A stretch of 64,000 bases of DNA, from positions 1 through 64,000 of the forward strand of contig JAFQOR010000020.1 in the NCBI GenBank assembly GCA_017403125.1, written 5' to 3'. The stretch is from Alistipes sp. Its GTDB lineage: Bacteria; Bacteroidota; Bacteroidia; Bacteroidales; Rikenellaceae. Of this stretch, positions 1 through 64,000 are shown one piece after another. Made by a program: the position numbers and the translations under genes. The first letter of the stretch is position 1; every line of letters begins with the position of its first letter. The notes beneath the pieces are model-generated. The model did no database searches and was not told where the DNA came from. It was given only the letters and a program-made list of their open reading frames with translations.

Positions 1-1340
1 AGGCATTCTTGCCAGGTTCGCAGATCGATGTTAAGCCTATCCGCGACTACGATGTATATTTTGACAAGACAATGGAGTTCAAGGTTGTTAAGATCAATCA
101 GGAGTACCGCAATGTTGTCGTTTCGCACAAGGCTCTTATCGAGGCTGAGTTGGAGGCACAGAAGCAGGTTATCATGTCGAAGTTGGAGAAGGGTCAGATC
201 TTGGAGGGTACCGTTAAGAATATCACCTCTTACGGTGTATTCATCGACCTCGGTGGCGTCGATGGTCTTATCCACATCACCGACCTCTCATGGGGCCGCG
301 TAAATCACCCTGAGGAGGTTGTAGCTTTGGACCAGAAGTTGCAGGTTGTAATCCTCGACTTCGACGAGACCAAGAAGCGTATCGCTTTGGGCTTGAAGCA
401 GCTCACGGCTCATCCTTGGGAGGCTCTTAACTCGGAGCTTAAGATTGGCGACAAGGTTAAGGGTAAGGTAGTGGTTATGGCCGACTATGGTGCATTCGTT
501 GAGATTGCTCCCGGTGTTGAGGGTCTTATCCACGTATCGGAGATGTCATGGAGCCAGCCTTTGCGCTCGGCACAGGAGTTCATGAAGGTTGGTGACGAGG
601 TTGAGGCTGTCGTTCTTACATTGGACCGCGAGGAGCGCAAGATGGCTCTTGGTGTTAAGCAGCTCACTCCCGATCCTTGGTCAGAGATTGAGAACAAGTA
701 TCCCGCAGGTACGAAGTGCACAGCACGCGTACGTAACTTCTCGAACTTCGGCGTATTTGTTGAGATCGAGGATGGCATCGAGGGTCTTGTACACATCTCG
801 GATTTGAGCTGGACAAAGAAGGTTAAGCACCCCAGCGAGTTCACGCAGATTGGTGCCGAGCTTGACGTTGTAGTTTTGGAGATCAACAAGGAGAACCGTC
901 GTCTCTCTTTGGGTCACAAGCAGCTTGAGGAGAACCCCTGGAACGGCTTCGAGAGCCAGTTTGGCGTAGATAGCATCCACGAGGGTACCGTATCGGATGT
1001 TACCGAGAAGGGCGCAGTAGTATCTCTTGGCGAGAACATCGAGGGCTTCTGCCCTGCACGTCACATGCAGAAGGAGGATGGCACTACATTGAAGGCTGGC
1101 GAGACTGCCGAGTTCAAAGTGTTGGAGTTCTCGAAGGCTACGAAGCGCATTACACTCTCACACAGCCGCATCTTCGAGGAGGCAAAGCGTGCAGCTGCCG
1201 ATGCCGAGAAGAAGGAGCGTCGTGCTGCAGCTGACGAGACCAAGGGTGCTGTTAAGAAGATTAACGCACAGGTTGAGAAGACCACTCTTGGTGATATCGC
1301 CGGCTTGGCAGAGTTGAAGGCGCAGTTGGAGAAGAAGTAA
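1..1340 (+). CDS. rpsA: 30S ribosomal protein S1, 3' part (5' end outside the window)
   Basis: S1 binds mRNA on the 30S subunit through repeated S1 (OB-fold) domains. The reading frame is open from base 3 to the TAA at 1338-1340, giving about 445 visible residues with no start, so the gene begins upstream. The visible part starts near the end of one S1 repeat and then carries four more. The repeats show the usual GxVxxIxxYGxFVD / GLIHISDLSW pattern; the last is degenerate, ending in GFCPARHM. A charged Lys/Glu/Ala-rich tail ends in ELKAQLEKK. Bacteroidota S1 proteins usually have six repeats and nearly 600 residues, so about a quarter is missing. Bacteroidota mostly lack strong Shine-Dalgarno use, which makes S1 important for initiation. 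A strong terminator follows at 1374-1421. Confidence 0.97.
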   Translation, partial: AFLPGSQIDVKPIRDYDVYFDKTMEFKVVKINQEYRNVVVSHKALIEAELEAQKQVIMSKLEKGQILEGTVKNITSYGVFIDLGGVDGLIHITDLSWGRVNHPEEVVALDQKLQVVILDFDETKKRIALGLKQLTAHPWEALNSELKIGDKVKGKVVVMADYGAFVEIAPGVEGLIHVSEMSWSQPLRSAQEFMKVGDEVEAVVLTLDREERKMALGVKQLTPDPWSEIENKYPAGTKCTARVRNFSNFGVFVEIEDGIEGLVHISDLSWTKKVKHPSEFTQIGAELDVVVLEINKENRRLSLGHKQLEENPWNGFESQFGVDSIHEGTVSDVTEKGAVVSLGENIEGFCPARHMQKEDGTTLKAGETAEFKVLEFSKATKRITLSHSRIFEEAKRAAADAEKKERRAAADETKGAVKKINAQVEKTTLGDIAGLAELKAQLEKK

Positions 1341-1373
1341 TCTTCACGCTACGTCATAGACGCAGATAATCCT

Positions 1374-1421
1374 ATCCCGACGTTGGTGTGCTATGCAGCC
1401 TCCAATGTCGGGATTTTTTTT
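1374..1421 (+). terminator. Intrinsic terminator of rpsA
   Basis: A 13-base stem (1374-1386 with 1402-1414, one G-T wobble) closes a 15-base loop and runs into eight T. It sits 34 bases after the rpsA stop. Confidence 0.9.
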
Positions 1422-1484
1422 GTTGCGTGGCGCGATTTTAGCTCTTCGCTATTGCACGTGACTATAAATGTTAAACGAAGCTAT

Positions 1485-1931
1485 ATGAGAGTTTTACGAA
1501 TCCTATTTTTAGCGCTTACGCTCGGCGCCGTTGCGTCGTGTGAGCCTGTCGAGGCGCCCGAAATCTTCCCCGTACCCGAGAGTGTTGCGGGTAGCGATTG
1601 GAGCTATAAGCAGTATAAGGAGCAGCAGATGCTATACTATACGTTGCACTTCGACAACGAAGATACGGGAAGTGTTGTTTGCTACGATGCAGCGGAGAAT
1701 GGCACACTCATAAAGAGTGAGGCTTTAAGCTACGCCTACAAAGCACCTGCCATAAGTATTGTGTTCGAGGAGCGCGGTAGGTACGATGGCTATATCACCG
1801 AGAAGGGGCAGATTCTGATAAATGGCAAGGCGGCGCATATTCTGCAACTCTTTAAGGTCGATGACGATGGCAATCCGCTCTTCGACGCCTACGGAGACTA
1901 TGTCGAGGCGCTCACCTTCTGGCAGTATTGA
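1485..1931 (+). CDS. Small predicted lipoprotein, function unknown
   Basis: This encodes 148 residues. The N-terminus is a lipoprotein signal (MRVLRILFLALTLG, then lipobox AVASC), so the mature protein should be a lipid-anchored envelope protein starting at Cys19. I chose the ATG at 1485 because it puts the signal peptide at the N-terminus. An upstream in-frame start at 1383 would lie inside the rpsA terminator. The mature part is short and acidic with alternating hydrophobic and polar stretches, compatible with a small beta-rich domain. I do not recognise a named family. It is a single gene between two terminators. No clear TAnnTTTG box was found in the short upstream gap. Confidence 0.75.
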   Translation: MRVLRILFLALTLGAVASCEPVEAPEIFPVPESVAGSDWSYKQYKEQQMLYYTLHFDNEDTGSVVCYDAAENGTLIKSEALSYAYKAPAISIVFEERGRYDGYITEKGQILINGKAAHILQLFKVDDDGNPLFDAYGDYVEALTFWQY

Positions 1932-1994
1932 TAGTGTCGTTCGGGTGTACGGTGCGGTTTTGTGCACTATGGCTCTCCGTCGCCTATTTTAGCT

Positions 1995-2027
1995 AATGAT
2001 GCAAAAAGCACCGCTTTTTGCATCATT
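1995..2027. terminator. Perfect 15-base hairpin, possible 3' end element
   Basis: AATGATGCAAAAAGC (1995-2009) pairs perfectly with 2013-2027 around a 3-base loop. There is no T tract directly after it, so it is not a classic terminator. It may be a transcript-end or processing hairpin ahead of the real terminator at 2040. Confidence 0.5.
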
Positions 2028-2039
2028 ACTCTATTCTAT

Positions 2040-2077
2040 GCACGGGTATTATTTTTAATACCCGTGCTGTTTTTTTG
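2040..2077 (+). terminator. Intrinsic terminator
   Basis: An 11-base perfect stem (2040-2050 with 2057-2067), a 6-base loop and a T-rich tail (2068-2077). It ends transcription from the small lipoprotein gene. Confidence 0.85.
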
Positions 2078-2328
2078 TTGTATCTATGTGTTCTGTTGGG
2101 TGTTGTCGTAGCGCATGCTTGGCATGGTACTTCGCTTGATGGCTCGGCTGATGCTGCTTGATGGCGCAGCAGACGCTGCTTGGAACGGTGCTTTGCTTGA
2201 TGGCGGGGCAGAGTCACTTGGGAAATGGAGAACCCACCCCCTCACTACCTTCCGCTACTCTTCCGCTACTCTTCCGCTACCCTTCGCTACTCTTTTGCCA
2301 CCCCTCCGCAGCCCTTTTGCTACTCTTT

Positions 2329-3432
2329 TTATAGGTGGTAGTCCCACTTGTGCAGGGCGTCGATACACCACTTCTCCACCACCTCTACCGTGTGAGGGTC
2401 GTAGGTATATTTGTTCTTCTTGAAGTTGCGCTTGCTGCCTACATACTCCTTTATCTTCTGGCTCACGTCGTCGAAGTTGCCGATGTCGAGCTTGCGATAT
2501 ATATCTTCGGTTATGGCTACGGGGTCTGCCTCGATGTCCTCGAAACGTATCTCGTAGAGGTGTCCCTCGGGGATAAGAACCTTCTGCTCCTCGTAGCGGT
2601 CGTAGAGAGCCTTGTAGGTCTTCAACACCTCCAACTCGTAGCCCTCGCGGTCGAAGTGCTGTAACGTGGTTGAGTTTATGGTCTTGCCAAAGAAGTTGCG
2701 CGTAGATTCAAATACGGTATAGGGGTTGCGCACCAAGTAGATGAACTTGGCGTCGGGCCACATCTCCAACAGCGTCTTGATACGTGCCGTGTGTGGCGGG
2801 TTTTTCGACAGGAATACGCTCTTCTTCTGCGTCAGGAGCGACGTGCGCACCAGCTTACGCATCGCAGCCTTGAACTCTTCGTGCTCCTCGGGCGTAAGGC
2901 CGTTGAGCAGTAGGCAGCGCTCGCGATACTCCTCCATACGCTGCGGGAACGAGAGGAAGTGGTAGTGCGATATGGCTGTCATGTTCGACAGTGCCACCTC
3001 CTCCTCCTGTGGTATATCTACGCCCAACTCCATCTTATCCGTAGCGCGCTCGTTGGGGATGAATAGCTTTACGGCACCACGAAAGAAGGGACGACCCCAG
3101 AGCATGAGGTGGGGAAATACCGTCTGGTATGTTGTGCAGTAGCCAAACTGTGGGTCCTGCGTGAAGATGTTGTGCACGTAGGTTGTGCCACTACGCCAGT
3201 GTCCGATGATAAATACGGGAGATGTGGGATTTGTCTCCTCGGGGAGGGCGTTGTAGCGGCGTGTGTTGATGTTGTAGAAGGGTGCGAGAATCTTCTGCAC
3301 ACACCTCGTCGTGCGTATCTTGCCACGATACCCTTTCTCGCGCTCGATACCCTCGAATACATCTTTAAGCGTCTTGCTATCGGCACCTACAAGGGTGCTT
3401 ACGGGTAGTTTTTCGAAATTTAGTATTCCCAT
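2329..3432 (-). CDS. PAPS-dependent sulfotransferase
   Basis: This 367-residue protein should move a sulfuryl group from PAPS to an acceptor hydroxyl or amine. The 5'-phosphosulfate loop is visible as GHWRSGTT (residues 77-84), and the 3'-phosphate motif as LVRNPYTVFEST (233-244). Both are hallmarks of the sulfotransferase fold. There is no signal peptide, so it is cytosolic. It is the last gene of a five-gene operon, 6 bases after cysN, and the upstream genes take up sulfate and make PAPS. No PAPS reductase (cysH) or sulfite reductase gene is present, which points to sulfation rather than cysteine synthesis. From memory, Bacteroides thetaiotaomicron has a comparable cluster (around BT0412-BT0416) whose sulfotransferase sulfonates cholesterol and other steroids. 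Applying that substrate here is inference; a glycan or lipid acceptor is possible. Confidence 0.88.
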   Translation of the reverse strand: MGILNFEKLPVSTLVGADSKTLKDVFEGIEREKGYRGKIRTTRCVQKILAPFYNINTRRYNALPEETNPTSPVFIIGHWRSGTTYVHNIFTQDPQFGYCTTYQTVFPHLMLWGRPFFRGAVKLFIPNERATDKMELGVDIPQEEEVALSNMTAISHYHFLSFPQRMEEYRERCLLLNGLTPEEHEEFKAAMRKLVRTSLLTQKKSVFLSKNPPHTARIKTLLEMWPDAKFIYLVRNPYTVFESTRNFFGKTINSTTLQHFDREGYELEVLKTYKALYDRYEEQKVLIPEGHLYEIRFEDIEADPVAITEDIYRKLDIGNFDDVSQKIKEYVGSKRNFKKNKYTYDPHTVEVVEKWCIDALHKWDYHL

Positions 3433-3438
3433 CGTCTG

Positions 3439-4866
3439 TTAATCTATTACACACTCAATGATTATGCCCGTACGTTTGCGCAACTCTTCGGTGAAGCGTA
3501 CAATGGTGTCGTACTCGCTCTCTTGGAATCCATACTCCGATAGGCGTACCACGGCATGACTCATCTTCGTAGCGTTCTCGTCCTCACCAATAATCATACC
3601 TACGGCTGACGTGAAGTTTGTTACGGGGTCGATGATTACGAATGCTCCCGTCTGGCGATTCTCCGTATAGCTGTCAAACATTAGCGGCGTAGATGTCGTA
3701 ATCTTCACCTCGGCAATCTCGTTTAGGCGCATGCCTTCGGCAGCGACCTTCTCGCCGGTGTTTATATCCACGCGGTGCATCACATTGGTTATGTAGGCGC
3801 GTGTGCTGTTCGTCGTATGCTTGATGTAGAACGCCTTTGTCTTGTCCATAGGCTGCTCGTCCATCCACACCATCATGGCACGCATGTGGTGTCCGACGTG
3901 AGGCCTATTGTTGTTGTGCACCAGCATCTCGCCACGCGAGAGGTCTATCTCATCTTCCAGAGTTATGGTTACCGATTGTGGTGCGAAGGCCTCGCTAAGT
4001 TCGCCATCATAGGTCACGATGCTCTTTACGCGCGAGCTCTTGCCCGAGGGCAGTGCCGTAACCTCGTCGCCAACACGCACCACGCCCGATGCCACCTTGC
4101 CGGCGAAGCCTCTGAAATCGAGGTTGGGACGCAATACATACTGCACGGGGTAGCGCAGCGCCTCCATGTTGATATCCTGATGCAGGGGTACGGTTTCGAG
4201 GTACTCCATGAGCGACATCCCCTCGTACCATGGTGTTTTGCTGCTCTTCTCCACAACGTTGTCGCCCTCCAATGCCGAGAGCGGGATACATTGCAGGTCG
4301 GGAATGGCGATGTTTTGTCGCTGCAACCACTCCTTGTAGGTGGCAACAATCTCGCGGAAACGCTCCTCGGAGTAGTCCACGAGGTCCATCTTGTTTACGG
4401 CGAGCACCAAGTGGCGTATGCCGAGCAACGATACTATGTAGCTGTGACGACATGTCTGCGTCACCACACCTTGACGTGCATCCACAAGAATTATTGCGAG
4501 GTTGGCTGTCGAGCCTCCCGTAATCATGTTGCGTGTGTATTGCTCGTGTCCGGGGGTGTCGGCAATGATAAACTTACGGCGATTTGTCGAGAAGTAGCGA
4601 TAGGCTACGTCGATTGTGATACCCTGCTCGCGCTCCGCCTTCAAGCCGTCGCAGAGCAACGCATAGTCGATATGTTCGCCGGCATTGCCTACGCGCTTAC
4701 TATCGCGCTCCAATGCTTGTAGCTGATCCTCGTAGAGCTTCTTGCTATCGAAGAGCAGACGACCTATAAGCGTCGATTTGCCATCGTCCACCGAGCCTGC
4801 TGTAAGTAGGCGTAACAGATCCTTACGTTCGTCCTGCGCCAAAAATTCCTCTATACTTAATGCCAT
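3439..4866 (-). CDS. cysN: Sulfate adenylyltransferase subunit 1 (GTPase)
   Basis: CysN is the GTPase partner of CysD. GTP hydrolysis drives formation of adenylyl sulfate (APS) from ATP and sulfate. The 475-residue product has GSVDDGKST (residues 24-32, P loop), DTPGHEQY (103-110) and NKMD (158-161), followed by EF-Tu-like domains 2 and 3. The insert after the P loop and the lack of EF-Tu's downstream features fit CysN rather than elongation factor Tu. It is not fused to APS kinase; cysC is separate in this operon. It lies 54 bases after cysD and 6 bases before the sulfotransferase. Confidence 0.95.
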
Positions 4867-4920
4867 ACTCTTTTTTCGTGTTATGTTTGGATTGAACCCT
4901 ATGCTGAAGAGTGCAGATAT

Positions 4921-5826
4921 TTAGAAGTAGCCCTCTCGCTTCTTCTGCTCCATGCTACCCTCCTGGTCGAAGTCGATGACACGTGTCGTGCGTTCCGACT
5001 TTGTTGTTATCATCATCTCTTCGACAATCTTTTCAATGGTGTCGGCCTCGGACTCGATAGCTCCCGTCAGAGGGTAGCAACCGAGGGTGCGGAAGCGCAC
5101 CTTGCGCATCGTAGCCTTGCGGCGCATCTCCTCGGGCATGCGGTCGTCATCGACCATAATGAGGTTGCCATCGACCTCGACTATCGGACGCTCCTTGGCG
5201 TAGTATAGGGGTACGATGGGTATGCGCTCCATGCGAATATATTGCCATACGTCGAGCTCGGTCCAATTCGAGAGCGGGAATACGCGTATGCTCTCGCCCT
5301 GATTTATGCGCGTGTTGTATATATCCCACAACTCCGGGCGCTGGTTTTTCGGATCCCACTGCTGGAACTCGTTGCGGAACGAGAATATGCGCTCCTTGGC
5401 GCGGCTCTTCTCCTCGTCGCGGCGCGCACCACCAAACGCTGCATCGAAGCCATGCTTCTTCAACGCCTGCAACAGCGCCTGTGTCTTCATAAGGTCGGTA
5501 TGCACCTTGCTGCCGTGCGTGAAGGGACCTACACCCTCCTCATATGCCTTCTTGTTGTACTCCACGATAAGGTCCCAGTTGTTCTGTTTGGCATAGTTGT
5601 CGCGAAACTCCACCATCTCGCGGAACTTCCACATCGAGTCGATGTGCATTAGCGGGAAGGGTACCTTGCCCGGGGCAAACGCCTTCTCGGCAAGACGCAC
5701 CATAACCGATGAGTCCTTGCCTATGGAGTAGAGCATAACGGGGTTGCGGAACTCTGCTGCCACCTCACGTATGATATGTATCGACTCTGCTTCGAGAGCC
5801 TTCAAATGACTCAAACTATAAGCCAT
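4921..5826 (-). CDS. cysD: Sulfate adenylyltransferase subunit 2
   Basis: CysD is the catalytic ATP sulfurylase subunit and makes APS together with CysN. The 301-residue protein has the PP-loop motif SIGKDSS (residues 34-40) and the conserved [16 protein letters not shown] region that distinguishes CysD from PAPS reductase. The C-terminus ends in EGYF, typical of the family. It starts 12 bases after the cysC stop, so the genes are almost certainly cotranscribed. Confidence 0.96.
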
Positions 5827-5838
5827 GATATCCTGTTT

Positions 5839-6453
5839 TTAATTTGTTGAATCAACCTTTATCTTGTCTAAAATCACCTTCAAGACCTCATCTACACACT
5901 CCTCGACATCGCGTCCTGTGCTGTCGATGCTTAACGTTGGGGCGATGGGGGCCTCGAAAGGCGAGCTAATGCCCGTAAAATCCTTAATTTCGCCGCGGCG
6001 TGCCTTCGCATAGAGCCCCTTGACATCGCGTCGTTCGCACTCCTCCAAGGGTGTGGCAACATATATCTCGGCAAAGTCGTCGGCAGATATTATCTCGCGT
6101 GCCATGTTGCGCAGCTCGTTTGTGGGTGACACAAAGGCTGCGAGGGTCACAATGCCCGTCTCGGTGAAGAGTTTGCACACCTCGGCTATGCGTCGTATGT
6201 TCTCCTTGCGGTCCTCCTCCGAGAAGCCCAAGCCACGATTTATGCCCGTGCGTATGTTGTCGCCATCGAGGATGCGTGAGAAGATGCCCATTTGGCTCAA
6301 TCGGCGCTCCAAGGCTATGGCTATGGTGCTCTTCCCCGAGCCCGAGAGTCCGGTAAACCACACAGTGATGCCCCTCTGGTGCAACTGTCTCTGCTTATCC
6401 TCGCGCGACTCCATGCGCTCGAATATCGGGTGTATGTTATCTACGGTCTTCAC
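5839..6453 (-). CDS. cysC: Adenylylsulfate kinase
   Basis: CysC phosphorylates APS to PAPS, the sulfuryl donor used by the sulfotransferase in this operon. The 204-residue product carries the Walker A motif GLSGSGKS (35-42), LDGDNIR after the second strand, and the FVSP and GLYAKAR elements of APS kinases. It follows the permease gene after a 207-base gap that holds a 17-base tandem repeat array. It precedes cysD by 12 bases. A 3'-phosphoadenosine phosphatase (CysQ), needed to clear the by-product PAP, is not in this window. Confidence 0.95.
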   Translation of the reverse strand: MKTVDNIHPIFERMESREDKQRQLHQRGITVWFTGLSGSGKSTIAIALERRLSQMGIFSRILDGDNIRTGINRGLGFSEEDRKENIRRIAEVCKLFTETGIVTLAAFVSPTNELRNMAREIISADDFAEIYVATPLEECERRDVKGLYAKARRGEIKDFTGISSPFEAPIAPTLSIDSTGRDVEECVDEVLKVILDKIKVDSTN

Positions 6454-6483
6454 GTCTATTATCCTTATATTAGTTACCGCCTG

Positions 6484-6630
6484 TTAGTTCCCACTCACTA
6501 TTAGTTCCCACTCACTATTAGTTCCCACTCACTATTAGTTCCCACTCACTATTAGCTCCCACTCACTATTAGCCCCCTCTCACTATTAGCCCCCTCCTAT
6601 TAGTCCCCTCTCACTATTAGTTGCCGCACC
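6484..6630. repeat. 17-base tandem repeat array inside the sulfation operon
   Basis: The unit TTAGTTCCCACTCACTA is repeated. Four perfect copies start at 6484, 6501, 6518 and 6535. Drifting copies follow at 6552, 6569, 6586 (shortened to 14 bases) and 6600, and a partial one at 6617. The copies nearest cysC are identical and those nearest the permease gene are the most diverged. The array is non-coding and fills most of the gap between the permease stop and the cysC start. Confidence 0.95.
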
Positions 6631-6660
6631 GTGTTAATTTTGCTCTGCCAACTCGAAATG

Positions 6661-8274
6661 TTAGAAGGGCCAGAATATTGGTATAAATATCATAGATATG
6701 ACGAAGGCTATGATATTAAGCGGCAGACCTATGCGCAAGAAGTCGCGGAAGGTATATCCGCCAATGCCCTGCACAATCATATTTGTCTGGTAGCCTATGG
6801 GCGACGAGAAGCTGCATGATGCTGCTATACACACCGCCACGATGAAGGGCATGGGGCTCACGCCGAGCTGTGCTGCCACCTCGCACGCTACGGGGAAGGC
6901 AAATGCTGCTGCTGCGTTGTTCGTTATAAGCTCCGTGATGATGTTTGTCACGAGGAATAGTGCCGCGAGAATTACCACCGGCGAGAAGTCCGATGCCATG
7001 CTCTTCAAGCCACCGGCAACCCACGCTGCAAGCCCCGAATTTGTCATGGCAGTGCTTATTGCCAATGCCGAGGCGATGGTTATGAGTATATCCCACGAGA
7101 TAAACTTCGAGTACTTCTTCGGAGGGAATATGTTGGTATATGCCATGATGACCGTCACTACACATGCCCAGAAGAACATGTCGAAGCGCATGCCCGGTAC
7201 CAACTCCTTCATAAACTCCATGTCGCCAATCGTAGCTCCGGCAATCATTACGATTAGAAGTCCCAACGAGAGCCACTTCTTCCATGTCGGACACTTCGGC
7301 GTATATTCCGAGTCGTTGGACAGAAGCAGGAAGACACTCGAATCACCCCACGTAGGTATGAATTGGTCGTCTGCGGAGAGGACAAGCGTGTCGCCCTCGC
7401 GGAAACGAATATTCTCCGTATCCTTTATCACCTCGCCCGAGCGTCGCATCTGTATGATGTCGGCGTTGTAGTGGCTCTTGAAGTCGAACTCCTCGTGGGT
7501 CTTGTTGATGCCGGGGAAACGCGGACCTATGACCGCCTCGACGATATGGTGTTTATCATCCCTTTTGCTCTCTATGCTATCTGTTGAGTCGTCCGGCAGA
7601 CGCCTGTTGCCAAATATCACGATGTAGGCTATGCCGGCAATGGCTATCAGACCACCCACCTTGCCGAGCTCAAACATCGAGAAACCATCCATACCCTTGT
7701 CGAGCATCATGCCATGTATCACGAGGTTTGTCGAGGTGCCTATGAGCGTACACATGCCACCCAAAATGGCAGCATATGAGAGTGGTATGAGAAATTTGCG
7801 CAGCGGTAGTCCCACGCGCTTTGCCCACTGCTTGATGTGGGGTATGAAGATAACCACTATCGGCGTGTTGTTCAGAAATGCCGATGCCGATGCCACTACG
7901 CCCATGATGTAGGCATAGCCCTTGCGAATCGAACTCTTCTCCTTCGAGGGGAATATCCACTTCATCACTGCACCAAGGCAATCCGAGCGGCGTACACCCT
8001 CACTAACCAAGAAGAGCAGCGCCACAGTTATCATACCCTTGTTCGAGAATCCTGCCAACGCCTCGTTTGGTGTAAGTACGCCCGAGACAAGAAAGAGTAC
8101 CACTATCGAGAAGAGCAGCAATCCGGGACGCATGCGGTCGCGTATGAGCATCCATACCATGAGGCAGAGTGCCGCAAGCACTACAAACTTGTGTGTAGCA
8201 GGCGTCTCCGCCACCGCACCGATGTTTGTGGCTGTCGCAGCTATATCTTGTGTTGCGGTTGTTAGTAAGTCCAT
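6661..8274 (-). CDS. SLC13-family (DASS) permease with TrkA-C domain, probable sulfate importer
   Basis: This 537-residue polytopic inner-membrane protein starts with several membrane helices. A soluble RCK/TrkA-C domain follows in the middle (around residues 255-315, with FREGDTLVLSADD), then a second helix block ending in FIPIFWPF. The SSPIGYQTNMIVQ segment near the C-terminus is the usual SLC13 signature. The next genes all handle activated sulfate, so sulfate is the most likely substrate; members of this group can also carry di- or tricarboxylates. I chose the ATG at 8274, which gives MDLLTTATQ; an upstream in-frame ATG at 8319 would add 15 unconvincing residues. It is the first gene of the operon, with a TATATTTG box at 8377-8384. 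Confidence 0.88.
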   Translation of the reverse strand: MDLLTTATQDIAATATNIGAVAETPATHKFVVLAALCLMVWMLIRDRMRPGLLLFSIVVLFLVSGVLTPNEALAGFSNKGMITVALLFLVSEGVRRSDCLGAVMKWIFPSKEKSSIRKGYAYIMGVVASASAFLNNTPIVVIFIPHIKQWAKRVGLPLRKFLIPLSYAAILGGMCTLIGTSTNLVIHGMMLDKGMDGFSMFELGKVGGLIAIAGIAYIVIFGNRRLPDDSTDSIESKRDDKHHIVEAVIGPRFPGINKTHEEFDFKSHYNADIIQMRRSGEVIKDTENIRFREGDTLVLSADDQFIPTWGDSSVFLLLSNDSEYTPKCPTWKKWLSLGLLIVMIAGATIGDMEFMKELVPGMRFDMFFWACVVTVIMAYTNIFPPKKYSKFISWDILITIASALAISTAMTNSGLAAWVAGGLKSMASDFSPVVILAALFLVTNIITELITNNAAAAFAFPVACEVAAQLGVSPMPFIVAVCIAASCSFSSPIGYQTNMIVQGIGGYTFRDFLRIGLPLNIIAFVISMIFIPIFWPF

Positions 8275-8341
8275 TCTGTTGCAGTAGTCTTGATTCAAAG
8301 TGTGTGCAACCCTATGCAATGCGCTAAAAGTTGCCCCTCCA

Positions 8342-8360
8342 TCTGTTTAGTATAAACAGA
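8342..8360. promoter_or_regulatory. Inverted repeat near the 5' end of the sulfation operon transcript
   Basis: TCTGTTTA (8342-8349) pairs with TAAACAGA (8353-8360) around 3 bases. It lies roughly 10-30 bases downstream of the expected start site of the minus-strand promoter at 8377. It could be a 5'-stabilising hairpin or an operator. Confidence 0.4.
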
Positions 8361-8376
8361 GGATTAAATAAACATG

Positions 8377-8384
8377 CAAATATA
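8377..8384 (-). promoter_or_regulatory. Predicted -7 box, sulfation operon
   Basis: TATATTTG on the minus strand, about 100 bases before the permease start. No good -33 TTTG was seen. Confidence 0.55.
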
Positions 8385-8399
8385 CGATATTTTTCTCAA

Positions 8400-8637
8400 T
8401 AATTGCGTTTCTTCGCCTCTATTTGGATACGATAAGCTACATATGGGACACGATGCGATGATAATGGATATTTGTCGCTGGGAGTGGAAGGGGTAGAGAA
8501 AGGGTAGTGGGATGGTGGAAAAAGGGTGGCGAAGGGGATGGTTGCGTCCCTTCACAAGCGGCTATGTCGCGCCGTCAAGCGAGGTGCCGTTCAGATACGA
8601 AGTGCGCCATCAAGCAAAGCGCCACGCCCCCCCCCTC
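8400..8637. repeat. Gene-free low-complexity stretch with dispersed repeat modules
   Basis: No gene is seen. A purine-rich module (about 8480-8535) reads as CTACCC/CCACCC on the minus strand. A GC-rich module follows, and its segment 8605-8620 is the exact reverse complement of 2190-2205 (GCTTTGCTTGATGGCG). The order of the two modules mirrors that at 2.1-2.3 kb. Confidence 0.6.
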
Positions 8638-8676
8638 AAAAAAATGTGGGAGGGCAACAGTTGCTGCCCCCCCCCG
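8638..8676 (-). terminator. Terminator of the TPR gene
   Basis: On the minus strand a G-rich arm pairs imperfectly with GTTGCCCTCCC and is followed by seven T. It lies about 30 bases after the TPR gene stop. Confidence 0.65.
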
Positions 8677-8706
8677 TTATCGATACGCAAATTTTGCGTC
8701 GTTGAA

Positions 8707-9657
8707 TTACTGCTTGTTGGCTGTCAAGGTCTCAATTACGGCCTGTGCATTTGCAACGTTCGCACCTGCGGTTACGTTACCCATAGCGGCAATGGCGTTG
8801 TCGAACTGACCAAGCTCGTTGTATGCCACACCCAAGAGGTAGTAGATGTCGCTGCGACCCTCGTCTGTAAGCTGTGCCTCGATAGCTGCACCCGAAAGCT
8901 CGATCATCTTCGAGAAGTTCTTCTTGCCGTAGTATGCCTGCATGATAACCTTCTGTGCCATAGCCTGATCGTCGAGCTGCTCGGCAAGAGCAATGATGCC
9001 GTCGTAGTCGTTAGCCATCTGCAACTTTGCAACCTCGTTGTTGGTGTACATATCCATCTTCTCCTGTGCTACTGCCTGTGCCTCGGCGTTCTTCTCGCTG
9101 CTCAAAGCCATGATGCCTGCGCAGATACGCATGCCGTCGTGGTACATGTTGCTGCGGAAGTAGCTCTCGGCGAGGTTAAGTGCCATGTCGGTGTTGCGGG
9201 GATCTGCCTCGTAACCCTTTGAGAATACGGCAATAGCGGTTGCATAGTCGCCATTGTTGAAGGCGCCGGCACCCTGTGCCTGATAAACCTGACCAATCAA
9301 CGTCTTGTTCTTGTTGTAGGCAGCTACATCCTCATAAAGTTCTGCATAGTTAGCAGCATTCGAGAAGTTTGCAATAGCGCTCTCGTACTGCTCCGAGGCA
9401 GCATCCGCCATGCCCAACTTGTTGTAGCACGTAACGATAAACTTCTTGGCACTTGCGATAGCCTTTGTTTCGTTTGCATCGGGAGCCTCTACGTCGTAGC
9501 TCAACTCGATTACCGACTCAAAATCGGTAATTGCGCTCGCATACTCTCCCACCTTAGCCTTGTTCAGACCCTGCTGGAAGATGGTAACGATGTCGCTCTG
9601 TGCAAAGAGTGTTGTTGCACCCATGAGGGCTACAACTGTCAAAAATAGTCTTTTCAT
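8707..9657 (-). CDS. Exported tetratricopeptide-repeat protein
   Basis: The protein has 316 residues. The N-terminus MKRLFLTVVALMGATTLFAQ is a standard signal peptide ending at AQ, so the protein is periplasmic or surface exposed. The rest is helical with several TPR-like units, for example GEYASAITDFESVIEL, EQYESAIANFSNAANY, NGDYATAIAVFSKGYEADPRN and NELGQFDNAIAAMGNV. Such proteins scaffold protein-protein contacts. No catalytic motif is visible and the partner is unknown. It is a lone gene with a TAACTTTG box 85 bases upstream and its own terminator. Confidence 0.85.
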   Translation of the reverse strand: MKRLFLTVVALMGATTLFAQSDIVTIFQQGLNKAKVGEYASAITDFESVIELSYDVEAPDANETKAIASAKKFIVTCYNKLGMADAASEQYESAIANFSNAANYAELYEDVAAYNKNKTLIGQVYQAQGAGAFNNGDYATAIAVFSKGYEADPRNTDMALNLAESYFRSNMYHDGMRICAGIMALSSEKNAEAQAVAQEKMDMYTNNEVAKLQMANDYDGIIALAEQLDDQAMAQKVIMQAYYGKKNFSKMIELSGAAIEAQLTDEGRSDIYYLLGVAYNELGQFDNAIAAMGNVTAGANVANAQAVIETLTANKQ

Positions 9658-9742
9658 ACTTCGAAATTATTGTTTGTTGTTTTAGTTATTTCCTATCGTA
9701 AAACATCCATATATTGCTCGTTACAACAAGCCAAATCAGTTG

Positions 9743-9750
9743 CAAAGTTA
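9743..9750 (-). promoter_or_regulatory. Predicted -7 box, TPR gene
   Basis: TAACTTTG on the minus strand. No clear -33 element. Confidence 0.5.
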
Positions 9751-9786
9751 CACTTTTTTGTCATTTCCGAGCATATTTACCCAATA

Positions 9787-10248
9787 TTATTTTCTTAACG
9801 ACGCAAAAAATTGTGTCATCAACGCCTCACACTCCTCCTTCAAGACGCCCTTTACAACCTCTGTTCGGGGATGCATTATGCGCTCCGAGTAGGTCGAGTA
9901 TCCGCGTTTGGGGTCCGATGCACCATACACCACACGCCCTATCTGACTCCATGCCAGCGCTCCGCCACACATTACGCAAGGCTCTACTGTAACATATAAG
10001 CTACACTCCGCCAGATACTTACCTCCCAACGTGGACATCGCTGCCGTGATAGCCTGCATCTCGGCATGTGCCGTGGCATCCATCAGCGTCTCCACAAGGT
10101 TGTGCCCCCGACCTATGACGCGGTCACCGGCAACGACCACAGCTCCAATGGGTACCTCCTTTCTACTTAACGCCTTTTGTGCCTCGATTAGTGCCATGCG
10201 CATATATTTTTCGTCGCTATTTGCCGTTGGCGGAAAAAAAACATCCAT
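9787..10248 (-). CDS. tadA: tRNA-adenosine(34) deaminase
   Basis: TadA converts wobble adenosine to inosine in tRNA-Arg(ACG). The 153-residue protein has the zinc-dependent deaminase signature HAE (His61, Glu63) and PCVMC (Cys91, Cys94), followed by GRVVYGASDPKRG, typical of TadA. Related guanine or cytosine deaminases share the fold, but the PCVMCGGAL context and length favour TadA. It is divergent from aspS across an 84-base gap with facing promoters. Confidence 0.9.
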   Translation of the reverse strand: MDVFFPPTANSDEKYMRMALIEAQKALSRKEVPIGAVVVAGDRVIGRGHNLVETLMDATAHAEMQAITAAMSTLGGKYLAECSLYVTVEPCVMCGGALAWSQIGRVVYGASDPKRGYSTYSERIMHPRTEVVKGVLKEECEALMTQFFASLRK

Positions 10249-10276
10249 ACCGAAATCAGTTTAATCGAAAAATTAT

Positions 10277-10299
10277 TACCTTTGTGGGTTACAAAGATA
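10277..10299. promoter_or_regulatory. Face-to-face divergent -7 boxes for aspS and tadA
   Basis: TACCTTTG on the plus strand (10277-10284) serves aspS. TATCTTTG on the minus strand (10292-10299) serves tadA. Only seven bases separate the boxes, so two polymerases could not open both at once. Confidence 0.7.
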
Positions 10300-10332
10300 T
10301 AAAAATAATAGAGAACTAAAAAATATAGGAGT

Positions 10333-12090
10333 ATGTACAGAACACACAACTGCGGCGAACTTCGCATCGAGCATGTAGGTCAGGTGGTTACACTCGCTGG
10401 CTGGGTGCAGAAGGTGCGCAACCTCGGCGCGATGGCGTTTATCGACCTTCGCGACCGTTATGGTATTACCCAGATTACCGTCGAGGAGCACTCGGCTGAT
10501 GAGGTGCGAGCAATAGCACACGAGGTAGGTAGAGAGTATGTGTTGCAGGTCGAGGGTAGGGTTATCGAGCGCTCGTCGAAGAATGCAAAGATGCCCACCG
10601 GCGACATCGAGATTTCGGCAACCTCAATCCGCATCCTTAACCGTGCTGTGACGCCTCCCTTCACTATCGAGGAGGAGTCGGATGGTGGCGACGACCTTCG
10701 CATGAAGTATCGCTATTTGGATTTGCGCCGTCCGCCGTTGCAGCGTGCCATGATTCTGCGTCATCGCATGGCGCAGGCGGTGCGTCAGTTCCTCGACAAG
10801 GAGGGTTTCTTGGAGATAGAGACTCCCTACCTCATCAAATCTACGCCCGAGGGCGCGCGTGACTTTATCGTGCCGAGCCGCATGAATCCCAATCAGTTCT
10901 ATGCTCTGCCACAGTCGCCCCAGACCCTGAAGCAGCTGCTTATGGTTGCCGGCTACGACCGCTACTTCCAGATTGTGCGTTGCTTCCGCGACGAGGACCT
11001 TCGTGCCGATCGTCAGCCCGAGTTTACGCAGATCGACTGTGAGATGTCGTTCGTAGAGCAGGAGGACGTACTCGAAATCTTCGAGCGCTGGGCGCGCTAC
11101 ATGTTCAAGGAGGTTATGGGTATCGAGTTTGCCGAGCCCTTCCGCCGCATGCCGTGGATCGAGGCTATGGAGAAGTATGGCTCGGATAAGCCCGATTTGC
11201 GCTTTGGCATGACCTTCTCGGATGTCACCGACCTGGCTCATGGTCACAATTTCGTAGTCTTCGACTCGGCAGACTATGTCGTAGGTTTTGCTGCCGAGGG
11301 CTGTGCCTCATACACTCGCAAGCAGATTGACGAGCTCACCGAATATGTCAAGCGTCCGCAGGTTGGCGCCAAGGGTCTTGTGTGGATTCGTGTCGATGAG
11401 GCGGGTGGCGTTAAGTCGTCTATCGACAAGTTCTTTGCGCCCGAGGATTTGAAGGCTATTGCCGAGCGTGTAGGTGCCAAGGCGGGTGACTTGGTGCTCA
11501 TCCTCTGTGGCGAGAAGTTCAAGACGCTGACGCAGTTATGTGCACTTCGCTTGGAGGTTGCCGAGCGTCTTGGCTTGCGCGACCCGAAGAGGTTTGCTCC
11601 GTTGTGGGTCGTAGATTTCCCGATGTTCGAGTGGGACGACGAGACGCAGCGTTTCTATGCTATGCACCACCCCTTCACCTCGCCCAAGCCCGAGGATGCC
11701 AAGTACTTCGATAGTGGCGAGCTGGGTAAGATGCGTGCCAATGCCTACGACTTCGTATGCAACGGCACCGAGATTGGTGGTGGCTCTATACGTATCCACG
11801 ATGCCGAGTTGCAGGCAAAGGTCTTCGACGCGCTGGGCTTCACTCCCGAGGCTGCCGAGGAGCAGTTCGGCTTCCTTATGAACGCCTTTAAGTATGGTGC
11901 GCCTCCCCATGGTGGCCTTGCCTTTGGTTTCGACCGTCTGTGCTCGCTGTTTGGTGGCTCGGACTCTATCCGCGACTACATCGCCTTCCCCAAGAACAAT
12001 GCGGGTCGCGATGTGATGCTCGACGGACCGTCGCCCGTTGCACAGGCGCAGCTCGATGAGTTGTATCTGGCGTTGGTAAAGCCCGAATAG
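10333..12090 (+). CDS. aspS: Aspartyl-tRNA synthetase
   Basis: AspRS charges tRNA-Asp. The 585-residue protein has an N-terminal OB-fold anticodon-binding domain (about 1-105). The class II core follows, with motif 2 in [19 protein letters not shown] and motif 3 in GLAFGFDRL near the C-terminus. A bacterial-type GAD insertion lies between about residues 285 and 420. Length matches the bacterial family. A long bidirectional terminator follows at 12133-12174. Confidence 0.97.
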
Positions 12091-12132
12091 GAGCTATCGC
12101 ATAGCTAATACTTTGGTATATAACTTTCTACA

Positions 12133-12174
12133 AAAAAAAGTGTGTCCAACAGAACGGTTGGACACACTTTTTTT
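12133..12174. terminator. Bidirectional terminator between aspS and the zinc-ribbon membrane gene
   Basis: An 18-base perfect inverted repeat (12133-12150 with 12157-12174) with A and T runs at its two ends and a 6-base loop. It serves both convergent genes. Confidence 0.92.
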
Positions 12175-12192
12175 GTTTGATGAGGTTTGATG

Positions 12193-14049
12193 CTACTTCG
12201 TTAGGCGAGCCAAAGCCCAGCGCAGGGGTGCGATGAGCGGTGCAAGGATAAACGTCCACTTGGCAATGGCGATGATATAGGCAAAGGGCTTACTCATAAC
12301 CGTCAATTTATCAAAGTCATAGACAAGCTCGTTGCTAAACATTAGTAGGGCTATAATCGACAACGCCACCGAGGCTATCTTGTAGCGTCCCGTAACGCAC
12401 AGCATAGCCATGTAGAGCGGAAGCAGATGTACGTCGTTCGTAGATACCGTGAGCACAGCGCCGGCGCCTGCTACAAATATCATATCCAAGTCTATCCTCT
12501 TCTCGCGTCCGCGAGCGGTGCTTGCAAATGCCAACAAGGCGATGACGCCAAACAATATAATCGGCAGAAGCGCGACGAAGCTATTTGCGACATAGCCTGC
12601 CTTCGACATCAGTATGCATCCGATGAAGGCCGTCAGAGTCGAAACAACTCCTGCGGCTATGAAGTTGCGACACATGAGCAGTGCGAGCGTTGCATACATC
12701 AAACATGCATATACCACGCCGAAGTCTTCGTCGGCTGCTAAAAGCAGGGAATCTGCCTCTATGCTCTCGCCCGAAGATTTGAGGTAGTCGATATATTCGG
12801 CGTCCATCGTAGATATCGAGGGGATGTTGCTCACGAAGATTGCTATGACAAAGAGTATGGCGGGCGTCACAAGGTCGTTGCTCTGCGATGCAGGTCGCTC
12901 GCTGTCGTAATCGCGATTGCGAATGAGAGCTACGATGGCGAGGGCTACCGTGCCCACGAGTGTAATTGTGGCGATAGATGACATCGATACATTGAGATGA
13001 GCCTCGCGTACCCACTCTTTGAGTCCGCTATCGAGCTCCACGTCAAAGATGTAGAAGATATTGACAACCTGCATAATCAGAGCTACAGCAGCCATTGCAA
13101 GTGCCACGCTGTAACGGCGTCCGACGGTGGCGGCAACGCCTATAATGCCCGTAACGCCCAGCAGAACCGCCATGTAGTTCGACCGCCACGTCTCCTCGTC
13201 GTAGCCACCTCTAACCTCATACCAGTCGCTATGGAATTTGGGCATTAGCATCATAATTACGAACATCATACCCATCAGGATGTCGAGTTTCGTGAGGCTG
13301 AAACCGAATTTCGAGCCCTTCGTCGAGCCTATCATAGCCGATAGCACTGCGCCCACGCCTGCTGCGATGGCACCACCTAATGAGCCGAAATAGAGAATGT
13401 TGTAGAGCGAATCTACGTCGTCCTGGAGTTTGAAATATTGCGTGGGTAAATCACCCGTAAAGTCGATGAAGAATATGAGCGAGAGTATCGCCAAAGATGT
13501 GGTCATGAAGCGTTCGCGGCGGCATGCCGATATGAACGTGCCGGCGAACGTGGCAAAGAGAGCTATGATATACCACGGCTCCACAGTCGCGCTACTATAT
13601 CTGCCGAACCAGAAGATGAGAGGCACTACGAGGGCGATGCCCAGCGCTGCACCCGCCACCGAGAGCTTGTCGTAGATGTCGAAGGTCGTGGGGCGGTTGA
13701 TATTCAGAGGCGCTGCTGCCTCGGTATTCTGCGCTGCTGCCTCGGTATTCTGCACTGCTGCTTCGGTATTCTGGGGTTGCTGCACCACCTCCTCCTGTGG
13801 TGTTGCAGGAGTCTCTACCGTCGGCTGTGCAACCGGCGTTTCCCTCTTTTGTGTGGCTTCGGGCGCCACTTGTGGTTGCGGAGCTTCGGGCTTCTCTATA
13901 TTATTATATGTTGGTGCAGCCTTCTCGGGCTCCTGTTTTTGTCTCTCTGTTGCAGCGTCTGCGGCGGCAGGCTGCCATCCACAATGCGGGCAGAATGAGG
14001 CGAGAGTCGATATCTTTGCGCCACATTCCGGACAGTTGATAAGTGCCAT
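12193..14049 (-). CDS. Zinc-ribbon-tethered polytopic membrane protein, function unknown
   Basis: The protein has 618 residues. The N-terminus is a zinc ribbon (CPEC at 6-9, CPHC at 20-23). A Pro/Gln/Ala/Glu-rich linker of about 90 residues follows, containing the repeated unit QNTEAA(A). About a dozen hydrophobic segments then fill residues 125-615. No transporter or enzyme signature was recognised. The opening MALINC and the ribbon-linker-membrane plan are shared with the genes at 18236 and 40633, so these look like members of one family with different membrane parts. The ribbon side is probably cytoplasmic. A TTG-N20-TAACTTTG promoter is at 14080-14110. It is convergent with aspS. Confidence 0.82.
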   Translation of the reverse strand: MALINCPECGAKISTLASFCPHCGWQPAAADAATERQKQEPEKAAPTYNNIEKPEAPQPQVAPEATQKRETPVAQPTVETPATPQEEVVQQPQNTEAAVQNTEAAAQNTEAAAPLNINRPTTFDIYDKLSVAGAALGIALVVPLIFWFGRYSSATVEPWYIIALFATFAGTFISACRRERFMTTSLAILSLIFFIDFTGDLPTQYFKLQDDVDSLYNILYFGSLGGAIAAGVGAVLSAMIGSTKGSKFGFSLTKLDILMGMMFVIMMLMPKFHSDWYEVRGGYDEETWRSNYMAVLLGVTGIIGVAATVGRRYSVALAMAAVALIMQVVNIFYIFDVELDSGLKEWVREAHLNVSMSSIATITLVGTVALAIVALIRNRDYDSERPASQSNDLVTPAILFVIAIFVSNIPSISTMDAEYIDYLKSSGESIEADSLLLAADEDFGVVYACLMYATLALLMCRNFIAAGVVSTLTAFIGCILMSKAGYVANSFVALLPIILFGVIALLAFASTARGREKRIDLDMIFVAGAGAVLTVSTNDVHLLPLYMAMLCVTGRYKIASVALSIIALLMFSNELVYDFDKLTVMSKPFAYIIAIAKWTFILAPLIAPLRWALARLTK

Positions 14050-14079
14050 AGTGTAGTTTTTTTTGAGGGTTTATTAGAA

Positions 14080-14110
14080 CAAAGTTACAAAAAGTTTTTT
14101 TGCTTTCCAA
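14080..14110 (-). promoter_or_regulatory. Predicted promoter, zinc-ribbon membrane gene
   Basis: TTG (14108-14110), 20 bases, then TAACTTTG (14080-14087), read on the minus strand. Confidence 0.65.
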
Positions 14111-14153
14111 ATCCTCGCCCCTTTTATGGCACTGCCACACGCTGTGCATCAAC

Positions 14154-14189
14154 AAAAAACGGGGCCGACTCCTTGCGGAACCAGCCCCG
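14154..14189 (-). terminator. Terminator of the POT transporter gene
   Basis: A 12-base stem (14161-14172 with 14177-14188, including G-T pairs) is capped by GCAA, a GNRA-type tetraloop, and followed by six T on the minus strand. Confidence 0.88.
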
Positions 14190-14217
14190 GAAGATTAGGG
14201 TTTGTATCGGACCTTCG

Positions 14218-16035
14218 TTACTTTGTAGCCGACTCCAAACGCTTCATCATGACGAACATGAAGAGTGCCGAGAGCAAGCAGAGAACAACGAATACTGCCC
14301 ATACCGACCACAATGGCAGACCGGCCCAGAGGAAGCCACCGACAGCAACCAACAGGTTACCGATAGCCGTAGCTACGAACCAGCCACCCATCATCATACC
14401 CTTGTACTTGGGAGGTGCAACCTTCGATACGAACGAGATACCCATCGGTGAGAGCAACAACTCGGCGAATGTAAGCACGAGGTAGGTTACAATCAACCAG
14501 TAGGGTGAAGTACGAGTCTCGGCCTTGGTCTCGATGCCAAGCTCCTCCTCTACGTTGATAACCTCTACGCGACCGCTCTTTGCCATCTCCTCTGCCATCT
14601 CAACAGATGCCTCGCCCTGTGTGAATGCGGGGATTGCGCCTGCTTCGAGGTTTGCAAGAGTGTAGTCGTAAACCGTGGTGAAGATAGCCTTATTCTCGGG
14701 AGTGAGCTTACCTTCGAAGTCGCTCTTTGCCTTCTCGAAGTCCTTCAAATCCTGGCTCTCCTCTGCCTTGTCCGCAATGTTTACGTACTCAACAGCAAGT
14801 ATCTGTGCCTTGTTTACGGCGATAGCCTTTGCCTGGTCGTTGGGAGTGTTAAGACCCTGTGAGCCAAATGCCATAACTACGAAACCGATAGCTGCAACCA
14901 TCATACCGTAGGCGATCTTACGGGGTGCCGAAGGCTCCTTGCCTCTCTTTGCAAGAGCTCCGAAGATTGCCATCGAAACGGGAGTAAGAGCAACTACATA
15001 GAAGGGGTTGAACTGCTGGAAGATAGGTGCATCAACTGCAATCTCGGCGTTTGCGGGAGTACCCATAACGCGGTAAACGAGGAACGCCAATACGGCAGAG
15101 GCGATACCACCCGAAATGAGCTTACCCTTTGCGCTATCGCTCTGGAAGATAGAGAACGATGCGTAAACAGCAACGATGATAAGAGCAAGATTCCATACGT
15201 CGAATGCCATGCTATCCACACCAAATGCGTAGGTGTTGGTGAACTCATCGGCGAAGTACGTAAGTGTCAAGCCGTTCTGGTGGAATGCCATCCAGAAGAA
15301 GATAACCACAGCAAATACGAGGCACAAAGCGATGATACGCTGCTTGGTCTCGGCGGGAGAGAGGTTATCCTCAACCTTTGCTGCCTCGCCAGCCTTCTTC
15401 TTGCCACCCTCGACATGGCGGAAGGTTGAGCGGAAGGCGTAGTAGATAGCAATCGAGAGTACCAATGCGATACAAGCTACGGCAAATGCGAAGTGGTAAG
15501 CGTCGTTAGATGTGAAGCCGAGGCTCTGCTGTGCCCAATTCTTGATGCCCACAGCCGTCGTAGGAGCGAAGAGCGAACCTACGTTGATGGCCATGTAGAA
15601 GAGCGAGAAGCCAGAGTCGCGCTTATCGGCATACTTCGGGTCGTCGTAGAGGTTACCTACCATTACCTGCAAGTTACCTTTGAACAGACCCGTACCAAGG
15701 CTGATAAGGAGCAACGCTGCCATCATGACAACCATTGCAAGCGTATCGCCGCCTAACGGGAACGAAAGCAACATATATCCGGCAAACATTACTGAAATAC
15801 CGATTGTTACCATCTTGCCGAAGCCAAACTTGTCGGCCAAGATACCACCTACCAACGGCATGAAGTAAACCAAGCCAAGGAAGGTAGAGTAGATTGCACC
15901 GGCAGTACCTGCCTCCAAACCGAAGTTCTCGCGGAGGAAGAGGGCGAATACCGCCAACATGGTGTAGTAACCGAAGCGCTCACCGGTGTTGGCGAGGGCC
16001 AAAGCATACAGACCTTTGGGATGTCCTTTGAACAT
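14218..16035 (-). CDS. POT/PTR2 family proton-coupled peptide transporter with a large inserted domain
   Basis: This 605-residue inner-membrane transporter should import di- and tripeptides with protons. The PTR2 motif NTGERFGYYTM (residues 16-26, including ExxER-like GER) and the FYMAINVGSL signature (146-155) identify the family. Usual family length is near 500. The excess is one hydrophilic segment of about 115 residues (392-509) rich in Glu, Lys and Ala, placed between late membrane helices and predicted outside the membrane. Its function is unknown. The promoter region is shared with glgB: TATATTTG at 16100-16107 on the minus strand. Confidence 0.92.
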   Translation of the reverse strand: MFKGHPKGLYALALANTGERFGYYTMLAVFALFLRENFGLEAGTAGAIYSTFLGLVYFMPLVGGILADKFGFGKMVTIGISVMFAGYMLLSFPLGGDTLAMVVMMAALLLISLGTGLFKGNLQVMVGNLYDDPKYADKRDSGFSLFYMAINVGSLFAPTTAVGIKNWAQQSLGFTSNDAYHFAFAVACIALVLSIAIYYAFRSTFRHVEGGKKKAGEAAKVEDNLSPAETKQRIIALCLVFAVVIFFWMAFHQNGLTLTYFADEFTNTYAFGVDSMAFDVWNLALIIVAVYASFSIFQSDSAKGKLISGGIASAVLAFLVYRVMGTPANAEIAVDAPIFQQFNPFYVVALTPVSMAIFGALAKRGKEPSAPRKIAYGMMVAAIGFVVMAFGSQGLNTPNDQAKAIAVNKAQILAVEYVNIADKAEESQDLKDFEKAKSDFEGKLTPENKAIFTTVYDYTLANLEAGAIPAFTQGEASVEMAEEMAKSGRVEVINVEEELGIETKAETRTSPYWLIVTYLVLTFAELLLSPMGISFVSKVAPPKYKGMMMGGWFVATAIGNLLVAVGGFLWAGLPLWSVWAVFVVLCLLSALFMFVMMKRLESATK

Positions 16036-16099
16036 AATTAAAAGTTTTAGTTAAAAAAATATTTATTGTTTTGTTATTCAATTAACAATTCACAATGGG

Positions 16100-16128
16100 C
16101 AAATATACAAATAAATTTTGTATCTTTG
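16100..16128. promoter_or_regulatory. Divergent -7 boxes for the POT transporter and glgB
   Basis: TATATTTG on the minus strand (16100-16107) and TATCTTTG on the plus strand (16121-16128). The plus box fixes the glgB start at 16151 rather than at the upstream in-frame ATG at 16118. Confidence 0.7.
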
Positions 16129-16150
16129 TCATAAATCAATACAAAAAAGC

Positions 16151-18184
16151 ATGAAAAGGCAAGATAAAACGCTCGCTATGGTGGCAGCCGATGAGTGGTT
16201 ACGGCCTGTCGAGGAGGAGATAAATCGTCGTTACGACTTGTATGTCAGCAGATTGCAAGACATCGAAAACTCTGCCGGCTCGATTAGCGACTATGCCAAC
16301 GGGTATCGCTATTTCGGATGGCAGCGCGACGAGGATATGCGTGGTTGGTGGTTCAGGGAGTGGCTCCCCGAGGCGCAGGATGTCTATCTCTTTGGCGACT
16401 TCAACTCGTGGCAGCGCACACAGTTGCGCATGGAGCGTAATCGTGACGGCGTGTGGAGCATATTTCTCCCCGATGCCATGTATGGCGAGAGGCTTACCGA
16501 TGGCTCGCTCTACAAGATTCATGTGCATGGCGCCAACGGCTGGCGCGACCGTATCCCCGCCTATGCCAAGCGCGTTGTGCAGGACGAAGAGAGCAAGAAC
16601 TTCACGGCACAGTTTGTCGTGGATAAGCCCTATGCGTGGCAGCACGACGACTTCCGTGCGCCGAAGGTGGGCGAGTTGCTTATCTACGAGGCACATGTGG
16701 GCATGGCACAGGAGGAGGAGAAGGTGGGTAGCTATGTCGAGTTCCGCGACCTTATCTTGCCGCGTATCAAGGCGGCGGGCTACAACGCCGTGCAGCTTAT
16801 GGCCGTTGCCGAGCACCCCTATTATGGGTCGTTTGGCTATCACGTGTCGAGCCTCTTTGCTCCGTCGTCGCGCTTTGGCACGGCGGATGAGTTGCGCTCG
16901 CTGGTAGATAGGGCACACGAGTTGGGTATAGCCGTAATCATGGACTTGGTGCATGCCCACTACGTTAAGAACTTCGACGAGGGTATCAATCAGCTCGATG
17001 GCTCGGACCACCTCTACTCCAAGGCGGGCGATGCGGGCTATCAGAAGTATTGGGACTCGATGACCTTCGACTTTGGCAAGCGCGAGGTGCAGCACTTCCT
17101 GCTCTCGAACGTGAAGTATTGGTTGGATGAGTATCACTTCGACGGCTATCGTTTCGATGGCGTGACGTCGATGCTCTATCATCACCACGGCTATGTGGAG
17201 TTCGACTGTCGCGAACGCTTCTTCGACGAGGGTGTGAATCGTGATGCCATAGCCTATCTCGCCCTTGCAAACAAGCTGGTGCATACGTTGCGCCCCGATG
17301 CCATAACCATTGCCGAGGACGTAAGTGGCATGCCGGGCACGTGTGTCGCACCCGACGACGGAGGTATGGGCTTCGACTACCGTCTGGGTATGGCGATTCC
17401 CGACTATTGGATCAAGTTGCTCAAAGAGCAGAGGGACGAGGATTGGAATATCTGGGAGATATGGTCCGTGATGACCAACCGTCTGCCGAGTGTGCGTACC
17501 GTGGCGTATGCCGAGTCGCACGACCAGGCACTCGTTGGCGACAAGACCATAGCCTTCCGCCTTATGGACAAGGAGATGTACTTCGCTATGGACCGTGCGT
17601 CGCAGAATCTGGTTATAGACCGCGGCATGGCGTTGCATAAGATGATTCGCCTGATGACCATCACTACGGGTGGCGAGGCATATCTTAACTTCATGGGCAA
17701 CGAGTTTGGCCATCCCGAGTGGATTGACTTTCCGCGCGAGGGTAACGGCTGGTCCTATAAGCATGCGCGACGTCAGTGGTCGTTGGCAGAAAACGGCTTT
17801 TTGCGCTATGCCCTGCTCGATGCCTTTGACAAGGCGATGATAAAGATGGTTAAGGAGTATGGTGTCATGGCAGATGGCTACCCCTATAACCACCTTATGG
17901 ATGAACAAAACAAGACCATGGTCTATTCGCATCGAGGATTGCTCTTTGTCTTGAATTGGCATCCTACGGCATCTATCCCCGACTACCGCATTACGGTGCC
18001 GTGGGCGGGTAAATATACGGTGCTTATGTCGTCGGACGAGGAGCGCTTCGGAGGTCTGGGCCGTGCAGATGTCGAGTCGGAGCACTTTACGACCATGCGC
18101 GAGGCGGAGGATGGCACAACATACCATACAATAGATATATACAATACGTCGCGTACGGCGCTCGTTCTTAAATGGGAGGAGTAG
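16151..18184 (+). CDS. glgB: 1,4-alpha-glucan branching enzyme, eukaryote-like GH13_8 type
   Basis: It adds alpha-1,6 branches to glycogen. The 677-residue protein has an N-terminal CBM48 (around GDFNSWQ, residues 82-88) and a GH13 barrel. The predicted nucleophile is Asp336 (YRFDGV), the acid/base is Glu389 (IAEDVSG) and the third carboxylate is Asp458 (AESHDQ). The sequence pattern, including YHHHGY and GNEFGHPEWIDFPREGN, is that of the eukaryotic-type branching enzymes common in Bacteroidota, not the E. coli type. Start 16151 was chosen from the promoter position. Two genes follow on the same strand at short spacing (51 and 10 bases), so it probably heads an operon. Confidence 0.94.
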   Translation: MKRQDKTLAMVAADEWLRPVEEEINRRYDLYVSRLQDIENSAGSISDYANGYRYFGWQRDEDMRGWWFREWLPEAQDVYLFGDFNSWQRTQLRMERNRDGVWSIFLPDAMYGERLTDGSLYKIHVHGANGWRDRIPAYAKRVVQDEESKNFTAQFVVDKPYAWQHDDFRAPKVGELLIYEAHVGMAQEEEKVGSYVEFRDLILPRIKAAGYNAVQLMAVAEHPYYGSFGYHVSSLFAPSSRFGTADELRSLVDRAHELGIAVIMDLVHAHYVKNFDEGINQLDGSDHLYSKAGDAGYQKYWDSMTFDFGKREVQHFLLSNVKYWLDEYHFDGYRFDGVTSMLYHHHGYVEFDCRERFFDEGVNRDAIAYLALANKLVHTLRPDAITIAEDVSGMPGTCVAPDDGGMGFDYRLGMAIPDYWIKLLKEQRDEDWNIWEIWSVMTNRLPSVRTVAYAESHDQALVGDKTIAFRLMDKEMYFAMDRASQNLVIDRGMALHKMIRLMTITTGGEAYLNFMGNEFGHPEWIDFPREGNGWSYKHARRQWSLAENGFLRYALLDAFDKAMIKMVKEYGVMADGYPYNHLMDEQNKTMVYSHRGLLFVLNWHPTASIPDYRITVPWAGKYTVLMSSDEERFGGLGRADVESEHFTTMREAEDGTTYHTIDIYNTSRTALVLKWEE

Positions 18185-18235
18185 TGCGAGGCGAGATGTT
18201 GGAGAGATAAGATAGGTTTTATAAAGTTATAACCC

Positions 18236-19618
18236 ATGGCACTTATAAATTGTAGAAATTGTGGAAAACAGGTCTCTGACCGTGCTGATAGATGTCCACA
18301 TTGCAGGGCTGAATTGCATGCGGCAGAGGTGATTACGGAGGATAGGGTTGAGGTGGCCACCGAGGTTGAGGCTGCGGAGAGTGCGGCCACCGAGGTTGAG
18401 GCTGCGCCCGAGGCTAATGAGCCATCTGTAATTGAGGCAGTTGAAGAGGCGGCAGAAGCCGTGGCGGAGAGCGTTGAAGAGGCAGCAGAGAGTGTTGAAG
18501 AGGTGGCGGAAGCAGTGGTTGAAGCCGTGGCGGAGAGTGTTGAAGAGGCAGCAGAGAGTGTTGAAGAGGTGGCAGAAGCAGTGGTAGAGAGTGTTGAAGA
18601 GGAGATTGAAACAGCTGTTGAGGAGGAGTACGAAGAGGAAGAGGAGGAGTACGAAGAGGAAGAGCCGCAACCAAGACGCAAGTGGCGTTGGATGATATTG
18701 CCGCTGACATTCCTTATCATTGCAGTAGCGACATGTGCGTTGGTGTATATGCTCTTTGCAACGGATGTGCCGCAGGAGGCGCCGCAACAGCATGGCGTGC
18801 AACTCACTGCTGCGACAAGCGATAGCGGTGCACACACATCTGCCGTAGAGCCTGTGAAAGAGGAGGTTACGGTCGAGGAAGATGTAGAGCAGCAGCCCGC
18901 TGATAGCCGCCATTTGGAGTATGGCGAGTGGGGTGCGCACATAGCCAACTTCTTCCGCACCGAGGCTATTGCCTACATCGGTGACGGACGTTACAGGGTC
19001 AATACCGGTGATTTGTGCCCGAGGCTAAATAGCTGCGTAAATCCTCGGTTGGAGGAGGGCGTAGCCACGGCCGTAGTCTTTGCCGATAAGATCAATATGC
19101 GCTCTTCTGCCTCTACAAGTTCGTCCGAGAATATCATCCATAAGCTACTCTTTGGTGACTACGTGCATGTTGTAGCTGTCGAGGAGGGTGACTGGGCGAA
19201 GGTTGAGGTTATGACCGACGATGAGAGTATCGTCGAGGGCTATGTCAGCATTTTGTATCTCACCGACACCGCGCGTTTCGAGTTGATAAAGACCCATATT
19301 GCACCCGAGAGAGCCGACCGCGCAGATATCAGCGAGGCGAAGTGGCGCCGTGCGCTTGCCGAGACCATGTACAACATAGGTATCACGGCAACAACACCAC
19401 GCATCTCTGCCGACGTGGCGAAGATATACAGTGGTGGCGACGAGCGTGTTGTGGTCTTTGAGCTTTCGCGCGTCGATAGCGAGGTTAAGTTGCTTGTGGC
19501 GTTGGAGTTCTTCAAGGGTAACGAGGAGTTCCGTTTGCTCGCCATCATTCCCGGAAGCCGTGTAATCGAGATTGACGACACAGGTGACCACACCTATGAT
19601 ATTAAATATGTAATATAG
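18236..19618 (+). CDS. Zinc-ribbon, acidic-repeat, single-pass membrane protein with SH3-like domain
   Basis: The protein has 460 residues. A zinc ribbon (CRNC 6-9, CPHC 20-23) opens with MALINC. A Glu/Val/Ala-rich segment (30-143) includes a 22-residue unit repeated twice in tandem (74-95 and 96-117) and ends in a nearly pure Glu/Tyr run. One membrane helix spans about 153-174. The outer part contains a bacterial SH3-like domain (about 277-345, with ADKINMRSSAS and GDWAKV), a module often used to bind peptidoglycan. A further domain of unknown type follows to the C-terminus. The downstream gene is a peptidoglycan L,D-transpeptidase, so a cell-wall role is likely. The function of the ribbon and acidic region is unknown. 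Confidence 0.82.
   Translation: MALINCRNCGKQVSDRADRCPHCRAELHAAEVITEDRVEVATEVEAAESAATEVEAAPEANEPSVIEAVEEAAEAVAESVEEAAESVEEVAEAVVEAVAESVEEAAESVEEVAEAVVESVEEEIETAVEEEYEEEEEEYEEEEPQPRRKWRWMILPLTFLIIAVATCALVYMLFATDVPQEAPQQHGVQLTAATSDSGAHTSAVEPVKEEVTVEEDVEQQPADSRHLEYGEWGAHIANFFRTEAIAYIGDGRYRVNTGDLCPRLNSCVNPRLEEGVATAVVFADKINMRSSASTSSSENIIHKLLFGDYVHVVAVEEGDWAKVEVMTDDESIVEGYVSILYLTDTARFELIKTHIAPERADRADISEAKWRRALAETMYNIGITATTPRISADVAKIYSGGDERVVVFELSRVDSEVKLLVALEFFKGNEEFRLLAIIPGSRVIEIDDTGDHTYDIKYVI
18455..18586 (+). repeat. 66-base in-frame tandem duplication
   Basis: Two near-identical 66-base units (18455-18520 and 18521-18586) encode the 22-residue acidic repeat. Copy number could vary between strains without breaking the frame. 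Confidence 0.85.
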
Positions 19619-19628
19619 TTAGTTGTTG

Positions 19629-20717
19629 ATGATGAGACAGATACTTTTTTCGGCAATATCCATTGTGATGCTCTCGTTGCTTGCATGTGGCAATGCCTCG
19701 AACGAGGCTGTGCACGAGACGTCGGTTGCTGTGGCAGCGGCGGATGTTATCGACGCCGACGAGACCCCGATTGAGGTTGCGGGCGACAGTTCGAATCCCG
19801 GCTATATTGTAATCTCGAAGGAGGATATGCGCCTGCGTCTCTACGATACGCAAGACCTGCTTATCTGTGAGTTTAAGGTTGCAACGGGAAAGAACGTGGG
19901 CAACAAGCGCAAGCGTGGCGACATGAAGACCCCCGAGGGGGAGTTTACGGTGCAGATGATACAGCCATCGGCAGATTGGACACATAACTTTGGCGATGGC
20001 AAGGGCGAGATACATGGCTGCTACGGTCCATGGTTCATACGCTTGAAGACACCCCCGCACACGGGCATAGGCATACATGGTACGCACCTTCCCGAGTCTA
20101 TTGGTACACGTGCAACCGAGGGGTGCATACGTCTCAACAACAGCGACCTCGATAGCCTGAAACCCATGGTTCGCGTGGGCATGAAGGTTATAGTCGAGAG
20201 TGCCTACGAGGATAGGGTCGAGGATGCCAAGATTGATGGCCTTCCTCTCCCCGAACGTCCTCTCAAAGAGGAGGATAGGGTATCGCCCGTCGAGGTCTCG
20301 ACAAAGCATATCGAGCCGGCGTCGAAGCCCGTACGTGCAGCGTGGGTGCCCGATGAAGATGGTGAGATTGAGCCCGTGAAGGAGGTTGTGGAGATTGCAG
20401 CGCCAACAGAGGATGCGAAGCCTGTTGCCGAGGTTGTCGAGGAGCGCGAGGCTCACGCGGAGGCTGTGTCGCAGACCCCGCAACAACCTACACCGCAACA
20501 ACCTACACAACATCAACCTACGTTGCAACAACCCCAGCAGCACCCCAAATCCGAGGCGTCGCAGTCATCCGATGCGGTGTATCACACCATTGCCGAGGGC
20601 GAGTTGGTGGGCGCGATAGCCATAAAGTATGGTACGACTGTGGGTAAGATTCGTGAGCTTAACCCCGACCTTAATCCCGATAGGGTGTCGATAGGGCAGG
20701 TTATTCGCGTTAGGTAG
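19629..20717 (+). CDS. L,D-transpeptidase lipoprotein with C-terminal LysM
   Basis: YkuD-family enzymes form 3-3 peptidoglycan cross-links or attach proteins to the wall. The product has about 362 residues. The signal ends in lipobox LLAC, so it should be lipid anchored. The YkuD domain spans about 57-190 with the catalytic HGTH (150-153) and GCIRL (Cys166). A Pro/Gln/Glu-rich linker of roughly 110 residues follows, with tandem QQPT units, then a LysM domain to the end (YHTIAEGE to IGQVIRVR). Two adjacent ATGs (19629, 19632) are possible starts. It lies 10 bases after the SH3-protein gene, so the two are cotranscribed. Confidence 0.93.
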   Translation: MMRQILFSAISIVMLSLLACGNASNEAVHETSVAVAAADVIDADETPIEVAGDSSNPGYIVISKEDMRLRLYDTQDLLICEFKVATGKNVGNKRKRGDMKTPEGEFTVQMIQPSADWTHNFGDGKGEIHGCYGPWFIRLKTPPHTGIGIHGTHLPESIGTRATEGCIRLNNSDLDSLKPMVRVGMKVIVESAYEDRVEDAKIDGLPLPERPLKEEDRVSPVEVSTKHIEPASKPVRAAWVPDEDGEIEPVKEVVEIAAPTEDAKPVAEVVEEREAHAEAVSQTPQQPTPQQPTQHQPTLQQPQQHPKSEASQSSDAVYHTIAEGELVGAIAIKYGTTVGKIRELNPDLNPDRVSIGQVIRVR

Positions 20718-20758
20718 GCGCGCGACGCCTCTCCACCTCACATGCTCGCACACACAAC

Positions 20759-20790
20759 AAAAAAAATTCCCGTCTGAAATCAGACGGGAA
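20759..20790 (-). terminator. Terminator of tRNA-Leu
   Basis: TTCCCGTCTGA (20767-20777) pairs with 20780-20790. A run of eight T follows on the minus strand, just after the tRNA. Confidence 0.88.
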
Positions 20791-20794
20791 CCAG

Positions 20795-20878
20795 TGCCCA
20801 GGACAAGACTCGAACTTGCACGAGCTAATGCTCACTACCCCCTCAAAGTAGCGTGTCTACCAATTTCACCACCTGGGC
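20795..20878 (-). tRNA. tRNA-Leu(GAG)
   Basis: An 84-base class II tRNA. The acceptor stem GCCCAGG / CCTGGGC has discriminator A and no encoded CCA. The D loop contains GG. The anticodon loop TTGAGGG has anticodon GAG at 20842-20844, reading CUC and CUU. It has the long variable arm expected for Leu and a T arm with TTCGAGT. Confidence 0.95.
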
Positions 20879-20895
20879 TTTGAGATTTGGGTGTG

Positions 20896-20926
20896 CAAAT
20901 GTAGTAACATTTTTTTATTCTGCAAA
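20896..20926 (-). promoter_or_regulatory. Promoter of tRNA-Leu
   Basis: TTTG (20923-20926), exactly 19 bases, then TACATTTG (20896-20903), on the minus strand. The start site falls just upstream of the tRNA. Confidence 0.8.
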
Positions 20927-20950
20927 ACTTTTTGACGAAAAGTTTGCGAT

Positions 20951-20996
20951 AAAAACATAGCGGCATAGCTAACATCTTGCTACACCGCTTGTTATG
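20951..20996 (-). terminator. Probable terminator of metK
   Basis: On the minus strand AACAT and AGCGG pair with CCGCT and ATGTT across a bulge, with an inner TAGC/GCTA pair. It ends in a short T run (20951-20955). Confidence 0.55.
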
Positions 20997-22286
20997 TTAA
21001 ATAGCAAATTCAGCTTTCAATCTATCTACCTCGTCGATTTTCTCCCACGAGAAGAACTCAACCTCCTTTGCGAACTCCTTGCCGCCGCCTACGAAGCGTA
21101 CTATCTCGGTGTAGGGGCGACGTCCGAAGTGTCCATACGATGCCGTAGCCTCGAATATGGGGTATTTCAGGCCAAAGCGCTCGACGATGGCTGCTGGGCG
21201 CAGGTCGAAGAGTTTGCCTATCTTCTCGGCAATCTCGCCGTCGCTCATCTTGACGTTTGCTGTGCCGTAGGTATCGACATATATCGACAAGGGGTGTGCA
21301 ATGCCAATGGCGTAGCTCACCTGCACCAACACCTCGCGTGCGATGCCCGCTGCAACCATGTTCTTGGCGATGTGGCGTGCGGCGTAGGCTGCCGAGCGGT
21401 CCACCTTCGACGAGTCCTTGCCCGAGAAGGCACCACCACCATGTGCTCCACGACCACCATACGTATCGACGATAATCTTGCGTCCCGTGAGTCCTGTATC
21501 GCCATGAGGGCCACCAATCACGAACTTGCCCGTGGGGTTTACGTGGAGGATGTAATCCTCGTTGATAAGCTCCGCAAGGCGGTCGTGTGCACGCTCCAAA
21601 CGTGCCTTGACGCGCGGTATCAGAATGTTGCGTACGTCGTCGGCAATGATACGCTGCATCTCGCGCTCTGCCTCCTGCTCGCTACGTGTATGAGTGGGGA
21701 GGATGAACTCGTCGTGCTGTGTTGATACAACGATGGTGTGTACGCGACGTGGGCGACGCTCGTCGTCATACTCGATAGTAACCTGACTCTTGGCGTCGGG
21801 ACGCAGGTAGGTCATAACCTCGCCCTCGCGACGAATAACAGCCAACTCTTTGAGTATCACGTGTGAGAGAATGAGCGTTGCGGGCATGAGCTCGCGCGTC
21901 TCGTCCACAGCATAGCCAAACATGATGCCCTGGTCGCCGGCGCCCTGCTCCTCGCCCTCGGCGCGATCTACACCCTGATTGATGTCTGCCGACTGCTCGT
22001 GAATAGCCGAGAGTATGCCGCACGATGCGGCATCGAACTGATACTCGCTGCGGTTGTAGCCTATCTTGTCGATGACGCGGCGTGCCACACCCTGAATATC
22101 GACATAAGCCGATGAGCGTACCTCGCCCGATACAACCGTAAGACCTGTGGTGCAGAGCGTCTCACATGCCACCTTCGAGTTGGCGTCGTGGCGCAGGAAC
22201 TCGTCGAGAATAGCGTCCGAAATCTGGTCCGCAACCTTATCGGGATGACCCTCGGATACCGACTCCGATGTAAATAAGAATGCCAT
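20997..22286 (-). CDS. metK: S-adenosylmethionine synthetase
   Basis: MetK makes AdoMet from methionine and ATP. The 429-residue product has the N-terminal [19 protein letters not shown] segment and [19 protein letters not shown], which carries metal- and phosphate-binding residues. The length is somewhat above the E. coli enzyme (about 384), as in other Bacteroidota. The roughly 200-base leader begins with a probable SAM-II riboswitch, so AdoMet should feed back on expression. Confidence 0.96.
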
Positions 22287-22326
22287 AAGTTATCAATTTT
22301 TAAGTTTTATACACATTACATATTGC

Positions 22327-22354
22327 GCAACACACTTCTCGGGGGTGTGCGCCT
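22327..22354 (-). other. Hairpin in the metK leader
   Basis: On the minus strand GCGCACAC pairs with GTGTGTTGCGC with a small bulge. It lies between the riboswitch and the start codon and is a possible part of the expression platform. Confidence 0.4.
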
Positions 22355-22425
22355 AACCAAAAAACGTATGTGTCGATGGAAAAATTGCGATGATAACTGC
22401 ATTACAGCTGCCGCGTGAGGGATGC

Positions 22426-22478
22426 CGGTTTAGCAATTTTTTATTGTGGTTGCAATCAGTCCAAATCCTTCCACATCG
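22426..22478 (-). ncRNA. SAM-II (metA-type) riboswitch upstream of metK
   Basis: On the minus strand the order is GTGG (P1), GGATTTGGACTGATTGCAA, CCAC (P1'), an A-rich linker, then TTGCTAAACCGG. This matches the SAM-II layout: a short P1 stem, a loop that pairs with a downstream GCTAAA segment to form a pseudoknot, and an A-rich connecting strand. It begins within about 10 bases of the predicted transcription start and precedes the AdoMet synthetase gene, the expected target. Identified by eye from the known consensus, without a covariance search. Confidence 0.82.
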
Positions 22479-22488
22479 TTTCGGGCGC

Positions 22489-22496
22489 AAAGATAT
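22489..22496 (-). promoter_or_regulatory. Promoter -7 box of metK
   Basis: TATCTTTG on the minus strand. The transcript would begin at about 22482, directly before the riboswitch. Confidence 0.72.
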
Positions 22497-22558
22497 ATAA
22501 AAAAAATGAAAATCCGAAACGAAATTTTCATTTTGCGTCATCGGCGTATTTAGCCAAC

Positions 22559-22593
22559 AAAAAATGGTGCTCAACCCCGTGAGGTCGAGCACC
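22559..22593 (-). terminator. Terminator of the sdhCAB operon
   Basis: GGTGCTCGACC pairs with GGTTGAGCACC (11 bases, one G-T) and is followed by six T on the minus strand, about 25 bases after the sdhB stop. Confidence 0.9.
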
Positions 22594-22616
22594 ACTGCCC
22601 TATATATTATAAGGTA

Positions 22617-23360
22617 TTAGTCTTGGAACTTTGCGCACAAGAACTCGCGGTTGAGGCGAGCGATGTGGGCGATAGATACCTGCTTGGGACACTGTGCCTG
22701 GCATGCGCCTGTGTTGGTACAGTTACCAAAGCCCAGCTCATCCATCTTGGCAACCATCGCCTTTGCGCGGCGTGCACCCTCAACTCTACCCTGCGGCAAC
22801 TTTGCGAGTGACGATACACGTGCAGCAACGAACAACATTGCCGAGCCATTCTTACATGTTGCAGCACAAGCACCACAACCTACGCAAGATGCTGCGTCCA
22901 TAGACTCGTCGGCATCCTTCTTCGGAATGGGTATTGCATTACCATCGGGTACAGAGTTTGTGCGTACCGAGATGAAACCACCGGCCTGCAAAATCTTGTC
23001 GTAGGCACCACGATCTACTACGAGGTCGCGGATTACGGGGAAGGCTGCCGAGCGCCAAGGCTCGATAACGATGGTCGAGCCATCCTTGAACTTACGCATA
23101 TACATCTGGCAAGTGGTAACGGCCTGCGAAGGACCGTGAGCGTGACCGTTGATGTGTAGCGAGCACATACCGCAGATACCCTCGCGGCAGTCGTGGTCAA
23201 ACGCTACGGGCTCCTTACCCTCGTGGATAAGGTTGTTGTTCAGGATGTCCATCATTTCGAGGAACGAAGTGTCGGCCGAGATGTCGCTCACCTTATAGGT
23301 CTCGAATGCACCCTGCGACTTGGCGTCTCTTTGACGCCATATCTTTAATGTGAAATTCAT
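22617..23360 (-). CDS. sdhB: Succinate dehydrogenase / fumarate reductase iron-sulfur subunit
   Basis: The 247-residue electron-transfer subunit has three clusters. The [2Fe-2S] set is CREGICGMC plus a later Cys. The [4Fe-4S] set is [11 protein letters not shown]. The [3Fe-4S] set is [12 protein letters not shown]. It is last in the order sdhC-sdhA-sdhB, 33 bases after sdhA. In gut Bacteroidales this complex works mainly as menaquinol:fumarate reductase, making succinate. frdB would be an equally fair symbol. Confidence 0.95.
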
Positions 23361-23393
23361 AATTCGTCTTTATTAAAGTGTTACGTCAAAAAG

Positions 23394-25340
23394 TTAGTCT
23401 TTGTAGTTACGCTTTGCACGCTTGATGAACTCGTAGTCGAGCATCTCCTTGGTCATCTCCGGAGCATTGTCGATACCCTTGTACTCCCATACAGCAGCGT
23501 ATGAGAAGTTGTCGTCATCACGATCGGCCTCGCCATCGGGTGTCTGGTGCTCCGAGCGGAAGTGACCACCGCAAGACTCCTCACGATTCAAGGCGTCGCG
23601 CGCCATGAGCTCACCCAACTCGAGGAAGTCCTCCAAGCGCAGAGCCTTCTCCAACTCTACGTTGAACGAATCCTCGGTACCTACCAACTTCAAGTCGGCG
23701 TAGAACTCCTTGCGCAAAGCCTGAATCTCTACGATAGCCTTCTCCAAAGACTCCTTGGTACGTGCCATACCTACGTTATCCCACATGATGTTACCCAAGC
23801 GCTTGTGGATGTCATCTACCGACTGCTTACCCTTGATAGCAAACAGGCGCTCGATACGTGCGCGTACGCCCTTCTCTGCCTCGTCGAAGGCTGCGGTGTC
23901 GGTCTTAACCTTCGGAGCCTGAATCTTCTTCGCGAGGTAGTCACCGATAGTGTAGGGAAGTACGAAGTAACCATCTGCCAAGCCCTGCATAAGAGCCGAA
24001 GCACCAAGGCGGTTAGCACCGTGATCCGAGAAGTTTGCCTCGCCAATAGCGTACAAACCGGGGATGGTGGTCATGAGGTTGTAGTCCACCCAGATACCAC
24101 CCATGGTGTAGTGTACTGCGGGGTAGATCTGCATAGGCTGCTCGTAGGGGTTTACGTCGGTAATCTCCTCGTACATATCGAAGAGGTTGCCATAACGCTG
24201 CTTGATGGTATCCTTGCCAAGACGCTCGATAGCGGTCTTGAAGTCGAGGAATACAGCCAAACCTGTCTCGTTCACGCCAAAGCCTGCGTCGCAACGCTCC
24301 TTGGCAGCACGCGATGCAACGTCACGAGGTACGAGGTTACCGAACGCGGGGTAACGACGCTCCAAGTAGTAGTCGCGATCCTCCTCGGCAATGTCCGACG
24401 GCTTCTTCTTGCCGGCGCGCAAAGCCTCAACATCCTCCATCTTCTTGGGAACCCAGATACGACCATCGTTACGCAACGACTCCGACATAAGCGTGAGCTT
24501 CGACTGCTGTGTGCCGTGTACGGGGATACATGTGGGGTGAATCTGTGTGAAACAGGGGTTTGCAAAACCTGCACCCTTGCGGTAGCACTGGAATGCTGCC
24601 GAGCCGTTAGATGCCATAGCGTTTGTCGAGAGGAAGAATACGTTACCGTAGCCACCCGTAGCAATAACCACGGCGTGAGCACCGTGACGCTCGATTTCGC
24701 CTGTTACGAGGTTACGTGCGATGATACCGCAAGCCTCGCCATTCTCAACAACAACATCCAACATCTCGTGACGGGGATATGACTTTACCGAGCCTGCTGC
24801 AATCTCCTTGTTAAGAGCTGCATAGGCACCCAGCAAGAGCTGCTGACCGGTCTGACCGCGTGCATAGAACGTACGCGATACCTGTGCGCCACCGAACGAA
24901 CGGTTAGCCAACAAGCCACCATACTCGCGTGCGAAGGGTACGCCCTGTGCTACGCACTGGTCGATGATGAGGTTAGCAACCTCTGCCAAACGATATACGT
25001 TAGCCTCGCGAGCACGATAGTCGCCACCCTTGATTGTGTCGTAGAACAGACGATAGATTGAGTCGTTGTCGTTCTGGTAGTTCTTTGCTGCATTGATACC
25101 ACCCTGTGCTGCGATAGAGTGAGCACGACGGGGAGAGTCCTGGATGCAGAATATCTTTACGTTGTAGCCCAACTCACCCAATGAGGCAGCTGCAGATGCA
25201 CCACCCAAACCGGTGCCGACTACGATGATGTCCAACTTACGCTTGTTTGCCGGGCTAACGACCTTGATTGCCGCCTTGTGGTTGCTCCACTTTTGCGCGA
25301 GCTCGCCTGCCGGTATCTTTGCTTCTAATTTGTAAGCCAT
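23394..25340 (-). CDS. sdhA: Succinate dehydrogenase / fumarate reductase flavoprotein subunit
   Basis: This is the 648-residue catalytic subunit, interconverting fumarate and succinate. The FAD dinucleotide fold starts at [11 protein letters not shown] (about 40-50). The covalent-FAD histidine is His74 in [15 protein letters not shown] and [15 protein letters not shown] belong to the substrate and flavin regions. The sequence type matches the Bacteroidota enzymes with one di-heme cytochrome b anchor. It lies between sdhC and sdhB on the same strand. Confidence 0.96.
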
Positions 25341-25377
25341 AATATCTTATGAGTTTTTATTGTTATCCACTTATAAA

Positions 25378-26109
25378 TTACTGTAACTGCAACGCCTCTG
25401 CAATATATACATCGCTGTTGAGGTAGCACATGATTGCAACAATAGCGAAGCCGAGGAAGATAAGCGTAGCAACGACATTGGCGATGCACTTCAAGCGAGG
25501 ATACCATGTGTCGTTAGCAAAACCTACGGTCTGGAACATAGACCATACACCGTGTGTAAGGTGATACCAAAGAGCTACAAACCAAACAAGGTAGAGAACA
25601 AGGTTCACGGGGTTAGAGAACGTAACCGCCATCAACAAAGCACCATTCGTAGGAGCTACGGGGAATGTAACGCCATCAACGGTAGCTGTTGCGAACTCCG
25701 AGTGCATGATCTCTACGAGCTGCATCTTTGCCCAGAAGTGTGCAAGGTGGAGCAAAAGACCCAAAAGAACGATAACGCCCAAAACGAGCATGTTCTTCGA
25801 TGCCCACGACACGCCCTTCTCCTGAACGGTAACAGCGTAGCGCTGCTTACCACGTGCGCGGTAGTTGTCGATAGTGAGGATGATGGCGTAGATGAAGTGT
25901 ACGGCTACGCCGGCAGCCAAAAGTGCAGTACCTGCAAGTGCATACCAGTTGGCACCGAGGAACTCGCAAATTGCGTTGTAACCATCACGGCTGAACAGCA
26001 TCGTGAGGTTCATTGACATGTGGAAGAGAATGAAGAGCACGAGGAAGCATCCCGAAATACTCATAACAAACTTCTTTCCCACCGATGAATTAGTTAAAAA
26101 ACAGCCCAT
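25378..26109 (-). CDS. sdhC: Succinate dehydrogenase / fumarate reductase cytochrome b subunit
   Basis: The 243-residue membrane anchor has five hydrophobic segments. His residues in FILFHMSMN, VAVHFIYAI, LLHLAHFW and WYHLTHGVW are candidates for the ligands of two b hemes. It passes electrons between menaquinone/menaquinol and SdhB. A single large anchor is the Wolinella-type (type B) arrangement. It is first in the operon; the leader of about 90 bases starts near a TATCTTTG box. Confidence 0.93.
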   Translation of the reverse strand: MGCFLTNSSVGKKFVMSISGCFLVLFILFHMSMNLTMLFSRDGYNAICEFLGANWYALAGTALLAAGVAVHFIYAIILTIDNYRARGKQRYAVTVQEKGVSWASKNMLVLGVIVLLGLLLHLAHFWAKMQLVEIMHSEFATATVDGVTFPVAPTNGALLMAVTFSNPVNLVLYLVWFVALWYHLTHGVWSMFQTVGFANDTWYPRLKCIANVVATLIFLGFAIVAIMCYLNSDVYIAEALQLQ

Positions 26110-26204
26110 AGTGTAAAAAATTTATTATATTTGTAAATAGTTTTGTTTGCTTACTTATTGTAAATCCACGCCCGAGGGGTGGTAAGGTATTACCAATATT
26201 AGTG

Positions 26205-26234
26205 CAAAGATAAGAATTGTTTGCATAATAACAA
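26205..26234 (-). promoter_or_regulatory. Promoter of sdhCAB
   Basis: TTG (26232-26234), 19 bases, then TATCTTTG (26205-26212), on the minus strand. Confidence 0.7.
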
Positions 26235-26263
26235 TACCAAAATCTACTTTTTTTGGGGCGGAA

Positions 26264-26287
26264 CGCGTATTAGGGGCCAAATACGCG
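26264..26287. promoter_or_regulatory. Inverted repeat CGCGTATT / AATACGCG upstream of the folate gene
   Basis: An 8-base inverted repeat around an 8-base spacer, between the sdhC promoter and the start at 26328. It could be an operator or leader hairpin; no TAnnTTTG box is obvious for this gene. Confidence 0.35.
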
Positions 26288-26327
26288 ATATGTTTTCGAG
26301 AGTTTAATTGATAAAACGATATGAGTT

Positions 26328-26861
26328 ATGGATAAAGCAGATATTCGACGCGAAGTGCGTAGCCGCATTAAGGCGCTTTCGGATGAGGCGAAGAGTGCGG
26401 CGGCGGAGCGTGTGTTTTTCGGGGTTGAGCAGTTGGCACCGTTTCGCGAGGCGAGATGCATAGCGCTCTATGCGGCGCTGTGGGACGAACTCCCGACCGA
26501 TGATGTGTTGCGTCGATGGAGTGCAGCGGGCAAGCGTATCGTGTTGCCGAGGGTCGAGGGCGAGGTTATGCAGTTCTATGATTTCAGCCCCGAGAGCCTG
26601 CGTAGTGGTGCTTTCGGTATCGATGAGCCGCAGGAGGGTGAGCCTTGTGATATTTCCGAAATAGACCTAATTATTATTCCGGCGCGAGCTTTTACCTTTT
26701 CGGGAATAAGGCTTGGTCGCGGAAAGGGCTTTTATGATAAATATATGTCTTTGCCAAAATTTCGCGCCTATAAACTCGGCGTGGCTTTCGAATGTCAGAT
26801 ATTTGATGAACTACCCTTTGAGAATCACGATATTATGGCAGATAAAGTTGTTTGTGGGTAG
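26328..26861 (+). CDS. 5-formyltetrahydrofolate cyclo-ligase
   Basis: The enzyme converts 5-formyl-THF to 5,10-methenyl-THF with ATP. The 177-residue protein shows the family features RREVRSRIKAL near the N-terminus and the nucleotide/substrate motif GIRLGRGKGFYDKY near the C-terminus. Length is typical for the family. It is monocistronic, divergent from sdhC, and ends 33 bases before a strong terminator. E. coli YgfA and human MTHFS are the known relatives. Confidence 0.9.
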   Translation: MDKADIRREVRSRIKALSDEAKSAAAERVFFGVEQLAPFREARCIALYAALWDELPTDDVLRRWSAAGKRIVLPRVEGEVMQFYDFSPESLRSGAFGIDEPQEGEPCDISEIDLIIIPARAFTFSGIRLGRGKGFYDKYMSLPKFRAYKLGVAFECQIFDELPFENHDIMADKVVCG

Positions 26862-26869
26862 GCTCGTAG

Positions 26870-26889
26870 TTGTGCGAAATTTCGCACAA
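26870..26889. other. Perfect 20-base palindrome after the folate gene
   Basis: TTGTGCGAAATTTCGCACAA, five bases before the terminator stem. It could be a second hairpin of a tandem terminator or a protein site. Confidence 0.5.
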
Positions 26890-26894
26890 AATAG

Positions 26895-26934
26895 CTCTCG
26901 AAAGGGCGTAAATATCGCCTTTTCGGGAGTTTTT
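26895..26934 (+). terminator. Terminator of the folate gene
   Basis: A 14-base stem (26895-26908 with 26916-26929, including G-T pairs), a 7-base loop and five T. Confidence 0.9.
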
Positions 26935-26960
26935 GTTTTGGATTATTTATCGCATTATAG

Positions 26961-26991
26961 TTTGGATGTTTGCCAATAATTGCTACCTTTG
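26961..26991 (+). promoter_or_regulatory. Promoter of the FadL-type porin gene
   Basis: TTTG (26961-26964), 19 bases, then TACCTTTG (26984-26991): a textbook Bacteroidota promoter, about 33 bases before the start codon. Confidence 0.82.
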
Positions 26992-27023
26992 CGCCGTCAA
27001 ACACAAAATTTTGATTGGAAAAT

Positions 27024-28409
27024 ATGAAAAAACTTATGCTTCTTGCAGCTGCCGTTATGGTTTCGTTCACGGCATCTGCCGAGGGTTATCAGGTAAATAA
27101 CTTCTCGTCACGTCAGAATGGTATGGCGCAGACGGGTACGGCCATGAAGCTTGGCTCCGAGTCTTTGTGGTTCAACCCCGCAGCTGTGGCTATGCAGCCT
27201 ATGCAGTTCGACCTCTCGGTAGGTGTTACGGGTATCGCCTCGACCGTAGATTTCACAAGTGGCGACTACGCTACAACGACCGACAACAAGCTCTCGACGC
27301 CTCTACACTTCTATGCGTCGTATAAGCCCGTGGATTGGTTTGCCTTTGGTGTGGCGTTCAACACGCCCCACGGCTCGTCGCTCGATTGGGGTGATGGCTG
27401 GGCAGGTGCGCACATGTGCCAGACAATCAGCCTAAAACAGTTTAATTTGCAGCCCACCGTATCGTTCCGCTTGGCAAAGAACTTCTCGATAGGTGCGGGT
27501 CTTATGGTTACGTGGGGCAACTTCGAGATGTCGAAGTCGTTGCTTGGTGTCGGAGGCATGACAAATGCCTTCATCGAGCAGATGTCGGGCATGCCCGGTT
27601 TGGCGCAGATGATTGGCAACAACCCCTTGGCATCTATTACACTTGGTGGCGATGCCAAGATTGGCTTAGGCTTCAACGTGGGTGCCTTCTGGGATATATC
27701 GGAGAAGTGGTCGTTGGGTGCTACCTACCGCCACTCCATCAAGATGAAGGTTGAGGAGGGTGCAGCGTCGCTCACCTATATCCCCAATGCGCAACTTGCT
27801 CCCATCGTGGAGGCGATGTTGGCAGAGAAGACCGGTCTTTCGCCGCAGGTGCTTGCTGCATCGACCATTCGTACCGAGCTTCCCACGCCCGGCGTTGTAA
27901 CGCTTGGTGCGAGCTTCCGTCCTACGGCAAAGTGGGAGGTGGCAGCCGACTTGCAGTATAACCTCTGGTCGTCGTACAACGAGTTGCGTATGTATCTCGT
28001 AACGCCCGCAGGTGAGAAGGAGCTTACGAACGATGTTATAGCGAAGAAGGATTACAAGAACTCGTTTGCAGCGCGCCTTGGTGCGCAGTGGCACGCCCTG
28101 AATTGGATGAGCGTACGTGCCGGTATCTACTTCGACGAGAGCCCCGTGAAGGAGGGTTTGTTGAGCCCCGAGACACCCTCGATGTCGAAGTTGGCATATA
28201 CCGCAGGTCTTACCTTCAAGCCCGCAGAGTGCTTTGCCATCGACCTTGCCTATGGCTATGTATCGCCCATCGAGGGTAGCCGCACCGACTCGGCGCAGTA
28301 CGTAGATATGATCAGCCAGCTTATGGGCGAGAACCCCGTGAAGAGCTTTGGCGGAACCTACAAGGCGACAGCGCATACGTTCTCGATTGGTGCGCGTCTC
28401 TCGTTCTAA
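27024..28409 (+). CDS. OmpP1/FadL-family outer-membrane transport protein
   Basis: This is a 461-residue beta-barrel for hydrophobic substrates such as fatty acids or aromatics. The signal peptide MKKLMLLAAAVMVSFTASA is followed by the FadL-family start NFSSRQNGMAQTGTA and SESLWFNPAA, which forms part of the inner hatch. The C-terminus IGARLSF ends in Phe as barrels usually do. The ATG at 27024 was chosen because it begins the signal peptide; a TTG nine bases upstream is in frame. The real ligand is not predictable. Confidence 0.92.
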   Translation: MKKLMLLAAAVMVSFTASAEGYQVNNFSSRQNGMAQTGTAMKLGSESLWFNPAAVAMQPMQFDLSVGVTGIASTVDFTSGDYATTTDNKLSTPLHFYASYKPVDWFAFGVAFNTPHGSSLDWGDGWAGAHMCQTISLKQFNLQPTVSFRLAKNFSIGAGLMVTWGNFEMSKSLLGVGGMTNAFIEQMSGMPGLAQMIGNNPLASITLGGDAKIGLGFNVGAFWDISEKWSLGATYRHSIKMKVEEGAASLTYIPNAQLAPIVEAMLAEKTGLSPQVLAASTIRTELPTPGVVTLGASFRPTAKWEVAADLQYNLWSSYNELRMYLVTPAGEKELTNDVIAKKDYKNSFAARLGAQWHALNWMSVRAGIYFDESPVKEGLLSPETPSMSKLAYTAGLTFKPAECFAIDLAYGYVSPIEGSRTDSAQYVDMISQLMGENPVKSFGGTYKATAHTFSIGARLSF

Positions 28410-28444
28410 ACAGTGAGCACGCTCAACGCGACGAGCGCGACTGA

Positions 28445-28510
28445 AAAGAGTTTAGGGAGTTTGGGATTTGTGGTTTGATTGCCACCTCTCCTAAACTCCC
28501 TAAACTCTTT
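28445..28510. terminator. Long hairpin between convergent genes, TTTAGGGAG repeat family
   Basis: A 22-base stem (28445-28466 with 28489-28510; 18 perfect pairs plus four inner ones) holds a second small GTGG/CCAC hairpin in its loop. Both arms are built of AGGGAGTTT-type units. It lies between the convergent porin and kinase genes and can serve both. Confidence 0.8.
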
Positions 28511-28563
28511 ATTCTCTTTACTTTCCCCACTCTCTCTTTAATCTATCTCCACTCTTTCTTTTG

Positions 28564-29565
28564 CTAAAACAGATATTTGTCGCTCTTTACGCGCTCGGCA
28601 AGGGTGTGTATCTCCTGCCACGCCTCCTCGCCAAAGGTGGTGCCCACCACCTCGATAACCTTGCCCGCAGCAATAGCCCCTATCGTGCCACATTGGCGTA
28701 GCGAGAGTCCGTTGCATAGTGCCGCCATGAAGCCCGCAGCGTAGAAGTCGCCGGCGCCTGTGGTATCTACGCGCTTGGCAGCCGCCATGATGCCTACGTG
28801 CACAACCTCGTCGCCACGCTTTATGAGTGCACCCCTAACGCCAATCTTCACCACCGCGAGTTCGCACATGCGGCTTATCTCCTGCAAGGCATTCAGGGGC
28901 TCCTGCTCGCCGGTGAAGGCGCGTGCCTCATCCTCGTTGGCAAAGAGTATATCTACGTAGCTATGGACCAAACGGTGCAGAAAGTCGCGATTCTCCTCCA
29001 CAACGTTGAACGATGCAAGGTCGATGGCAATGCGCAGTCCGCGAGCCTTTGCCTTCTGCATGGTGCTCTCTATAAGGTCGTGGTCCTGAACCAAGTAGCC
29101 CTCGACATAGAGGCAGTCATAGCCATCAAATACTGCGGGGTCGATGTCGTTGCGGTGTAGCTCGGCAGCGGCGCCGAGGTGTGTGACGAGAGTGCGTTCG
29201 CCATCTGTCGATACCAACGACACACACTTTCCGGAGCGGTGTTCCGAGCGCAAGATATATGGCTTGACGCCGATGTTGCGCAGCGCCTGTTCGTAGAAGT
29301 CGCCTGTGGTGTCATCGCCCACCTTGCCTATGAAGCCTGTCTCGATGCCGAGGCGTGCCATTGCTCGTATGGTATTGCCTGCCGAGCCGCCCAGCGACAG
29401 CGAGTAGGGGCAGCCTGCCACGGCCTTCGAAATTTCGGTTTGCAGTTGGCTATCGACCAAGCTCATCGAGCCCTTTGCCAACTGATACTGTTCGAGCACC
29501 TCGTCGTTTGCGAGGTTCACGAGCATGTCGGTTAAGGCATTACCAATGCCTATTACTCTCTTCAT
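28564..29565 (-). CDS. PfkB-family carbohydrate/nucleoside kinase, probably adenosine kinase
   Basis: The protein has 333 residues. PfkB motif 1 is GGSAGNTIRAMARLG and motif 2 is DTTGAGDFYAAGF, with the Asp as catalytic base. The N-terminus GIGNALTDMLV and overall pattern match the adenosine-kinase-like PfkB proteins found across Bacteroidota. Ribokinase- or fructokinase-type activity cannot be excluded. It follows pfkA by 41 bases on the same strand, so the two are probably cotranscribed. Confidence 0.85.
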   Translation of the reverse strand: MKRVIGIGNALTDMLVNLANDEVLEQYQLAKGSMSLVDSQLQTEISKAVAGCPYSLSLGGSAGNTIRAMARLGIETGFIGKVGDDTTGDFYEQALRNIGVKPYILRSEHRSGKCVSLVSTDGERTLVTHLGAAAELHRNDIDPAVFDGYDCLYVEGYLVQDHDLIESTMQKAKARGLRIAIDLASFNVVEENRDFLHRLVHSYVDILFANEDEARAFTGEQEPLNALQEISRMCELAVVKIGVRGALIKRGDEVVHVGIMAAAKRVDTTGAGDFYAAGFMAALCNGLSLRQCGTIGAIAAGKVIEVVGTTFGEEAWQEIHTLAERVKSDKYLF

Positions 29566-29606
29566 CTCTTTATCGGGGTTAATATATTATGAGCGTTCCA
29601 ATATCC

Positions 29607-30587
29607 CTATATCGACAACATCTTCACAATCTCCATGTCGTCGTGGTTGGGTATGGGGTGGTGCTGTGTCGCCTTCGAGAAGGGCACATATACCAACTCG
29701 CCATTCTTTATGCCTATCATCACATTGCGCTGACCCTCTCGCAGGGCTGTTATTGCCTGCGCCCCCATGCGCGAGGCGAGTATGCGGTCGGCAGCCGTGG
29801 GCGAGCCTCCGCGTTGCAGGTGTCCCAGAATCGTGACTCGTGCATCGTACTCCGGGAACTCCTCCTTTATGCGTTGAGCCAGCCCCATGGCACCTCCCGT
29901 CGTGGGGTTCTCGGCGACAAGCACTATTGCGGAGTTCTTACTCTTGCGAAAGCCGCGGTTTACGAGGTCGGCAAGTTGGTCTATCTCGGTCTCCATCTCC
30001 GGAATTATGGCAGCTTCGGCACCCGAGGCTATTGCTCCGTTCAGTGCGAGGTATCCTGCCATGTGACCCATGACCTCGACGAGGAAAAGTCGCTCGTGGC
30101 TTGTTGCCGTATCGCGAATCTTATCCACAGCCTCGACAATGGTGTTTAGTGCCGTGTCGTAGCCTATGGTGCGATCCGTGCCTCCGAGGTCGTTGTCGAT
30201 GGTGCCCGGCAGGCCAACGATGGCTATGTCGTACTCCTCGGCAAAGATGCGTGCTCCGCTCAGTGAACCGTCACCCCCGATGACAACCAGCGCGTCGATG
30301 CCCGCAGCCCTCATATTCTCATACGCCTTGTGGCGCCCTTCGGCCGTGGTAAACTCCTTGCAGCGGGCGGTTTTTAGTATGGTGCCACCCTGCTGTATGA
30401 TATTGCTCACCGATTTTGATGTGAACTCCTCAATCTCGTTATATACCAAGCCATAGTATCCACGCTTGATGCCCATGACGCGTATGCCGTTGTATATGGC
30501 GGTGCGTGTCACGGCGCGTATGGCGGCATTCATGCCGGGGGCATCGCCTCCCGATGTGAGTATTCCGATGGTCTGAATCTGTGCCAT
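29607..30587 (-). CDS. pfkA: 6-phosphofructokinase (ATP-type)
   Basis: PfkA phosphorylates fructose 6-phosphate, the committed step of glycolysis. The 326-residue length matches the bacterial ATP enzyme. Visible motifs are [17 protein letters not shown] (ATP loop), GGDGSLSGA and [20 protein letters not shown] (substrate and catalytic Asp). The GGDGS context favours ATP over pyrophosphate as donor. It is first of a two-gene unit with the PfkB kinase. Confidence 0.95.
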
Positions 30588-30614
30588 AGTGTTTATGCGT
30601 TATTTTTACCTCAC

Positions 30615-30622
30615 AAAGGTAT
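30615..30622 (-). promoter_or_regulatory. Promoter -7 box of pfkA
   Basis: TACCTTTG on the minus strand, 28 bases before the start codon. No -33 element at the right spacing. Confidence 0.6.
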
Positions 30623-30677
30623 AAAAAATATGCCAAAATATAGCGCAGCCCAACGGGGGTAAACATCTATTATGACC

Positions 30678-30716
30678 AAAAGAGAGGAGGGTTGCCCCAT
30701 TTCGTGGCAACCCTCC
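30678..30716 (-). terminator. Terminator of the 920-residue lipoprotein gene
   Basis: GGAGGGTTGCC (30686-30696) pairs perfectly with 30706-30716. A TCTCTTTT tail follows on the minus strand. Confidence 0.85.
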
Positions 30717-30737
30717 TTCACGCTTATCGTTGTTCAA

Positions 30738-33500
30738 TTAGAACTCGATGCCGTAGATGTCCTTGGCAAAGCGTGCTGCACGCTCGTGGAATGCCTCCTC
30801 GCCGAGAACAATAGGCTCGTCCAAGCCAATGCGCTCATAAACCTTAATCATTGACTCGTGCATAGGAGTCATCGAACGCGAAGGCTTCAAGGGTGTAGGC
30901 GTCTTGCCCACGCTGCGTACAGCGGGTGCCTCGCTGCCGCTGGCGGCTGCGTTGCCATTAACCGATGCGCGGGCTGCCGATGTGCTCTTGCGCGTGAGGA
31001 CGATATTGCCACCTACACGAGGTGTAGTAGGTGTAGCCATGCCATACTGCAACTGTACAACACAGGGGTAGTAGGTGATACTACGTTTATTACCCTCCTC
31101 ATCCTCCAACTCGCGAATTAAAGGCTTGATGGTTATGGTGTTGTAATCTGCCGATACCTCCACGGGGAAGCGCGGGTTGAAGACCACATTGCCATTTGTG
31201 TCGCGTAGTGGTGCACCTATATAGTCCGTGGTGCTAACTGCCAACATGTAGAGTGTGTAGTCCAAACCGAAGTTGAAGGTCTCCAACGGGAACTCGCGCT
31301 CGATGTCGATGGGGAGCCATACCGAGCCATCGTTGTCAATCTCCAAATTCCACTTCGGGCCGAAGTCGTAGAAGATGTGGCTAACCTCCTGGAAGCCATA
31401 GTCCTCGTGTGCGAATAGCAGGTATGGGTCTGCGATAGTGCTCAACGCGAGCTTCGGATCTGTGAAGTCGTAGCCGAGGCAGAGCAAGCGGTTGAAACCG
31501 CGAGTACGTCTGTTGTACGTGTCGGCCTGACTCTTGAACTCCTCCCACAACTCTTCGGTCTTTGCTCTCGATACGCCGGCATTCTCGTAGATTTCATATA
31601 CCTCGTCGGGCAGCTCCTCGGGATAGGTTACGCCGGCAGAGATGAATATGTCGCTGGTGTAGGGCTCAACCTCAAACCATGAACCCTCTTTTGAGTTGTA
31701 GTCCACCATCTCGGCAGTGGCTGTCCACTCGCCAACAAGCTTATCGAAGAGCGGCGACTCAACACGTTGGGGGAAAGAGGCGTGAGGCGTGGTGTACTCT
31801 GCTACGGCTGTCGATTCGGGCTCGTCGGGGTCGTTGTGACGTCCCTCCCAGCTGTGTGCCAATACGGCGATACGCGTAGTGGCATTCTCGCGGCTCGAGA
31901 AGCTGATGTCGAGACCCTCGGGGCTGTTAATCTTCTCCAACTCGTCGGCGGTGAAGGGATAACCCATGCTCGAAATCAGAGATGTATATGTGTGAGACTT
32001 CAAAATTGCGTTGAACTCACGCACGTAGTTAGCATTGAATTTTGCCTCGATGAGTCTCTCGGTAGAGATATTCTTGACGTTGAAATATACGTTGTAGGGG
32101 TCGTCCTCATGCTCGATTGGTGTAACTACGATGTCGGGTGCGGGGTGCTCGGCAACGGGCAACTCGAATGTAAGCTTCTGGAACGACTGTGTATGACCCT
32201 TGTTGTCACCCATTGCCGTAACAAAGACGTGGATTGTCTTGCCACCAAAGTCCTTGGTGTCGGCAAACCATTCGGTCAAATAGACATCCTTCAAGCCGCT
32301 TGCGTTAATAGCGCCATAGGTGTAGGTGCCGAATACCGAGGTGATGAACCACTGCATGTAGTCCTCGTTGTTTTCGAGCAGTTTCAATGCGTTAGACTGA
32401 TATTCGCTATCCTCCAATATGTTGATGATGAAGAACTTAACATCGTCAGTAGGGGTAAAGCGTAGCATGGCATTGATAGGGGTCTTGTCGTAAACCTTGA
32501 TATCGACCTTGCCATCGAAGGGCTCCGGATCCTTGCAATTTACTCGGATACGCTCGTGGTAGCCTGTCCAATACTTATCCTGGTCGAAGTTGCTTGTGCC
32601 CTCCTCGGCGTCGAAGCGCTCCCAGTCGTAGCATGCGATGAAGTAACCCTCGCCCCAGCCGTAAGGACCTGTATCATGCTCCAACTCACCTGTCTCGGGA
32701 TTCTCTACGGGATCTTGCAAGTGGTAGTATTCGAACTCGCCTACGAAGAATACACCGGGCTCACCAGGAACCTTGGTCTCGGCATATACGGCAGAGTTAA
32801 GGTTTCCTTGCGCGTCGTAAATGAGGTCGCCATTCTCGTCGCGCTCAACAGAGTTGTAGTCGTCGTAAATAACGAGCTTATCCTCGGTTGTACACTGCTG
32901 GGCATTGGTAAGAAGCATGCTCGCATCGGGCACCTTGTTGAAGTCGCGAGTGTAGTTGTAGAATGCAAGGTCGGCAGTGGTATAGCGCACGCCATTGCCA
33001 CGCTCCTTGACATCGTCGGGAATCTTCATATAGACCTTGAAGCCGTCGTACATCGTATCTACAACGGTAAGGGTGTCGGTGTAGATGGTTGTGGTGAACT
33101 CAACACATACTACATCTTTGTAGAACTGTCCGTCGGTTGTGCGTGCTGCGAACCACACCTTGTAGCTCTTGCCCGACTCCAAGCCCGTAAGCTCAACCTC
33201 GTTAATGCTCTCTGCGGCTGGCTCCTCGATGGTAACCTTTGTGCCGGTACCGTAGAGCGCCTGTACGGTGAGTTCCTCGTCCGATACTTGATATACGAAG
33301 TCGGTGATGTTCTGGCTCGTTACCGCAATCTTCACGATGCTCACTCCAATCTCCGTAGTCTGAATGTCGAGAACAGCCTCGACGGGTGTAGGCTCGGGTT
33401 GGGGATTGGGCTCCAGAGGCTTGTCCTCCTCACATGATGTAAACGCCACGCTGGTCACAAGGGCAGCGAACGCCAACATCAAATACTTAAATGTTTTCAT
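30738..33500 (-). CDS. Large predicted surface lipoprotein (920 residues), function unknown
   Basis: The signal ends in lipobox AFTSC followed by EEDKP; the acidic residues after the Cys resemble the Bacteroidota surface-export signal. A Pro-rich stalk (about 28-40) precedes an FN3-like domain (about 40-140, with ELTGLESGKSYKVWFAARTTDGQ). The rest is a long mixed beta region with many Asp, Tyr and Trp residues and no recognised enzyme motif. The C-terminal 90 residues are Ala/Ser/Pro-rich and then helical, ending YGIEF. It is a lone gene with its own promoter and terminator. No SusCD pair is nearby. A cluster of TATGCA motifs lies upstream of the promoter. Confidence 0.8.
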   Translation of the reverse strand: MKTFKYLMLAFAALVTSVAFTSCEEDKPLEPNPQPEPTPVEAVLDIQTTEIGVSIVKIAVTSQNITDFVYQVSDEELTVQALYGTGTKVTIEEPAAESINEVELTGLESGKSYKVWFAARTTDGQFYKDVVCVEFTTTIYTDTLTVVDTMYDGFKVYMKIPDDVKERGNGVRYTTADLAFYNYTRDFNKVPDASMLLTNAQQCTTEDKLVIYDDYNSVERDENGDLIYDAQGNLNSAVYAETKVPGEPGVFFVGEFEYYHLQDPVENPETGELEHDTGPYGWGEGYFIACYDWERFDAEEGTSNFDQDKYWTGYHERIRVNCKDPEPFDGKVDIKVYDKTPINAMLRFTPTDDVKFFIINILEDSEYQSNALKLLENNEDYMQWFITSVFGTYTYGAINASGLKDVYLTEWFADTKDFGGKTIHVFVTAMGDNKGHTQSFQKLTFELPVAEHPAPDIVVTPIEHEDDPYNVYFNVKNISTERLIEAKFNANYVREFNAILKSHTYTSLISSMGYPFTADELEKINSPEGLDISFSSRENATTRIAVLAHSWEGRHNDPDEPESTAVAEYTTPHASFPQRVESPLFDKLVGEWTATAEMVDYNSKEGSWFEVEPYTSDIFISAGVTYPEELPDEVYEIYENAGVSRAKTEELWEEFKSQADTYNRRTRGFNRLLCLGYDFTDPKLALSTIADPYLLFAHEDYGFQEVSHIFYDFGPKWNLEIDNDGSVWLPIDIEREFPLETFNFGLDYTLYMLAVSTTDYIGAPLRDTNGNVVFNPRFPVEVSADYNTITIKPLIRELEDEEGNKRSITYYPCVVQLQYGMATPTTPRVGGNIVLTRKSTSAARASVNGNAAASGSEAPAVRSVGKTPTPLKPSRSMTPMHESMIKVYERIGLDEPIVLGEEAFHERAARFAKDIYGIEF

Positions 33501-33565
33501 AAAATAAAGGTAATTTGGTTATTATAGTGTTTTGTTAGTCGCAGGTATTCACTCGTTTAAGCTCA

Positions 33566-33595
33566 CAAATGTAAAAATATTTTCGGTAAAAACAA
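33566..33595 (-). promoter_or_regulatory. Promoter of the 920-residue lipoprotein gene
   Basis: TTG (33593-33595), 19 bases, then TACATTTG (33566-33573), on the minus strand. Confidence 0.7.
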
Positions 33596-33653
33596 CAGAA
33601 TTTCGCAGTTTTTTTGCATAATAACTGCAAAAAGGTGTGATATTTACGTGTTT

Positions 33654-33700
33654 TATGCAAGTATGCACCAAATATGCATGCTGTATGCCATTATGTGCAT
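33654..33700. promoter_or_regulatory. Cluster of TATGCA motifs
   Basis: TATGCA occurs at 33654, 33662 and 33673, with TATGCC at 33684 and a reverse-strand variant at 33692-33700. Spacing is about 8-11 bases. The cluster is 60-130 bases upstream of the lipoprotein promoter and resembles a multi-site operator. Confidence 0.4.
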
Positions 33701-33774
33701 TGCTCGTAAGCATAGGAATATGGTTATTTTTAGCGGTACGGTAGTTTTATAATTTGGGGCGTTTGGGAGGTAGG

Positions 33775-33912
33775 GTAGTGGCGGGGCATAGCAGCTCGGG
33801 CGGCGCTATGCTTGGCGATGCCCTCGTGCTTGATTTGCAGAAGCGTAGCTCCCCTTGGCTCCCCTTGGCTCCCCTTTTGCTACCCTTTCTCTACTCTTTT
33901 GCCCCCCCCCAT
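33775..33912. repeat. Dispersed composite intergenic repeat (GC-rich then pyrimidine-rich)
   Basis: A GC-rich part with CTTGGCGATGCC and GTGCTTGATTTGC is followed by tandem CTCCCCTTGG and CTACCCTTT/CTACTCTTT units. The same order occurs at 2117-2325 and, inverted, at 8480-8622. Confidence 0.55.
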
Positions 33913-33929
33913 TCGCTACGCCCACAAAC

Positions 33930-33965
33930 AAAAAAAAGTGGCTGCCCGACGTTGTGTCAGACAGC
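33930..33965 (-). terminator. Terminator of efp
   Basis: A 10-base stem (33941-33950 with 33956-33965, including G-T pairs), a 5-base loop and eight T on the minus strand. Confidence 0.88.
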
Positions 33966-34015
33966 ACACCTAAAATTTGGGTAGGTCTATCTCCCCCCCC
34001 TCTCTTTGCTACGAA

Positions 34016-34588
34016 TTACTTGATACGCTCGTAGTACTCGCGAGTGCGGGTATCAACGCGAATCTTGTCGCCGGTGTTGATGAATAGGGGAACCTTGATG
34101 GTAGCGCCCGTATTTACGGTAGCTGCCTTCAACGAGTTGGTCGAAGCGGTATCGCCACGCACGCCGGGCTCGGTGTAGGTAATCTCCATATCGACGATAG
34201 GGGGTAGCTCTGCCGAGAGAACGGTCTCCTTCTCGGTGTGGAACATAACCTCTACAATCTGACCATCTGCCATAAGGTCGGCGTTGTTGATGAGCTTCTT
34301 GTCGATGTTAATCTCCTCGAAGGTCTCGGTGTGCATGAAGTGTGCGCCGAGGTCATCCTCGTAGGTGAACTGATAGGGACGACGCTCAACACGTACCTGC
34401 TCAATCTTTTGTGATACCGACGAGAAGGTCTTGTCCAATACGTTGCCGTTTTCGAGGTTCTTGAGCTTTGAACGTACAAAAGCGGGACCCTTGCCGGGCT
34501 TGCAGTGCTGGAAATCGACTACGATAAAGGTCTTGCCCTCCATCTCCACGCACATGCCAATCTTGATGTCTGATGCTGTAATAGTCAT
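34016..34588 (-). CDS. efp: Translation elongation factor P
   Basis: EF-P relieves ribosome stalling at polyproline. The 190-residue product has the N-terminal KOW-like domain and two OB folds of the family. The tip loop KPGKGPA places Lys33 where other EF-Ps carry a modified residue. No EpmA-, EarP- or YmfI-type modification gene is in this window, so the modification state is unknown. A promoter at 34666-34695 gives a leader of about 70 bases. Confidence 0.96.
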   Translation of the reverse strand: MTITASDIKIGMCVEMEGKTFIVVDFQHCKPGKGPAFVRSKLKNLENGNVLDKTFSSVSQKIEQVRVERRPYQFTYEDDLGAHFMHTETFEEINIDKKLINNADLMADGQIVEVMFHTEKETVLSAELPPIVDMEITYTEPGVRGDTASTNSLKAATVNTGATIKVPLFINTGDKIRVDTRTREYYERIK

Positions 34589-34665
34589 ATCGTTTCGTGT
34601 AAATTAGTAAATATTCTACCCTTTGGCTCGTTGTTCGCCGATGAACTTGGGCGAAAAAGAGCCCG

Positions 34666-34695
34666 CAAATATACAAAACAATTCACAAAGGACAA
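34666..34695 (-). promoter_or_regulatory. Promoter of efp
   Basis: TTG (34693-34695), 19 bases, then TATATTTG (34666-34673), on the minus strand. Confidence 0.72.
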
Positions 34696-34758
34696 CTCAA
34701 CTATCTCATTTTTTTGCTTTTTCGCCTCGTTATCCTCTCGCGTAGTTCTACTTTCTAT

Positions 34759-35748
34759 CTACTTTATCGTGAATATAAGGTGCTCCATGCCACGTATATA
34801 TTCCAGGTGCGAACCCTCGTCGGGGGCATAGACGCCAAAGAGGATTGTCGTCAGACGCTGTGTAGCCTCGTCCAGCGTGGTGTAGCTTGCGTAGATGCCG
34901 CCCATGTAGTCGTTTGCTACATCCCACCATCCGCGCACCTCGTACCATAGACGACCTGCGATGTTGCGCTTGGTGAGGATTGCGGGACCGCGTTCGTCAA
35001 TCTTCATGAATGAGTGCTCTGCCTCGCCCGGAATTGTGGTGAGCATGGCGTCGGTCTGCATCGTTATGCCCTCGGCGGTTAGATCCCACTCCGAGGTGTA
35101 GTCATACGAGAAGGCGAAGATGTAGCGTGCCATCTTCTCGCCGTTGAGGATATACCACAATAGCTCCTTGTCGCGTGTGCCTGCCTTCTGGTAGCCTTTG
35201 GGTATGAGCATGTTGTAGCCCGTGTGCTCCTCGAACTCCGTCGAGAGGGTCTTGTCGTGCGACGACCTCACTTCGCTTACGCGGCGGTCGCGCTCTGCCT
35301 GCTCGAAGATGTAGCGCAGCTCCGGCGCCGAGAGTCGGATATACTCGGCTGCAACTGCCGTCGAGGGTGCATGCACCGTGACGATGGTCTGCGGGTAGCC
35401 ATAGACGTCGGTGGTTACGCCCGTGGTAGGCGAGGTGAAGGTGGGGTCGATAGAGACACGGAAGATGTTGCTACTCTTGTAGTCAATCTCGGTAACCTTG
35501 TCGGGGTCCGCCTGCTTGACGATGTTGAAGTATCCCTCGTGGCGCTTCATGCCGGGGACATCCTCCTCGAAGAGGTCGCACACCGTGAGCGAGAGGTTGC
35601 GGTCTGCCCACGCATCGTTGTCACAGATGATAAACATGTCGTAGGGGTCGCCTACTGCGCTCTTGTTCGGTTTCGTCTCTGTCATGCGACAGCCCCCCAA
35701 CACGAGCAGCGAGCATGTGATGAGTAGTTGCAGCGTATGGTGTCTCAT
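34759..35748 (-). CDS. DUF4837-like lipoprotein
   Basis: The protein has 329 residues. The signal MRHHTLQLLITCSLLVLGGC carries lipobox LGGC, so it is an envelope lipoprotein. I chose the ATG at 35748 because it starts the signal peptide; an upstream in-frame start at 35805 overlaps the promoter. The mature protein begins with a block containing GDPYDMFIICD and has two similar alpha/beta halves; the second starts near ERGPAIL. This resembles the Bacteroidota family DUF4837, whose function is unknown. It is divergent from the deacetylase gene. Confidence 0.75.
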   Translation of the reverse strand: MRHHTLQLLITCSLLVLGGCRMTETKPNKSAVGDPYDMFIICDNDAWADRNLSLTVCDLFEEDVPGMKRHEGYFNIVKQADPDKVTEIDYKSSNIFRVSIDPTFTSPTTGVTTDVYGYPQTIVTVHAPSTAVAAEYIRLSAPELRYIFEQAERDRRVSEVRSSHDKTLSTEFEEHTGYNMLIPKGYQKAGTRDKELLWYILNGEKMARYIFAFSYDYTSEWDLTAEGITMQTDAMLTTIPGEAEHSFMKIDERGPAILTKRNIAGRLWYEVRGWWDVANDYMGGIYASYTTLDEATQRLTTILFGVYAPDEGSHLEYIRGMEHLIFTIK

Positions 35749-35802
35749 AGCGATAAATTTTAGTTGGTTAGATATGTGGCAAAAAGGGCCCCATACGGAG
35801 TA

Positions 35803-35848
35803 CAAAGGTAGTAATATTTTTCGTTTACGAAAAAAAAGTTTACATTTG
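35803..35848. promoter_or_regulatory. Divergent -7 boxes: DUF4837-like gene and deacetylase-ubiX
   Basis: TACCTTTG on the minus strand (35803-35810) and TACATTTG on the plus strand (35841-35848). The plus box sets the deacetylase start at 35902. Confidence 0.65.
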
Positions 35849-35901
35849 TGGCGACAAAACCTCGTTGGAGGTGTTTTAGGTTAGCAGTAAAGGAGCGCGA
35901 T

Positions 35902-36510
35902 ATGAGGATAAACCCCGGTGGGCTGATACGCAAAATCTTCCCGGAGATGATATGGAGTATTGACGATAGCGAAGGTATCTATCTTACCTTTGACGATGGG
36001 CCCACGCCCGGTGTTACGGAGTGGATACTCAACACCTTGGACCGCTACAATGCCAAGGCAACATTCTTTGTTTTGGGCAAGAATGTCGAACTTTACCCCG
36101 ATTTGTATCAGATGATTCTGGACCGTGGACATAAGGTAGGCAACCACACCTACTCGCATCAAAAGGGGTGGGGTATGTCGCGCGAACGCTATATCGAGGA
36201 TGTGGACTTGGCTGGCGACTTGGTGCATACCGAGCTCTTTCGTCCCCCCTATGCGCAGATAACACCCTCGCAGCTACGTCTTGTCGCACAGCGTTACAAG
36301 GTGGTTATGTGGAGTGTTCTTTCGCGCGACTACAATCGACGCCTATCGCCCAAGAAGTGTCTGCGTGGCACGATAAAGGATTTGCGTGCCGGTGACATCA
36401 TATCGTTGCACGACAGCGCAAAGTCGTTCCGCAACACGAGCTATGTGCTGCCGGCGTTGTTGCGTGTGGCACGCGAGAGGGGCTTGGAGTGTAAAATCTT
36501 GGAGTTATAA
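35902..36510 (+). CDS. Polysaccharide deacetylase (NodB/CE4) family protein
   Basis: The protein has 202 residues. The NodB domain shows TFDDGPTP (metal-binding Asp-Asp), HTYSH (metal-binding His pair) and FRPPYA. Family members remove N-acetyl groups from peptidoglycan, chitin or other glycans. There is no clear signal peptide, so it may act in the cytoplasm or be membrane associated through its N-terminal segment. The start is preceded by AAAGGAG, unusually Shine-Dalgarno-like for this genome. It ends 8 bases before ubiX. Confidence 0.87.
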   Translation: MRINPGGLIRKIFPEMIWSIDDSEGIYLTFDDGPTPGVTEWILNTLDRYNAKATFFVLGKNVELYPDLYQMILDRGHKVGNHTYSHQKGWGMSRERYIEDVDLAGDLVHTELFRPPYAQITPSQLRLVAQRYKVVMWSVLSRDYNRRLSPKKCLRGTIKDLRAGDIISLHDSAKSFRNTSYVLPALLRVARERGLECKILEL

Positions 36511-36518
36511 CTTTGTCT

Positions 36519-37082
36519 ATGAAGATTATTGTGGCAGTTACGGGCGCGAGTGGAGCTATCTATGCGCGTCAGGTGTTGCAGACGCTCATAGCGCATTGCG
36601 ACGTGGAGCGCATAGCGCTTATATTCAGCCGCAATGCCGAGGATGTGATGCGTGCCGAGGGTGTGGCTATGCCCGATGACGAGCGCGTGGAGCGCCTCTC
36701 GAACGACGACATGTGGGCATCGGTGGCGAGTGGCTCGGCATCGTGGGATGCGATGATTGTGGTGCCTGCGTCGATGGGTGTTGTGGGGCGTGTTGCAAAC
36801 GGCATATCGCAGACGCTTATCGAGCGTGCGGCAGATGTGATGCTCAAAGAGCGCCGACGCCTCCTCTTCGTCGTCCGCGAGAGCCCCTATTCGCTTATCC
36901 ACCTGCGAAATATGACTACACTCACCGAGGCGGGAGCCATCATCATGCCCGCATCGCCGAGCTTCTATATGCAGGCTGCCGACATCGAGTCGCTATGCCG
37001 GACAATATCGCTACGTGCTGTCGAGATGCTGGGCCTACGTGTCGAACATGCCTCGTGGGGCGAGAGGACAGAGAGAGAGTAG
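36519..37082 (+). CDS. ubiX: Flavin prenyltransferase UbiX
   Basis: UbiX attaches a dimethylallyl unit to FMN to make the prenylated cofactor of UbiD decarboxylases. The 187-residue protein starts with the flavin-binding VAVTGASGAIYA. It contains VVPASMGVVGRVANGISQTL and the conserved ERRRLLFVVRESPYS (phosphate site) and PASPSFY. The partner UbiD is not in this window. Start 36519 is the first ATG; a TTG six bases upstream is also in frame. Confidence 0.94.
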   Translation: MKIIVAVTGASGAIYARQVLQTLIAHCDVERIALIFSRNAEDVMRAEGVAMPDDERVERLSNDDMWASVASGSASWDAMIVVPASMGVVGRVANGISQTLIERAADVMLKERRRLLFVVRESPYSLIHLRNMTTLTEAGAIIMPASPSFYMQAADIESLCRTISLRAVEMLGLRVEHASWGERTERE

Positions 37083-37150
37083 CGGAAGAGTAGCGGACGG
37101 GTAGCAGAGGGGGAGCGGAAGAGTAGAGAAAGGGTAGCAAGAGAGTAGGG
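37082..37150. repeat. Dispersed CTACTCT-type repeat module, minus orientation
   Basis: A purine-rich stretch of GAGTAGCGGAAGAGTAGCGG-like units. Its reverse complement is the CGCTACTCTTCCGCTACTCT module seen at 2.25 kb and 47.16 kb. Confidence 0.6.
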
Positions 37151-37158
37151 AGTATAGA

Positions 37159-37219
37159 GAGTTTAGGGAGTTTAGGGATGATTTTTAAGGTTGTCGCACT
37201 CCTTAAACTCCTTAAACTC
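37159..37219. terminator. Long hairpin between convergent ubiX and the phosphate symporter gene
   Basis: A 20-base stem (37159-37178 with 37200-37219) has two G-T pairs and otherwise perfect pairing. Its 21-base loop contains TTTTAAGGTTGTCGC, which is identical in the hairpin at 47083-47160. Confidence 0.82.
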
Positions 37220-37273
37220 CTTAAATTCCCTAACCCCGCCCTTAAAGAGCGTTAGTTACTTTCGGACGACGGA

Positions 37274-38983
37274 CTATCGCTCCAATGCCTGCGAGATGTT
37301 GATGATGAAGTCGCCCATGCGCTCAATCTCCGATACCGTGTCGAGGAAATAGACGCTACTGTGGTAGCTCGACTCGCTCTTTTCGAGGCGGAGAATCTCC
37401 TCCTCGCGGATGTTGTTACGCAGCTCATTAACCTCAATCTCGCGGTCGGTTGCAAGGCGCAAGCCCATGGGGTCGAACTCCTCGGCGCTGAGGTTCTCAA
37501 TCATCACCTCGTAGGCGCTATCTACTGCCGAAATCATCGCCTCAATCTTGGCTATCTGCTCGTCGCTGAACTTCTGGTTGTGGCTGTTGCGGCGCGAGAG
37601 TATGCGGCTGATAGCCTCGCCCGAGTCACCCAAGCTCTCCAACTCGCCGATAATCTTATAGGTGCGCTTAACCTCGTTACGCGTCTCCTCGCTGATGCTA
37701 TCTTCGGGCAGCGCGTTGAGGAACTGCGCTATCTCGTACTCTATGCGGTCCGAAATCTCCTCGTACTTCACGAGCTTCTTGCGCATAGCCTCGAACTCCT
37801 TATCGTCCTTTGCCTTAACAGCACGACGAACATACTCCAAACCTTGGCGTGAGATGTTGGCGAAGTGTATCACCTCGTTGCGTGCCTGACCAATGGCAAG
37901 CTCGGCTGTCGAGAGCGGACCTGCGTCGATGAAGCGGAGTTTTAGTGTATCCTCCTCCTCGCTCGTCTTCTTGTCCTTGATTACGAAGGTTACAATCTTT
38001 ACCATCTGCTTGGTGAACCATATCAGCAGAAGAGTGTTAATGACGTTGAACATGGTGTGGAGCATCGATATTCCGTAGAGCGTTGCTGTGCTCTCGCCCT
38101 CTGTCATAGCCATCGTGTGGTCGATGTCGAGCGGATTGGGCAGACCCATCCAAGTGATTACCATGCCAACGAGGGCGAGGAACGGCTTGAACAGAAGCAG
38201 TGCCCAGCACACGCCAAAGACGTTGAAGAGCGTGTGTGCCAAGGCTGCACGTCGAGCGTTTACGTTACCTACGGCAGCTGCGATGTTGGCTGTGATGGTC
38301 GTACCGATGTTCTCGCCAAGCACCATTGCTGCACCCATCTCGAAGGGTATCCAGCCCATGTTTACCATAATAAGCGTGAGTGCCATGGTTGCCGACGACG
38401 ACTGCAAGACGAGCGTCAGCACCGAGCCAAAGAGCAGGAAGATAAGCACCGAGCCAAAGCCAAAGCCTGTCCACTCGCGAATGAATGCCAGCACCTCGGG
38501 GGTCTCGCGCAAGTCGGGCACCGACTCCTTCATCAGCGACAGACCGAGGAAGAGCAACGAGAAGCCCACAACGAGCTCGCTGATGTGGCGACGCTTATCA
38601 CTCTTCGACAGACTCAAAATGAAGCCTACGGCCATCAGAGGTACTGCAAAGAGCGAAATATCGGCTTTGAAGCCGAGCCATGCAACCAACCACGCCGTGA
38701 CCGTTGTTCCGATGTTGGCGCCCATGATTACACCAATCGCCTGCTTCAACGTGAGTAGTCCTGCATTAACAAAGCCTACTGTCATTACCGTTGTGGCAGA
38801 CGATGATTGAATTACCGATGTGATACCCAGACCCGAGAGAACGCCCTTGAAGGGTGTCGAGGTCATCTTCGTAAGGAAGCCTCGCATCTTGCTGCCGGCC
38901 GCCTTTTGCAATCCCGCACTCATGAGATTCATTCCGTAGAGGAACATACCCAAAGCACCGAGAAGTGTTAGAATTTGCATCAT
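37274..38983 (-). CDS. Na+/phosphate symporter with C-terminal PhoU-like domain
   Basis: The protein has 569 residues. The membrane half has two inverted NptA repeats, each with a QSSSATT/QSSSATM motif (about residues 60-66 and 195-201), the substrate and sodium site of this family. From about residue 370 a cytoplasmic helical PhoU-like domain follows (ELESLGDSGEAISRI, EIERMGDFIINI). This architecture is common in bacteria and probably imports phosphate, with the PhoU part regulating flux. It is monocistronic, with a TACATTTG box at 39023-39030. Confidence 0.92.
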   Translation of the reverse strand: MMQILTLLGALGMFLYGMNLMSAGLQKAAGSKMRGFLTKMTSTPFKGVLSGLGITSVIQSSSATTVMTVGFVNAGLLTLKQAIGVIMGANIGTTVTAWLVAWLGFKADISLFAVPLMAVGFILSLSKSDKRRHISELVVGFSLLFLGLSLMKESVPDLRETPEVLAFIREWTGFGFGSVLIFLLFGSVLTLVLQSSSATMALTLIMVNMGWIPFEMGAAMVLGENIGTTITANIAAAVGNVNARRAALAHTLFNVFGVCWALLLFKPFLALVGMVITWMGLPNPLDIDHTMAMTEGESTATLYGISMLHTMFNVINTLLLIWFTKQMVKIVTFVIKDKKTSEEEDTLKLRFIDAGPLSTAELAIGQARNEVIHFANISRQGLEYVRRAVKAKDDKEFEAMRKKLVKYEEISDRIEYEIAQFLNALPEDSISEETRNEVKRTYKIIGELESLGDSGEAISRILSRRNSHNQKFSDEQIAKIEAMISAVDSAYEVMIENLSAEEFDPMGLRLATDREIEVNELRNNIREEEILRLEKSESSYHSSVYFLDTVSEIERMGDFIINISQALER

Positions 38984-39022
38984 AATCTATCTTTTTTTTG
39001 GTTTAATATCTCGTTGTCGATG

Positions 39023-39053
39023 CAAATGTAGCGAGCGTAGAAGTAATGTGCAA
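39023..39053 (-). promoter_or_regulatory. Promoter of the phosphate symporter gene
   Basis: TTG (39051-39053), 20 bases, then TACATTTG (39023-39030), on the minus strand. Confidence 0.6.
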
Positions 39054-39186
39054 TAGGTGAAACAAGATGTAACAGAATTTTAACATCGTTGAAAAACGTT
39101 TGAAACGACATCGCCCTAATTGCGATGCCAAAACCGCGCCACAGTGCCGTAGAATGCGACTTGTCTATCTGTGTTTGTGATGTTTT

Positions 39187-39216
39187 TTTGTCAATAACAT
39201 TTTTTTATTATCTTTG
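39187..39216 (+). promoter_or_regulatory. Promoter of the small barrel protein gene
   Basis: TTTG (39187-39190), 18 bases, then TATCTTTG (39209-39216), about 28 bases before the start codon. Confidence 0.75.
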
Positions 39217-39244
39217 TCACTGAAACCTAATAACATGCCGTGTA

Positions 39245-39793
39245 ATGAGAAAAATTCTACTACTAACCGCTTTGGTATCCCTGTTCAGCATATCGACAGC
39301 TGCGGCACAGGATTATGGTCGTAACGAGATTAGCGTGAGCTATGGTACGGTGTCGCACACGCAGATTACGAATCTCTTTGTCGAGCTTATAACGCTCTCG
39401 TTTGCCGAGGTTGATATCCGTTTTACGGGCACGATGACTGCCGAGTATCTGCGTTATGTGTCGCGAGGCATAGCCCTCGGTGGCACCTTTGTCTATGAGT
39501 TTGGTCGCGAGCCACGGGATGCCGACTTCAAGTGTCGCAGCCACTATATGTCGCTGATGCCCACTGCCAAGTTCTTCTGGTTTAACAAGGAGCATGTGGG
39601 CATGTATTCGCGTTTAGCGCTGGGTGCCACCTATATGCATGGTGTGGCAGAGGGCGATAAGCTGTGGAGGGTGCGTCCTGCGTTTCAGCTCTCGGCGATA
39701 TGTTTGGAGGCGGGAGGCAAGGTGCGTGGCTACTTCGAGTTGGGATATGGTACGCAGGGCTTGGCATTAGCCGGAGTCAAGGTGCGCTTCTAA
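39245..39793 (+). CDS. Small outer-membrane beta-barrel-like protein, function unknown
   Basis: The 182 residues start with a signal peptide (MRKILLLTALVSLFSISTAAAQ). The mature part has alternating-residue strands (YLRYVSRGIALGGTFVYEFG, MYSRLALGATYMHG, YFELGYGTQGLALAGVKVRF) and ends in Phe. This is the pattern of a small 8-strand barrel such as the OmpW/OmpA-like opacity group. No family is certain. It is a single gene with its own promoter and a terminator at 39841. Confidence 0.75.
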   Translation: MRKILLLTALVSLFSISTAAAQDYGRNEISVSYGTVSHTQITNLFVELITLSFAEVDIRFTGTMTAEYLRYVSRGIALGGTFVYEFGREPRDADFKCRSHYMSLMPTAKFFWFNKEHVGMYSRLALGATYMHGVAEGDKLWRVRPAFQLSAICLEAGGKVRGYFELGYGTQGLALAGVKVRF

Positions 39794-39840
39794 TTCGTAG
39801 CACGCCCACAACGCTTCGTCGTAGGGGAGTTAAAATAGAG

Positions 39841-39881
39841 CGGGTGCCAAACCAAAAATGTTGGCACCCGTCTTTGTTTTG
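39841..39881 (+). terminator. Terminator between the barrel gene and the Bax-inhibitor-1-like gene
   Basis: CGGGTGCCAA (39841-39850) pairs perfectly with 39861-39870, followed by TCTTTGTTTTG. It may also slow the opposing transcript. Confidence 0.8.
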
Positions 39882-39900
39882 TTTGATCTGCTCGAAGCCA

Positions 39901-40599
39901 CTACTCGCGACCGCCACCCAAGATGCGGATGAGGTAGAGGAAGAGGTTGATGAAGTCCAAATAGAGCATCAACGCTCCCAGCAGAGCTATCTTCTGCGCC
40001 GACTCGTCGTAAGAGCCATGCTCGACGAAGGCGTTGCGAATCTTCTGTGTATCCCACGCTATGAGTCCCACGAAGACGATAACACCAACGTATGTCGTAA
40101 TCCAATAGAGCGACGACGAGGCGAGGAAGATGTTTACGACCGAGGCTATGATAAGACCTATGAGCAACATGTAGAGGATGCTTCCAAGCTTCGTGAGGTC
40201 CATCTTGGTGACATAGCCTATGATGCTCATCACGAGGAACGTGCCCGCCGTAACGAGGAACGTAGCCGCGATAGACTCGCCCGAGTAGATAAGGAATATC
40301 GACGAGAGGGTCATGCCCGTAAGCACCGAATAGATGATAAAGAGCATCGTTGCTGTGGTCGTGGACATCGAGAAGAGACGCGATGAGAGCCATATTACAA
40401 CGCCTATCTGCGCTATGGCGAGAATCCATATCGAGGCAGAGTTGGAGTATAGGAAGCTAATCATCGCTGGTGAGTTTGCCACGAACCATGCGGTAAGTCC
40501 TGTGATGGTAAGGGCAGCAGCCATCTGCATATAGAGGCTCTTGAAGAGTGCCGAGACAAGCGACTGCTCGGCGGTCTTTGTTGTTACGTAGTTTGCCAT
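39901..40599 (-). CDS. Bax inhibitor-1 (YccA/YbhL) family membrane protein
   Basis: The 232-residue protein has seven hydrophobic helices and the family signature ALMLYLDFINLFLYLIRILGGG near the C-terminus. Conserved Asp residues in the last helices (WDTQKI, YLDF) correspond to the proton/calcium-leak gate studied in the BsYetJ relative. Members are calcium leak channels or protease modulators (YccA with FtsH). It follows the zinc-ribbon gene by 33 bases and is probably cotranscribed with it. Confidence 0.92.
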   Translation of the reverse strand: MANYVTTKTAEQSLVSALFKSLYMQMAAALTITGLTAWFVANSPAMISFLYSNSASIWILAIAQIGVVIWLSSRLFSMSTTTATMLFIIYSVLTGMTLSSIFLIYSGESIAATFLVTAGTFLVMSIIGYVTKMDLTKLGSILYMLLIGLIIASVVNIFLASSSLYWITTYVGVIVFVGLIAWDTQKIRNAFVEHGSYDESAQKIALLGALMLYLDFINLFLYLIRILGGGRE

Positions 40600-40632
40600 A
40601 ATTATTGGTTAAGTGTTATCTCTGTTTACCTA

Positions 40633-41304
40633 TTATAACGTCTTTTTGCGCTTGCTATTGTACCTACTATATAATATAAGGTCTGCTAACGCAAGCAGGG
40701 TTGTGGCTATCGATGCCATGAGAGCGATTTTCAGCCCATAGCCAATCTCGATATTCACATACTCCGTAGCGCTCTCGGCGATATTCGATATCGAGCGCAG
40801 GAGTGCGCCATCCACATCTTCGACAATGGGCATAGGGCCGTCGAAGAGCTCGACTATCGAGCTGTTGTTCGAGGTGTGTGTCGCGTTAAGCTCCATGAAG
40901 TCGGGGCGCTGGGTGATGGCTATGGTCGTTAGACCCACACAGCTGAGCGACATCAGCAACGTGAGGATGCGCAGGCGACACAGGGCAAATATGACTACGC
41001 CGAGCGTAAGAGCCAAGCATATCATGCCAAAGGTCGTAGATATGCCCGAGTAGCCGGGTATTATGCCCGTGAAGAGGTTGGCAATGGCATCGAGACCTCC
41101 ACCACCATCGATATTGAGCGACATGCCATACCAACGAAAGAGGGTGCAGAGTGCAATTACCACACCCATGCCGGCAATTATCGACGTGAGCGACGTATAA
41201 CTCTCATCCCGACATGTGGGGCACAACACCTCGGCGCCACACTGCGGACAGCGTTTCATGCGCTCGGTGAGGGGCTTGCCACATTCTGAACAAAATAGTG
41301 CCAT
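40633..41304 (-). CDS. Zinc-ribbon multi-pass membrane protein, function unknown
   Basis: The protein has 223 residues. The N-terminal ribbon has CSEC (5-8) and CPQC (19-22), then a further CPTC pair (28-31) which could complete a second half-ribbon. About five hydrophobic segments follow, ending in a basic tail (YSRYNSKRKKTL). It opens with MALFC, as do the related proteins at 12193 and 18236 (MALINC). It sits upstream of the Bax-inhibitor-1-like gene in a two-gene unit. The function is unknown; a membrane sensor or assembly factor is only a guess. Confidence 0.78.
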   Translation of the reverse strand: MALFCSECGKPLTERMKRCPQCGAEVLCPTCRDESYTSLTSIIAGMGVVIALCTLFRWYGMSLNIDGGGGLDAIANLFTGIIPGYSGISTTFGMICLALTLGVVIFALCRLRILTLLMSLSCVGLTTIAITQRPDFMELNATHTSNNSSIVELFDGPMPIVEDVDGALLRSISNIAESATEYVNIEIGYGLKIALMASIATTLLALADLILYSRYNSKRKKTL

Positions 41305-41324
41305 AGAATCTGATGTTTACGTCA

Positions 41325-41355
41325 CAAAGGTATGCTAAAAATTGCGATATAGCAA
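41325..41355 (-). promoter_or_regulatory. Promoter of the zinc-ribbon / Bax-inhibitor-1-like unit
   Basis: TTG (41353-41355), 20 bases, then TACCTTTG (41325-41332), on the minus strand. The leader is only about 14 bases. Confidence 0.65.
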
Positions 41356-41422
41356 CTATATATCAAGCTATTTTGTGCCACGCAGGGCAAATTTCGTGTG
41401 CTGTTTTCGTTGCGTTGCATGG

Positions 41423-42625
41423 TTAGAATGACTCGCTCAATGCCATAATAATGCCAAAGCTCTCGCGCCCGAAGCCGGCATCGAGACGTAGGGTAGTGCC
41501 TCCGCCTATTGCCCAACGCACGCCCAAGCCGTAGTTTGGCAGCACCTGATGCCACGCCCAGGGCTCGTTGCGCGTAAAGAGTGTGCCTGCGCCACCCCAT
41601 ACCGCAACGCCCAAGCCCTCCCATAGGTGTTGTCGCAGCTCTACCTGCGCGGTCGCCATGCTTTCGCCATTGAAGCGTCCCGGGTAGTAGCCGCGCATGC
41701 GGTTGTCGTCGCCTATCTTCGAGCGCATCATCCAGGGTGTCGATGAGGGGTGAATCTCTCCGGCAATATCCAAGCCCACGACGCCACCGCGCCATAGCTC
41801 GCCATAGAGCGACAATGTTGCCACGAGGCTCCATAGCTCGCGATTGAGGTTGTTGAATAGTCGCGGGTGATACATGAATGACGCCGTTGCGCGCAGACCG
41901 CGTGTTGGCGATGTGATGTCGTTGCGCGAGTCATACTCTGCGGCAATGCCTATGCCCACCGTTCGCAGCCGCTGTGGCTCATTGCGAAGCAGTGCAGAGG
42001 CGTTGGCATCGAGCTTCGTGGCGTTGTACATCGTGAATGACACGTCGCCGCCCACCATCAGACCCTTGGCAACCATATAGCGGTACGAGCCCTCGATGCC
42101 GAGTGAGCGATTGCGATACTTGCCTCGGGGGTTGTGCAGCGATGCCTCGTAGTCCAAACCCCAGATGTAGGTTGGCATCGAGCCTATATGTGCGGCGTAG
42201 GATAGCTTGTGGCGGCTATGAGCAAAGGTGTTTGTGCCGTCGAGCGTGATGTTGTAGTAGCCGTTGATTGATGCCGATGCCCAGAGTGTGAGTACCGAGG
42301 GGGGAGCGAGCTCGCCACAACGGCGTATGGGGTAGTAGAGTCTGCCAAGTGCCGTGAGGCGCAAGTTTGTGGTTGTCGAGTAGCCCGGTCCGGCGATAAA
42401 GAGTAGGCGCGGAGCCCTCAATGCGCTATTGGGTATGGGCTCGGTGAGTGACGAAAGATAACGACCAAGTCCCCGTCGAGCCTTCGACTCTGAAAGAACT
42501 TGGTCTATGGGGGTATAGCTATATGTCAGGGTGTCGCCACCAATGATGCTATGCGATATCTCCTGTGCCGGGGCACCAAGCGACGTCGCACAGAGCAGTG
42601 CTATGAGCAGCACCCGACGCAGCAT
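41423..42625 (-). CDS. Omp85/BamA-superfamily barrel without POTRA domains
   Basis: The 400-residue protein has a signal peptide (to about residue 21, APAQ), a short N-terminal region, and a barrel. The diagnostic Omp85 loop-6 motif appears as RMRGYYPGRF, and the chain ends ALSESF with terminal Phe. Repeated glycine-rich strands such as GIGIAAEYDSRND and TRGLRATASF are typical of the bacterial surface antigen domain. There is no room for POTRA repeats, which BamA and TamA have, so its partner or substrate is unclear. It lies 4 bases after the YtfJ-like gene. Confidence 0.85.
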   Translation of the reverse strand: MLRRVLLIALLCATSLGAPAQEISHSIIGGDTLTYSYTPIDQVLSESKARRGLGRYLSSLTEPIPNSALRAPRLLFIAGPGYSTTTNLRLTALGRLYYPIRRCGELAPPSVLTLWASASINGYYNITLDGTNTFAHSRHKLSYAAHIGSMPTYIWGLDYEASLHNPRGKYRNRSLGIEGSYRYMVAKGLMVGGDVSFTMYNATKLDANASALLRNEPQRLRTVGIGIAAEYDSRNDITSPTRGLRATASFMYHPRLFNNLNRELWSLVATLSLYGELWRGGVVGLDIAGEIHPSSTPWMMRSKIGDDNRMRGYYPGRFNGESMATAQVELRQHLWEGLGVAVWGGAGTLFTRNEPWAWHQVLPNYGLGVRWAIGGGTTLRLDAGFGRESFGIIMALSESF

Positions 42626-42629
42626 CTGC

Positions 42630-43160
42630 CTAATTGTAGCGTTGGTTCATCTCGTCAGCCTTCTGCAAGAAACGCTGCTGCTCCGCCTCGTCCATCTCGC
42701 CCTTGTGGACATACTCCAACTGACCCTCCTTCGATACGAGCATTATGACGAAGCAGTTGTCGCAGTCGCCCAAGCGCCATGCGTTGGTCACCCAGTGGTC
42801 GGGGTCGCAGAGGATTGTAGCGCCGTTCTTGGCGGTACGAGCGTCGGCAATCTGGCACACCAACGAGTTGGGATACCACGCATCTTTGAGGTTTACGATG
42901 CCGAAACCCTCCATGTGGGGGCTTTGCAGACGCTTTGTGCTCTCGATGAATGTGATGAACTCGTCGTTCTGCTTGGGAACTTCGGGATCGACGTAGAAGA
43001 TAAGCAGGTTCTTCTCCTTCCACCACGGAAGACGAGCGGTCTCGCCTTGGAGTGTCTGCACCTCGACGTTACGTACGGGACGCGGTAGTGACTGCGCCTC
43101 TGCCGAGATGCCGAATAGGAACATTGCGGCAAACGTAAGTAAAATAGCTTTTGTTTTCAT
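42630..43160 (-). CDS. YtfJ-like exported thioredoxin-fold protein
   Basis: The 176-residue protein has a signal peptide MKTKAILLTFAAMFLFGISAEAQ. The mature part has the strand pattern of a thioredoxin fold (NLLIFYVDPE, CFVIMLVSKEGQLEYVHKGEM) but lacks a CxxC; its cysteines are in LVCQ, ILCDP and GDCDNCF. The C-terminal half resembles E. coli YtfJ, whose function is not established. Start 43160 (ATG) begins the signal peptide; a GTG twelve bases upstream is in frame. It is first in an operon with the Omp85-like barrel. Confidence 0.7.
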   Translation of the reverse strand: MKTKAILLTFAAMFLFGISAEAQSLPRPVRNVEVQTLQGETARLPWWKEKNLLIFYVDPEVPKQNDEFITFIESTKRLQSPHMEGFGIVNLKDAWYPNSLVCQIADARTAKNGATILCDPDHWVTNAWRLGDCDNCFVIMLVSKEGQLEYVHKGEMDEAEQQRFLQKADEMNQRYN

Positions 43161-43206
43161 AGTATGTTTCACGTTTATTTCGATAATCGTTTTAGCAATA
43201 ACGCTG

Positions 43207-43214
43207 CAAATATA
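43207..43214 (-). promoter_or_regulatory. Promoter -7 box of the YtfJ-like / Omp85 unit
   Basis: TATATTTG on the minus strand, about 47 bases before the start codon. No good -33 element. Confidence 0.55.
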
Positions 43215-43361
43215 TGAAAAATTATTGCTAAAAGAGTAATTATTATCGCGTTAATTCTACCAAATGGACCATATTGTAGAACATAATATCTAACTTTCTC
43301 ACGAACGGCTGTTTTTTCAAAACAAACAAATTTTGTTCTTTGCGGGGAGTTGGGGGTGCGG

Positions 43362-43479
43362 TGCTTTGGCGTGGCGGAGTTGGCGGGGTTAGGGAAGATA
43401 TGGAAGTTGGAGATTGGGGTAGTTAGGGAGTTGAGGAGGTTGCTATGCTTTGGCGTGGCGGAGTTGGCGGGGTTAGGGA
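43362..43479. repeat. 34-base perfect direct repeat in a G-rich block
   Basis: 43362-43395 and 43446-43479 are identical. They begin TGCTTTGGCGTGG and end GGTTAGGGA, 84 bases apart start to start. Related partial copies follow to about 43550. Confidence 0.9.
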
Positions 43480-43641
43480 GTTGAGGGAGGCTGTGGTGCT
43501 TTGGTAGGCGAGGTTAGGAAAGATAGCGAGTTGAGGGAGGTTGGGGAGGTGCCATACAAAACAAATCACGAAGTGCTCTAAATTCCCTATCTTCACTAAA
43601 CTCTTAAACTCTCTAAACTCCCTACCCCTCTCTCTCTACAC

Positions 43642-43681
43642 AAAAAAAAGACTCTGCCCGGTGCCGAAGCGCCGAGCAGAG
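43642..43681 (-). terminator. Terminator of the starch-binding-like lipoprotein gene
   Basis: CTCTGCTCGG pairs with CCGGGCAGAG, with an inner GC pair closing a TTCG tetraloop. TCTTTTTTTT follows on the minus strand. Confidence 0.88.
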
Positions 43682-43717
43682 AATTACGCGCAAGACCTAT
43701 TAGGTCATATCGGGTTA

Positions 43718-46066
43718 TTAGTTAATACCGATTGAGCTTCCCGTAACGGTGTTACCATTAGCGCTAATAGTCACCTTTGCGTCACTTGACTGCCAGCCAT
43801 TGCCATTGTGTACAAGGTAGTTTACGGTCTTGCCAACCAACTCGGAAGGAACGATAACGCTCCACGTATAGTTGCCCTCATAGGTCATATTGTTGCCGGG
43901 CCATGAGGTATCGAATGAAGTACCTGTGCTCCAAGCGTGAATCTTCATGGTCGTGCCCCACCACTGCTTCGAGTTATCTGTATCCAATGTAATGGTTAGC
44001 TTGATGATATTCTCTTCGAGTGTCACCGTTGCACCGCTCTTGGTAATGGTAACATTCTGGGGCTCTGAAACCTTGCTGCCCGAGATAAACTTGCAAGAGA
44101 GCGAGCTGCCGATATAATCGCCGCTAATGACATACTTGTTGTCGGTTACGAGTGCTCCCTCGGCAGGTGTAAGAGCCGTGCCATTCTCTTCGAGATAGAT
44201 GTACAATGGGCTCCAATTTGCCTTATTATTAACCGTGATGGTCACCATAAGGTCGGTATATTCCTCGACACACTCATACTTAAATGCAAGAGTCAAGGGG
44301 TTGAAATATAGGTCAAACTTACCGTTCTTCGTAGGAGCGATATTCTGGCTATTGCTGCTAACGAGCGTGTACTCAACACCTGCATCAGCCACCAAAACAG
44401 CGCCATTGCCACCGTAGCTTACTGTCCAAGCATTATCCTTAACAATCTTGAACTCGTCGTCCTTATATAGCTCAACACCCGACGCTACGTACCATCCGTC
44501 AGCCACTACCATGGGGATAGCATTTGCAGCATTCCACCCCTGGAATGAGCCGGCAATACCAAGAACGAGGTCTGTTGGCATCTCCGTACCATCGTCCGGA
44601 ACAAGAGTGCCATTCTCCGTCTGTTCATCAACAGTTGTGTAGTCGCCATCAGCCGCTACAAGGTAGAGCTTGCTATACTCTGCACCCTCGCCGCCATACT
44701 CGAAATAGACATCATAGGTGCCACTCTTTGCAACAGTCACATTTAAGCTGTTATTGCCATATACCTTCATCCACTTGTCGGCATTAAGGATGTTTAGACC
44801 CTCACCAGCACCATAGCTAATGTCCCATGTGTGCGAAGCCTTAACCTTAATCTCTGTGCCTGTCTTAAACTCGATATCCTCAACGACGAAGAGGTTAGCC
44901 GTCGCAGTCTCAGCCATCGCATTACCGTCGCCCCATTCGCAATACGAGCCGGTCAAGACCCATGACAGAGCAGGCTCCTCGGGAGCTACATAGCCATCTT
45001 CTGTGCCCCATACACCCTTGCTCCAATCCGTAATGTAGTAGTAGTTGTCGGGCTCGACGCCAATAGTCTCGTTGCCAGTCTGATTCCATACGCGGTCGGT
45101 TACGATATCGTCGTTCCAGCCAAACTCGCTATATGCGGGGTTCATGCGGCAGAAGAGCACCTCCTCCATGTCGGCAGGTACCAAGCACTCGTAGATGCTG
45201 TCTGCATTGTCGTCGGTGAGTCTAACATCGGCAAAACCACCCGTAGAGTTGAAGAAGTGTGCTACGAACCATGCGTCGTCCTGCCACCAAGCGCTGTTGG
45301 GCACAAGATATATCTTTGCCAAGTTCTGCTCTGCGGGGGTGAGGTTGCCGAGGTTGTAAACCTTGCCCGGAGCCAGATTCAAGGTTGTCTGCTTAATCTT
45401 CTCGCCGGCGATAGAGTACGAGAGAGTAGCCTCGATAGGTTGCAGATTCTGTGTCCAGAAGCCTATGAAGTTCTCGCCCTTAACGCCCGAGATTGTAACG
45501 GTCTCGAAACTATCACCATCGTAATGGAATACATAGGGTACGCCGTTGGGGGCAACGCTCTCGGCTGATACTTTCACCTCGAACGTAATATCCTCTTCGC
45601 CATTGTAGGTATAGCGCAAGAACGATGTGGCTGCCGCAAGCTTAACGGTTGTGCCGCTCGTAAAGTTCTCGACAGTGGTACTCTGAACGTCCCATGCCCT
45701 CTTGCCACTCTTCGAATCTCTGTTGCCACCCTCCAACGATGAGATATATACCTCCTTGCCAATAATATCATCTACGCCCTCATCTGTGCATACGAACTTG
45801 CCCGTTGAAGCATTGTAGATGAATGTGTAAAATTTGGTGTTATCGGTAGTAACGTCGAGTACATCGCCATCCTCCCAGATTGTCTTCCACACCTTGTCGC
45901 CATCCGAATCGTCGATATAGGCGCGGGTCAGGTCATCGTCGAACGTAGCGTAGAACGACACGCCTTCCCTTTCGGCCAACTGCTCGATTGTCTCATCTGT
46001 CTTACTACATGCTGCTACACCAACGATAACCAGCGCAGCAACCATCATTTTCCATAACTTTCTCAT
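43718..46066 (-). CDS. Starch-binding-like surface lipoprotein
   Basis: The protein has 782 residues if started at the ATG at 46066, which begins the lipoprotein signal (MRKLWKMMVAALVIVGVAAC). An in-frame ATG at 46093 would add nine residues and leave only four bases to the upstream small gene. An N-terminal all-beta region (about 20-240) precedes repeated beta domains. Several carry carbohydrate-binding-like signatures with paired Trp residues: NSAWWQDDAWFVAHFF, GIAGSFQGWNAANAIP and the C-terminal YTWSVIVP to YLVHNGNGWQSS, which looks like a CBM26-type starch module. The likely role is surface capture of starch or a similar glucan. No SusC/SusD pair or amylase is adjacent. The glycan assignment is inference. 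Confidence 0.75.
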   Translation of the reverse strand: MRKLWKMMVAALVIVGVAACSKTDETIEQLAEREGVSFYATFDDDLTRAYIDDSDGDKVWKTIWEDGDVLDVTTDNTKFYTFIYNASTGKFVCTDEGVDDIIGKEVYISSLEGGNRDSKSGKRAWDVQSTTVENFTSGTTVKLAAATSFLRYTYNGEEDITFEVKVSAESVAPNGVPYVFHYDGDSFETVTISGVKGENFIGFWTQNLQPIEATLSYSIAGEKIKQTTLNLAPGKVYNLGNLTPAEQNLAKIYLVPNSAWWQDDAWFVAHFFNSTGGFADVRLTDDNADSIYECLVPADMEEVLFCRMNPAYSEFGWNDDIVTDRVWNQTGNETIGVEPDNYYYITDWSKGVWGTEDGYVAPEEPALSWVLTGSYCEWGDGNAMAETATANLFVVEDIEFKTGTEIKVKASHTWDISYGAGEGLNILNADKWMKVYGNNSLNVTVAKSGTYDVYFEYGGEGAEYSKLYLVAADGDYTTVDEQTENGTLVPDDGTEMPTDLVLGIAGSFQGWNAANAIPMVVADGWYVASGVELYKDDEFKIVKDNAWTVSYGGNGAVLVADAGVEYTLVSSNSQNIAPTKNGKFDLYFNPLTLAFKYECVEEYTDLMVTITVNNKANWSPLYIYLEENGTALTPAEGALVTDNKYVISGDYIGSSLSCKFISGSKVSEPQNVTITKSGATVTLEENIIKLTITLDTDNSKQWWGTTMKIHAWSTGTSFDTSWPGNNMTYEGNYTWSVIVPSELVGKTVNYLVHNGNGWQSSDAKVTISANGNTVTGSSIGIN

Positions 46067-46097
46067 CTCGATTTGCTTTTTTTGGTTAAACATTGGA

Positions 46098-46253
46098 TTA
46101 CCACTCTACGTCCTCCTCGCCATAGGTAGGACCCTCAAATTCGCCTTCGCTGGCCTCGAAGCCACGCTCAACAGAAATCTCTACGACCTCCAACTCCGGA
46201 GCCTCGTAGCGGGATGCCGACATAGCATCCATAAAGTGCTTTTCTCTGTTCAT
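46098..46253 (-). CDS. 51-residue acidic small protein upstream of the lipoprotein
   Basis: A complete 52-codon frame runs from the ATG at 46253 to the TAA at 46098. The peptide is acidic with a short N-terminal part (MNREKHFMDAMSAS), a PELEVVEISVERGFEAS core and a Glu/Gly-rich end finishing in DVEW. I recall many Bacteroidales lipoprotein and surface-protein loci carrying small genes with the same outline (aromatic residue, P-E-x-E-V-V-E, then GF and an acidic tail), with no known function. There is no signal peptide. It ends 4 bases before one possible start of the lipoprotein gene and shares its promoter region, so it is probably translated from the same mRNA. Confidence 0.75.
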   Translation of the reverse strand: MNREKHFMDAMSASRYEAPELEVVEISVERGFEASEGEFEGPTYGEEDVEW

Positions 46254-46326
46254 GTTGTGTTAGGTTTTTTTATGTTGTTTACAATATCTATTCGCACATG
46301 TAGGGCGCACCTCGCCCAAACTCATA

Positions 46327-46334
46327 CAAAGTTA
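46327..46334 (-). promoter_or_regulatory. Promoter -7 box of the small gene / lipoprotein unit
   Basis: TAACTTTG on the minus strand, about 75 bases before the 51-codon gene. Confidence 0.5.
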
Positions 46335-46463
46335 CAAAAAAAAGTTGTAGGATATTCCCTTTATGCTTAAAAAAAGTGTCGAACGGAAGAAAAGTGGCGA
46401 TGAGTGGTCGAAATCGCGCTCCAAACGAGCTGCGAACCGCATTTGATGCCTCGTTGAGGGCTC

Positions 46464-46494
46464 TTGTATGGTAACGAAAATTGTGCTATCTTTG
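46464..46494 (+). promoter_or_regulatory. Promoter of the tyrosine phosphatase gene
   Basis: TTG (46464-46466), 20 bases, then TATCTTTG (46487-46494). This rules out the in-frame ATG at 46468 as the start. Confidence 0.65.
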
Positions 46495-46515
46495 TCGAAA
46501 ATCAATAGCTATGTT

Positions 46516-46995
46516 ATGAAGCAACGCATATTATTCGTATGCCTCGGAAACATTTGTCGCTCGCCTGCGGCCGAGGCTGTGTTGAACGACACTCTGCGTC
46601 GCAGAGGTATTGAGCGGGATATTGTGGTGGACTCTGCCGGAACCTACGGAGGGCATGCCGGCGAGAGGGCAGATAGTCGCATGCGTCAGGCGGCTGCGTT
46701 GCGCGGTATCGACATACCGCATCGCTCGCGTCAGGTGCGCGAGGAGGACTTCGAGCGCTTTGATGCCATAATAGCCATGGACGACAACAACTACGAGGCG
46801 CTGTTTCGTCTGTCGCCGTCGCGCGAGGCGTCGCAGAGGATATACCGTTTTCGTGAGTTTATGCGTCGCCACCCCGAATGGAGCTACGTCCCCGACCCCT
46901 ACTACGAGGGTCGAGAGGGTTTCGAGCTTGTTCTCGATATGTTGGAGGATGGTTGTGAGGCTATTGCCGACCGTGCCGCCGAGGGCGGATTTTAG
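46516..46995 (+). CDS. Low-molecular-weight protein tyrosine phosphatase
   Basis: The 159-residue protein has the P loop CLGNICRS near the N-terminus (Cys9 nucleophile, Arg15). DPYY near the C-terminus supplies the general acid Asp. It dephosphorylates phosphotyrosine or small phosphate esters. In other bacteria such enzymes often pair with a capsule tyrosine kinase, but none is near here. The family also includes arsenate reductases; the DPYY context and absence of extra cysteines favour phosphatase. Start 46516 follows the promoter. Confidence 0.93.
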   Translation: MKQRILFVCLGNICRSPAAEAVLNDTLRRRGIERDIVVDSAGTYGGHAGERADSRMRQAAALRGIDIPHRSRQVREEDFERFDAIIAMDDNNYEALFRLSPSREASQRIYRFREFMRRHPEWSYVPDPYYEGREGFELVLDMLEDGCEAIADRAAEGGF

Positions 46996-47082
46996 TGAGA
47001 GGTGGCTGCTCTTTCGAGAGGGTCGTGGATGCCTCTTTGTGAGGGTGGTGGTTGCTCTTTGGAAAGGCGGGATTAGGGAAGT

Positions 47083-47160
47083 TAGGGAGTTTAAGGAGTT
47101 TAGGGATGACTTTTAAGGTTGTCGCTTTCCTTAAACTCCCTAAACTCCTTAAACTCCCTA
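47083..47160. terminator. 24-base perfect hairpin between convergent genes, TTTAGGGAG family
   Basis: 47083-47106 pairs perfectly with 47137-47160. The 30-base loop starts with TGACTTTTAAGGTTGTCGC, nearly identical to the loop of the hairpin at 37159-37219. Confidence 0.85.
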
Positions 47161-47215
47161 CTCTTTCGCTACTCTCTCGCTACTCTTTCTCTCCCCTTTC
47201 TATCTCACCCCCTCC
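47158..47215. repeat. Dispersed CTACTCT-type repeat module, plus orientation
   Basis: TTTCGCTACTCTCTCGCTACTCTTTCTC-like pyrimidine-rich units, directly next to the hairpin. It is related to the modules at 2.25, 33.88 and 37.1 kb. Confidence 0.55.
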
Positions 47216-47224
47216 TCTTGTGGG

Positions 47225-48391
47225 TTAGTTGGGTGTGGTGAAGTAGGCGAGTGTAGGTTCGGTGCAGATGGCGGGTATTGCACCGTCGTCGGAGCGTACA
47301 CCGAAGATGATTGCCATGTAGCGTGTTCCGCTGTTCAGATTCTCGACCGTAAGATTCTGGCTGCCTGTGTAGCAGTAGGTGCGCAGGAAGCTCTCGGCTG
47401 TTGTGCCCTTGCGCATAGCGCCGCTGGCGAGGGCGTGGAAGCTGTCGGACATGCGCTTAAAGTGGTTTGTGGTGAGCTCGTTGCCCTGCTCGATATACAC
47501 CAGCGAGTTCTCCGGAGCAATCTGAATGTAGTAGTAGCTGTTCCAATTTGAGGGCGTAATCTCCATACGCACGCTCTCTGTCATAGGCTCCAACTTCGTA
47601 ACGAAGCTTGCCTTTTGAAGTGTGGGCATGGGTATATCGACAACCTCGTGGTGTATGGGTGTAGTCACGGTGTAGTTGTCGTCGTCGCCAATCTCGACAC
47701 CATAGCAGTATGCCACATATTGGCTCAAAGGAGCCATGCCCGAGTAGGTGCGTGCCGTGGCGCCCAATCCTGCCAACTTGTTGTGCCACAATAGCTCTTC
47801 GAGAGTCATATCGTTGTTCTTGGCAATCTCCTGGAAGTTATCCATCTCCTTTGCGATGAAGGTCGCGCCATCCTTTATGCCCGACATGCGGAAGTACTCG
47901 GTCGATATGGTGCTTATAACGTACAACATCTCCTCGTCCTTGGGCGTAACGCTCATTGTGAAGCCGTTATAGCGCAGGTTCGATATCTCAATCGCGAAGT
48001 TATCAAGCGCCTTGCCCTGCTGTGTGAGGGTGATGTAGAGGCTCTCTTTGGCACCTTCGTACGTTAGGCGTAGCGAGGTGTTACGCGCCTCGTAGAGTTC
48101 GTTAGCCGCGATTGAGAGCTCGATGCTTGTCTCTGTCACGCTCTCTACCTCTACCCACTCTGCCTCGCTCTGGACTTGGAGTGTGGTGCCCTCGGTGGCG
48201 TTGATGATGGTGTAGTTGATGCTCAACGCTCCGCCCTCGGAGGCTATGCTATACTCCGTGGGTGTGACAACAATCTCCGAAGAGTTGGTTACCGGAGGTG
48301 TTGCAGGATCGTCGTTGTCGCTGCCGCACGATACAATAAATAGTGACGTGAGGAGTGCTAAACTCGTGGCAAACAGGTTAAATCTTTTCAT
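47225..48391 (-). CDS. BACON-domain lipoprotein
   Basis: The protein has 388 residues. The signal MKRFNLFATSLALLTSLFIVSC has a lipobox and is followed by GSDNDD, an acidic stretch like a surface-export signal. One BACON-type domain spans about 36-125 (ALSINYTIINATEG to LYITLTQQG). The remainder is an unrecognised domain with strands such as YYYIQIAPENSLVYI. BACON domains are thought to bind mucin or glycans, or to act as spacers. The ATG at 48391 was chosen since it begins the signal. No promoter was seen in the 111 bases after tkt, so it may be transcribed with tkt. Confidence 0.82.
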   Translation of the reverse strand: MKRFNLFATSLALLTSLFIVSCGSDNDDPATPPVTNSSEIVVTPTEYSIASEGGALSINYTIINATEGTTLQVQSEAEWVEVESVTETSIELSIAANELYEARNTSLRLTYEGAKESLYITLTQQGKALDNFAIEISNLRYNGFTMSVTPKDEEMLYVISTISTEYFRMSGIKDGATFIAKEMDNFQEIAKNNDMTLEELLWHNKLAGLGATARTYSGMAPLSQYVAYCYGVEIGDDDNYTVTTPIHHEVVDIPMPTLQKASFVTKLEPMTESVRMEITPSNWNSYYYIQIAPENSLVYIEQGNELTTNHFKRMSDSFHALASGAMRKGTTAESFLRTYCYTGSQNLTVENLNSGTRYMAIIFGVRSDDGAIPAICTEPTLAYFTTPN

Positions 48392-48439
48392 ATACTTAAA
48401 TCGATAGGTCGTGTGTAATAATCTCTCTTCCCCCTCTAA

Positions 48440-48489
48440 CTTTAAGCGTGGAGCATCGGTTGCTGTGACCAATGCCCCACACGTTAAAG
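48440..48489 (-). other. Long GC-rich hairpin without T tract between tkt and the BACON gene
   Basis: About 21 base pairs with one bulge (arms about 48440-48460 and 48468-48489). It lies just after the tkt stop. The lack of a T tract suggests an RNA-processing or stability element rather than a terminator. Confidence 0.6.
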
Positions 48490-48502
48490 GGCTCTATACA
48501 TG

Positions 48503-50527
48503 CTATTTGAGCATTGCCTTTACCTCCTCGGCGACGCACTTGCCGTTGTAGCCGAACTTCTCGTCGAGAACCTTGAACGGAGCCGAGTATCCGAAGTGGT
48601 CGAAGCCATGGATGAAGCCCTCGTCACCAACCAAGCCACGCAGGTTCACCGAAAGACCCGAGGTCATGCCATAGCGTGGCAGTGTGCCCAAGACCTCTGC
48701 CTGATACTCCTTTGGCTGGTCGCGGAACAAGCCCTCGCTCGGTATCGATACCACGCGCGTTGCAATACCCTCCGAGGCGAGTAGCTCGGCACCCTCGACG
48801 AGTGTCGATACCTCCGAGCCTGTGGCGATGAGTGTCACCTTGGCGTTGGGAGCCTCCATGACGACATAGCCACCACGCTCTGCCTTCATAGCCTCGACGC
48901 GGCGTGATGCTCCGTTGATTGCGGGCAACGACTTGATATTCTGACGCGAGAGGATGAGTGCTACGGGGCGCTTCTCCTCCAATGCCATCTTCCATGCTGC
49001 CACGGTCTCCTCGGCATCCGCAGGGCGCAATACGAGCATCGAGCGCTCACCCTGATGGTTGTGCAGATGCTCCATGAGGCGAATCTGTGCCTCGTGCTCA
49101 ACGGGCTCGTGTGTAGGACCATCCTCACCCACGCGGAACGAGTCGTGTGTCCAGATATATACCACGTGCTGGTGCATAAGTGCCGAGAGACGTACCGCAG
49201 GCTTCATGTAGTCCGAGAACACGAAGAAGGTGCCACATGCGGGGATGATGCCGCCATGCAGTGCCATACCGTTCATGACGCAAGCCATCGTAAGCTCGGC
49301 AACACCTGCCTGGAAGAAGTTGCCCGTGAAGTCACCCTTGGTAAACGCCTTGGTCTTCTTCAAGAAGCCGTCGGTCTTATCCGAGTTCGAGAGGTCGGCA
49401 GACGACACCACCATATTCTCTACGTTCTCGGCGAAGAAACCGAGCATCTGTGCCGATGCGGCGCGTGTAGCCTGGTCGGGCTTGATATCGATTTTCGAGT
49501 AGTCAATCTCGGGGAGCTTGCCAGAGTAGAAGTTGTCCATCTTCTCTGCCAACGCAGGATTTGCCTTGCGCCACGCCTCCTCGGTCTGCTTCATCTGTGC
49601 TGCCCATGCCGTAAGCTCCTCGCGACGTGCGGCATAGACCTCCTTCGACTCCTCGAATATGGCGAAGGGCTCGTCGGGGTTGCCGCCGAGGTTCTTAATC
49701 GTGGCTGCGATGTCGGCGCCGGCAGCCGTAAGGGGCTGACCGTGTGTCGATACCTGATTCTCGAAGCTCGAGCCATCAGCCTTGCGGGCACCATAACCCA
49801 TCGTGGTCTTGCCGATGATAAGCGTAGGACGCTCGGTCTCGGCATTGGCGGCCTTCAACGCTGCGCGTATCTGGTCGATAGATTGTCCGTTTACGGTGAT
49901 GACGTTCCAGTTCCAAGCCTTATACTTCATCTCGATATCCTCGGTGTCCACCTCGTCGCACTTTGTCGAGAGCTGGATGTTGTTCGAGTCGTAGTACATG
50001 ATAAGGTTCGAAAGGCCGAGGTGTCCGGCAATGCGGCCCACGCCCTGCGAAATCTCCTCCTGCACAGCGCCATCCGAGATGAAGGCGTAGGTCTTGTGTG
50101 CCATCCACTCGCCAAAGCGTGCTACCATGAAGCGCTCGGCAATAGCGGCGCCAAGAGCCATGGCATGACCCTGACCCAGCGGTCCCGAAGTATTCTCAAC
50201 GCCACGCAACACATCCACCTCGGGGTGTCCGGGGGTCACGCTCTCCCACTGACGCAACGACTGCAAGTCCTCGGTAGTGTAGTTGCCTGCCAACGACAGC
50301 ACGGCATAGAGCATAGGTGACATGTGTCCGGGGTCGAGGAAGAGGCGGTCGCGGTGGGGATACGCCATGTTGGCGGGGTCGTAGCGCAAGAACTCGGCAT
50401 AGAGCACGTTGATGAAGTCTGCACCTCCCATAGCGCCACCGGGGTGTCCCGACTTTGCCTTCTCGACCATCGAGGCAGCCAAGATACGGATGTTGTCGGC
50501 TGCACGTTGAAGTTTGTTGTTCTCCAT
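48503..50527 (-). CDS. tkt: Transketolase
   Basis: It transfers two-carbon units in the non-oxidative pentose phosphate pathway using thiamine diphosphate. The 674-residue length matches. GHPGGAMGGADFINVLY and SDGAVQEEISQG (ThDP/metal motif) lie in the N-terminal half. THDSFRVGEDGPTHEPVEH lies in the pyrimidine domain. It follows pepO by 72 bases with no clear promoter between, so a pgk-pepO-tkt transcript is possible. Confidence 0.97.
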   Translation of the reverse strand: MENNKLQRAADNIRILAASMVEKAKSGHPGGAMGGADFINVLYAEFLRYDPANMAYPHRDRLFLDPGHMSPMLYAVLSLAGNYTTEDLQSLRQWESVTPGHPEVDVLRGVENTSGPLGQGHAMALGAAIAERFMVARFGEWMAHKTYAFISDGAVQEEISQGVGRIAGHLGLSNLIMYYDSNNIQLSTKCDEVDTEDIEMKYKAWNWNVITVNGQSIDQIRAALKAANAETERPTLIIGKTTMGYGARKADGSSFENQVSTHGQPLTAAGADIAATIKNLGGNPDEPFAIFEESKEVYAARREELTAWAAQMKQTEEAWRKANPALAEKMDNFYSGKLPEIDYSKIDIKPDQATRAASAQMLGFFAENVENMVVSSADLSNSDKTDGFLKKTKAFTKGDFTGNFFQAGVAELTMACVMNGMALHGGIIPACGTFFVFSDYMKPAVRLSALMHQHVVYIWTHDSFRVGEDGPTHEPVEHEAQIRLMEHLHNHQGERSMLVLRPADAEETVAAWKMALEEKRPVALILSRQNIKSLPAINGASRRVEAMKAERGGYVVMEAPNAKVTLIATGSEVSTLVEGAELLASEGIATRVVSIPSEGLFRDQPKEYQAEVLGTLPRYGMTSGLSVNLRGLVGDEGFIHGFDHFGYSAPFKVLDEKFGYNGKCVAEEVKAMLK

Positions 50528-50599
50528 AGCTAATTTAAGGAATTTATTTTTTGTAGGTTGTTACGTCCAATATTATTTTTAGGTGCGTTAGGCTGCCTA

Positions 50600-52630
50600 T
50601 TACCATATTACTACGCGCTCGGCGGGAGCCATATACATTGCGTCACCCTCGGCGATGCCAAAGGCGTCGTACCATGTCTGGATGTTGCGCAGTGTGGCGT
50701 TCACGCGGTTGATGCCCAAAGAGTGAACATCGACCTTGGTGAGGCGCTCCTTCTCCTGGTCGGTGATGTTCTGTGCCCAGAGCGTAGCATAGCCTATATA
50801 GAAGCGCTGCTCGCCCGTGAAGCCGTCGATGTCGGCGGGGCGTCCCTCGGCCCATGCGTAGTCCCTAAGACCTGTGAAGGCGAGGCGCAAGCCTCCCTGA
50901 TCGGCGATATTCTCGCCCAACGAGAACTTGCCATCGGCGTTCAAGCCCGGAAGCACCTCGATGGCGTTGAACTGATCTACCAAGACCTGTGTCTTTGCCT
51001 CGAAGGCTGCACGGTCCTCTGCCGACCACCAGTCGTTCATGTTGCCATACTTGTCGAACTGCGAGCCCTGGTCGTCGAAACCGTGGGTCATCTCGTGTGC
51101 TATGACCACGCCAATAGCGCCATAGTTCACAGCGTCGTCGGCTGCGGGGTTGTAGAACGGAGGTTGAAGTATTGCTGCGGGGAAGCAAATCTCGTTGGTC
51201 GTAGGCATGTAGTAGGCGTTTACCATCTGCGGAGGCATCATCCACTTCTCGCGATCAACGGGCTTGCCTACCTCCGACATAGAGTCGGCAGTGTACCAGC
51301 GGTTAGCCTCCAACACATTCTCCCAATAGCTCTTCGCGGGGTCCACGACGAGTGTCGAGTAGTCCTTCCACTTGTTCGGATAGCCAATCTTCACGGTGAA
51401 GGCTGCGAGCTTCTCCTGTGCCTTAACCTTCGTTTCGTCGCTCATCCAATCCAGAGCCTCGATATGCTTCGAGAATGCCTGCTGGATGTTGCGTACCATC
51501 TGCTCCACGCGAACCTTCTCGCTCTCGGGGAAGTACTTGGCGACATAGATTTGACCTACGGCCTCCGATAGAATTGAGTTGGGAACACCCATAGCGCGCT
51601 TCCAGCGGGGACGTATCTCCTGTGTGCCCGACATGGTCTTGCCAAAGAACTCGAACGAGGCAACGGCAAACTCCTCGCTCAAATACGACGATGCAGCGTT
51701 GATGTAGTGTGCCATAACGTAGCTGCGGAGCTCGTCCATAGAGGCTGTTGCCATGACGTCGAGAGTGTTCTTAAACGACGAGGGCTGGCTCACAACAATC
51801 TTCTCAACCTTCTCGACGCCAAGCTCGGCGAAGTAGGCATCCCAATCCACGCCCTGATACTCGTTCTTGAAGTCGGTGTAGGCGTAGGGGTTGTAGCCAC
51901 GTACAATATCGCGGCACTCGACATTTGTCCAGTGCTTTGTTGCGATGCGGTCCTCGACAGCCAAGACCTCCTCGACCATCTTCTCGATGTTGCCCTTGAC
52001 GCCGGCAAGCTCGAACATCTTGGCGAGGTAGTCGCTATATGCGCTCTTGATTGAGGCGTTTTTCTCGTCGGTGTAGTAGTCGCGGTTGCCCATGCCAAGA
52101 CCTCCCTGCTCCATGTAGAGGATTGTCATGTTGCTATCGGCGAGGTCGGCAGCGGGGTAAGCGGCAAAGAAGATGCCTATGCCGTCGGTGTGGAGCTTTG
52201 CAAGCTCGGCGATGAGAGCCTCGCGGCTCTTGAACTTCGATATCTCCTTCAACGCCTGCTTGATAGGCTTTGCGCCCTCCTTGTTCAGACGCTCCTCGTC
52301 CAAGCCCATCTTGTAGAGGTCCGAAATCTTCTGCTCGATGCTGCCCATCTCGGCATTGCTCTCTGCCATTGCCGAGAAGAGCTCGTTGATGCGTATCTCG
52401 TTGTTCTCGCGCAGCACGTCAAAAGAGCCGTAGCGCGAAAATTCGGGCTTCAAGGGGTTGTTTTTCTGCCAACCACCTGTTGCCCACTGGTAGAAGTTGT
52501 CTTTGAGGTTTACACTCTCGTCGAAGTTGCGTGTGTCGATGGCGGGCACGCTCTTCTCACCCTCGTTGGGTGTTGTCGCAAAAGCTGTCATTGTAAGTGC
52601 TGTTGCAAAAATAAATGCTAATTTCTTCAT
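50600..52630 (-). CDS. pepO: M13-family (neprilysin/PepO-like) metallopeptidase
   Basis: The 676-residue protein has a signal peptide (MKKLAFIFATALTMTAFA), so it works in the periplasm or outside. The zinc motif HEMTH is at about 512-516 and the third ligand is in ENIADQGG. The N-terminal half carries the M13_N helical domain. It cleaves oligopeptides. It lies between pgk and tkt on the same strand, with 76- and 72-base gaps. Confidence 0.95.
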   Translation of the reverse strand: MKKLAFIFATALTMTAFATTPNEGEKSVPAIDTRNFDESVNLKDNFYQWATGGWQKNNPLKPEFSRYGSFDVLRENNEIRINELFSAMAESNAEMGSIEQKISDLYKMGLDEERLNKEGAKPIKQALKEISKFKSREALIAELAKLHTDGIGIFFAAYPAADLADSNMTILYMEQGGLGMGNRDYYTDEKNASIKSAYSDYLAKMFELAGVKGNIEKMVEEVLAVEDRIATKHWTNVECRDIVRGYNPYAYTDFKNEYQGVDWDAYFAELGVEKVEKIVVSQPSSFKNTLDVMATASMDELRSYVMAHYINAASSYLSEEFAVASFEFFGKTMSGTQEIRPRWKRAMGVPNSILSEAVGQIYVAKYFPESEKVRVEQMVRNIQQAFSKHIEALDWMSDETKVKAQEKLAAFTVKIGYPNKWKDYSTLVVDPAKSYWENVLEANRWYTADSMSEVGKPVDREKWMMPPQMVNAYYMPTTNEICFPAAILQPPFYNPAADDAVNYGAIGVVIAHEMTHGFDDQGSQFDKYGNMNDWWSAEDRAAFEAKTQVLVDQFNAIEVLPGLNADGKFSLGENIADQGGLRLAFTGLRDYAWAEGRPADIDGFTGEQRFYIGYATLWAQNITDQEKERLTKVDVHSLGINRVNATLRNIQTWYDAFGIAEGDAMYMAPAERVVIW

Positions 52631-52706
52631 ATCGGTTGCTTTACTTTTTTGTTCCTTCGTTGGTCTCTATGCCATTTGTCCGGGACATATAGCGTGGTGC
52701 ATGGTG

Positions 52707-53966
52707 CTACTTGCGTATAGCCACAACGCCCGGAAGCTCCTTGCCCTCCATATACTCCAAGAGTGCACCACCGCCTGTCGAGACGTACGACACCTTGTCT
52801 GCCAAGCCGAACTTGTTGATGCAGGCTACCGAGTCGCCACCGCCGATGAGCGAGTAGGCACCATTCTGCGTAGCCTCGGCAATAGCCTCTGCCACAGCGC
52901 GTGAGCCTGTCGAGAACTTGTCAATCTCGAATACGCCCACAGGGCCGTTCCAGAGTATGGTCTTGCACGAGAGGATATGCTCGCGGAACTTTGCCTTGCC
53001 CTCCGAAGCGATGTCCACGCCCTCCCAAGCATCGGGGATGTTGTTGGCGGGAGCCTCCTGGGTATTAGCGTCGTTCGAGAAGTCGTCACAGATAAGTGCA
53101 TCGGGCGAGCGCAGAATCTTTACGCCACGCTCCTCGGCCTTCTTCAAGATTTCGAGTGCTACGGGGAACATATCGGGCTCGCAGATAGATTTACCCTCCT
53201 TGCCGCCCTCGGCGCCTGCGAAGGTGTAGGTCATGCCGCCACCGATGATGATTGAATCGACCCTCTCCATGAGCTTCTCGATGATGGTAATCTTGGTCGA
53301 TACCTTCGAGCCACCCACGATGGCGCAGAAGGGACGCTGGGGGTTCTGCATGACGCCATCTATCGCCTTCAACTCGTTCTCCATGACATAGCCGAACATC
53401 TTGTCGTTGGGGAAGTAGTCGGCGATAAGTGCCGTTGAGGCGTGTGCGCGGTGTGCCGTGCCAAAGGCGTCGTTGATATAGCAGTCGGCATACGATGCCA
53501 AGCGCTTGACAAACGCCTTCTGCGACTCCTTAACTGCCTTCTTGGCTGCTGCCTTCTCCTCGTCTGTTGCGTCGTCTGCCAATCCGCGGGGCTTGCCCTC
53601 CTCCTCGGCATAGAAGCGCAGGTTCTCCAAGAGCATAACCTCGCCGGCTTTAAGCTCGCGTGCCATCTGCTCTGCCTTGTCGCCCATGCAGTCGCCTGCG
53701 AACATCACCTTGCAGCCAAGACGCTCCTCGATAGCGCCCACAATCTGCTCTAACGAGTACTTGGGGTCGGGATTCTTCTTCGGACGTCCGAGGTGCGACA
53801 TGAGAATCACGCTGCCACCCTTTGCCAAAACGTGCTTGATGGTGGGTATTGCGGCACGAATACGTGTGTCGTCCGTAACCTTACCTTCTGCCGTGAGGGG
53901 CACGTTGAAATCTACGCGGATAATGGCGCGCTTGCCTTCGAAGTTGTAGTTGTCAATAGCGAACAT
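52707..53966 (-). CDS. pgk: Phosphoglycerate kinase
   Basis: It makes ATP and 3-phosphoglycerate from 1,3-bisphosphoglycerate. The 419-residue length is typical. [36 protein letters not shown] and the C-terminal [13 protein letters not shown] are all present. The leader of about 110 bases begins near TATATTTG at 54085-54092. It is first in a likely run of pgk, pepO and tkt. Confidence 0.97.
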
Positions 53967-54084
53967 AACTCTATAATTTTTTGTGGTTTATAATTTCGTT
54001 GCCAATATGTTGTGTTGCGATACCCCGCCATACGTGACTACATCGCCATGTGTGCAATATGTGAGTAGGGGTGCATCTATCGTG

Positions 54085-54092
54085 CAAATATA
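54085..54092 (-). promoter_or_regulatory. Promoter -7 box of pgk
   Basis: TATATTTG on the minus strand; no clear -33 element. Confidence 0.55.
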
Positions 54093-54195
54093 CTCAAAAA
54101 TTTTGAAACGGCATAGCGTTATACCTTAAATAATATAGAGGAGTGGTTTTTTTTGGGCGCCGCGACGTGGCAGAGGGGTAGAGAGATGGGGAGAG

Positions 54196-54468
54196 TAGGG
54201 AGTTTAGTGAGGGGTAGCGTAGCAACCTTAACACTCCCTAAATTCCCTAAATTCCCTAACACACGAATCACGCACGAATCACGCACCCCCACCCCCGTGA
54301 TTCCGTGATTCCGTGATTCGCGTTATCAATCACGCCTCAATCACGCACTAATCACGCACCCCCACCCCCGTGATTCCGTGATTCCGTGATTCCGTGATTC
54401 GTGAGAGAGTTTAGGGGGAGTAGGGAGCGTAGTGCAAGATAGCGTAACAACCTTAACACACCCTAATC
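54196..54468 (+). repeat. Left arm of the long inverted repeat pair flanking the ATPase gene
   Basis: Outer part: TAGGGAGTTTAGTGAGGGG, then GTAGCGTAGCAACCTTAACA and tandem CTCCCTAAATTCCCTAAATT units. Middle: two blocks, each with CACGCACCCCCACCCCCGTG followed by three or four CCGTGATT units. Inner part (54397-54466): GTGAGAGAGTTTAGGGGGAG through GTAGTGCAAGATAGCGTAAC. Each part has an inverted counterpart at 55744-56034 in mirror order. Confidence 0.9.
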
Positions 54469-54517
54469 CCCTCCCCTCTCTCGATAATAAAAAATTTAAC
54501 CTTTCGTGGCAAAATAC

Positions 54518-54548
54518 TTGACATCGCCTCTTTTTTGTTGTATATTTG
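54518..54548 (+). promoter_or_regulatory. Promoter of the ATPase gene
   Basis: TTGACA (54518-54523), 17 bases, then TATATTTG (54541-54548). It fits both the general -35 and the Bacteroidota -7 consensus. Confidence 0.75.
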
Positions 54549-54692
54549 TCCCCTGAACGGAGTACCCTCGATGTTCTGTCGAGGAGCCACGTAGCCCCAT
54601 AGAGCGGTTATCGGACTGCGCTACGCAACACATATTCTCATCTTGGCGAGTACCCCGTATGACATCTCTTCAAACAATTAAACTATTTAACT
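54549..54692 (+). promoter_or_regulatory. Structured leader of the ATPase gene
   Basis: About 140 bases between the promoter and start codon. One clear hairpin is CCTCGA / TCGAGG (54566-54571 with 54579-54584). GAGTACCC occurs at 54560 and again near 54649. No known riboswitch was recognised. Confidence 0.45.
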
Positions 54693-55718
54693 ATGTCAGT
54701 ACAAACAACCCTTCCCGAGGAGTATGGCAACCTTACGGGACGAAAGCTCGAACGTGCCATTGCGCGATTCGAGTATGACCTTGCCGATGAGCGAGTACAG
54801 CAGTATATGGTGGATATATCGAAGGAGCTGCCCGAGCCTACGCCACTGATTAGCATCGATGGGCAGTGTGTATGTTCGCGGGGTAACATATCGGTGATAT
54901 GTGGCGAGGCAAAGAGTAAGAAGACCTTTCTCGCCTCGGCGTTGGTGGCGGGCATGTTGGCTATGCCCATCAAGCAGTCCAGGACCTTTAAGAATGTCAA
55001 GCCTAACGTCCTGACCAATGTGCTGTGGTTGGATACGGAGCAGGGTATGCACCATGTGCGTAAGGTTGTCAAGCGCATAAACGACCAGATAGCCTTCCCC
55101 GACCGCATCGAGCCACGACTTACTACGCTGTCGTTAAGAGAGTTAGACCCCAAGCAGCGTAAGGGCATACTCTACGATGCTGTGCGTGTGCAGACCTATG
55201 ATTTGATAGTTATCGACGGCATCGCCGACCTGCAACGCAACACCAACGACTTGGAGGAGAGCGATGCCCTTATCAACGAACTTATGGCGCTATCGACAAA
55301 GCTCGATTGCCACATAATGTGCATACTGCACACCAATCCGGGTACGGATAAGGCGCGTGGCCATTTAGGTTCGTCGTTGCAGCGCAAGGCCGAGTCGGTA
55401 ATCTACGTGCATCGCAATGGCGAGATTTCGGTTGTCGAGCCGCAGTTCTGCCGTAACGAGCCATTCGAGCGTTTTGCATTCATGGTAAACGAGGATGGGC
55501 TGCCCGAGGTGTGCGACCTTCCGGAGAGGGGCAGCACAGAGAGTGTTATTATTGGTATGCTGCGTGATAGCTATGGTGGCAGGGTCGAGCGTGCGGTGCT
55601 GGTAAACAAGGTTCAGGAGCAGTTGGGCATAGGCGTGGGTGCTGCCCGCATGAAGGTGCATCGCCTAACACGCAAGGGGGTGTTGGGCTACGACGAGCAC
55701 TATGTATGGATTCCGTAG
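54693..55718 (+). CDS. RepA/RecA-like (AAA_25-type) ATPase with C-terminal winged helix
   Basis: The 341-residue protein is a RecA-fold P-loop ATPase. Walker A is GEAKSKKT (71-78), an unusual form with Lys in place of the second Gly. LWLDTEQG (111-118) carries the likely catalytic Glu. Walker B is LIVIDGIADL (171-180). HTNPG (213-217) and GHLGSSLQRKAE (223-234) match the sensor and finger regions of hexameric RepA-type helicases of plasmids and mobilizable elements. The last 55 residues look like a winged helix for DNA binding. It is the only gene between two ~280-base inverted repeat arms. No primase, relaxase, integrase or transposase is nearby. Possible roles are a replication helicase remnant or a stand-alone repeat-associated ATPase; both are inference. 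Confidence 0.85.
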   Translation: MSVQTTLPEEYGNLTGRKLERAIARFEYDLADERVQQYMVDISKELPEPTPLISIDGQCVCSRGNISVICGEAKSKKTFLASALVAGMLAMPIKQSRTFKNVKPNVLTNVLWLDTEQGMHHVRKVVKRINDQIAFPDRIEPRLTTLSLRELDPKQRKGILYDAVRVQTYDLIVIDGIADLQRNTNDLEESDALINELMALSTKLDCHIMCILHTNPGTDKARGHLGSSLQRKAESVIYVHRNGEISVVEPQFCRNEPFERFAFMVNEDGLPEVCDLPERGSTESVIIGMLRDSYGGRVERAVLVNKVQEQLGIGVGAARMKVHRLTRKGVLGYDEHYVWIP

Positions 55719-55743
55719 GGGCTGACCAAGGCGTTGGAGCAAA

Positions 55744-56034
55744 GTTAGGGAGTGATAAGGTTGCTACGCTATCTTGCACTACGCTCCCTACTCTCCACCT
55801 AAACTCTCTCACGAATCACGGAATCACGGAATCACGGAATCACGGAATCACGGAATCACGGAATCACGGAATCACGGAATCACGGGGGGTGGGGGTGCGT
55901 GATTGGTGCGTGATTCGTGCGTTAGGGAAGTTAGAGAATTTAGAGAATTTAGAGAATTTAGGGAATTTAGGGAGTGTCGAGGTTGCTACGCGCTACCACT
56001 CTCTAAACTCTCTAAACTCCCTAAACTCCCTAAC
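55744..56034 (-). repeat. Right arm of the long inverted repeat pair
   Basis: On the minus strand it repeats the left arm in the same order. The part nearest the gene (55744-55810) matches 54397-54466 with about five mismatches and one 2-base gap. The part with CGCACCCCCACCCCCC and CACGAATCACGC matches the left middle. The outer part has GGTAGCGCGTAGCAACCT followed by CTCCCTAAATTCCCTAAATT. Additional CTCTAAATT units make this arm slightly longer. Confidence 0.9.
55814..55885. repeat. Nine perfect tandem copies of AATCACGG
   Basis: An 8-base unit repeated without interruption. The left arm carries the inverted unit CCGTGATT in groups of three and four, so unit number has changed between the arms. 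Confidence 0.97.
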
Positions 56035-56049
56035 AGCCTCTAATATCTG

Positions 56050-58185
56050 CTATTTGAGATACTTGTCGAGCCAGCCGAAGAACTCGCGGTTCCAAACAAC
56101 CGAGTTCTGGGGTTGGAATACCTGATGTGCCTCGTTCTCGAACGACACGAGGCGTGCGTCGATGCCCTGAACACGTGCTGCGGTAAATGCCTCCAACGAC
56201 TGTGTGTAGGGTATGCGGTAGTCCTTCTCGCCCGTGATAATCATGATGGGTGTATCCCAATTTGCCACGAGCTTATGGGGTGAGTTGGCATAGGAGCGCT
56301 GTGCCGTAGCATTCGCCTTGTCCCAATATGCGCCACCATAGTCGTTCGTAACGAAGAAGAGCTCCTCGGTATGTCCATACATCGACTCGAAGTTGAAGAT
56401 GCCGCAGTGGGCGATAAACGCCTTGAAACGACCCTCGTGCACACCTGCAAGGTAGTAGGTCGAGTAGCCGCCATACGATGCACCTACGCAGCCACGACGC
56501 TCCTTATCTACCCACGGCTCCTGCGACACTGTGTCGATAGCCGAGAGGTAGTCCTGGATGTTCTGACCCGAGTAGTCGCCCGAAATCTGGTCGGTCCACT
56601 CCTGTCCGAACGAGGGGCAGCCACGGCGGTTGGGAGCTACGATAACGTAGCCCTGGGCTGCCATAAGCTGGAAGTTCCAGCGGTAGCTCCAAAACTGCGA
56701 TACGATGCTCTGGGGACCGCCCTGACAGTAGAGCAACGTAGGATACTTCTTGTTGGGGTCGAAGTCGGGGGGCAGGATAACCCATGTGAGCATCTGCTTG
56801 CCGTCGGTTGTGGTAATCCAGCGCTTCTCGACCTTGCCAAACTTGATGTTGTCGTAAATCTCGCGGTTTACGTCCGTCAGCTGGCTCAACTCGCCCGTCG
56901 CGAGATTCACGTCGTAGAGCTCTACGGCCTTCGATATGGTGTTCATGTTGGCTACCATGCGGCCACCGGCATAGGTGAAGGTGTTGATGTCGTGGTCACC
57001 CTCGGTTATGGTCTCCATCGTCGAGCCCCTGGCGTCGATGCGTGCAATCTGGTGTGTAGCCTCGTAGGGCAGTACGAAGTAGAGGGCGTCGTTGCCGTCC
57101 CACACAACCTCCGTAGCGCAGATGTCGCGCCCCTTGGTGATGTAGCGCGCCTCGTTCTTGTCGAGGTCATATATCCACAGACGCTGCTGGTCTGCCTCGT
57201 TGCCCGGGCGGCGCTGCGAACGCACGGCAATCTTGCGGCCGTCGGGCGAGAATACGGGGTACTTGTCGTAGCCTACGAAGGGCTCATGCTCGGTAGCAAA
57301 CTCCTTGGTGAGGTTGCGTGTGGCGCCCGTAGCAAAGTCGTAGAGGAAGATGTCCGAGTCGGTAGAGAGCGCATACTCGGTGCCTGTGAGGGGCTTGCAG
57401 GTGTAGGCAAGCTGGGTGCCGTCGTCCGAGAGGCGAATCTCCTTGGTGTCGAAGTAGGGGGCAAGGGGAGCATCCCACGCCTTATCCTCGCCGATGATGT
57501 CCTTGCCGTTGGCAATCACGCCGTTGGCATAGTCGGCAGCGAAGATGTGCAGATACGAGCCGTCGTCCCAATAGTCCCAATGGCGCACCATGAGGTCGTC
57601 GTAGATGCGCACCTTCGACTTATCCATATCCTCGTAGATGTCCGAGCCCTTCATCTTGGCAACCTTCACACGCTGAACATAGAAGGCGTGGTCGCCCGCA
57701 ATGCCGAAGCCCTCGACATCCTTATCGAGGTTCGTAAGCTGGCGCACCTGCTCCGTTGCAAGGTCGAGTGCCCACACCTGCGATGAGCCTGTGCGGTTCG
57801 AGAGGAAGGCAATCTCGGTGTTCGAGAGCCACTGCGGAGAGTGGTTCGAAGAGGTGTTGTCGGTTAGCTGGCGCTCCTCGCCCGTAGCCATGTCGCGGAG
57901 GTGGAGCGTCGTTATGCCGCGATTCTCGGCAAGGTTGTACTGCGTGAGGGCGTAGAGTAGCTGTGTGCCATCGGGCGACAGCGTCTCCGAGCCTATGCGT
58001 CCCATCTTCCACATAACCTCGGCAGTAAACTTGCCTGCCGCCTTTTCTTCGGCGGTCAGGGCGTTGTCGATAACAAGGGGCGCGGGAGCCTCATTTGTGC
58101 TCTGCGCAGCGTCGCTCTTCTCGCCCTCTGCCGAGCAGGCCGCAAGAGTCGTAGCAAATGTCATGATAAATAGTAGTTTTTTCAT
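56050..58185 (-). CDS. S9-family (DPP5-like) dipeptidyl/oligopeptidase, lipoprotein
   Basis: The protein has 711 residues. The signal MKKLLFIMTFATTLAAC has a lipobox, so it is anchored in the envelope. An N-terminal beta-propeller (about 50-430) has Asp-box-like repeats such as SPDGTQLLY and SPDGRKIAV. The C-terminal alpha/beta-hydrolase has nucleophile Ser in GASYGGYS, Asp in GEKDYRIPY and His in NEAHQV. The pattern fits S9C enzymes such as DPP5, which remove dipeptides and supply peptides to asaccharolytic Bacteroidales. The peptide transporter at 14218 would use such products. Confidence 0.93.
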   Translation of the reverse strand: MKKLLFIMTFATTLAACSAEGEKSDAAQSTNEAPAPLVIDNALTAEEKAAGKFTAEVMWKMGRIGSETLSPDGTQLLYALTQYNLAENRGITTLHLRDMATGEERQLTDNTSSNHSPQWLSNTEIAFLSNRTGSSQVWALDLATEQVRQLTNLDKDVEGFGIAGDHAFYVQRVKVAKMKGSDIYEDMDKSKVRIYDDLMVRHWDYWDDGSYLHIFAADYANGVIANGKDIIGEDKAWDAPLAPYFDTKEIRLSDDGTQLAYTCKPLTGTEYALSTDSDIFLYDFATGATRNLTKEFATEHEPFVGYDKYPVFSPDGRKIAVRSQRRPGNEADQQRLWIYDLDKNEARYITKGRDICATEVVWDGNDALYFVLPYEATHQIARIDARGSTMETITEGDHDINTFTYAGGRMVANMNTISKAVELYDVNLATGELSQLTDVNREIYDNIKFGKVEKRWITTTDGKQMLTWVILPPDFDPNKKYPTLLYCQGGPQSIVSQFWSYRWNFQLMAAQGYVIVAPNRRGCPSFGQEWTDQISGDYSGQNIQDYLSAIDTVSQEPWVDKERRGCVGASYGGYSTYYLAGVHEGRFKAFIAHCGIFNFESMYGHTEELFFVTNDYGGAYWDKANATAQRSYANSPHKLVANWDTPIMIITGEKDYRIPYTQSLEAFTAARVQGIDARLVSFENEAHQVFQPQNSVVWNREFFGWLDKYLK

Positions 58186-58205
58186 AATATTGTATGTGTA
58201 TTCGG

Positions 58206-58233
58206 TTGTTCACCAAAAAAAAGCGTATCTTTG
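58206..58233 (+). promoter_or_regulatory. Promoter of the Nudix-porX unit
   Basis: TTG (58206-58208), 17 bases, then TATCTTTG (58226-58233). It fixes the Nudix start at 58256 rather than farther upstream. Confidence 0.62.
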
Positions 58234-58255
58234 CCCTCGTAACACCCCCTGTTGT

Positions 58256-58909
58256 ATGCTTTACGAACAGACCATATACGTAGGCTCTTCACGCATAATC
58301 TTTACCTCGGAGCCACTCTCTGCACAGGCTCTGGCGACCCTTGGCATAGCGAGCAACGAGTGTGTCGAGCATCTCGCCGTGGACGACAACATGTCGGTTT
58401 CATGGGCGAAAGTAGTAAAAAAAGTCGAAAAGAGCAAATTTGTGGCTATTATCACTCCCGACATCGAGCGCACGTTTGGCAGTGTGGCGTCGCAGATGGT
58501 CGAGGTTGAGGCGGCAGGAGGTGTCGTAGCTAACGAGCATGGCGAGCTGCTGATGATTCTGTTGCGCGAGCGCTACGACCTGCCGAAGGGTCATGTCGAG
58601 CGTGGCGAGCAGAGCAGTGAGGCGGCACTACGTGAGGTCAGAGAGGAGACGGGCATTGTGGCGAGATTGGTTGGTCGGCGACCTCTTGCCGTGACCCTTC
58701 ATGCCTACGACTGCTATGGGCGGTGGGAGCTGAAACGCACCCTCTGGTGGCAGATGCAGCGCGTTGAGGGTGACCCCCAACCCCAGCGCGACGAGGGTAT
58801 AACGTGGGCGGGGTGGTGCACAAGAGAGGCTGTGACGGCAAATCTTATGCAGAGCTACGACACAATTAAATGCGTCGTTGAGGCGTTAGATAGGGCGGAG
58901 AGTGAGTGA
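58256..58909 (+). CDS. Nudix hydrolase with an N-terminal extension
   Basis: The protein has 217 residues. The Nudix box GHVERGEQSSEAALREVREE (residues 112 on, followed by TGI) is complete for metal binding and pyrophosphate hydrolysis. An N-terminal domain of about 85 residues (YEQTIYVGSSRIIFTSEPLS and on) precedes it and is not a recognised family to me. The substrate is not predictable. The gene starts 22 bases after its promoter box and ends 32 bases before porX, so the two are probably cotranscribed. Confidence 0.85.
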   Translation: MLYEQTIYVGSSRIIFTSEPLSAQALATLGIASNECVEHLAVDDNMSVSWAKVVKKVEKSKFVAIITPDIERTFGSVASQMVEVEAAGGVVANEHGELLMILLRERYDLPKGHVERGEQSSEAALREVREETGIVARLVGRRPLAVTLHAYDCYGRWELKRTLWWQMQRVEGDPQPQRDEGITWAGWCTREAVTANLMQSYDTIKCVVEALDRAESE

Positions 58910-58941
58910 TAACTCGATTGTTTAAGTAAGCGGAGCAGAGT

Positions 58942-60501
58942 ATGAACAATAGAATATTATGGGTGGACGACGAGGTTGAGCTGTTGAAGCCTCACGTCAT
59001 GTTTCTTGCGGCCAAGGGCTACGATGTCACCACGTGCAACAACGGCTACGACGCCGTGGAGCTGGTTACGGAGCATAGTTTCGACCTTGTAATTCTGGAC
59101 GAGATGATGCCCGGTATGACGGGTTTGGAGACGCTGCCTCTGATTAAGGCGGAGCGTCCGTCGCTGCCCGTAATCATGGTCACGAAGAGCGAGGAGGAGG
59201 ATATTATGAACAAGGCGATAGGCTCGAAAATTGCCGACTACCTCATCAAGCCCGTGAATCCGAATCAGGTGCTGCTGTCGATAAAGAAGAATCTGCACTC
59301 CGAGAAGCTGGTCTCGGAGCAGACCTCGGCGGACTATCGTGCCGAGTTTGGACGCATTGCGGCACAGCAATACGCCGCCTCGTCGTTTGCCGACTGGTGC
59401 TCGCTCTATCGTCGTTTGGTGGGCTGGGATATCGAGCTCTCGCGCTCGACGGACCGCAGCATACGCGAGGTGTTGGCATCGCAGCGCAGCGAGGCTAATC
59501 AGGAGTTCTGCAAGTTCGTGCGTCGCAACTACTACGACTGGATAAATCGTCGTGTCGATGACCACGAGATACCCACCATGTCGCATACGCTCATGCGCCA
59601 CCGCATATTCGGCGAGGTGGACGAGGCGGAGCACACCACGCTTATACTCATCGACAACATGCGCTACGACCAGTGGCGCACTATCGAGCCCATGCTCGCA
59701 CCCTTCTTCAATGTCGCCACCGACGACTTCTACTGCGCCATACTTCCCACCGCTACGCAGTATGCGCGCAACGCCCTCTTTGCAGGTCTTATGCCCCTTG
59801 CCATCGACCGCCTTATGCCGCAGCGCTGGCTCAACGACAACGAGGATGGCGGCAAGAACCTCTACGAGGAGGAGTTCCTGCGTCGCTTGGTTGCGCAGTC
59901 GGGTAGGCAGTATCGTCTGACCTTCGATAAGCTCGTACGCCCCGAGGCGGGACGCAAGTTGTTGGACAACATGCAGCACATCTACGAGGCCGACCTCTCG
60001 GTCATCGTCTATAACTTCCTCGACATTCTCTCGCATGCCCGCACCGAGACCGACATCATCCGCGACCTCACCGACGACGAGGCAGCCTTCCGTTCGCTCA
60101 CCCGCTCGTGGTTCGAACATTCGGAGCTCTACACCCTCTTCCGTCGCCTTGCCGAGCGCGGCCACAAGGTCATTGTGACCTCGGACCATGGCACCATACG
60201 TGTCGATAATCCGGTGCGTGTTACGGGCGACAGGGAGACCTCGTCGAACCTGCGCTACAAGACGGGTCGCAATCTGGCATACAACTCGCGCGAGGTCTAT
60301 GAGGTGCAGCGCCCCGAGGATATACAGCTGCCGTCGAGCAACCTCACGTCGAGCTATATCTTCGCCTACAACCGCGACTTCTTGGTCTATAACAACGACG
60401 CCAACCGCTATATACGCTACTTCAAAAATACGTTCCAGCATGGCGGTATCTCCATGGAGGAGATGATTGTGCCCTACATAGTCCTAAACCCCAAACGATG
60501 A
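58942..60501 (+). CDS. porX: PorX-type response regulator with PglZ domain
   Basis: The protein has 519 residues. The receiver domain (1-120) has acidic Asp9-Asp10, phospho-acceptor Asp53 (ILDEMMPG), Thr81 and Lys103 (LIKP). A helical linker follows, then a PglZ alkaline-phosphatase-fold domain (about 230-515) with metal-site candidates in LIDNMRYDQW (Asp238), PTATQ (Thr272) and TSDHGT. In Porphyromonas gingivalis PorX with the kinase PorY controls type 9 secretion genes, and its PglZ part has been described as an oligonucleotide phosphodiesterase. No PorY or T9SS gene is in this window. It is followed by tsaE after 15 bases. Confidence 0.92.
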   Translation: MNNRILWVDDEVELLKPHVMFLAAKGYDVTTCNNGYDAVELVTEHSFDLVILDEMMPGMTGLETLPLIKAERPSLPVIMVTKSEEEDIMNKAIGSKIADYLIKPVNPNQVLLSIKKNLHSEKLVSEQTSADYRAEFGRIAAQQYAASSFADWCSLYRRLVGWDIELSRSTDRSIREVLASQRSEANQEFCKFVRRNYYDWINRRVDDHEIPTMSHTLMRHRIFGEVDEAEHTTLILIDNMRYDQWRTIEPMLAPFFNVATDDFYCAILPTATQYARNALFAGLMPLAIDRLMPQRWLNDNEDGGKNLYEEEFLRRLVAQSGRQYRLTFDKLVRPEAGRKLLDNMQHIYEADLSVIVYNFLDILSHARTETDIIRDLTDDEAAFRSLTRSWFEHSELYTLFRRLAERGHKVIVTSDHGTIRVDNPVRVTGDRETSSNLRYKTGRNLAYNSREVYEVQRPEDIQLPSSNLTSSYIFAYNRDFLVYNNDANRYIRYFKNTFQHGGISMEEMIVPYIVLNPKR

Positions 60502-60516
60502 TTATATACCACGCAC

Positions 60517-60933
60517 ATGGAAAAGATTATAGAGATAGACTCCCTTGCAAAGCTCGACGACGTTGCTCGTGAGGTTTTAGGTTCGCTCGACGGACGCCAT
60601 ATCGTAGCCTTTGATGCCCCCATGGGTGCGGGCAAGACCACGCTCATTAGCCGCATTGTGGCGCTCTTGGGCTCCGACGACGACGTCACAAGTCCCACCT
60701 TCGCCATCGTAAACCAGTACGAGGGCTCCACCCAAACCATCTACCACTTCGATATGTATCGCATCGAGCGCATCGAGGAGGCGTTGGACTTCGGTTGCGA
60801 GGAGTATTTCGACTCCGGAAGCCTCTGTTTGGTGGAGTGGCCCGAGAAGATTGAGGCTATGTTGCCCGACGATACTATGGTCGTGCGCATCGAGATTCTC
60901 GACGAAGAGAGCCGACGTTTTGTAATTCGATAA
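60517..60933 (+). CDS. tsaE: tRNA threonylcarbamoyladenosine biosynthesis ATPase TsaE
   Basis: TsaE works with TsaB and TsaD to install t6A37 on tRNAs reading ANN codons. The 138-residue protein has Walker A GAGKTTLISRI, TSPTFAIVNQYEG and YHFDMYRI, all typical. It is placed 15 bases after porX, a Bacteroidota arrangement that suggests cotranscription. Confidence 0.95.
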   Translation: MEKIIEIDSLAKLDDVAREVLGSLDGRHIVAFDAPMGAGKTTLISRIVALLGSDDDVTSPTFAIVNQYEGSTQTIYHFDMYRIERIEEALDFGCEEYFDSGSLCLVEWPEKIEAMLPDDTMVVRIEILDEESRRFVIR

Positions 60934-60948
60934 AAATGACTATCTTTG
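60919..60948 (+). promoter_or_regulatory. Promoter of the SRPBCC gene, overlapping the tsaE 3' end
   Basis: TTTG (60919-60922), 18 bases, then TATCTTTG (60941-60948). Confidence 0.72.
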
Positions 60949-60975
60949 CCGCCGCAAAGCAAGAGATAACAGACT

Positions 60976-61386
60976 ATGGATAAGTACGAATCGAAACAAC
61001 AGCAGATACACCACCCCGCGGCGCTTATCTTCCCGCTTATATCGCGTATGGACTTCCTTACGCCCGCCATGCAGGATAAGGTCGAGGAGTGGGAGGCGAC
61101 GCCCGACAGCTGCTCCTTCAAGGTCAAGGGCATGCGCATAGCGTTGCGTATCGTCGAGCGTGTCGAGAATAAGCACGTAAAGATTGCTGCCGACGAGGGG
61201 GGCATACCCATCGACTTCACGTTCTGGATTCAGCTTCACGAGGTCGAGCCCAAGGATACGCGCGTTCGCATGGTGCTCCATGCCGAGCTCAACATGATGA
61301 TGCGTATGATGGTCGGTGGCAAGATTCAGTCGGGTTTGGATCAGGCTGTCGAGGGCTTGGCGTCGGCACTCAACAACTTCCGTTAG
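60976..61386 (+). CDS. SRPBCC (START-like) fold protein
   Basis: The protein has 136 residues. N-terminal YESKQQQIHHPAALIFPLISRM and the later strands (FTFWIQLHEVEPKDTRVRMVLHAEL) followed by a long C-terminal helix (QSGLDQAVEGLASALNNF) match the SRPBCC ligand-binding fold. Members hold hydrophobic ligands in a cavity; no ligand is known here. It has its own promoter. Confidence 0.78.
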   Translation: MDKYESKQQQIHHPAALIFPLISRMDFLTPAMQDKVEEWEATPDSCSFKVKGMRIALRIVERVENKHVKIAADEGGIPIDFTFWIQLHEVEPKDTRVRMVLHAELNMMMRMMVGGKIQSGLDQAVEGLASALNNFR

Positions 61387-61681
61387 GGAGGGGTAGGTGT
61401 CGAGTCCGGTTGCGTATAGGGGTGTAGCCGAGTAGTGTAGTGGGGTAGTGCGATTGCATAGCCCGTTTATTCTCCTACTCGCCATCCTCGCGATGCTCTT
61501 TCGTGACCATTAAATATTTTATTTTTCGATTTTTTGTTGCAAAATCACTTTATTCGCCGTATATTTGCGGACAATTTGGCGTTTTGAATGGTATGGGACG
61601 CCGATTTGAAGGGAAAAAACCTCGTTTTGTAGGTAGGAATTACAACAATTAAACGTTAAACAAAATAAAACTTTTAAGATC
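61387..61681. other. Short gene-free stretch upstream of HU
   Basis: It contains the HU promoter and a leader of about 105 bases. Apart from GTGTAGCCGAGTAGTGTAG-like short repeats near 61425-61445, nothing else is recognisable. Confidence 0.6.
61537..61567 (+). promoter_or_regulatory. Promoter of the HU / small basic protein unit
   Basis: TTG (61537-61539), 20 bases, then TATATTTG (61560-61567). Confidence 0.7.
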
Positions 61682-61954
61682 ATGACAAAGGCAGACATCG
61701 TAAACGAGATTGCAAAGTCAACCGGTGTAGAGAAGATCCAGGTTCAGGCTATCGTAGAGGCATTCATGGAGAATGTTAAGGGTGCGATGATTAAGGGTGA
61801 GAATGTGTACTTGCGCGGTTTTGGCAGTTTCATCATCAAGAAGCGCGCAATGAAGGTTGCTCGCAACATTTCGAAGAATACTACTATCACCATCCCCGAG
61901 CATAACATCCCCGCATTCAAGCCTTCGAAGAGCTTTGCAAGCGAGATTAAGTAG
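61682..61954 (+). CDS. HU-family nucleoid protein
   Basis: The 90-residue DNA-bending protein has the HU/IHF signature GFGSFIIKKR, followed by the arm region (KVARNISKNTTITIPEHNIPAFKPSKSF) that wraps the minor groove. MTKADIVNEIAKSTG is a typical start. The substitution of the usual GRNPQTG arm by ARNISKN is common in Bacteroidota paralogs. It is followed after 32 bases by the 29-residue basic protein gene. Confidence 0.95.
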   Translation: MTKADIVNEIAKSTGVEKIQVQAIVEAFMENVKGAMIKGENVYLRGFGSFIIKKRAMKVARNISKNTTITIPEHNIPAFKPSKSFASEIK

Positions 61955-61986
61955 TATCACACTTTTTTTAATATATACTTACAATT

Positions 61987-62076
61987 ATGCCAAACGGAAA
62001 GAAGCACAAGCGTCATAAGATGGCGACGCACAAGCGCAAGAAGCGTCTTCGCAAGAATCGTCATAAGAAGAAGTAG
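61987..62076 (+). CDS. 29-residue Lys/Arg/His-rich protein, AURKAIP1/COX24-like, possible ribosomal protein
   Basis: A complete 30-codon frame encodes a peptide starting MPNGKKHKRHKMATHKRKKR and ending NRHKKK, with more than half basic residues. Tiny proteins of this type are conserved between HU and RNase G genes in Bacteroidota. The KRHKMATHKRKKRLRK core resembles the C-terminal AURKAIP1/COX24 (mS38) ribosomal-protein motif. I recall an additional small ribosomal protein (bL38) reported from a Flavobacterium ribosome and this may be its equivalent, but I am not certain of that match. It is too short for most gene finders. Confidence 0.75.
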   Translation: MPNGKKHKRHKMATHKRKKRLRKNRHKKK

Positions 62077-62390
62077 TTCGGCTTATTGACACGGAACGAG
62101 AGTGACTAAAAAGGCGTTTTGACGTTACGCTTGCCCTCGAAATCCACATTTACACCACGTAAACAGCGGTTTCTATGAGCTTCGCGAGCCCAAAACAACA
62201 ACCTTTTTAGCCACTCTCTTCGTTTGGGGCTGGCTGAAAACTCTTTGGTCAGCCTCGTCGATTACAACGAGACCCATCCCCCGACGGTCGAAACATGGGG
62301 CGTCGGATGGCTGCCGCAGAATCGATAAGGTCGATAGGGGTTGGGTGGTTAAGTTTTTTGAATGTAGGATTTTACGTTGCAAGAGAAGTT
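62077..62390 (+). promoter_or_regulatory. Structured leader between the small basic protein gene and rng
   Basis: 314 bases without a convincing gene. A long-range helix pairs AGAGTGACTAAAAAGG (62099-62114) with CCTTTTTAGCCACTCT (62202-62217), one mismatch, enclosing about 87 bases. Local hairpins follow: GGCTGA/TCAGCC (62232-62254), CTCGT/ACGAG (62254-62271) and CCGACG/CGTCGG (62281-62306, extended by CCAT/ATGG). The frame upstream of the rng ATG stays open back to 62295, but that extension lies inside the last hairpin and lacks family similarity. The leader may control RNase G expression. Confidence 0.6.
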
Positions 62391-63938
62391 ATGAACAGAG
62401 AACTCTTTATCAATGTGAATCCAACGGAGGTCTCGATAGCACTTTGCGAGGATAAGGTGCTTGTCGAGTTGAACAAGGAGCAGTGCCAGACGGGCTTTGC
62501 CGTGGGCGACATCTACTTGGGTCGCGTGCGCAAGATTATGCCGGGGCTGAATGCTGCCTTTGTGAACATAGGACACGAGAAGGATGCCTTTATCCACTAT
62601 CTCGATTTGGGCTCACACTTCATGTCGTTAGACAAGGTTGTGTCGAGCCGCACGGGGGGCAAGCGCCCCTTGAAGGTCGAGGGCGTCAAGCTCGACGAGC
62701 CATTGCCCAAGGAGGGTCGCATAGGCGACTTCTTGAAGGTGGGACAGAGTATCATGGTCCAGATAAGCAAGGAGGCTATCTCGACCAAGGGTCCGCGTCT
62801 TACGGCAGAGATATCGCTCGCCGGACGCAACGTGGTGTTAGTACCCTTCTCCAATAAGGTTTACGTATCGACGAAGATTCGCTCGAATACCGAAAAACGA
62901 CGACTACGCAAGGTGGCACAAGAGGTGCTGCCCGACAACTACGGAGTCATCATACGCACGGCAGCGTCCGAGGCTACCGACTCCGACATTATGCAAGATA
63001 TACTCTCTCTTATCGAGAGATGGAACAAATCTCTTGGGGCGATCTCCAAGAGCGAAGTGCCGGCACGTCTTATGAGTGAGATGAGCCGTGTGAACACCAT
63101 CATTCGCGACTCGTTGAACGACACCTTCTCGCAGATTATGGTCGATGACGAGACTCTGTACAACGACATACGTGGCTATGTTCACGCCATAAAGCCCGAC
63201 ATGGAGCGATTGGTTAAGTTGTATAAGGGCAAGGTGCCATTGTTCGAGAATTTCGATGTTGCGAAGCAGATTAAGTCGTTGTTTGCCAAGTATGTATCGC
63301 TGCGCCGTGGTGCCTATCTCATTGTCGAGCACACCGAGGCGATGCACGTTATCGACGTAAATTCGGGCAATCGTACCAAGGCCGAGGATGACCAGGAGCA
63401 GACCGCCTTGGAGGTAAACCTCGCCGCCGCCACCGAGATAGCGCGACAGTTGCGTTTGAGGGATATGGGAGGTATTGTCATAGTCGATTTTATCGATATG
63501 CGCAAGGCTGTAAGCCGCCAGACACTCTATCAGGAGATGCAGAAGCTCATGGCGCCCGACAAGGCGAAGCATACCATTCTGCCACTGTCGAAGTTCGGTC
63601 TTATGCAGATTACGCGCCAGCGAGTACGTCCTATTGCGGTTGAGAATACAGCCGATTTGTGTCCCACGTGTCACGGTTCGGGCAAGGTCGAGCCTACGAT
63701 ACTCCTCGAAAAGAAGATTGAGGAGCAGGTGCAGATGCTCGCCAAGGAGGGATGTCGCTATGTTCACCTACGGGTAAGTCCCTATATCGCAACCTACCTG
63801 CGTCATGGCTGGTGGTCGTTGCGCCGACGTTGGAGTTACAAGTACAAGTTGAGAATCAAGGTCACTGCCGACAGCAGTATCGGCATGATCGATGTCCACT
63901 ATTTGGATAAGAGGGGCGAGAAGCTCGTCGATAGATAG
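62391..63938 (+). CDS. rng: Ribonuclease E/G family endoribonuclease
   Basis: It makes single-strand cuts in rRNA and mRNA. The 515-residue protein starts MNRELFINVNPTEVSIAL. An S1 domain (about 36-130) follows, with GDIYLGRVRKIMPGLNAAFVNIG. The RNase H-like catalytic part has HVIDVNSGNR and IVIVDFIDM, supplying the metal-binding Asp residues. The zinc-link CPTCHGSG holds the dimer. There is no long degradosome scaffold tail, so it is the short RNase G-type found in Bacteroidota. Start 62391 was chosen because the family begins here. Confidence 0.95.
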   Translation: MNRELFINVNPTEVSIALCEDKVLVELNKEQCQTGFAVGDIYLGRVRKIMPGLNAAFVNIGHEKDAFIHYLDLGSHFMSLDKVVSSRTGGKRPLKVEGVKLDEPLPKEGRIGDFLKVGQSIMVQISKEAISTKGPRLTAEISLAGRNVVLVPFSNKVYVSTKIRSNTEKRRLRKVAQEVLPDNYGVIIRTAASEATDSDIMQDILSLIERWNKSLGAISKSEVPARLMSEMSRVNTIIRDSLNDTFSQIMVDDETLYNDIRGYVHAIKPDMERLVKLYKGKVPLFENFDVAKQIKSLFAKYVSLRRGAYLIVEHTEAMHVIDVNSGNRTKAEDDQEQTALEVNLAAATEIARQLRLRDMGGIVIVDFIDMRKAVSRQTLYQEMQKLMAPDKAKHTILPLSKFGLMQITRQRVRPIAVENTADLCPTCHGSGKVEPTILLEKKIEEQVQMLAKEGCRYVHLRVSPYIATYLRHGWWSLRRRWSYKYKLRIKVTADSSIGMIDVHYLDKRGEKLVDR

Positions 63939-64000
63939 TGGTCATAAGGCTACGAAGGAGGATGCTCGACGCCATCGGGCACACTACTTTATGAACATGT
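63939..64000. other. Window end after rng
   Basis: 62 bases after the rng stop. No terminator and no start of a convincing gene can be seen before the window ends. Confidence 0.5.

Follow-up and report, generated by a model that had tools for sequence, protein, structure and literature searches.

Iteron replicons and hexameric helicases of the RSF1010 RepA type pair a replication protein with short tandem binding sites, and Tn7-like transposons have inverted ends made of repeated protein-binding sites. The nearest printed likeness found for the locus reported here is the REPtron, which PMC6006769 describes as a TnpAREP/RAYT gene flanked by REP sequences and as not appearing to transpose as a unit; TnpAREP/RAYT subclass 2.6 is mostly from Bacteroidetes and is flanked by atypical secondary structures (PMC6006769). 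The REPtron matches the locus in logic (a single gene between its own specific repeats, palindromic in the REPtron, one repeat type per gene, protein-repeat co-evolution and patchy distribution), but differs in its enzyme, in how the repeats are built and in the mobility of the unit (PMC6006769). The REPtron encodes a HuH/Y1 nuclease (PMC6006769), whereas the cassette described here encodes a RecA-fold ATPase; the repeats of the cassette are short-unit arrays set in long inverted arms, and the cassette occurs as a whole at many sites. Its iteron arrays are also, among the genome matches listed, not dispersed in many copies, the dispersed part being the outer repeat.

The locus was analyzed in a stretch of 64,000 nucleotides of an Alistipes sp. 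contig (the window). Its cassette resembles iteron replicons and RSF1010 RepA in RepA-like motifs and in short tandem sites read with a replication protein, but it is chromosomal, has two inverted arrays round one gene, and combines ATPase and putative DNA binding in one protein. Inverted ends of repeated units are shared with Tn7, but no transposase or nuclease was found between the window arms, where the only gene-like ORF matches AAA_25 alone. As in site-specific invertible DNA both orientations occur (here between species), but no recombinase was found between the arms in the ORF list or by Pfam. No such cassette was described in the titles or abstract beginnings of the open-licence papers listed by literature searches, and the window cassette belongs to a family that is apparently undescribed. 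We read it mainly, with a probability of roughly 55%, as a selfish cassette of one gene that descends from a replication ATPase, in the order iteron arm, promoter, leader, ATPase, inverted iteron arm.

Layout and bracketing of the cassette

Between pgk (52707-53966, minus strand) and an S9 peptidase gene (56050-58185, minus strand), the window has a single 341-aa ATPase gene, a promoter, a leader and two inverted arms of about 280 bp each. The preliminary description had placed arms of equal internal order at 54196-54468 and 55744-56034, with only a promoter, a leader and one ATPase between them, and both points were confirmed: 54189-54466 (plus strand) and 55745-56021 (minus strand) are mutual inverted copies with 74% identity over 310 aligned columns (E = 2.8e-58), and their inner ungapped blocks (I1-I3) are 92-98% complementary. 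Each arm has three layers, a dispersed repeat on the outside, a middle array, and a second copy of the dispersed repeat, consisting from the outside inwards of TTAGGG/CTAAATTCC with GTAGCGTAGCAACC, of CGTGATTC/AATCACG arrays on either side of CACCCCCACCCCC, and of a 52-bp block. In the middle array, 8-bp CGTGATTC units stand opposite AATCACG units with CACCCCCACCCCC between them; two such elements lie in tandem in the left arm, and one, longer, in the right.

On the left (plus strand), the outer part, with its CTAAATTCC array and GTAGCGTAGCAACC, spans 54196-54260 and has related copies elsewhere in the genome; the two tandem iteron elements (AATCACG units, CACCCCCACCCCC, CGTGATTC units) span 54262-54404, and the inner block 54405-54468 (repeat comparisons I3 and D6). 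On the right (minus strand), repeat comparison placed the iteron array, with about 10 copies of GAATCACG, a GGGGTGGGGGTG centre and GTGATT units, at 55805-55922, and, together with genome matches, the outer dispersed TTAGGGAAT/ACTCCCTAA repeat at 55922-56034. Between the arms, on the plus strand, a promoter-like TTGACA...TATATTTG box of Bacteroidetes type (54518-54548) is followed by the leader (54549-54692) and the ATPase gene (54693-55718), and promoter, leader and ORF form the block common to sister cassettes. A TTGAC...TATATTTG-like box was found upstream of the ATPase gene in 48/59 loci.

The named collection comprised 67 loci, all titled Alistipes or Rikenellaceae MAGs and many from herbivore guts. 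For the bracketing comparison 58 were taken (L071 and L102-L109, partial or at contig ends, were omitted) and 10 were dropped for short flanks, leaving 48. Inverted repeat arms bracketed the ATPase in 46 of these 48, the exceptions being L050 and L067, and in 0/92 control ORFs of at least 200 aa drawn from the same loci; the bracketing in the window is therefore not chance, and the bracketing of the ATPase gene by inverted arms is real. In an earlier genus set, whose genomes overlap the later one, 25/30 were bracketed. The ATPase was present in 27/61 sampled genus genomes, the window's own included, and a wider profile search matched 73/180 genomes, distant armless relatives included. At a strict limit of E <= 1e-60, 120 genomes of other genera of Rikenellaceae gave only weaker relatives (best 2.8e-70).

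The same arms could belong to a self-regulated resident gene, as operator arrays for the winged helix, with the right arm arising from inverted duplication and the differences between sites from rearrangement and loss instead of transposition. In its favour, the left arm stops 16-111 bp short of the -35 box in 31/38 measurable loci (51 bp in the window), synteny is rearranged around the window, and the covariation described below suits an operator as well as an iteron. However, the downstream array of equal kind seen in those 46 of 48 loci is unnecessary for an operator, and movement is indicated by the 34 neighbourhood groups and by a site that is empty between colinear flanks (see below), so we regard this explanation as unlikely.

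Arm sequences and dispersed repeats

The arms of one cassette match each other, and those of different cassettes often differ, even at one site (sites A and B, below), which we read as concerted change. By eye, the common plan runs from outer units such as GTnACA, through a centre like ACACCCC or CGCCCC, to inner units (TGTTAC, TGTGAC, TGTTCG, TGTAAC, TGTAAT, TGTTAA or TGAAAT), usually repeated every 8-9 bp. Among loci whose units are 9 bp long, some have the right arm inside the reading frame; repeat units lie inside the ATPase frame of L049, L051, L052 and L072, where they are translated as VTDVTN-like repeats ahead of the acidic tail. Incompatibility of equal units within one genome was considered and gained no support (12 pairs, 1 shared against 1.47 expected).

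The window genome (1.84 Mb, 31 contigs, 88% complete) was compared with both parts of the arms. Among the 29 matches listed (40 of 54 candidates scored), the middle iteron array recurred only at one locus (C21:43565-44308 of G000; L009, 1565-2309), where three iteron elements, inverted as in the cassette, enclose about 445 bp that lack an ATPase. No ATPase remnant was detected between these arms (best tblastn E = 0.097), and the pair is possibly a gene-less derivative or relic. Iteron arrays were few in G056, G046 and G004, and gave 0 matches in G140, G093 and G080.

The outer parts, by contrast with the iteron arrays, belong to repeat families dispersed across the chromosome; the arm of L092 matches its own genome 53 times, mainly through the outer part. 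Palindromic arrays of the same build as the outer arm parts, with TTAGGGAGT units facing ACTCCCTAA-like units, are dispersed in the window at 37146-37233 and 47073-47160. A 17-bp tandem repeat of 8.4 copies (TTAGTTCCCACTCACTA) was also noted at 6484-6622, and short tandem arrays with other units were seen in the ATPase-less genome G058 (L247). Rfam gave three weak miRNA-model matches, below the gathering score.

Under a RAYT-like model, the ATPase would spread the dispersed outer repeats. Repeat load was compared around pgk and S9 in 10 ATPase-bearing and 10 ATPase-less relatives (regions up to 20 kb, two per genome), and was not higher with the ATPase but lower (P = 0.045); the ATPase is thus not the driver of these repeats, and the model was rejected. 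The caveat raised earlier, that the arms may be expanded members of a chromosomal repeat family, holds for the outer arm part, the load of which is not raised where the ATPase is present.

The gene might also be passive cargo, carried by recombination between chromosomal repeat families, with arms that are ordinary expanded family members. The dispersed nature of the outer parts and the independence of repeat load from the ATPase would suit this. But the iteron part is cassette-specific, being listed only in the cassette and at the one ATPase-less locus, the controls in the same loci were never bracketed, and covariation with the ATPase's own putative DNA-binding domain would be left unexplained; passive carriage is, in our judgement, highly improbable.

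The ATPase and its relatives

The window ATPase matched Pfam AAA_25 (PF13481) with 51.6 bits, against a curated cut-off of 27 (E = 1.2e-13), as its sole Pfam match above cut-off. PF13481 was matched by 19/19 family members at E <= 0.1 (best 2.2e-15), and identity to the window ATPase was 40-62% across the 50 cassette ATPases aligned. In the family alignment, GEAKSKKT at residues 71-78 (54903-54926, plus strand) is a Walker-A-like motif. For the window protein, no NCBIfam model matched and no HuH/Y1 transposase-like match was found in Pfam, PHROGs or NCBIfam. No profile match to a solved structure was obtained. A role as defence gene was set aside; matches to mad8 were weak, occurred in 8/19 proteins (best 4.7e-5) and were absent for the window.

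The C-terminal winged-helix-like domain was placed at residues 286-328 (55548-55676, plus strand), with covariation with the arms in residues 304-327. Winged-helix matches of the C-terminal ~55 residues were weak and in few members, the best being MarR_2 (3.9e-4, in 2/19). Purifying selection acts on the ATPase core (pN/pS 0.08-0.21 in those 11 of 12 hand-picked pairs that were informative), and pN/pS of the HTH segment was 0.20-0.70: five pairs with equal by-eye units gave 0.20-0.30 and six with different units 0.29-0.70, the pairs overlapping one another. A PF C-terminus, nearly always after acidic residues, ends 22/59 cassette ATPases (e.g. L052, L057, L070), the window protein being without one; this acidic end resembles the C-terminal tail of SSB. 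ATPase relics with stop codons were found at L039 (G028:C2), still bracketed by 66-bp arms at 92% identity, and at G028:C1:27631-27924.

AAA_25 ATPases of phages and mobile elements have the same ATPase core as the cassette, but arms were found only in the cassette: 0/12 such relatives had inverted arms (L166/L167 and L171-L180, of which L175 had only 197 bp downstream). L166/L167 have a C-terminal region in common with cassette ATPases and a ...HDEPF end; L166 adjoins a phage integrase, a gp3 packaging gene and an ORF6N gene, an integrase-like ORF was read by eye beside L167, and L171 adjoins a Toprim primase gene. The core was also matched in plasmid and phage sequences. A recent phage origin was rejected, the 7 viral-contig relatives being only 29-31% identical. 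From these relatives we infer that the cassette descends from a replication ATPase of phages or primase-bearing mobile elements.

Covariation of the C-terminal domain with the arms

Distances between arms were calculated with a phase-free k-mer measure, in place of the by-eye unit table. Given the rest of the protein, the wHTH domain correlated with the arms (partial Mantel r = 0.256, P = 0.0002; 46 loci, arms having been called in all but 4 of the 50 aligned). This was also found for the left arm alone, upstream of the gene (r = 0.226, P = 0.0002), and in the 31 loci left after thinning to <80% core identity (r = 0.203, P = 0.002). Given the wHTH domain, the remainder of the protein was not significantly correlated with the arms (partial Mantel). 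Across 13 sliding windows only residues 286-328 (P = 0.001) and, weaker, 266-308 (P = 0.026) stood out, with finer windows peaking at 308-319.

Single residues were compared with unit classes in 57/59 loci with at least 5 unit counts; these associations were picked post hoc, related loci are not independent, and automatic unit classes are uncertain for some loci (in conflict with by-eye units at L058, L063 and L070 among others). With this limit, D316 was found in 6/7 TTCG cassettes vs. 0/50 others, in three ATPase lineages; R/K315 with T317 in 8/10 TGTGAC cassettes vs. 5/47 others (T317 alone, 9/10 vs. 12/47); and N317 in 7/14 TGTAA cassettes vs. 2/43 others. Since the C-terminal domain covaries with the arms and D316 tracks TTCG-type cassettes, the ATPase very probably binds its own arms, the winged-helix-like domain being the predicted means of recognition. 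The idea that the ATPase acts on these repeats, put forward in the preliminary description, is backed by this covariation.

Sites, probable movement and inversion

Shared close neighbours sorted 59 loci into 34 neighbourhood groups, 26 of them single, a number that contig ends may inflate and in which paralogous neighbours merged some. At the site occupied by L092 in G056, G046 is empty, with about 283 bp between colinear flanks, and an 82%-identical G046 cassette is located on another contig; the empty site differs from G056 across the whole intergenic DNA. G004 is likewise without a cassette there; its right flank is 94-95% identical to that of G056, its left flank 87-89%. In G004 a 2.5-kb gene segment is inverted (L157, G004:C15, 7606-10094), one breakpoint being the place of the G056 cassette. 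In 16 pairs of sister cassettes the similar stretch begins near the left arm's inner edge, takes in the whole ORF and in most pairs reaches hardly any further; a few pairs also have pieces of the arms or of dispersed repeats in common. Neither a target-site duplication nor an exact cassette end was found.

In several species site A carries ATPases that belong to different lineages; it has therefore been re-occupied or its cassette replaced, and replacement at hot spots may account for part of the spread. Orientation was reversed at this site in L053 relative to L051, L052 and L054, with flanks otherwise colinear. At site B, the flanks of L058 and L063 are 89-91% identical, and an 83%-identical ATPase region stands in opposite orientation. 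Both flips are between species.

These opposite orientations in colinear flanks would also be expected of an invertible switch, in which the main use of the arms would be to let the gene be inverted, as in phase variation, whether through host recombination or through a recombinase located elsewhere. However, the promoter is itself enclosed by the arms and would be inverted together with the gene, leaving expression unswitched; orientation differences were seen only between species, and the arms differ between cassettes. We hold a switch to be very unlikely.

For the window itself, the preliminary description had named an ATPase fixed between pgk and S9 in all relatives as the finding that would speak against its reading; pgk and S9 were instead on different contigs in relatives showing both genes (>40 genomes, among the matches listed). 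None of 16 fetched neighbourhoods (8 pgk and 8 S9, 6-8 kb each) had the other gene or a cassette, and pgk and transketolase, divergent neighbours in 5/8 fetched relatives, are separated in the window. Because of this split, and because pgk-S9 adjacency was not seen in the relatives examined, the window cassette is placed, from gene order, at a rearrangement breakpoint. With no relative examined having pgk next to S9, no clean empty site could be found for the window, and the L092 site was used instead. Three different cassettes have a transketolase gene nearby (within about 5 kb), each at an exact site of its own (window 48503-50527; L081 2392-4416; L072 2-766); a common site for L072 and the window was discarded, as only this gene is shared and the exact sites differ.

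The cassette is probably mobile as a unit, moving between sites and turning round in the course of evolution. The earlier proposal of a mobile cassette is backed by patchy presence, many sites, the empty site and sister cassettes at different sites, and that of an invertible segment by inversion between species at two sites. Action on the repeats, mobility and inversion are not mutually exclusive, and the interpretation given in the preliminary description is, as a whole, partly supported.

Proposed mechanism and implications

Returning to the selfish cassette as the preferred reading, we infer a possible course of events: the ATPase would assemble on the array of each arm, open the DNA and start local replication, perhaps aided in many members by the acidic, SSB-like ...DDxPF C-terminal tail, which would suit recruitment of restart proteins. 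Over-replicated inverted-repeat DNA would then be resolved by host recombination, which could copy the cassette to new places, flip it, keep both arms alike and at times break synteny, as on the pgk side of the window. This replication-driven movement is offered tentatively, at less than even odds. We would give similarly guarded credence to a new class of mobile element without transposase, recombinase or nuclease, in which a replication ATPase reads inverted iteron arms by a fast-evolving DNA-binding tail and replicates the DNA between them, host repair inserts the product, and lineages re-invent the arm code.

If true, a mobile element can consist of one ATPase and the arrays it binds, and the list of routes by which DNA moves would be the longer for it. 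Dozens of ATPases with many arm codes form a natural set on which a code of protein-DNA recognition can be tested directly. Some of the rearrangement seen in Alistipes genomes may also be due to the cassettes.
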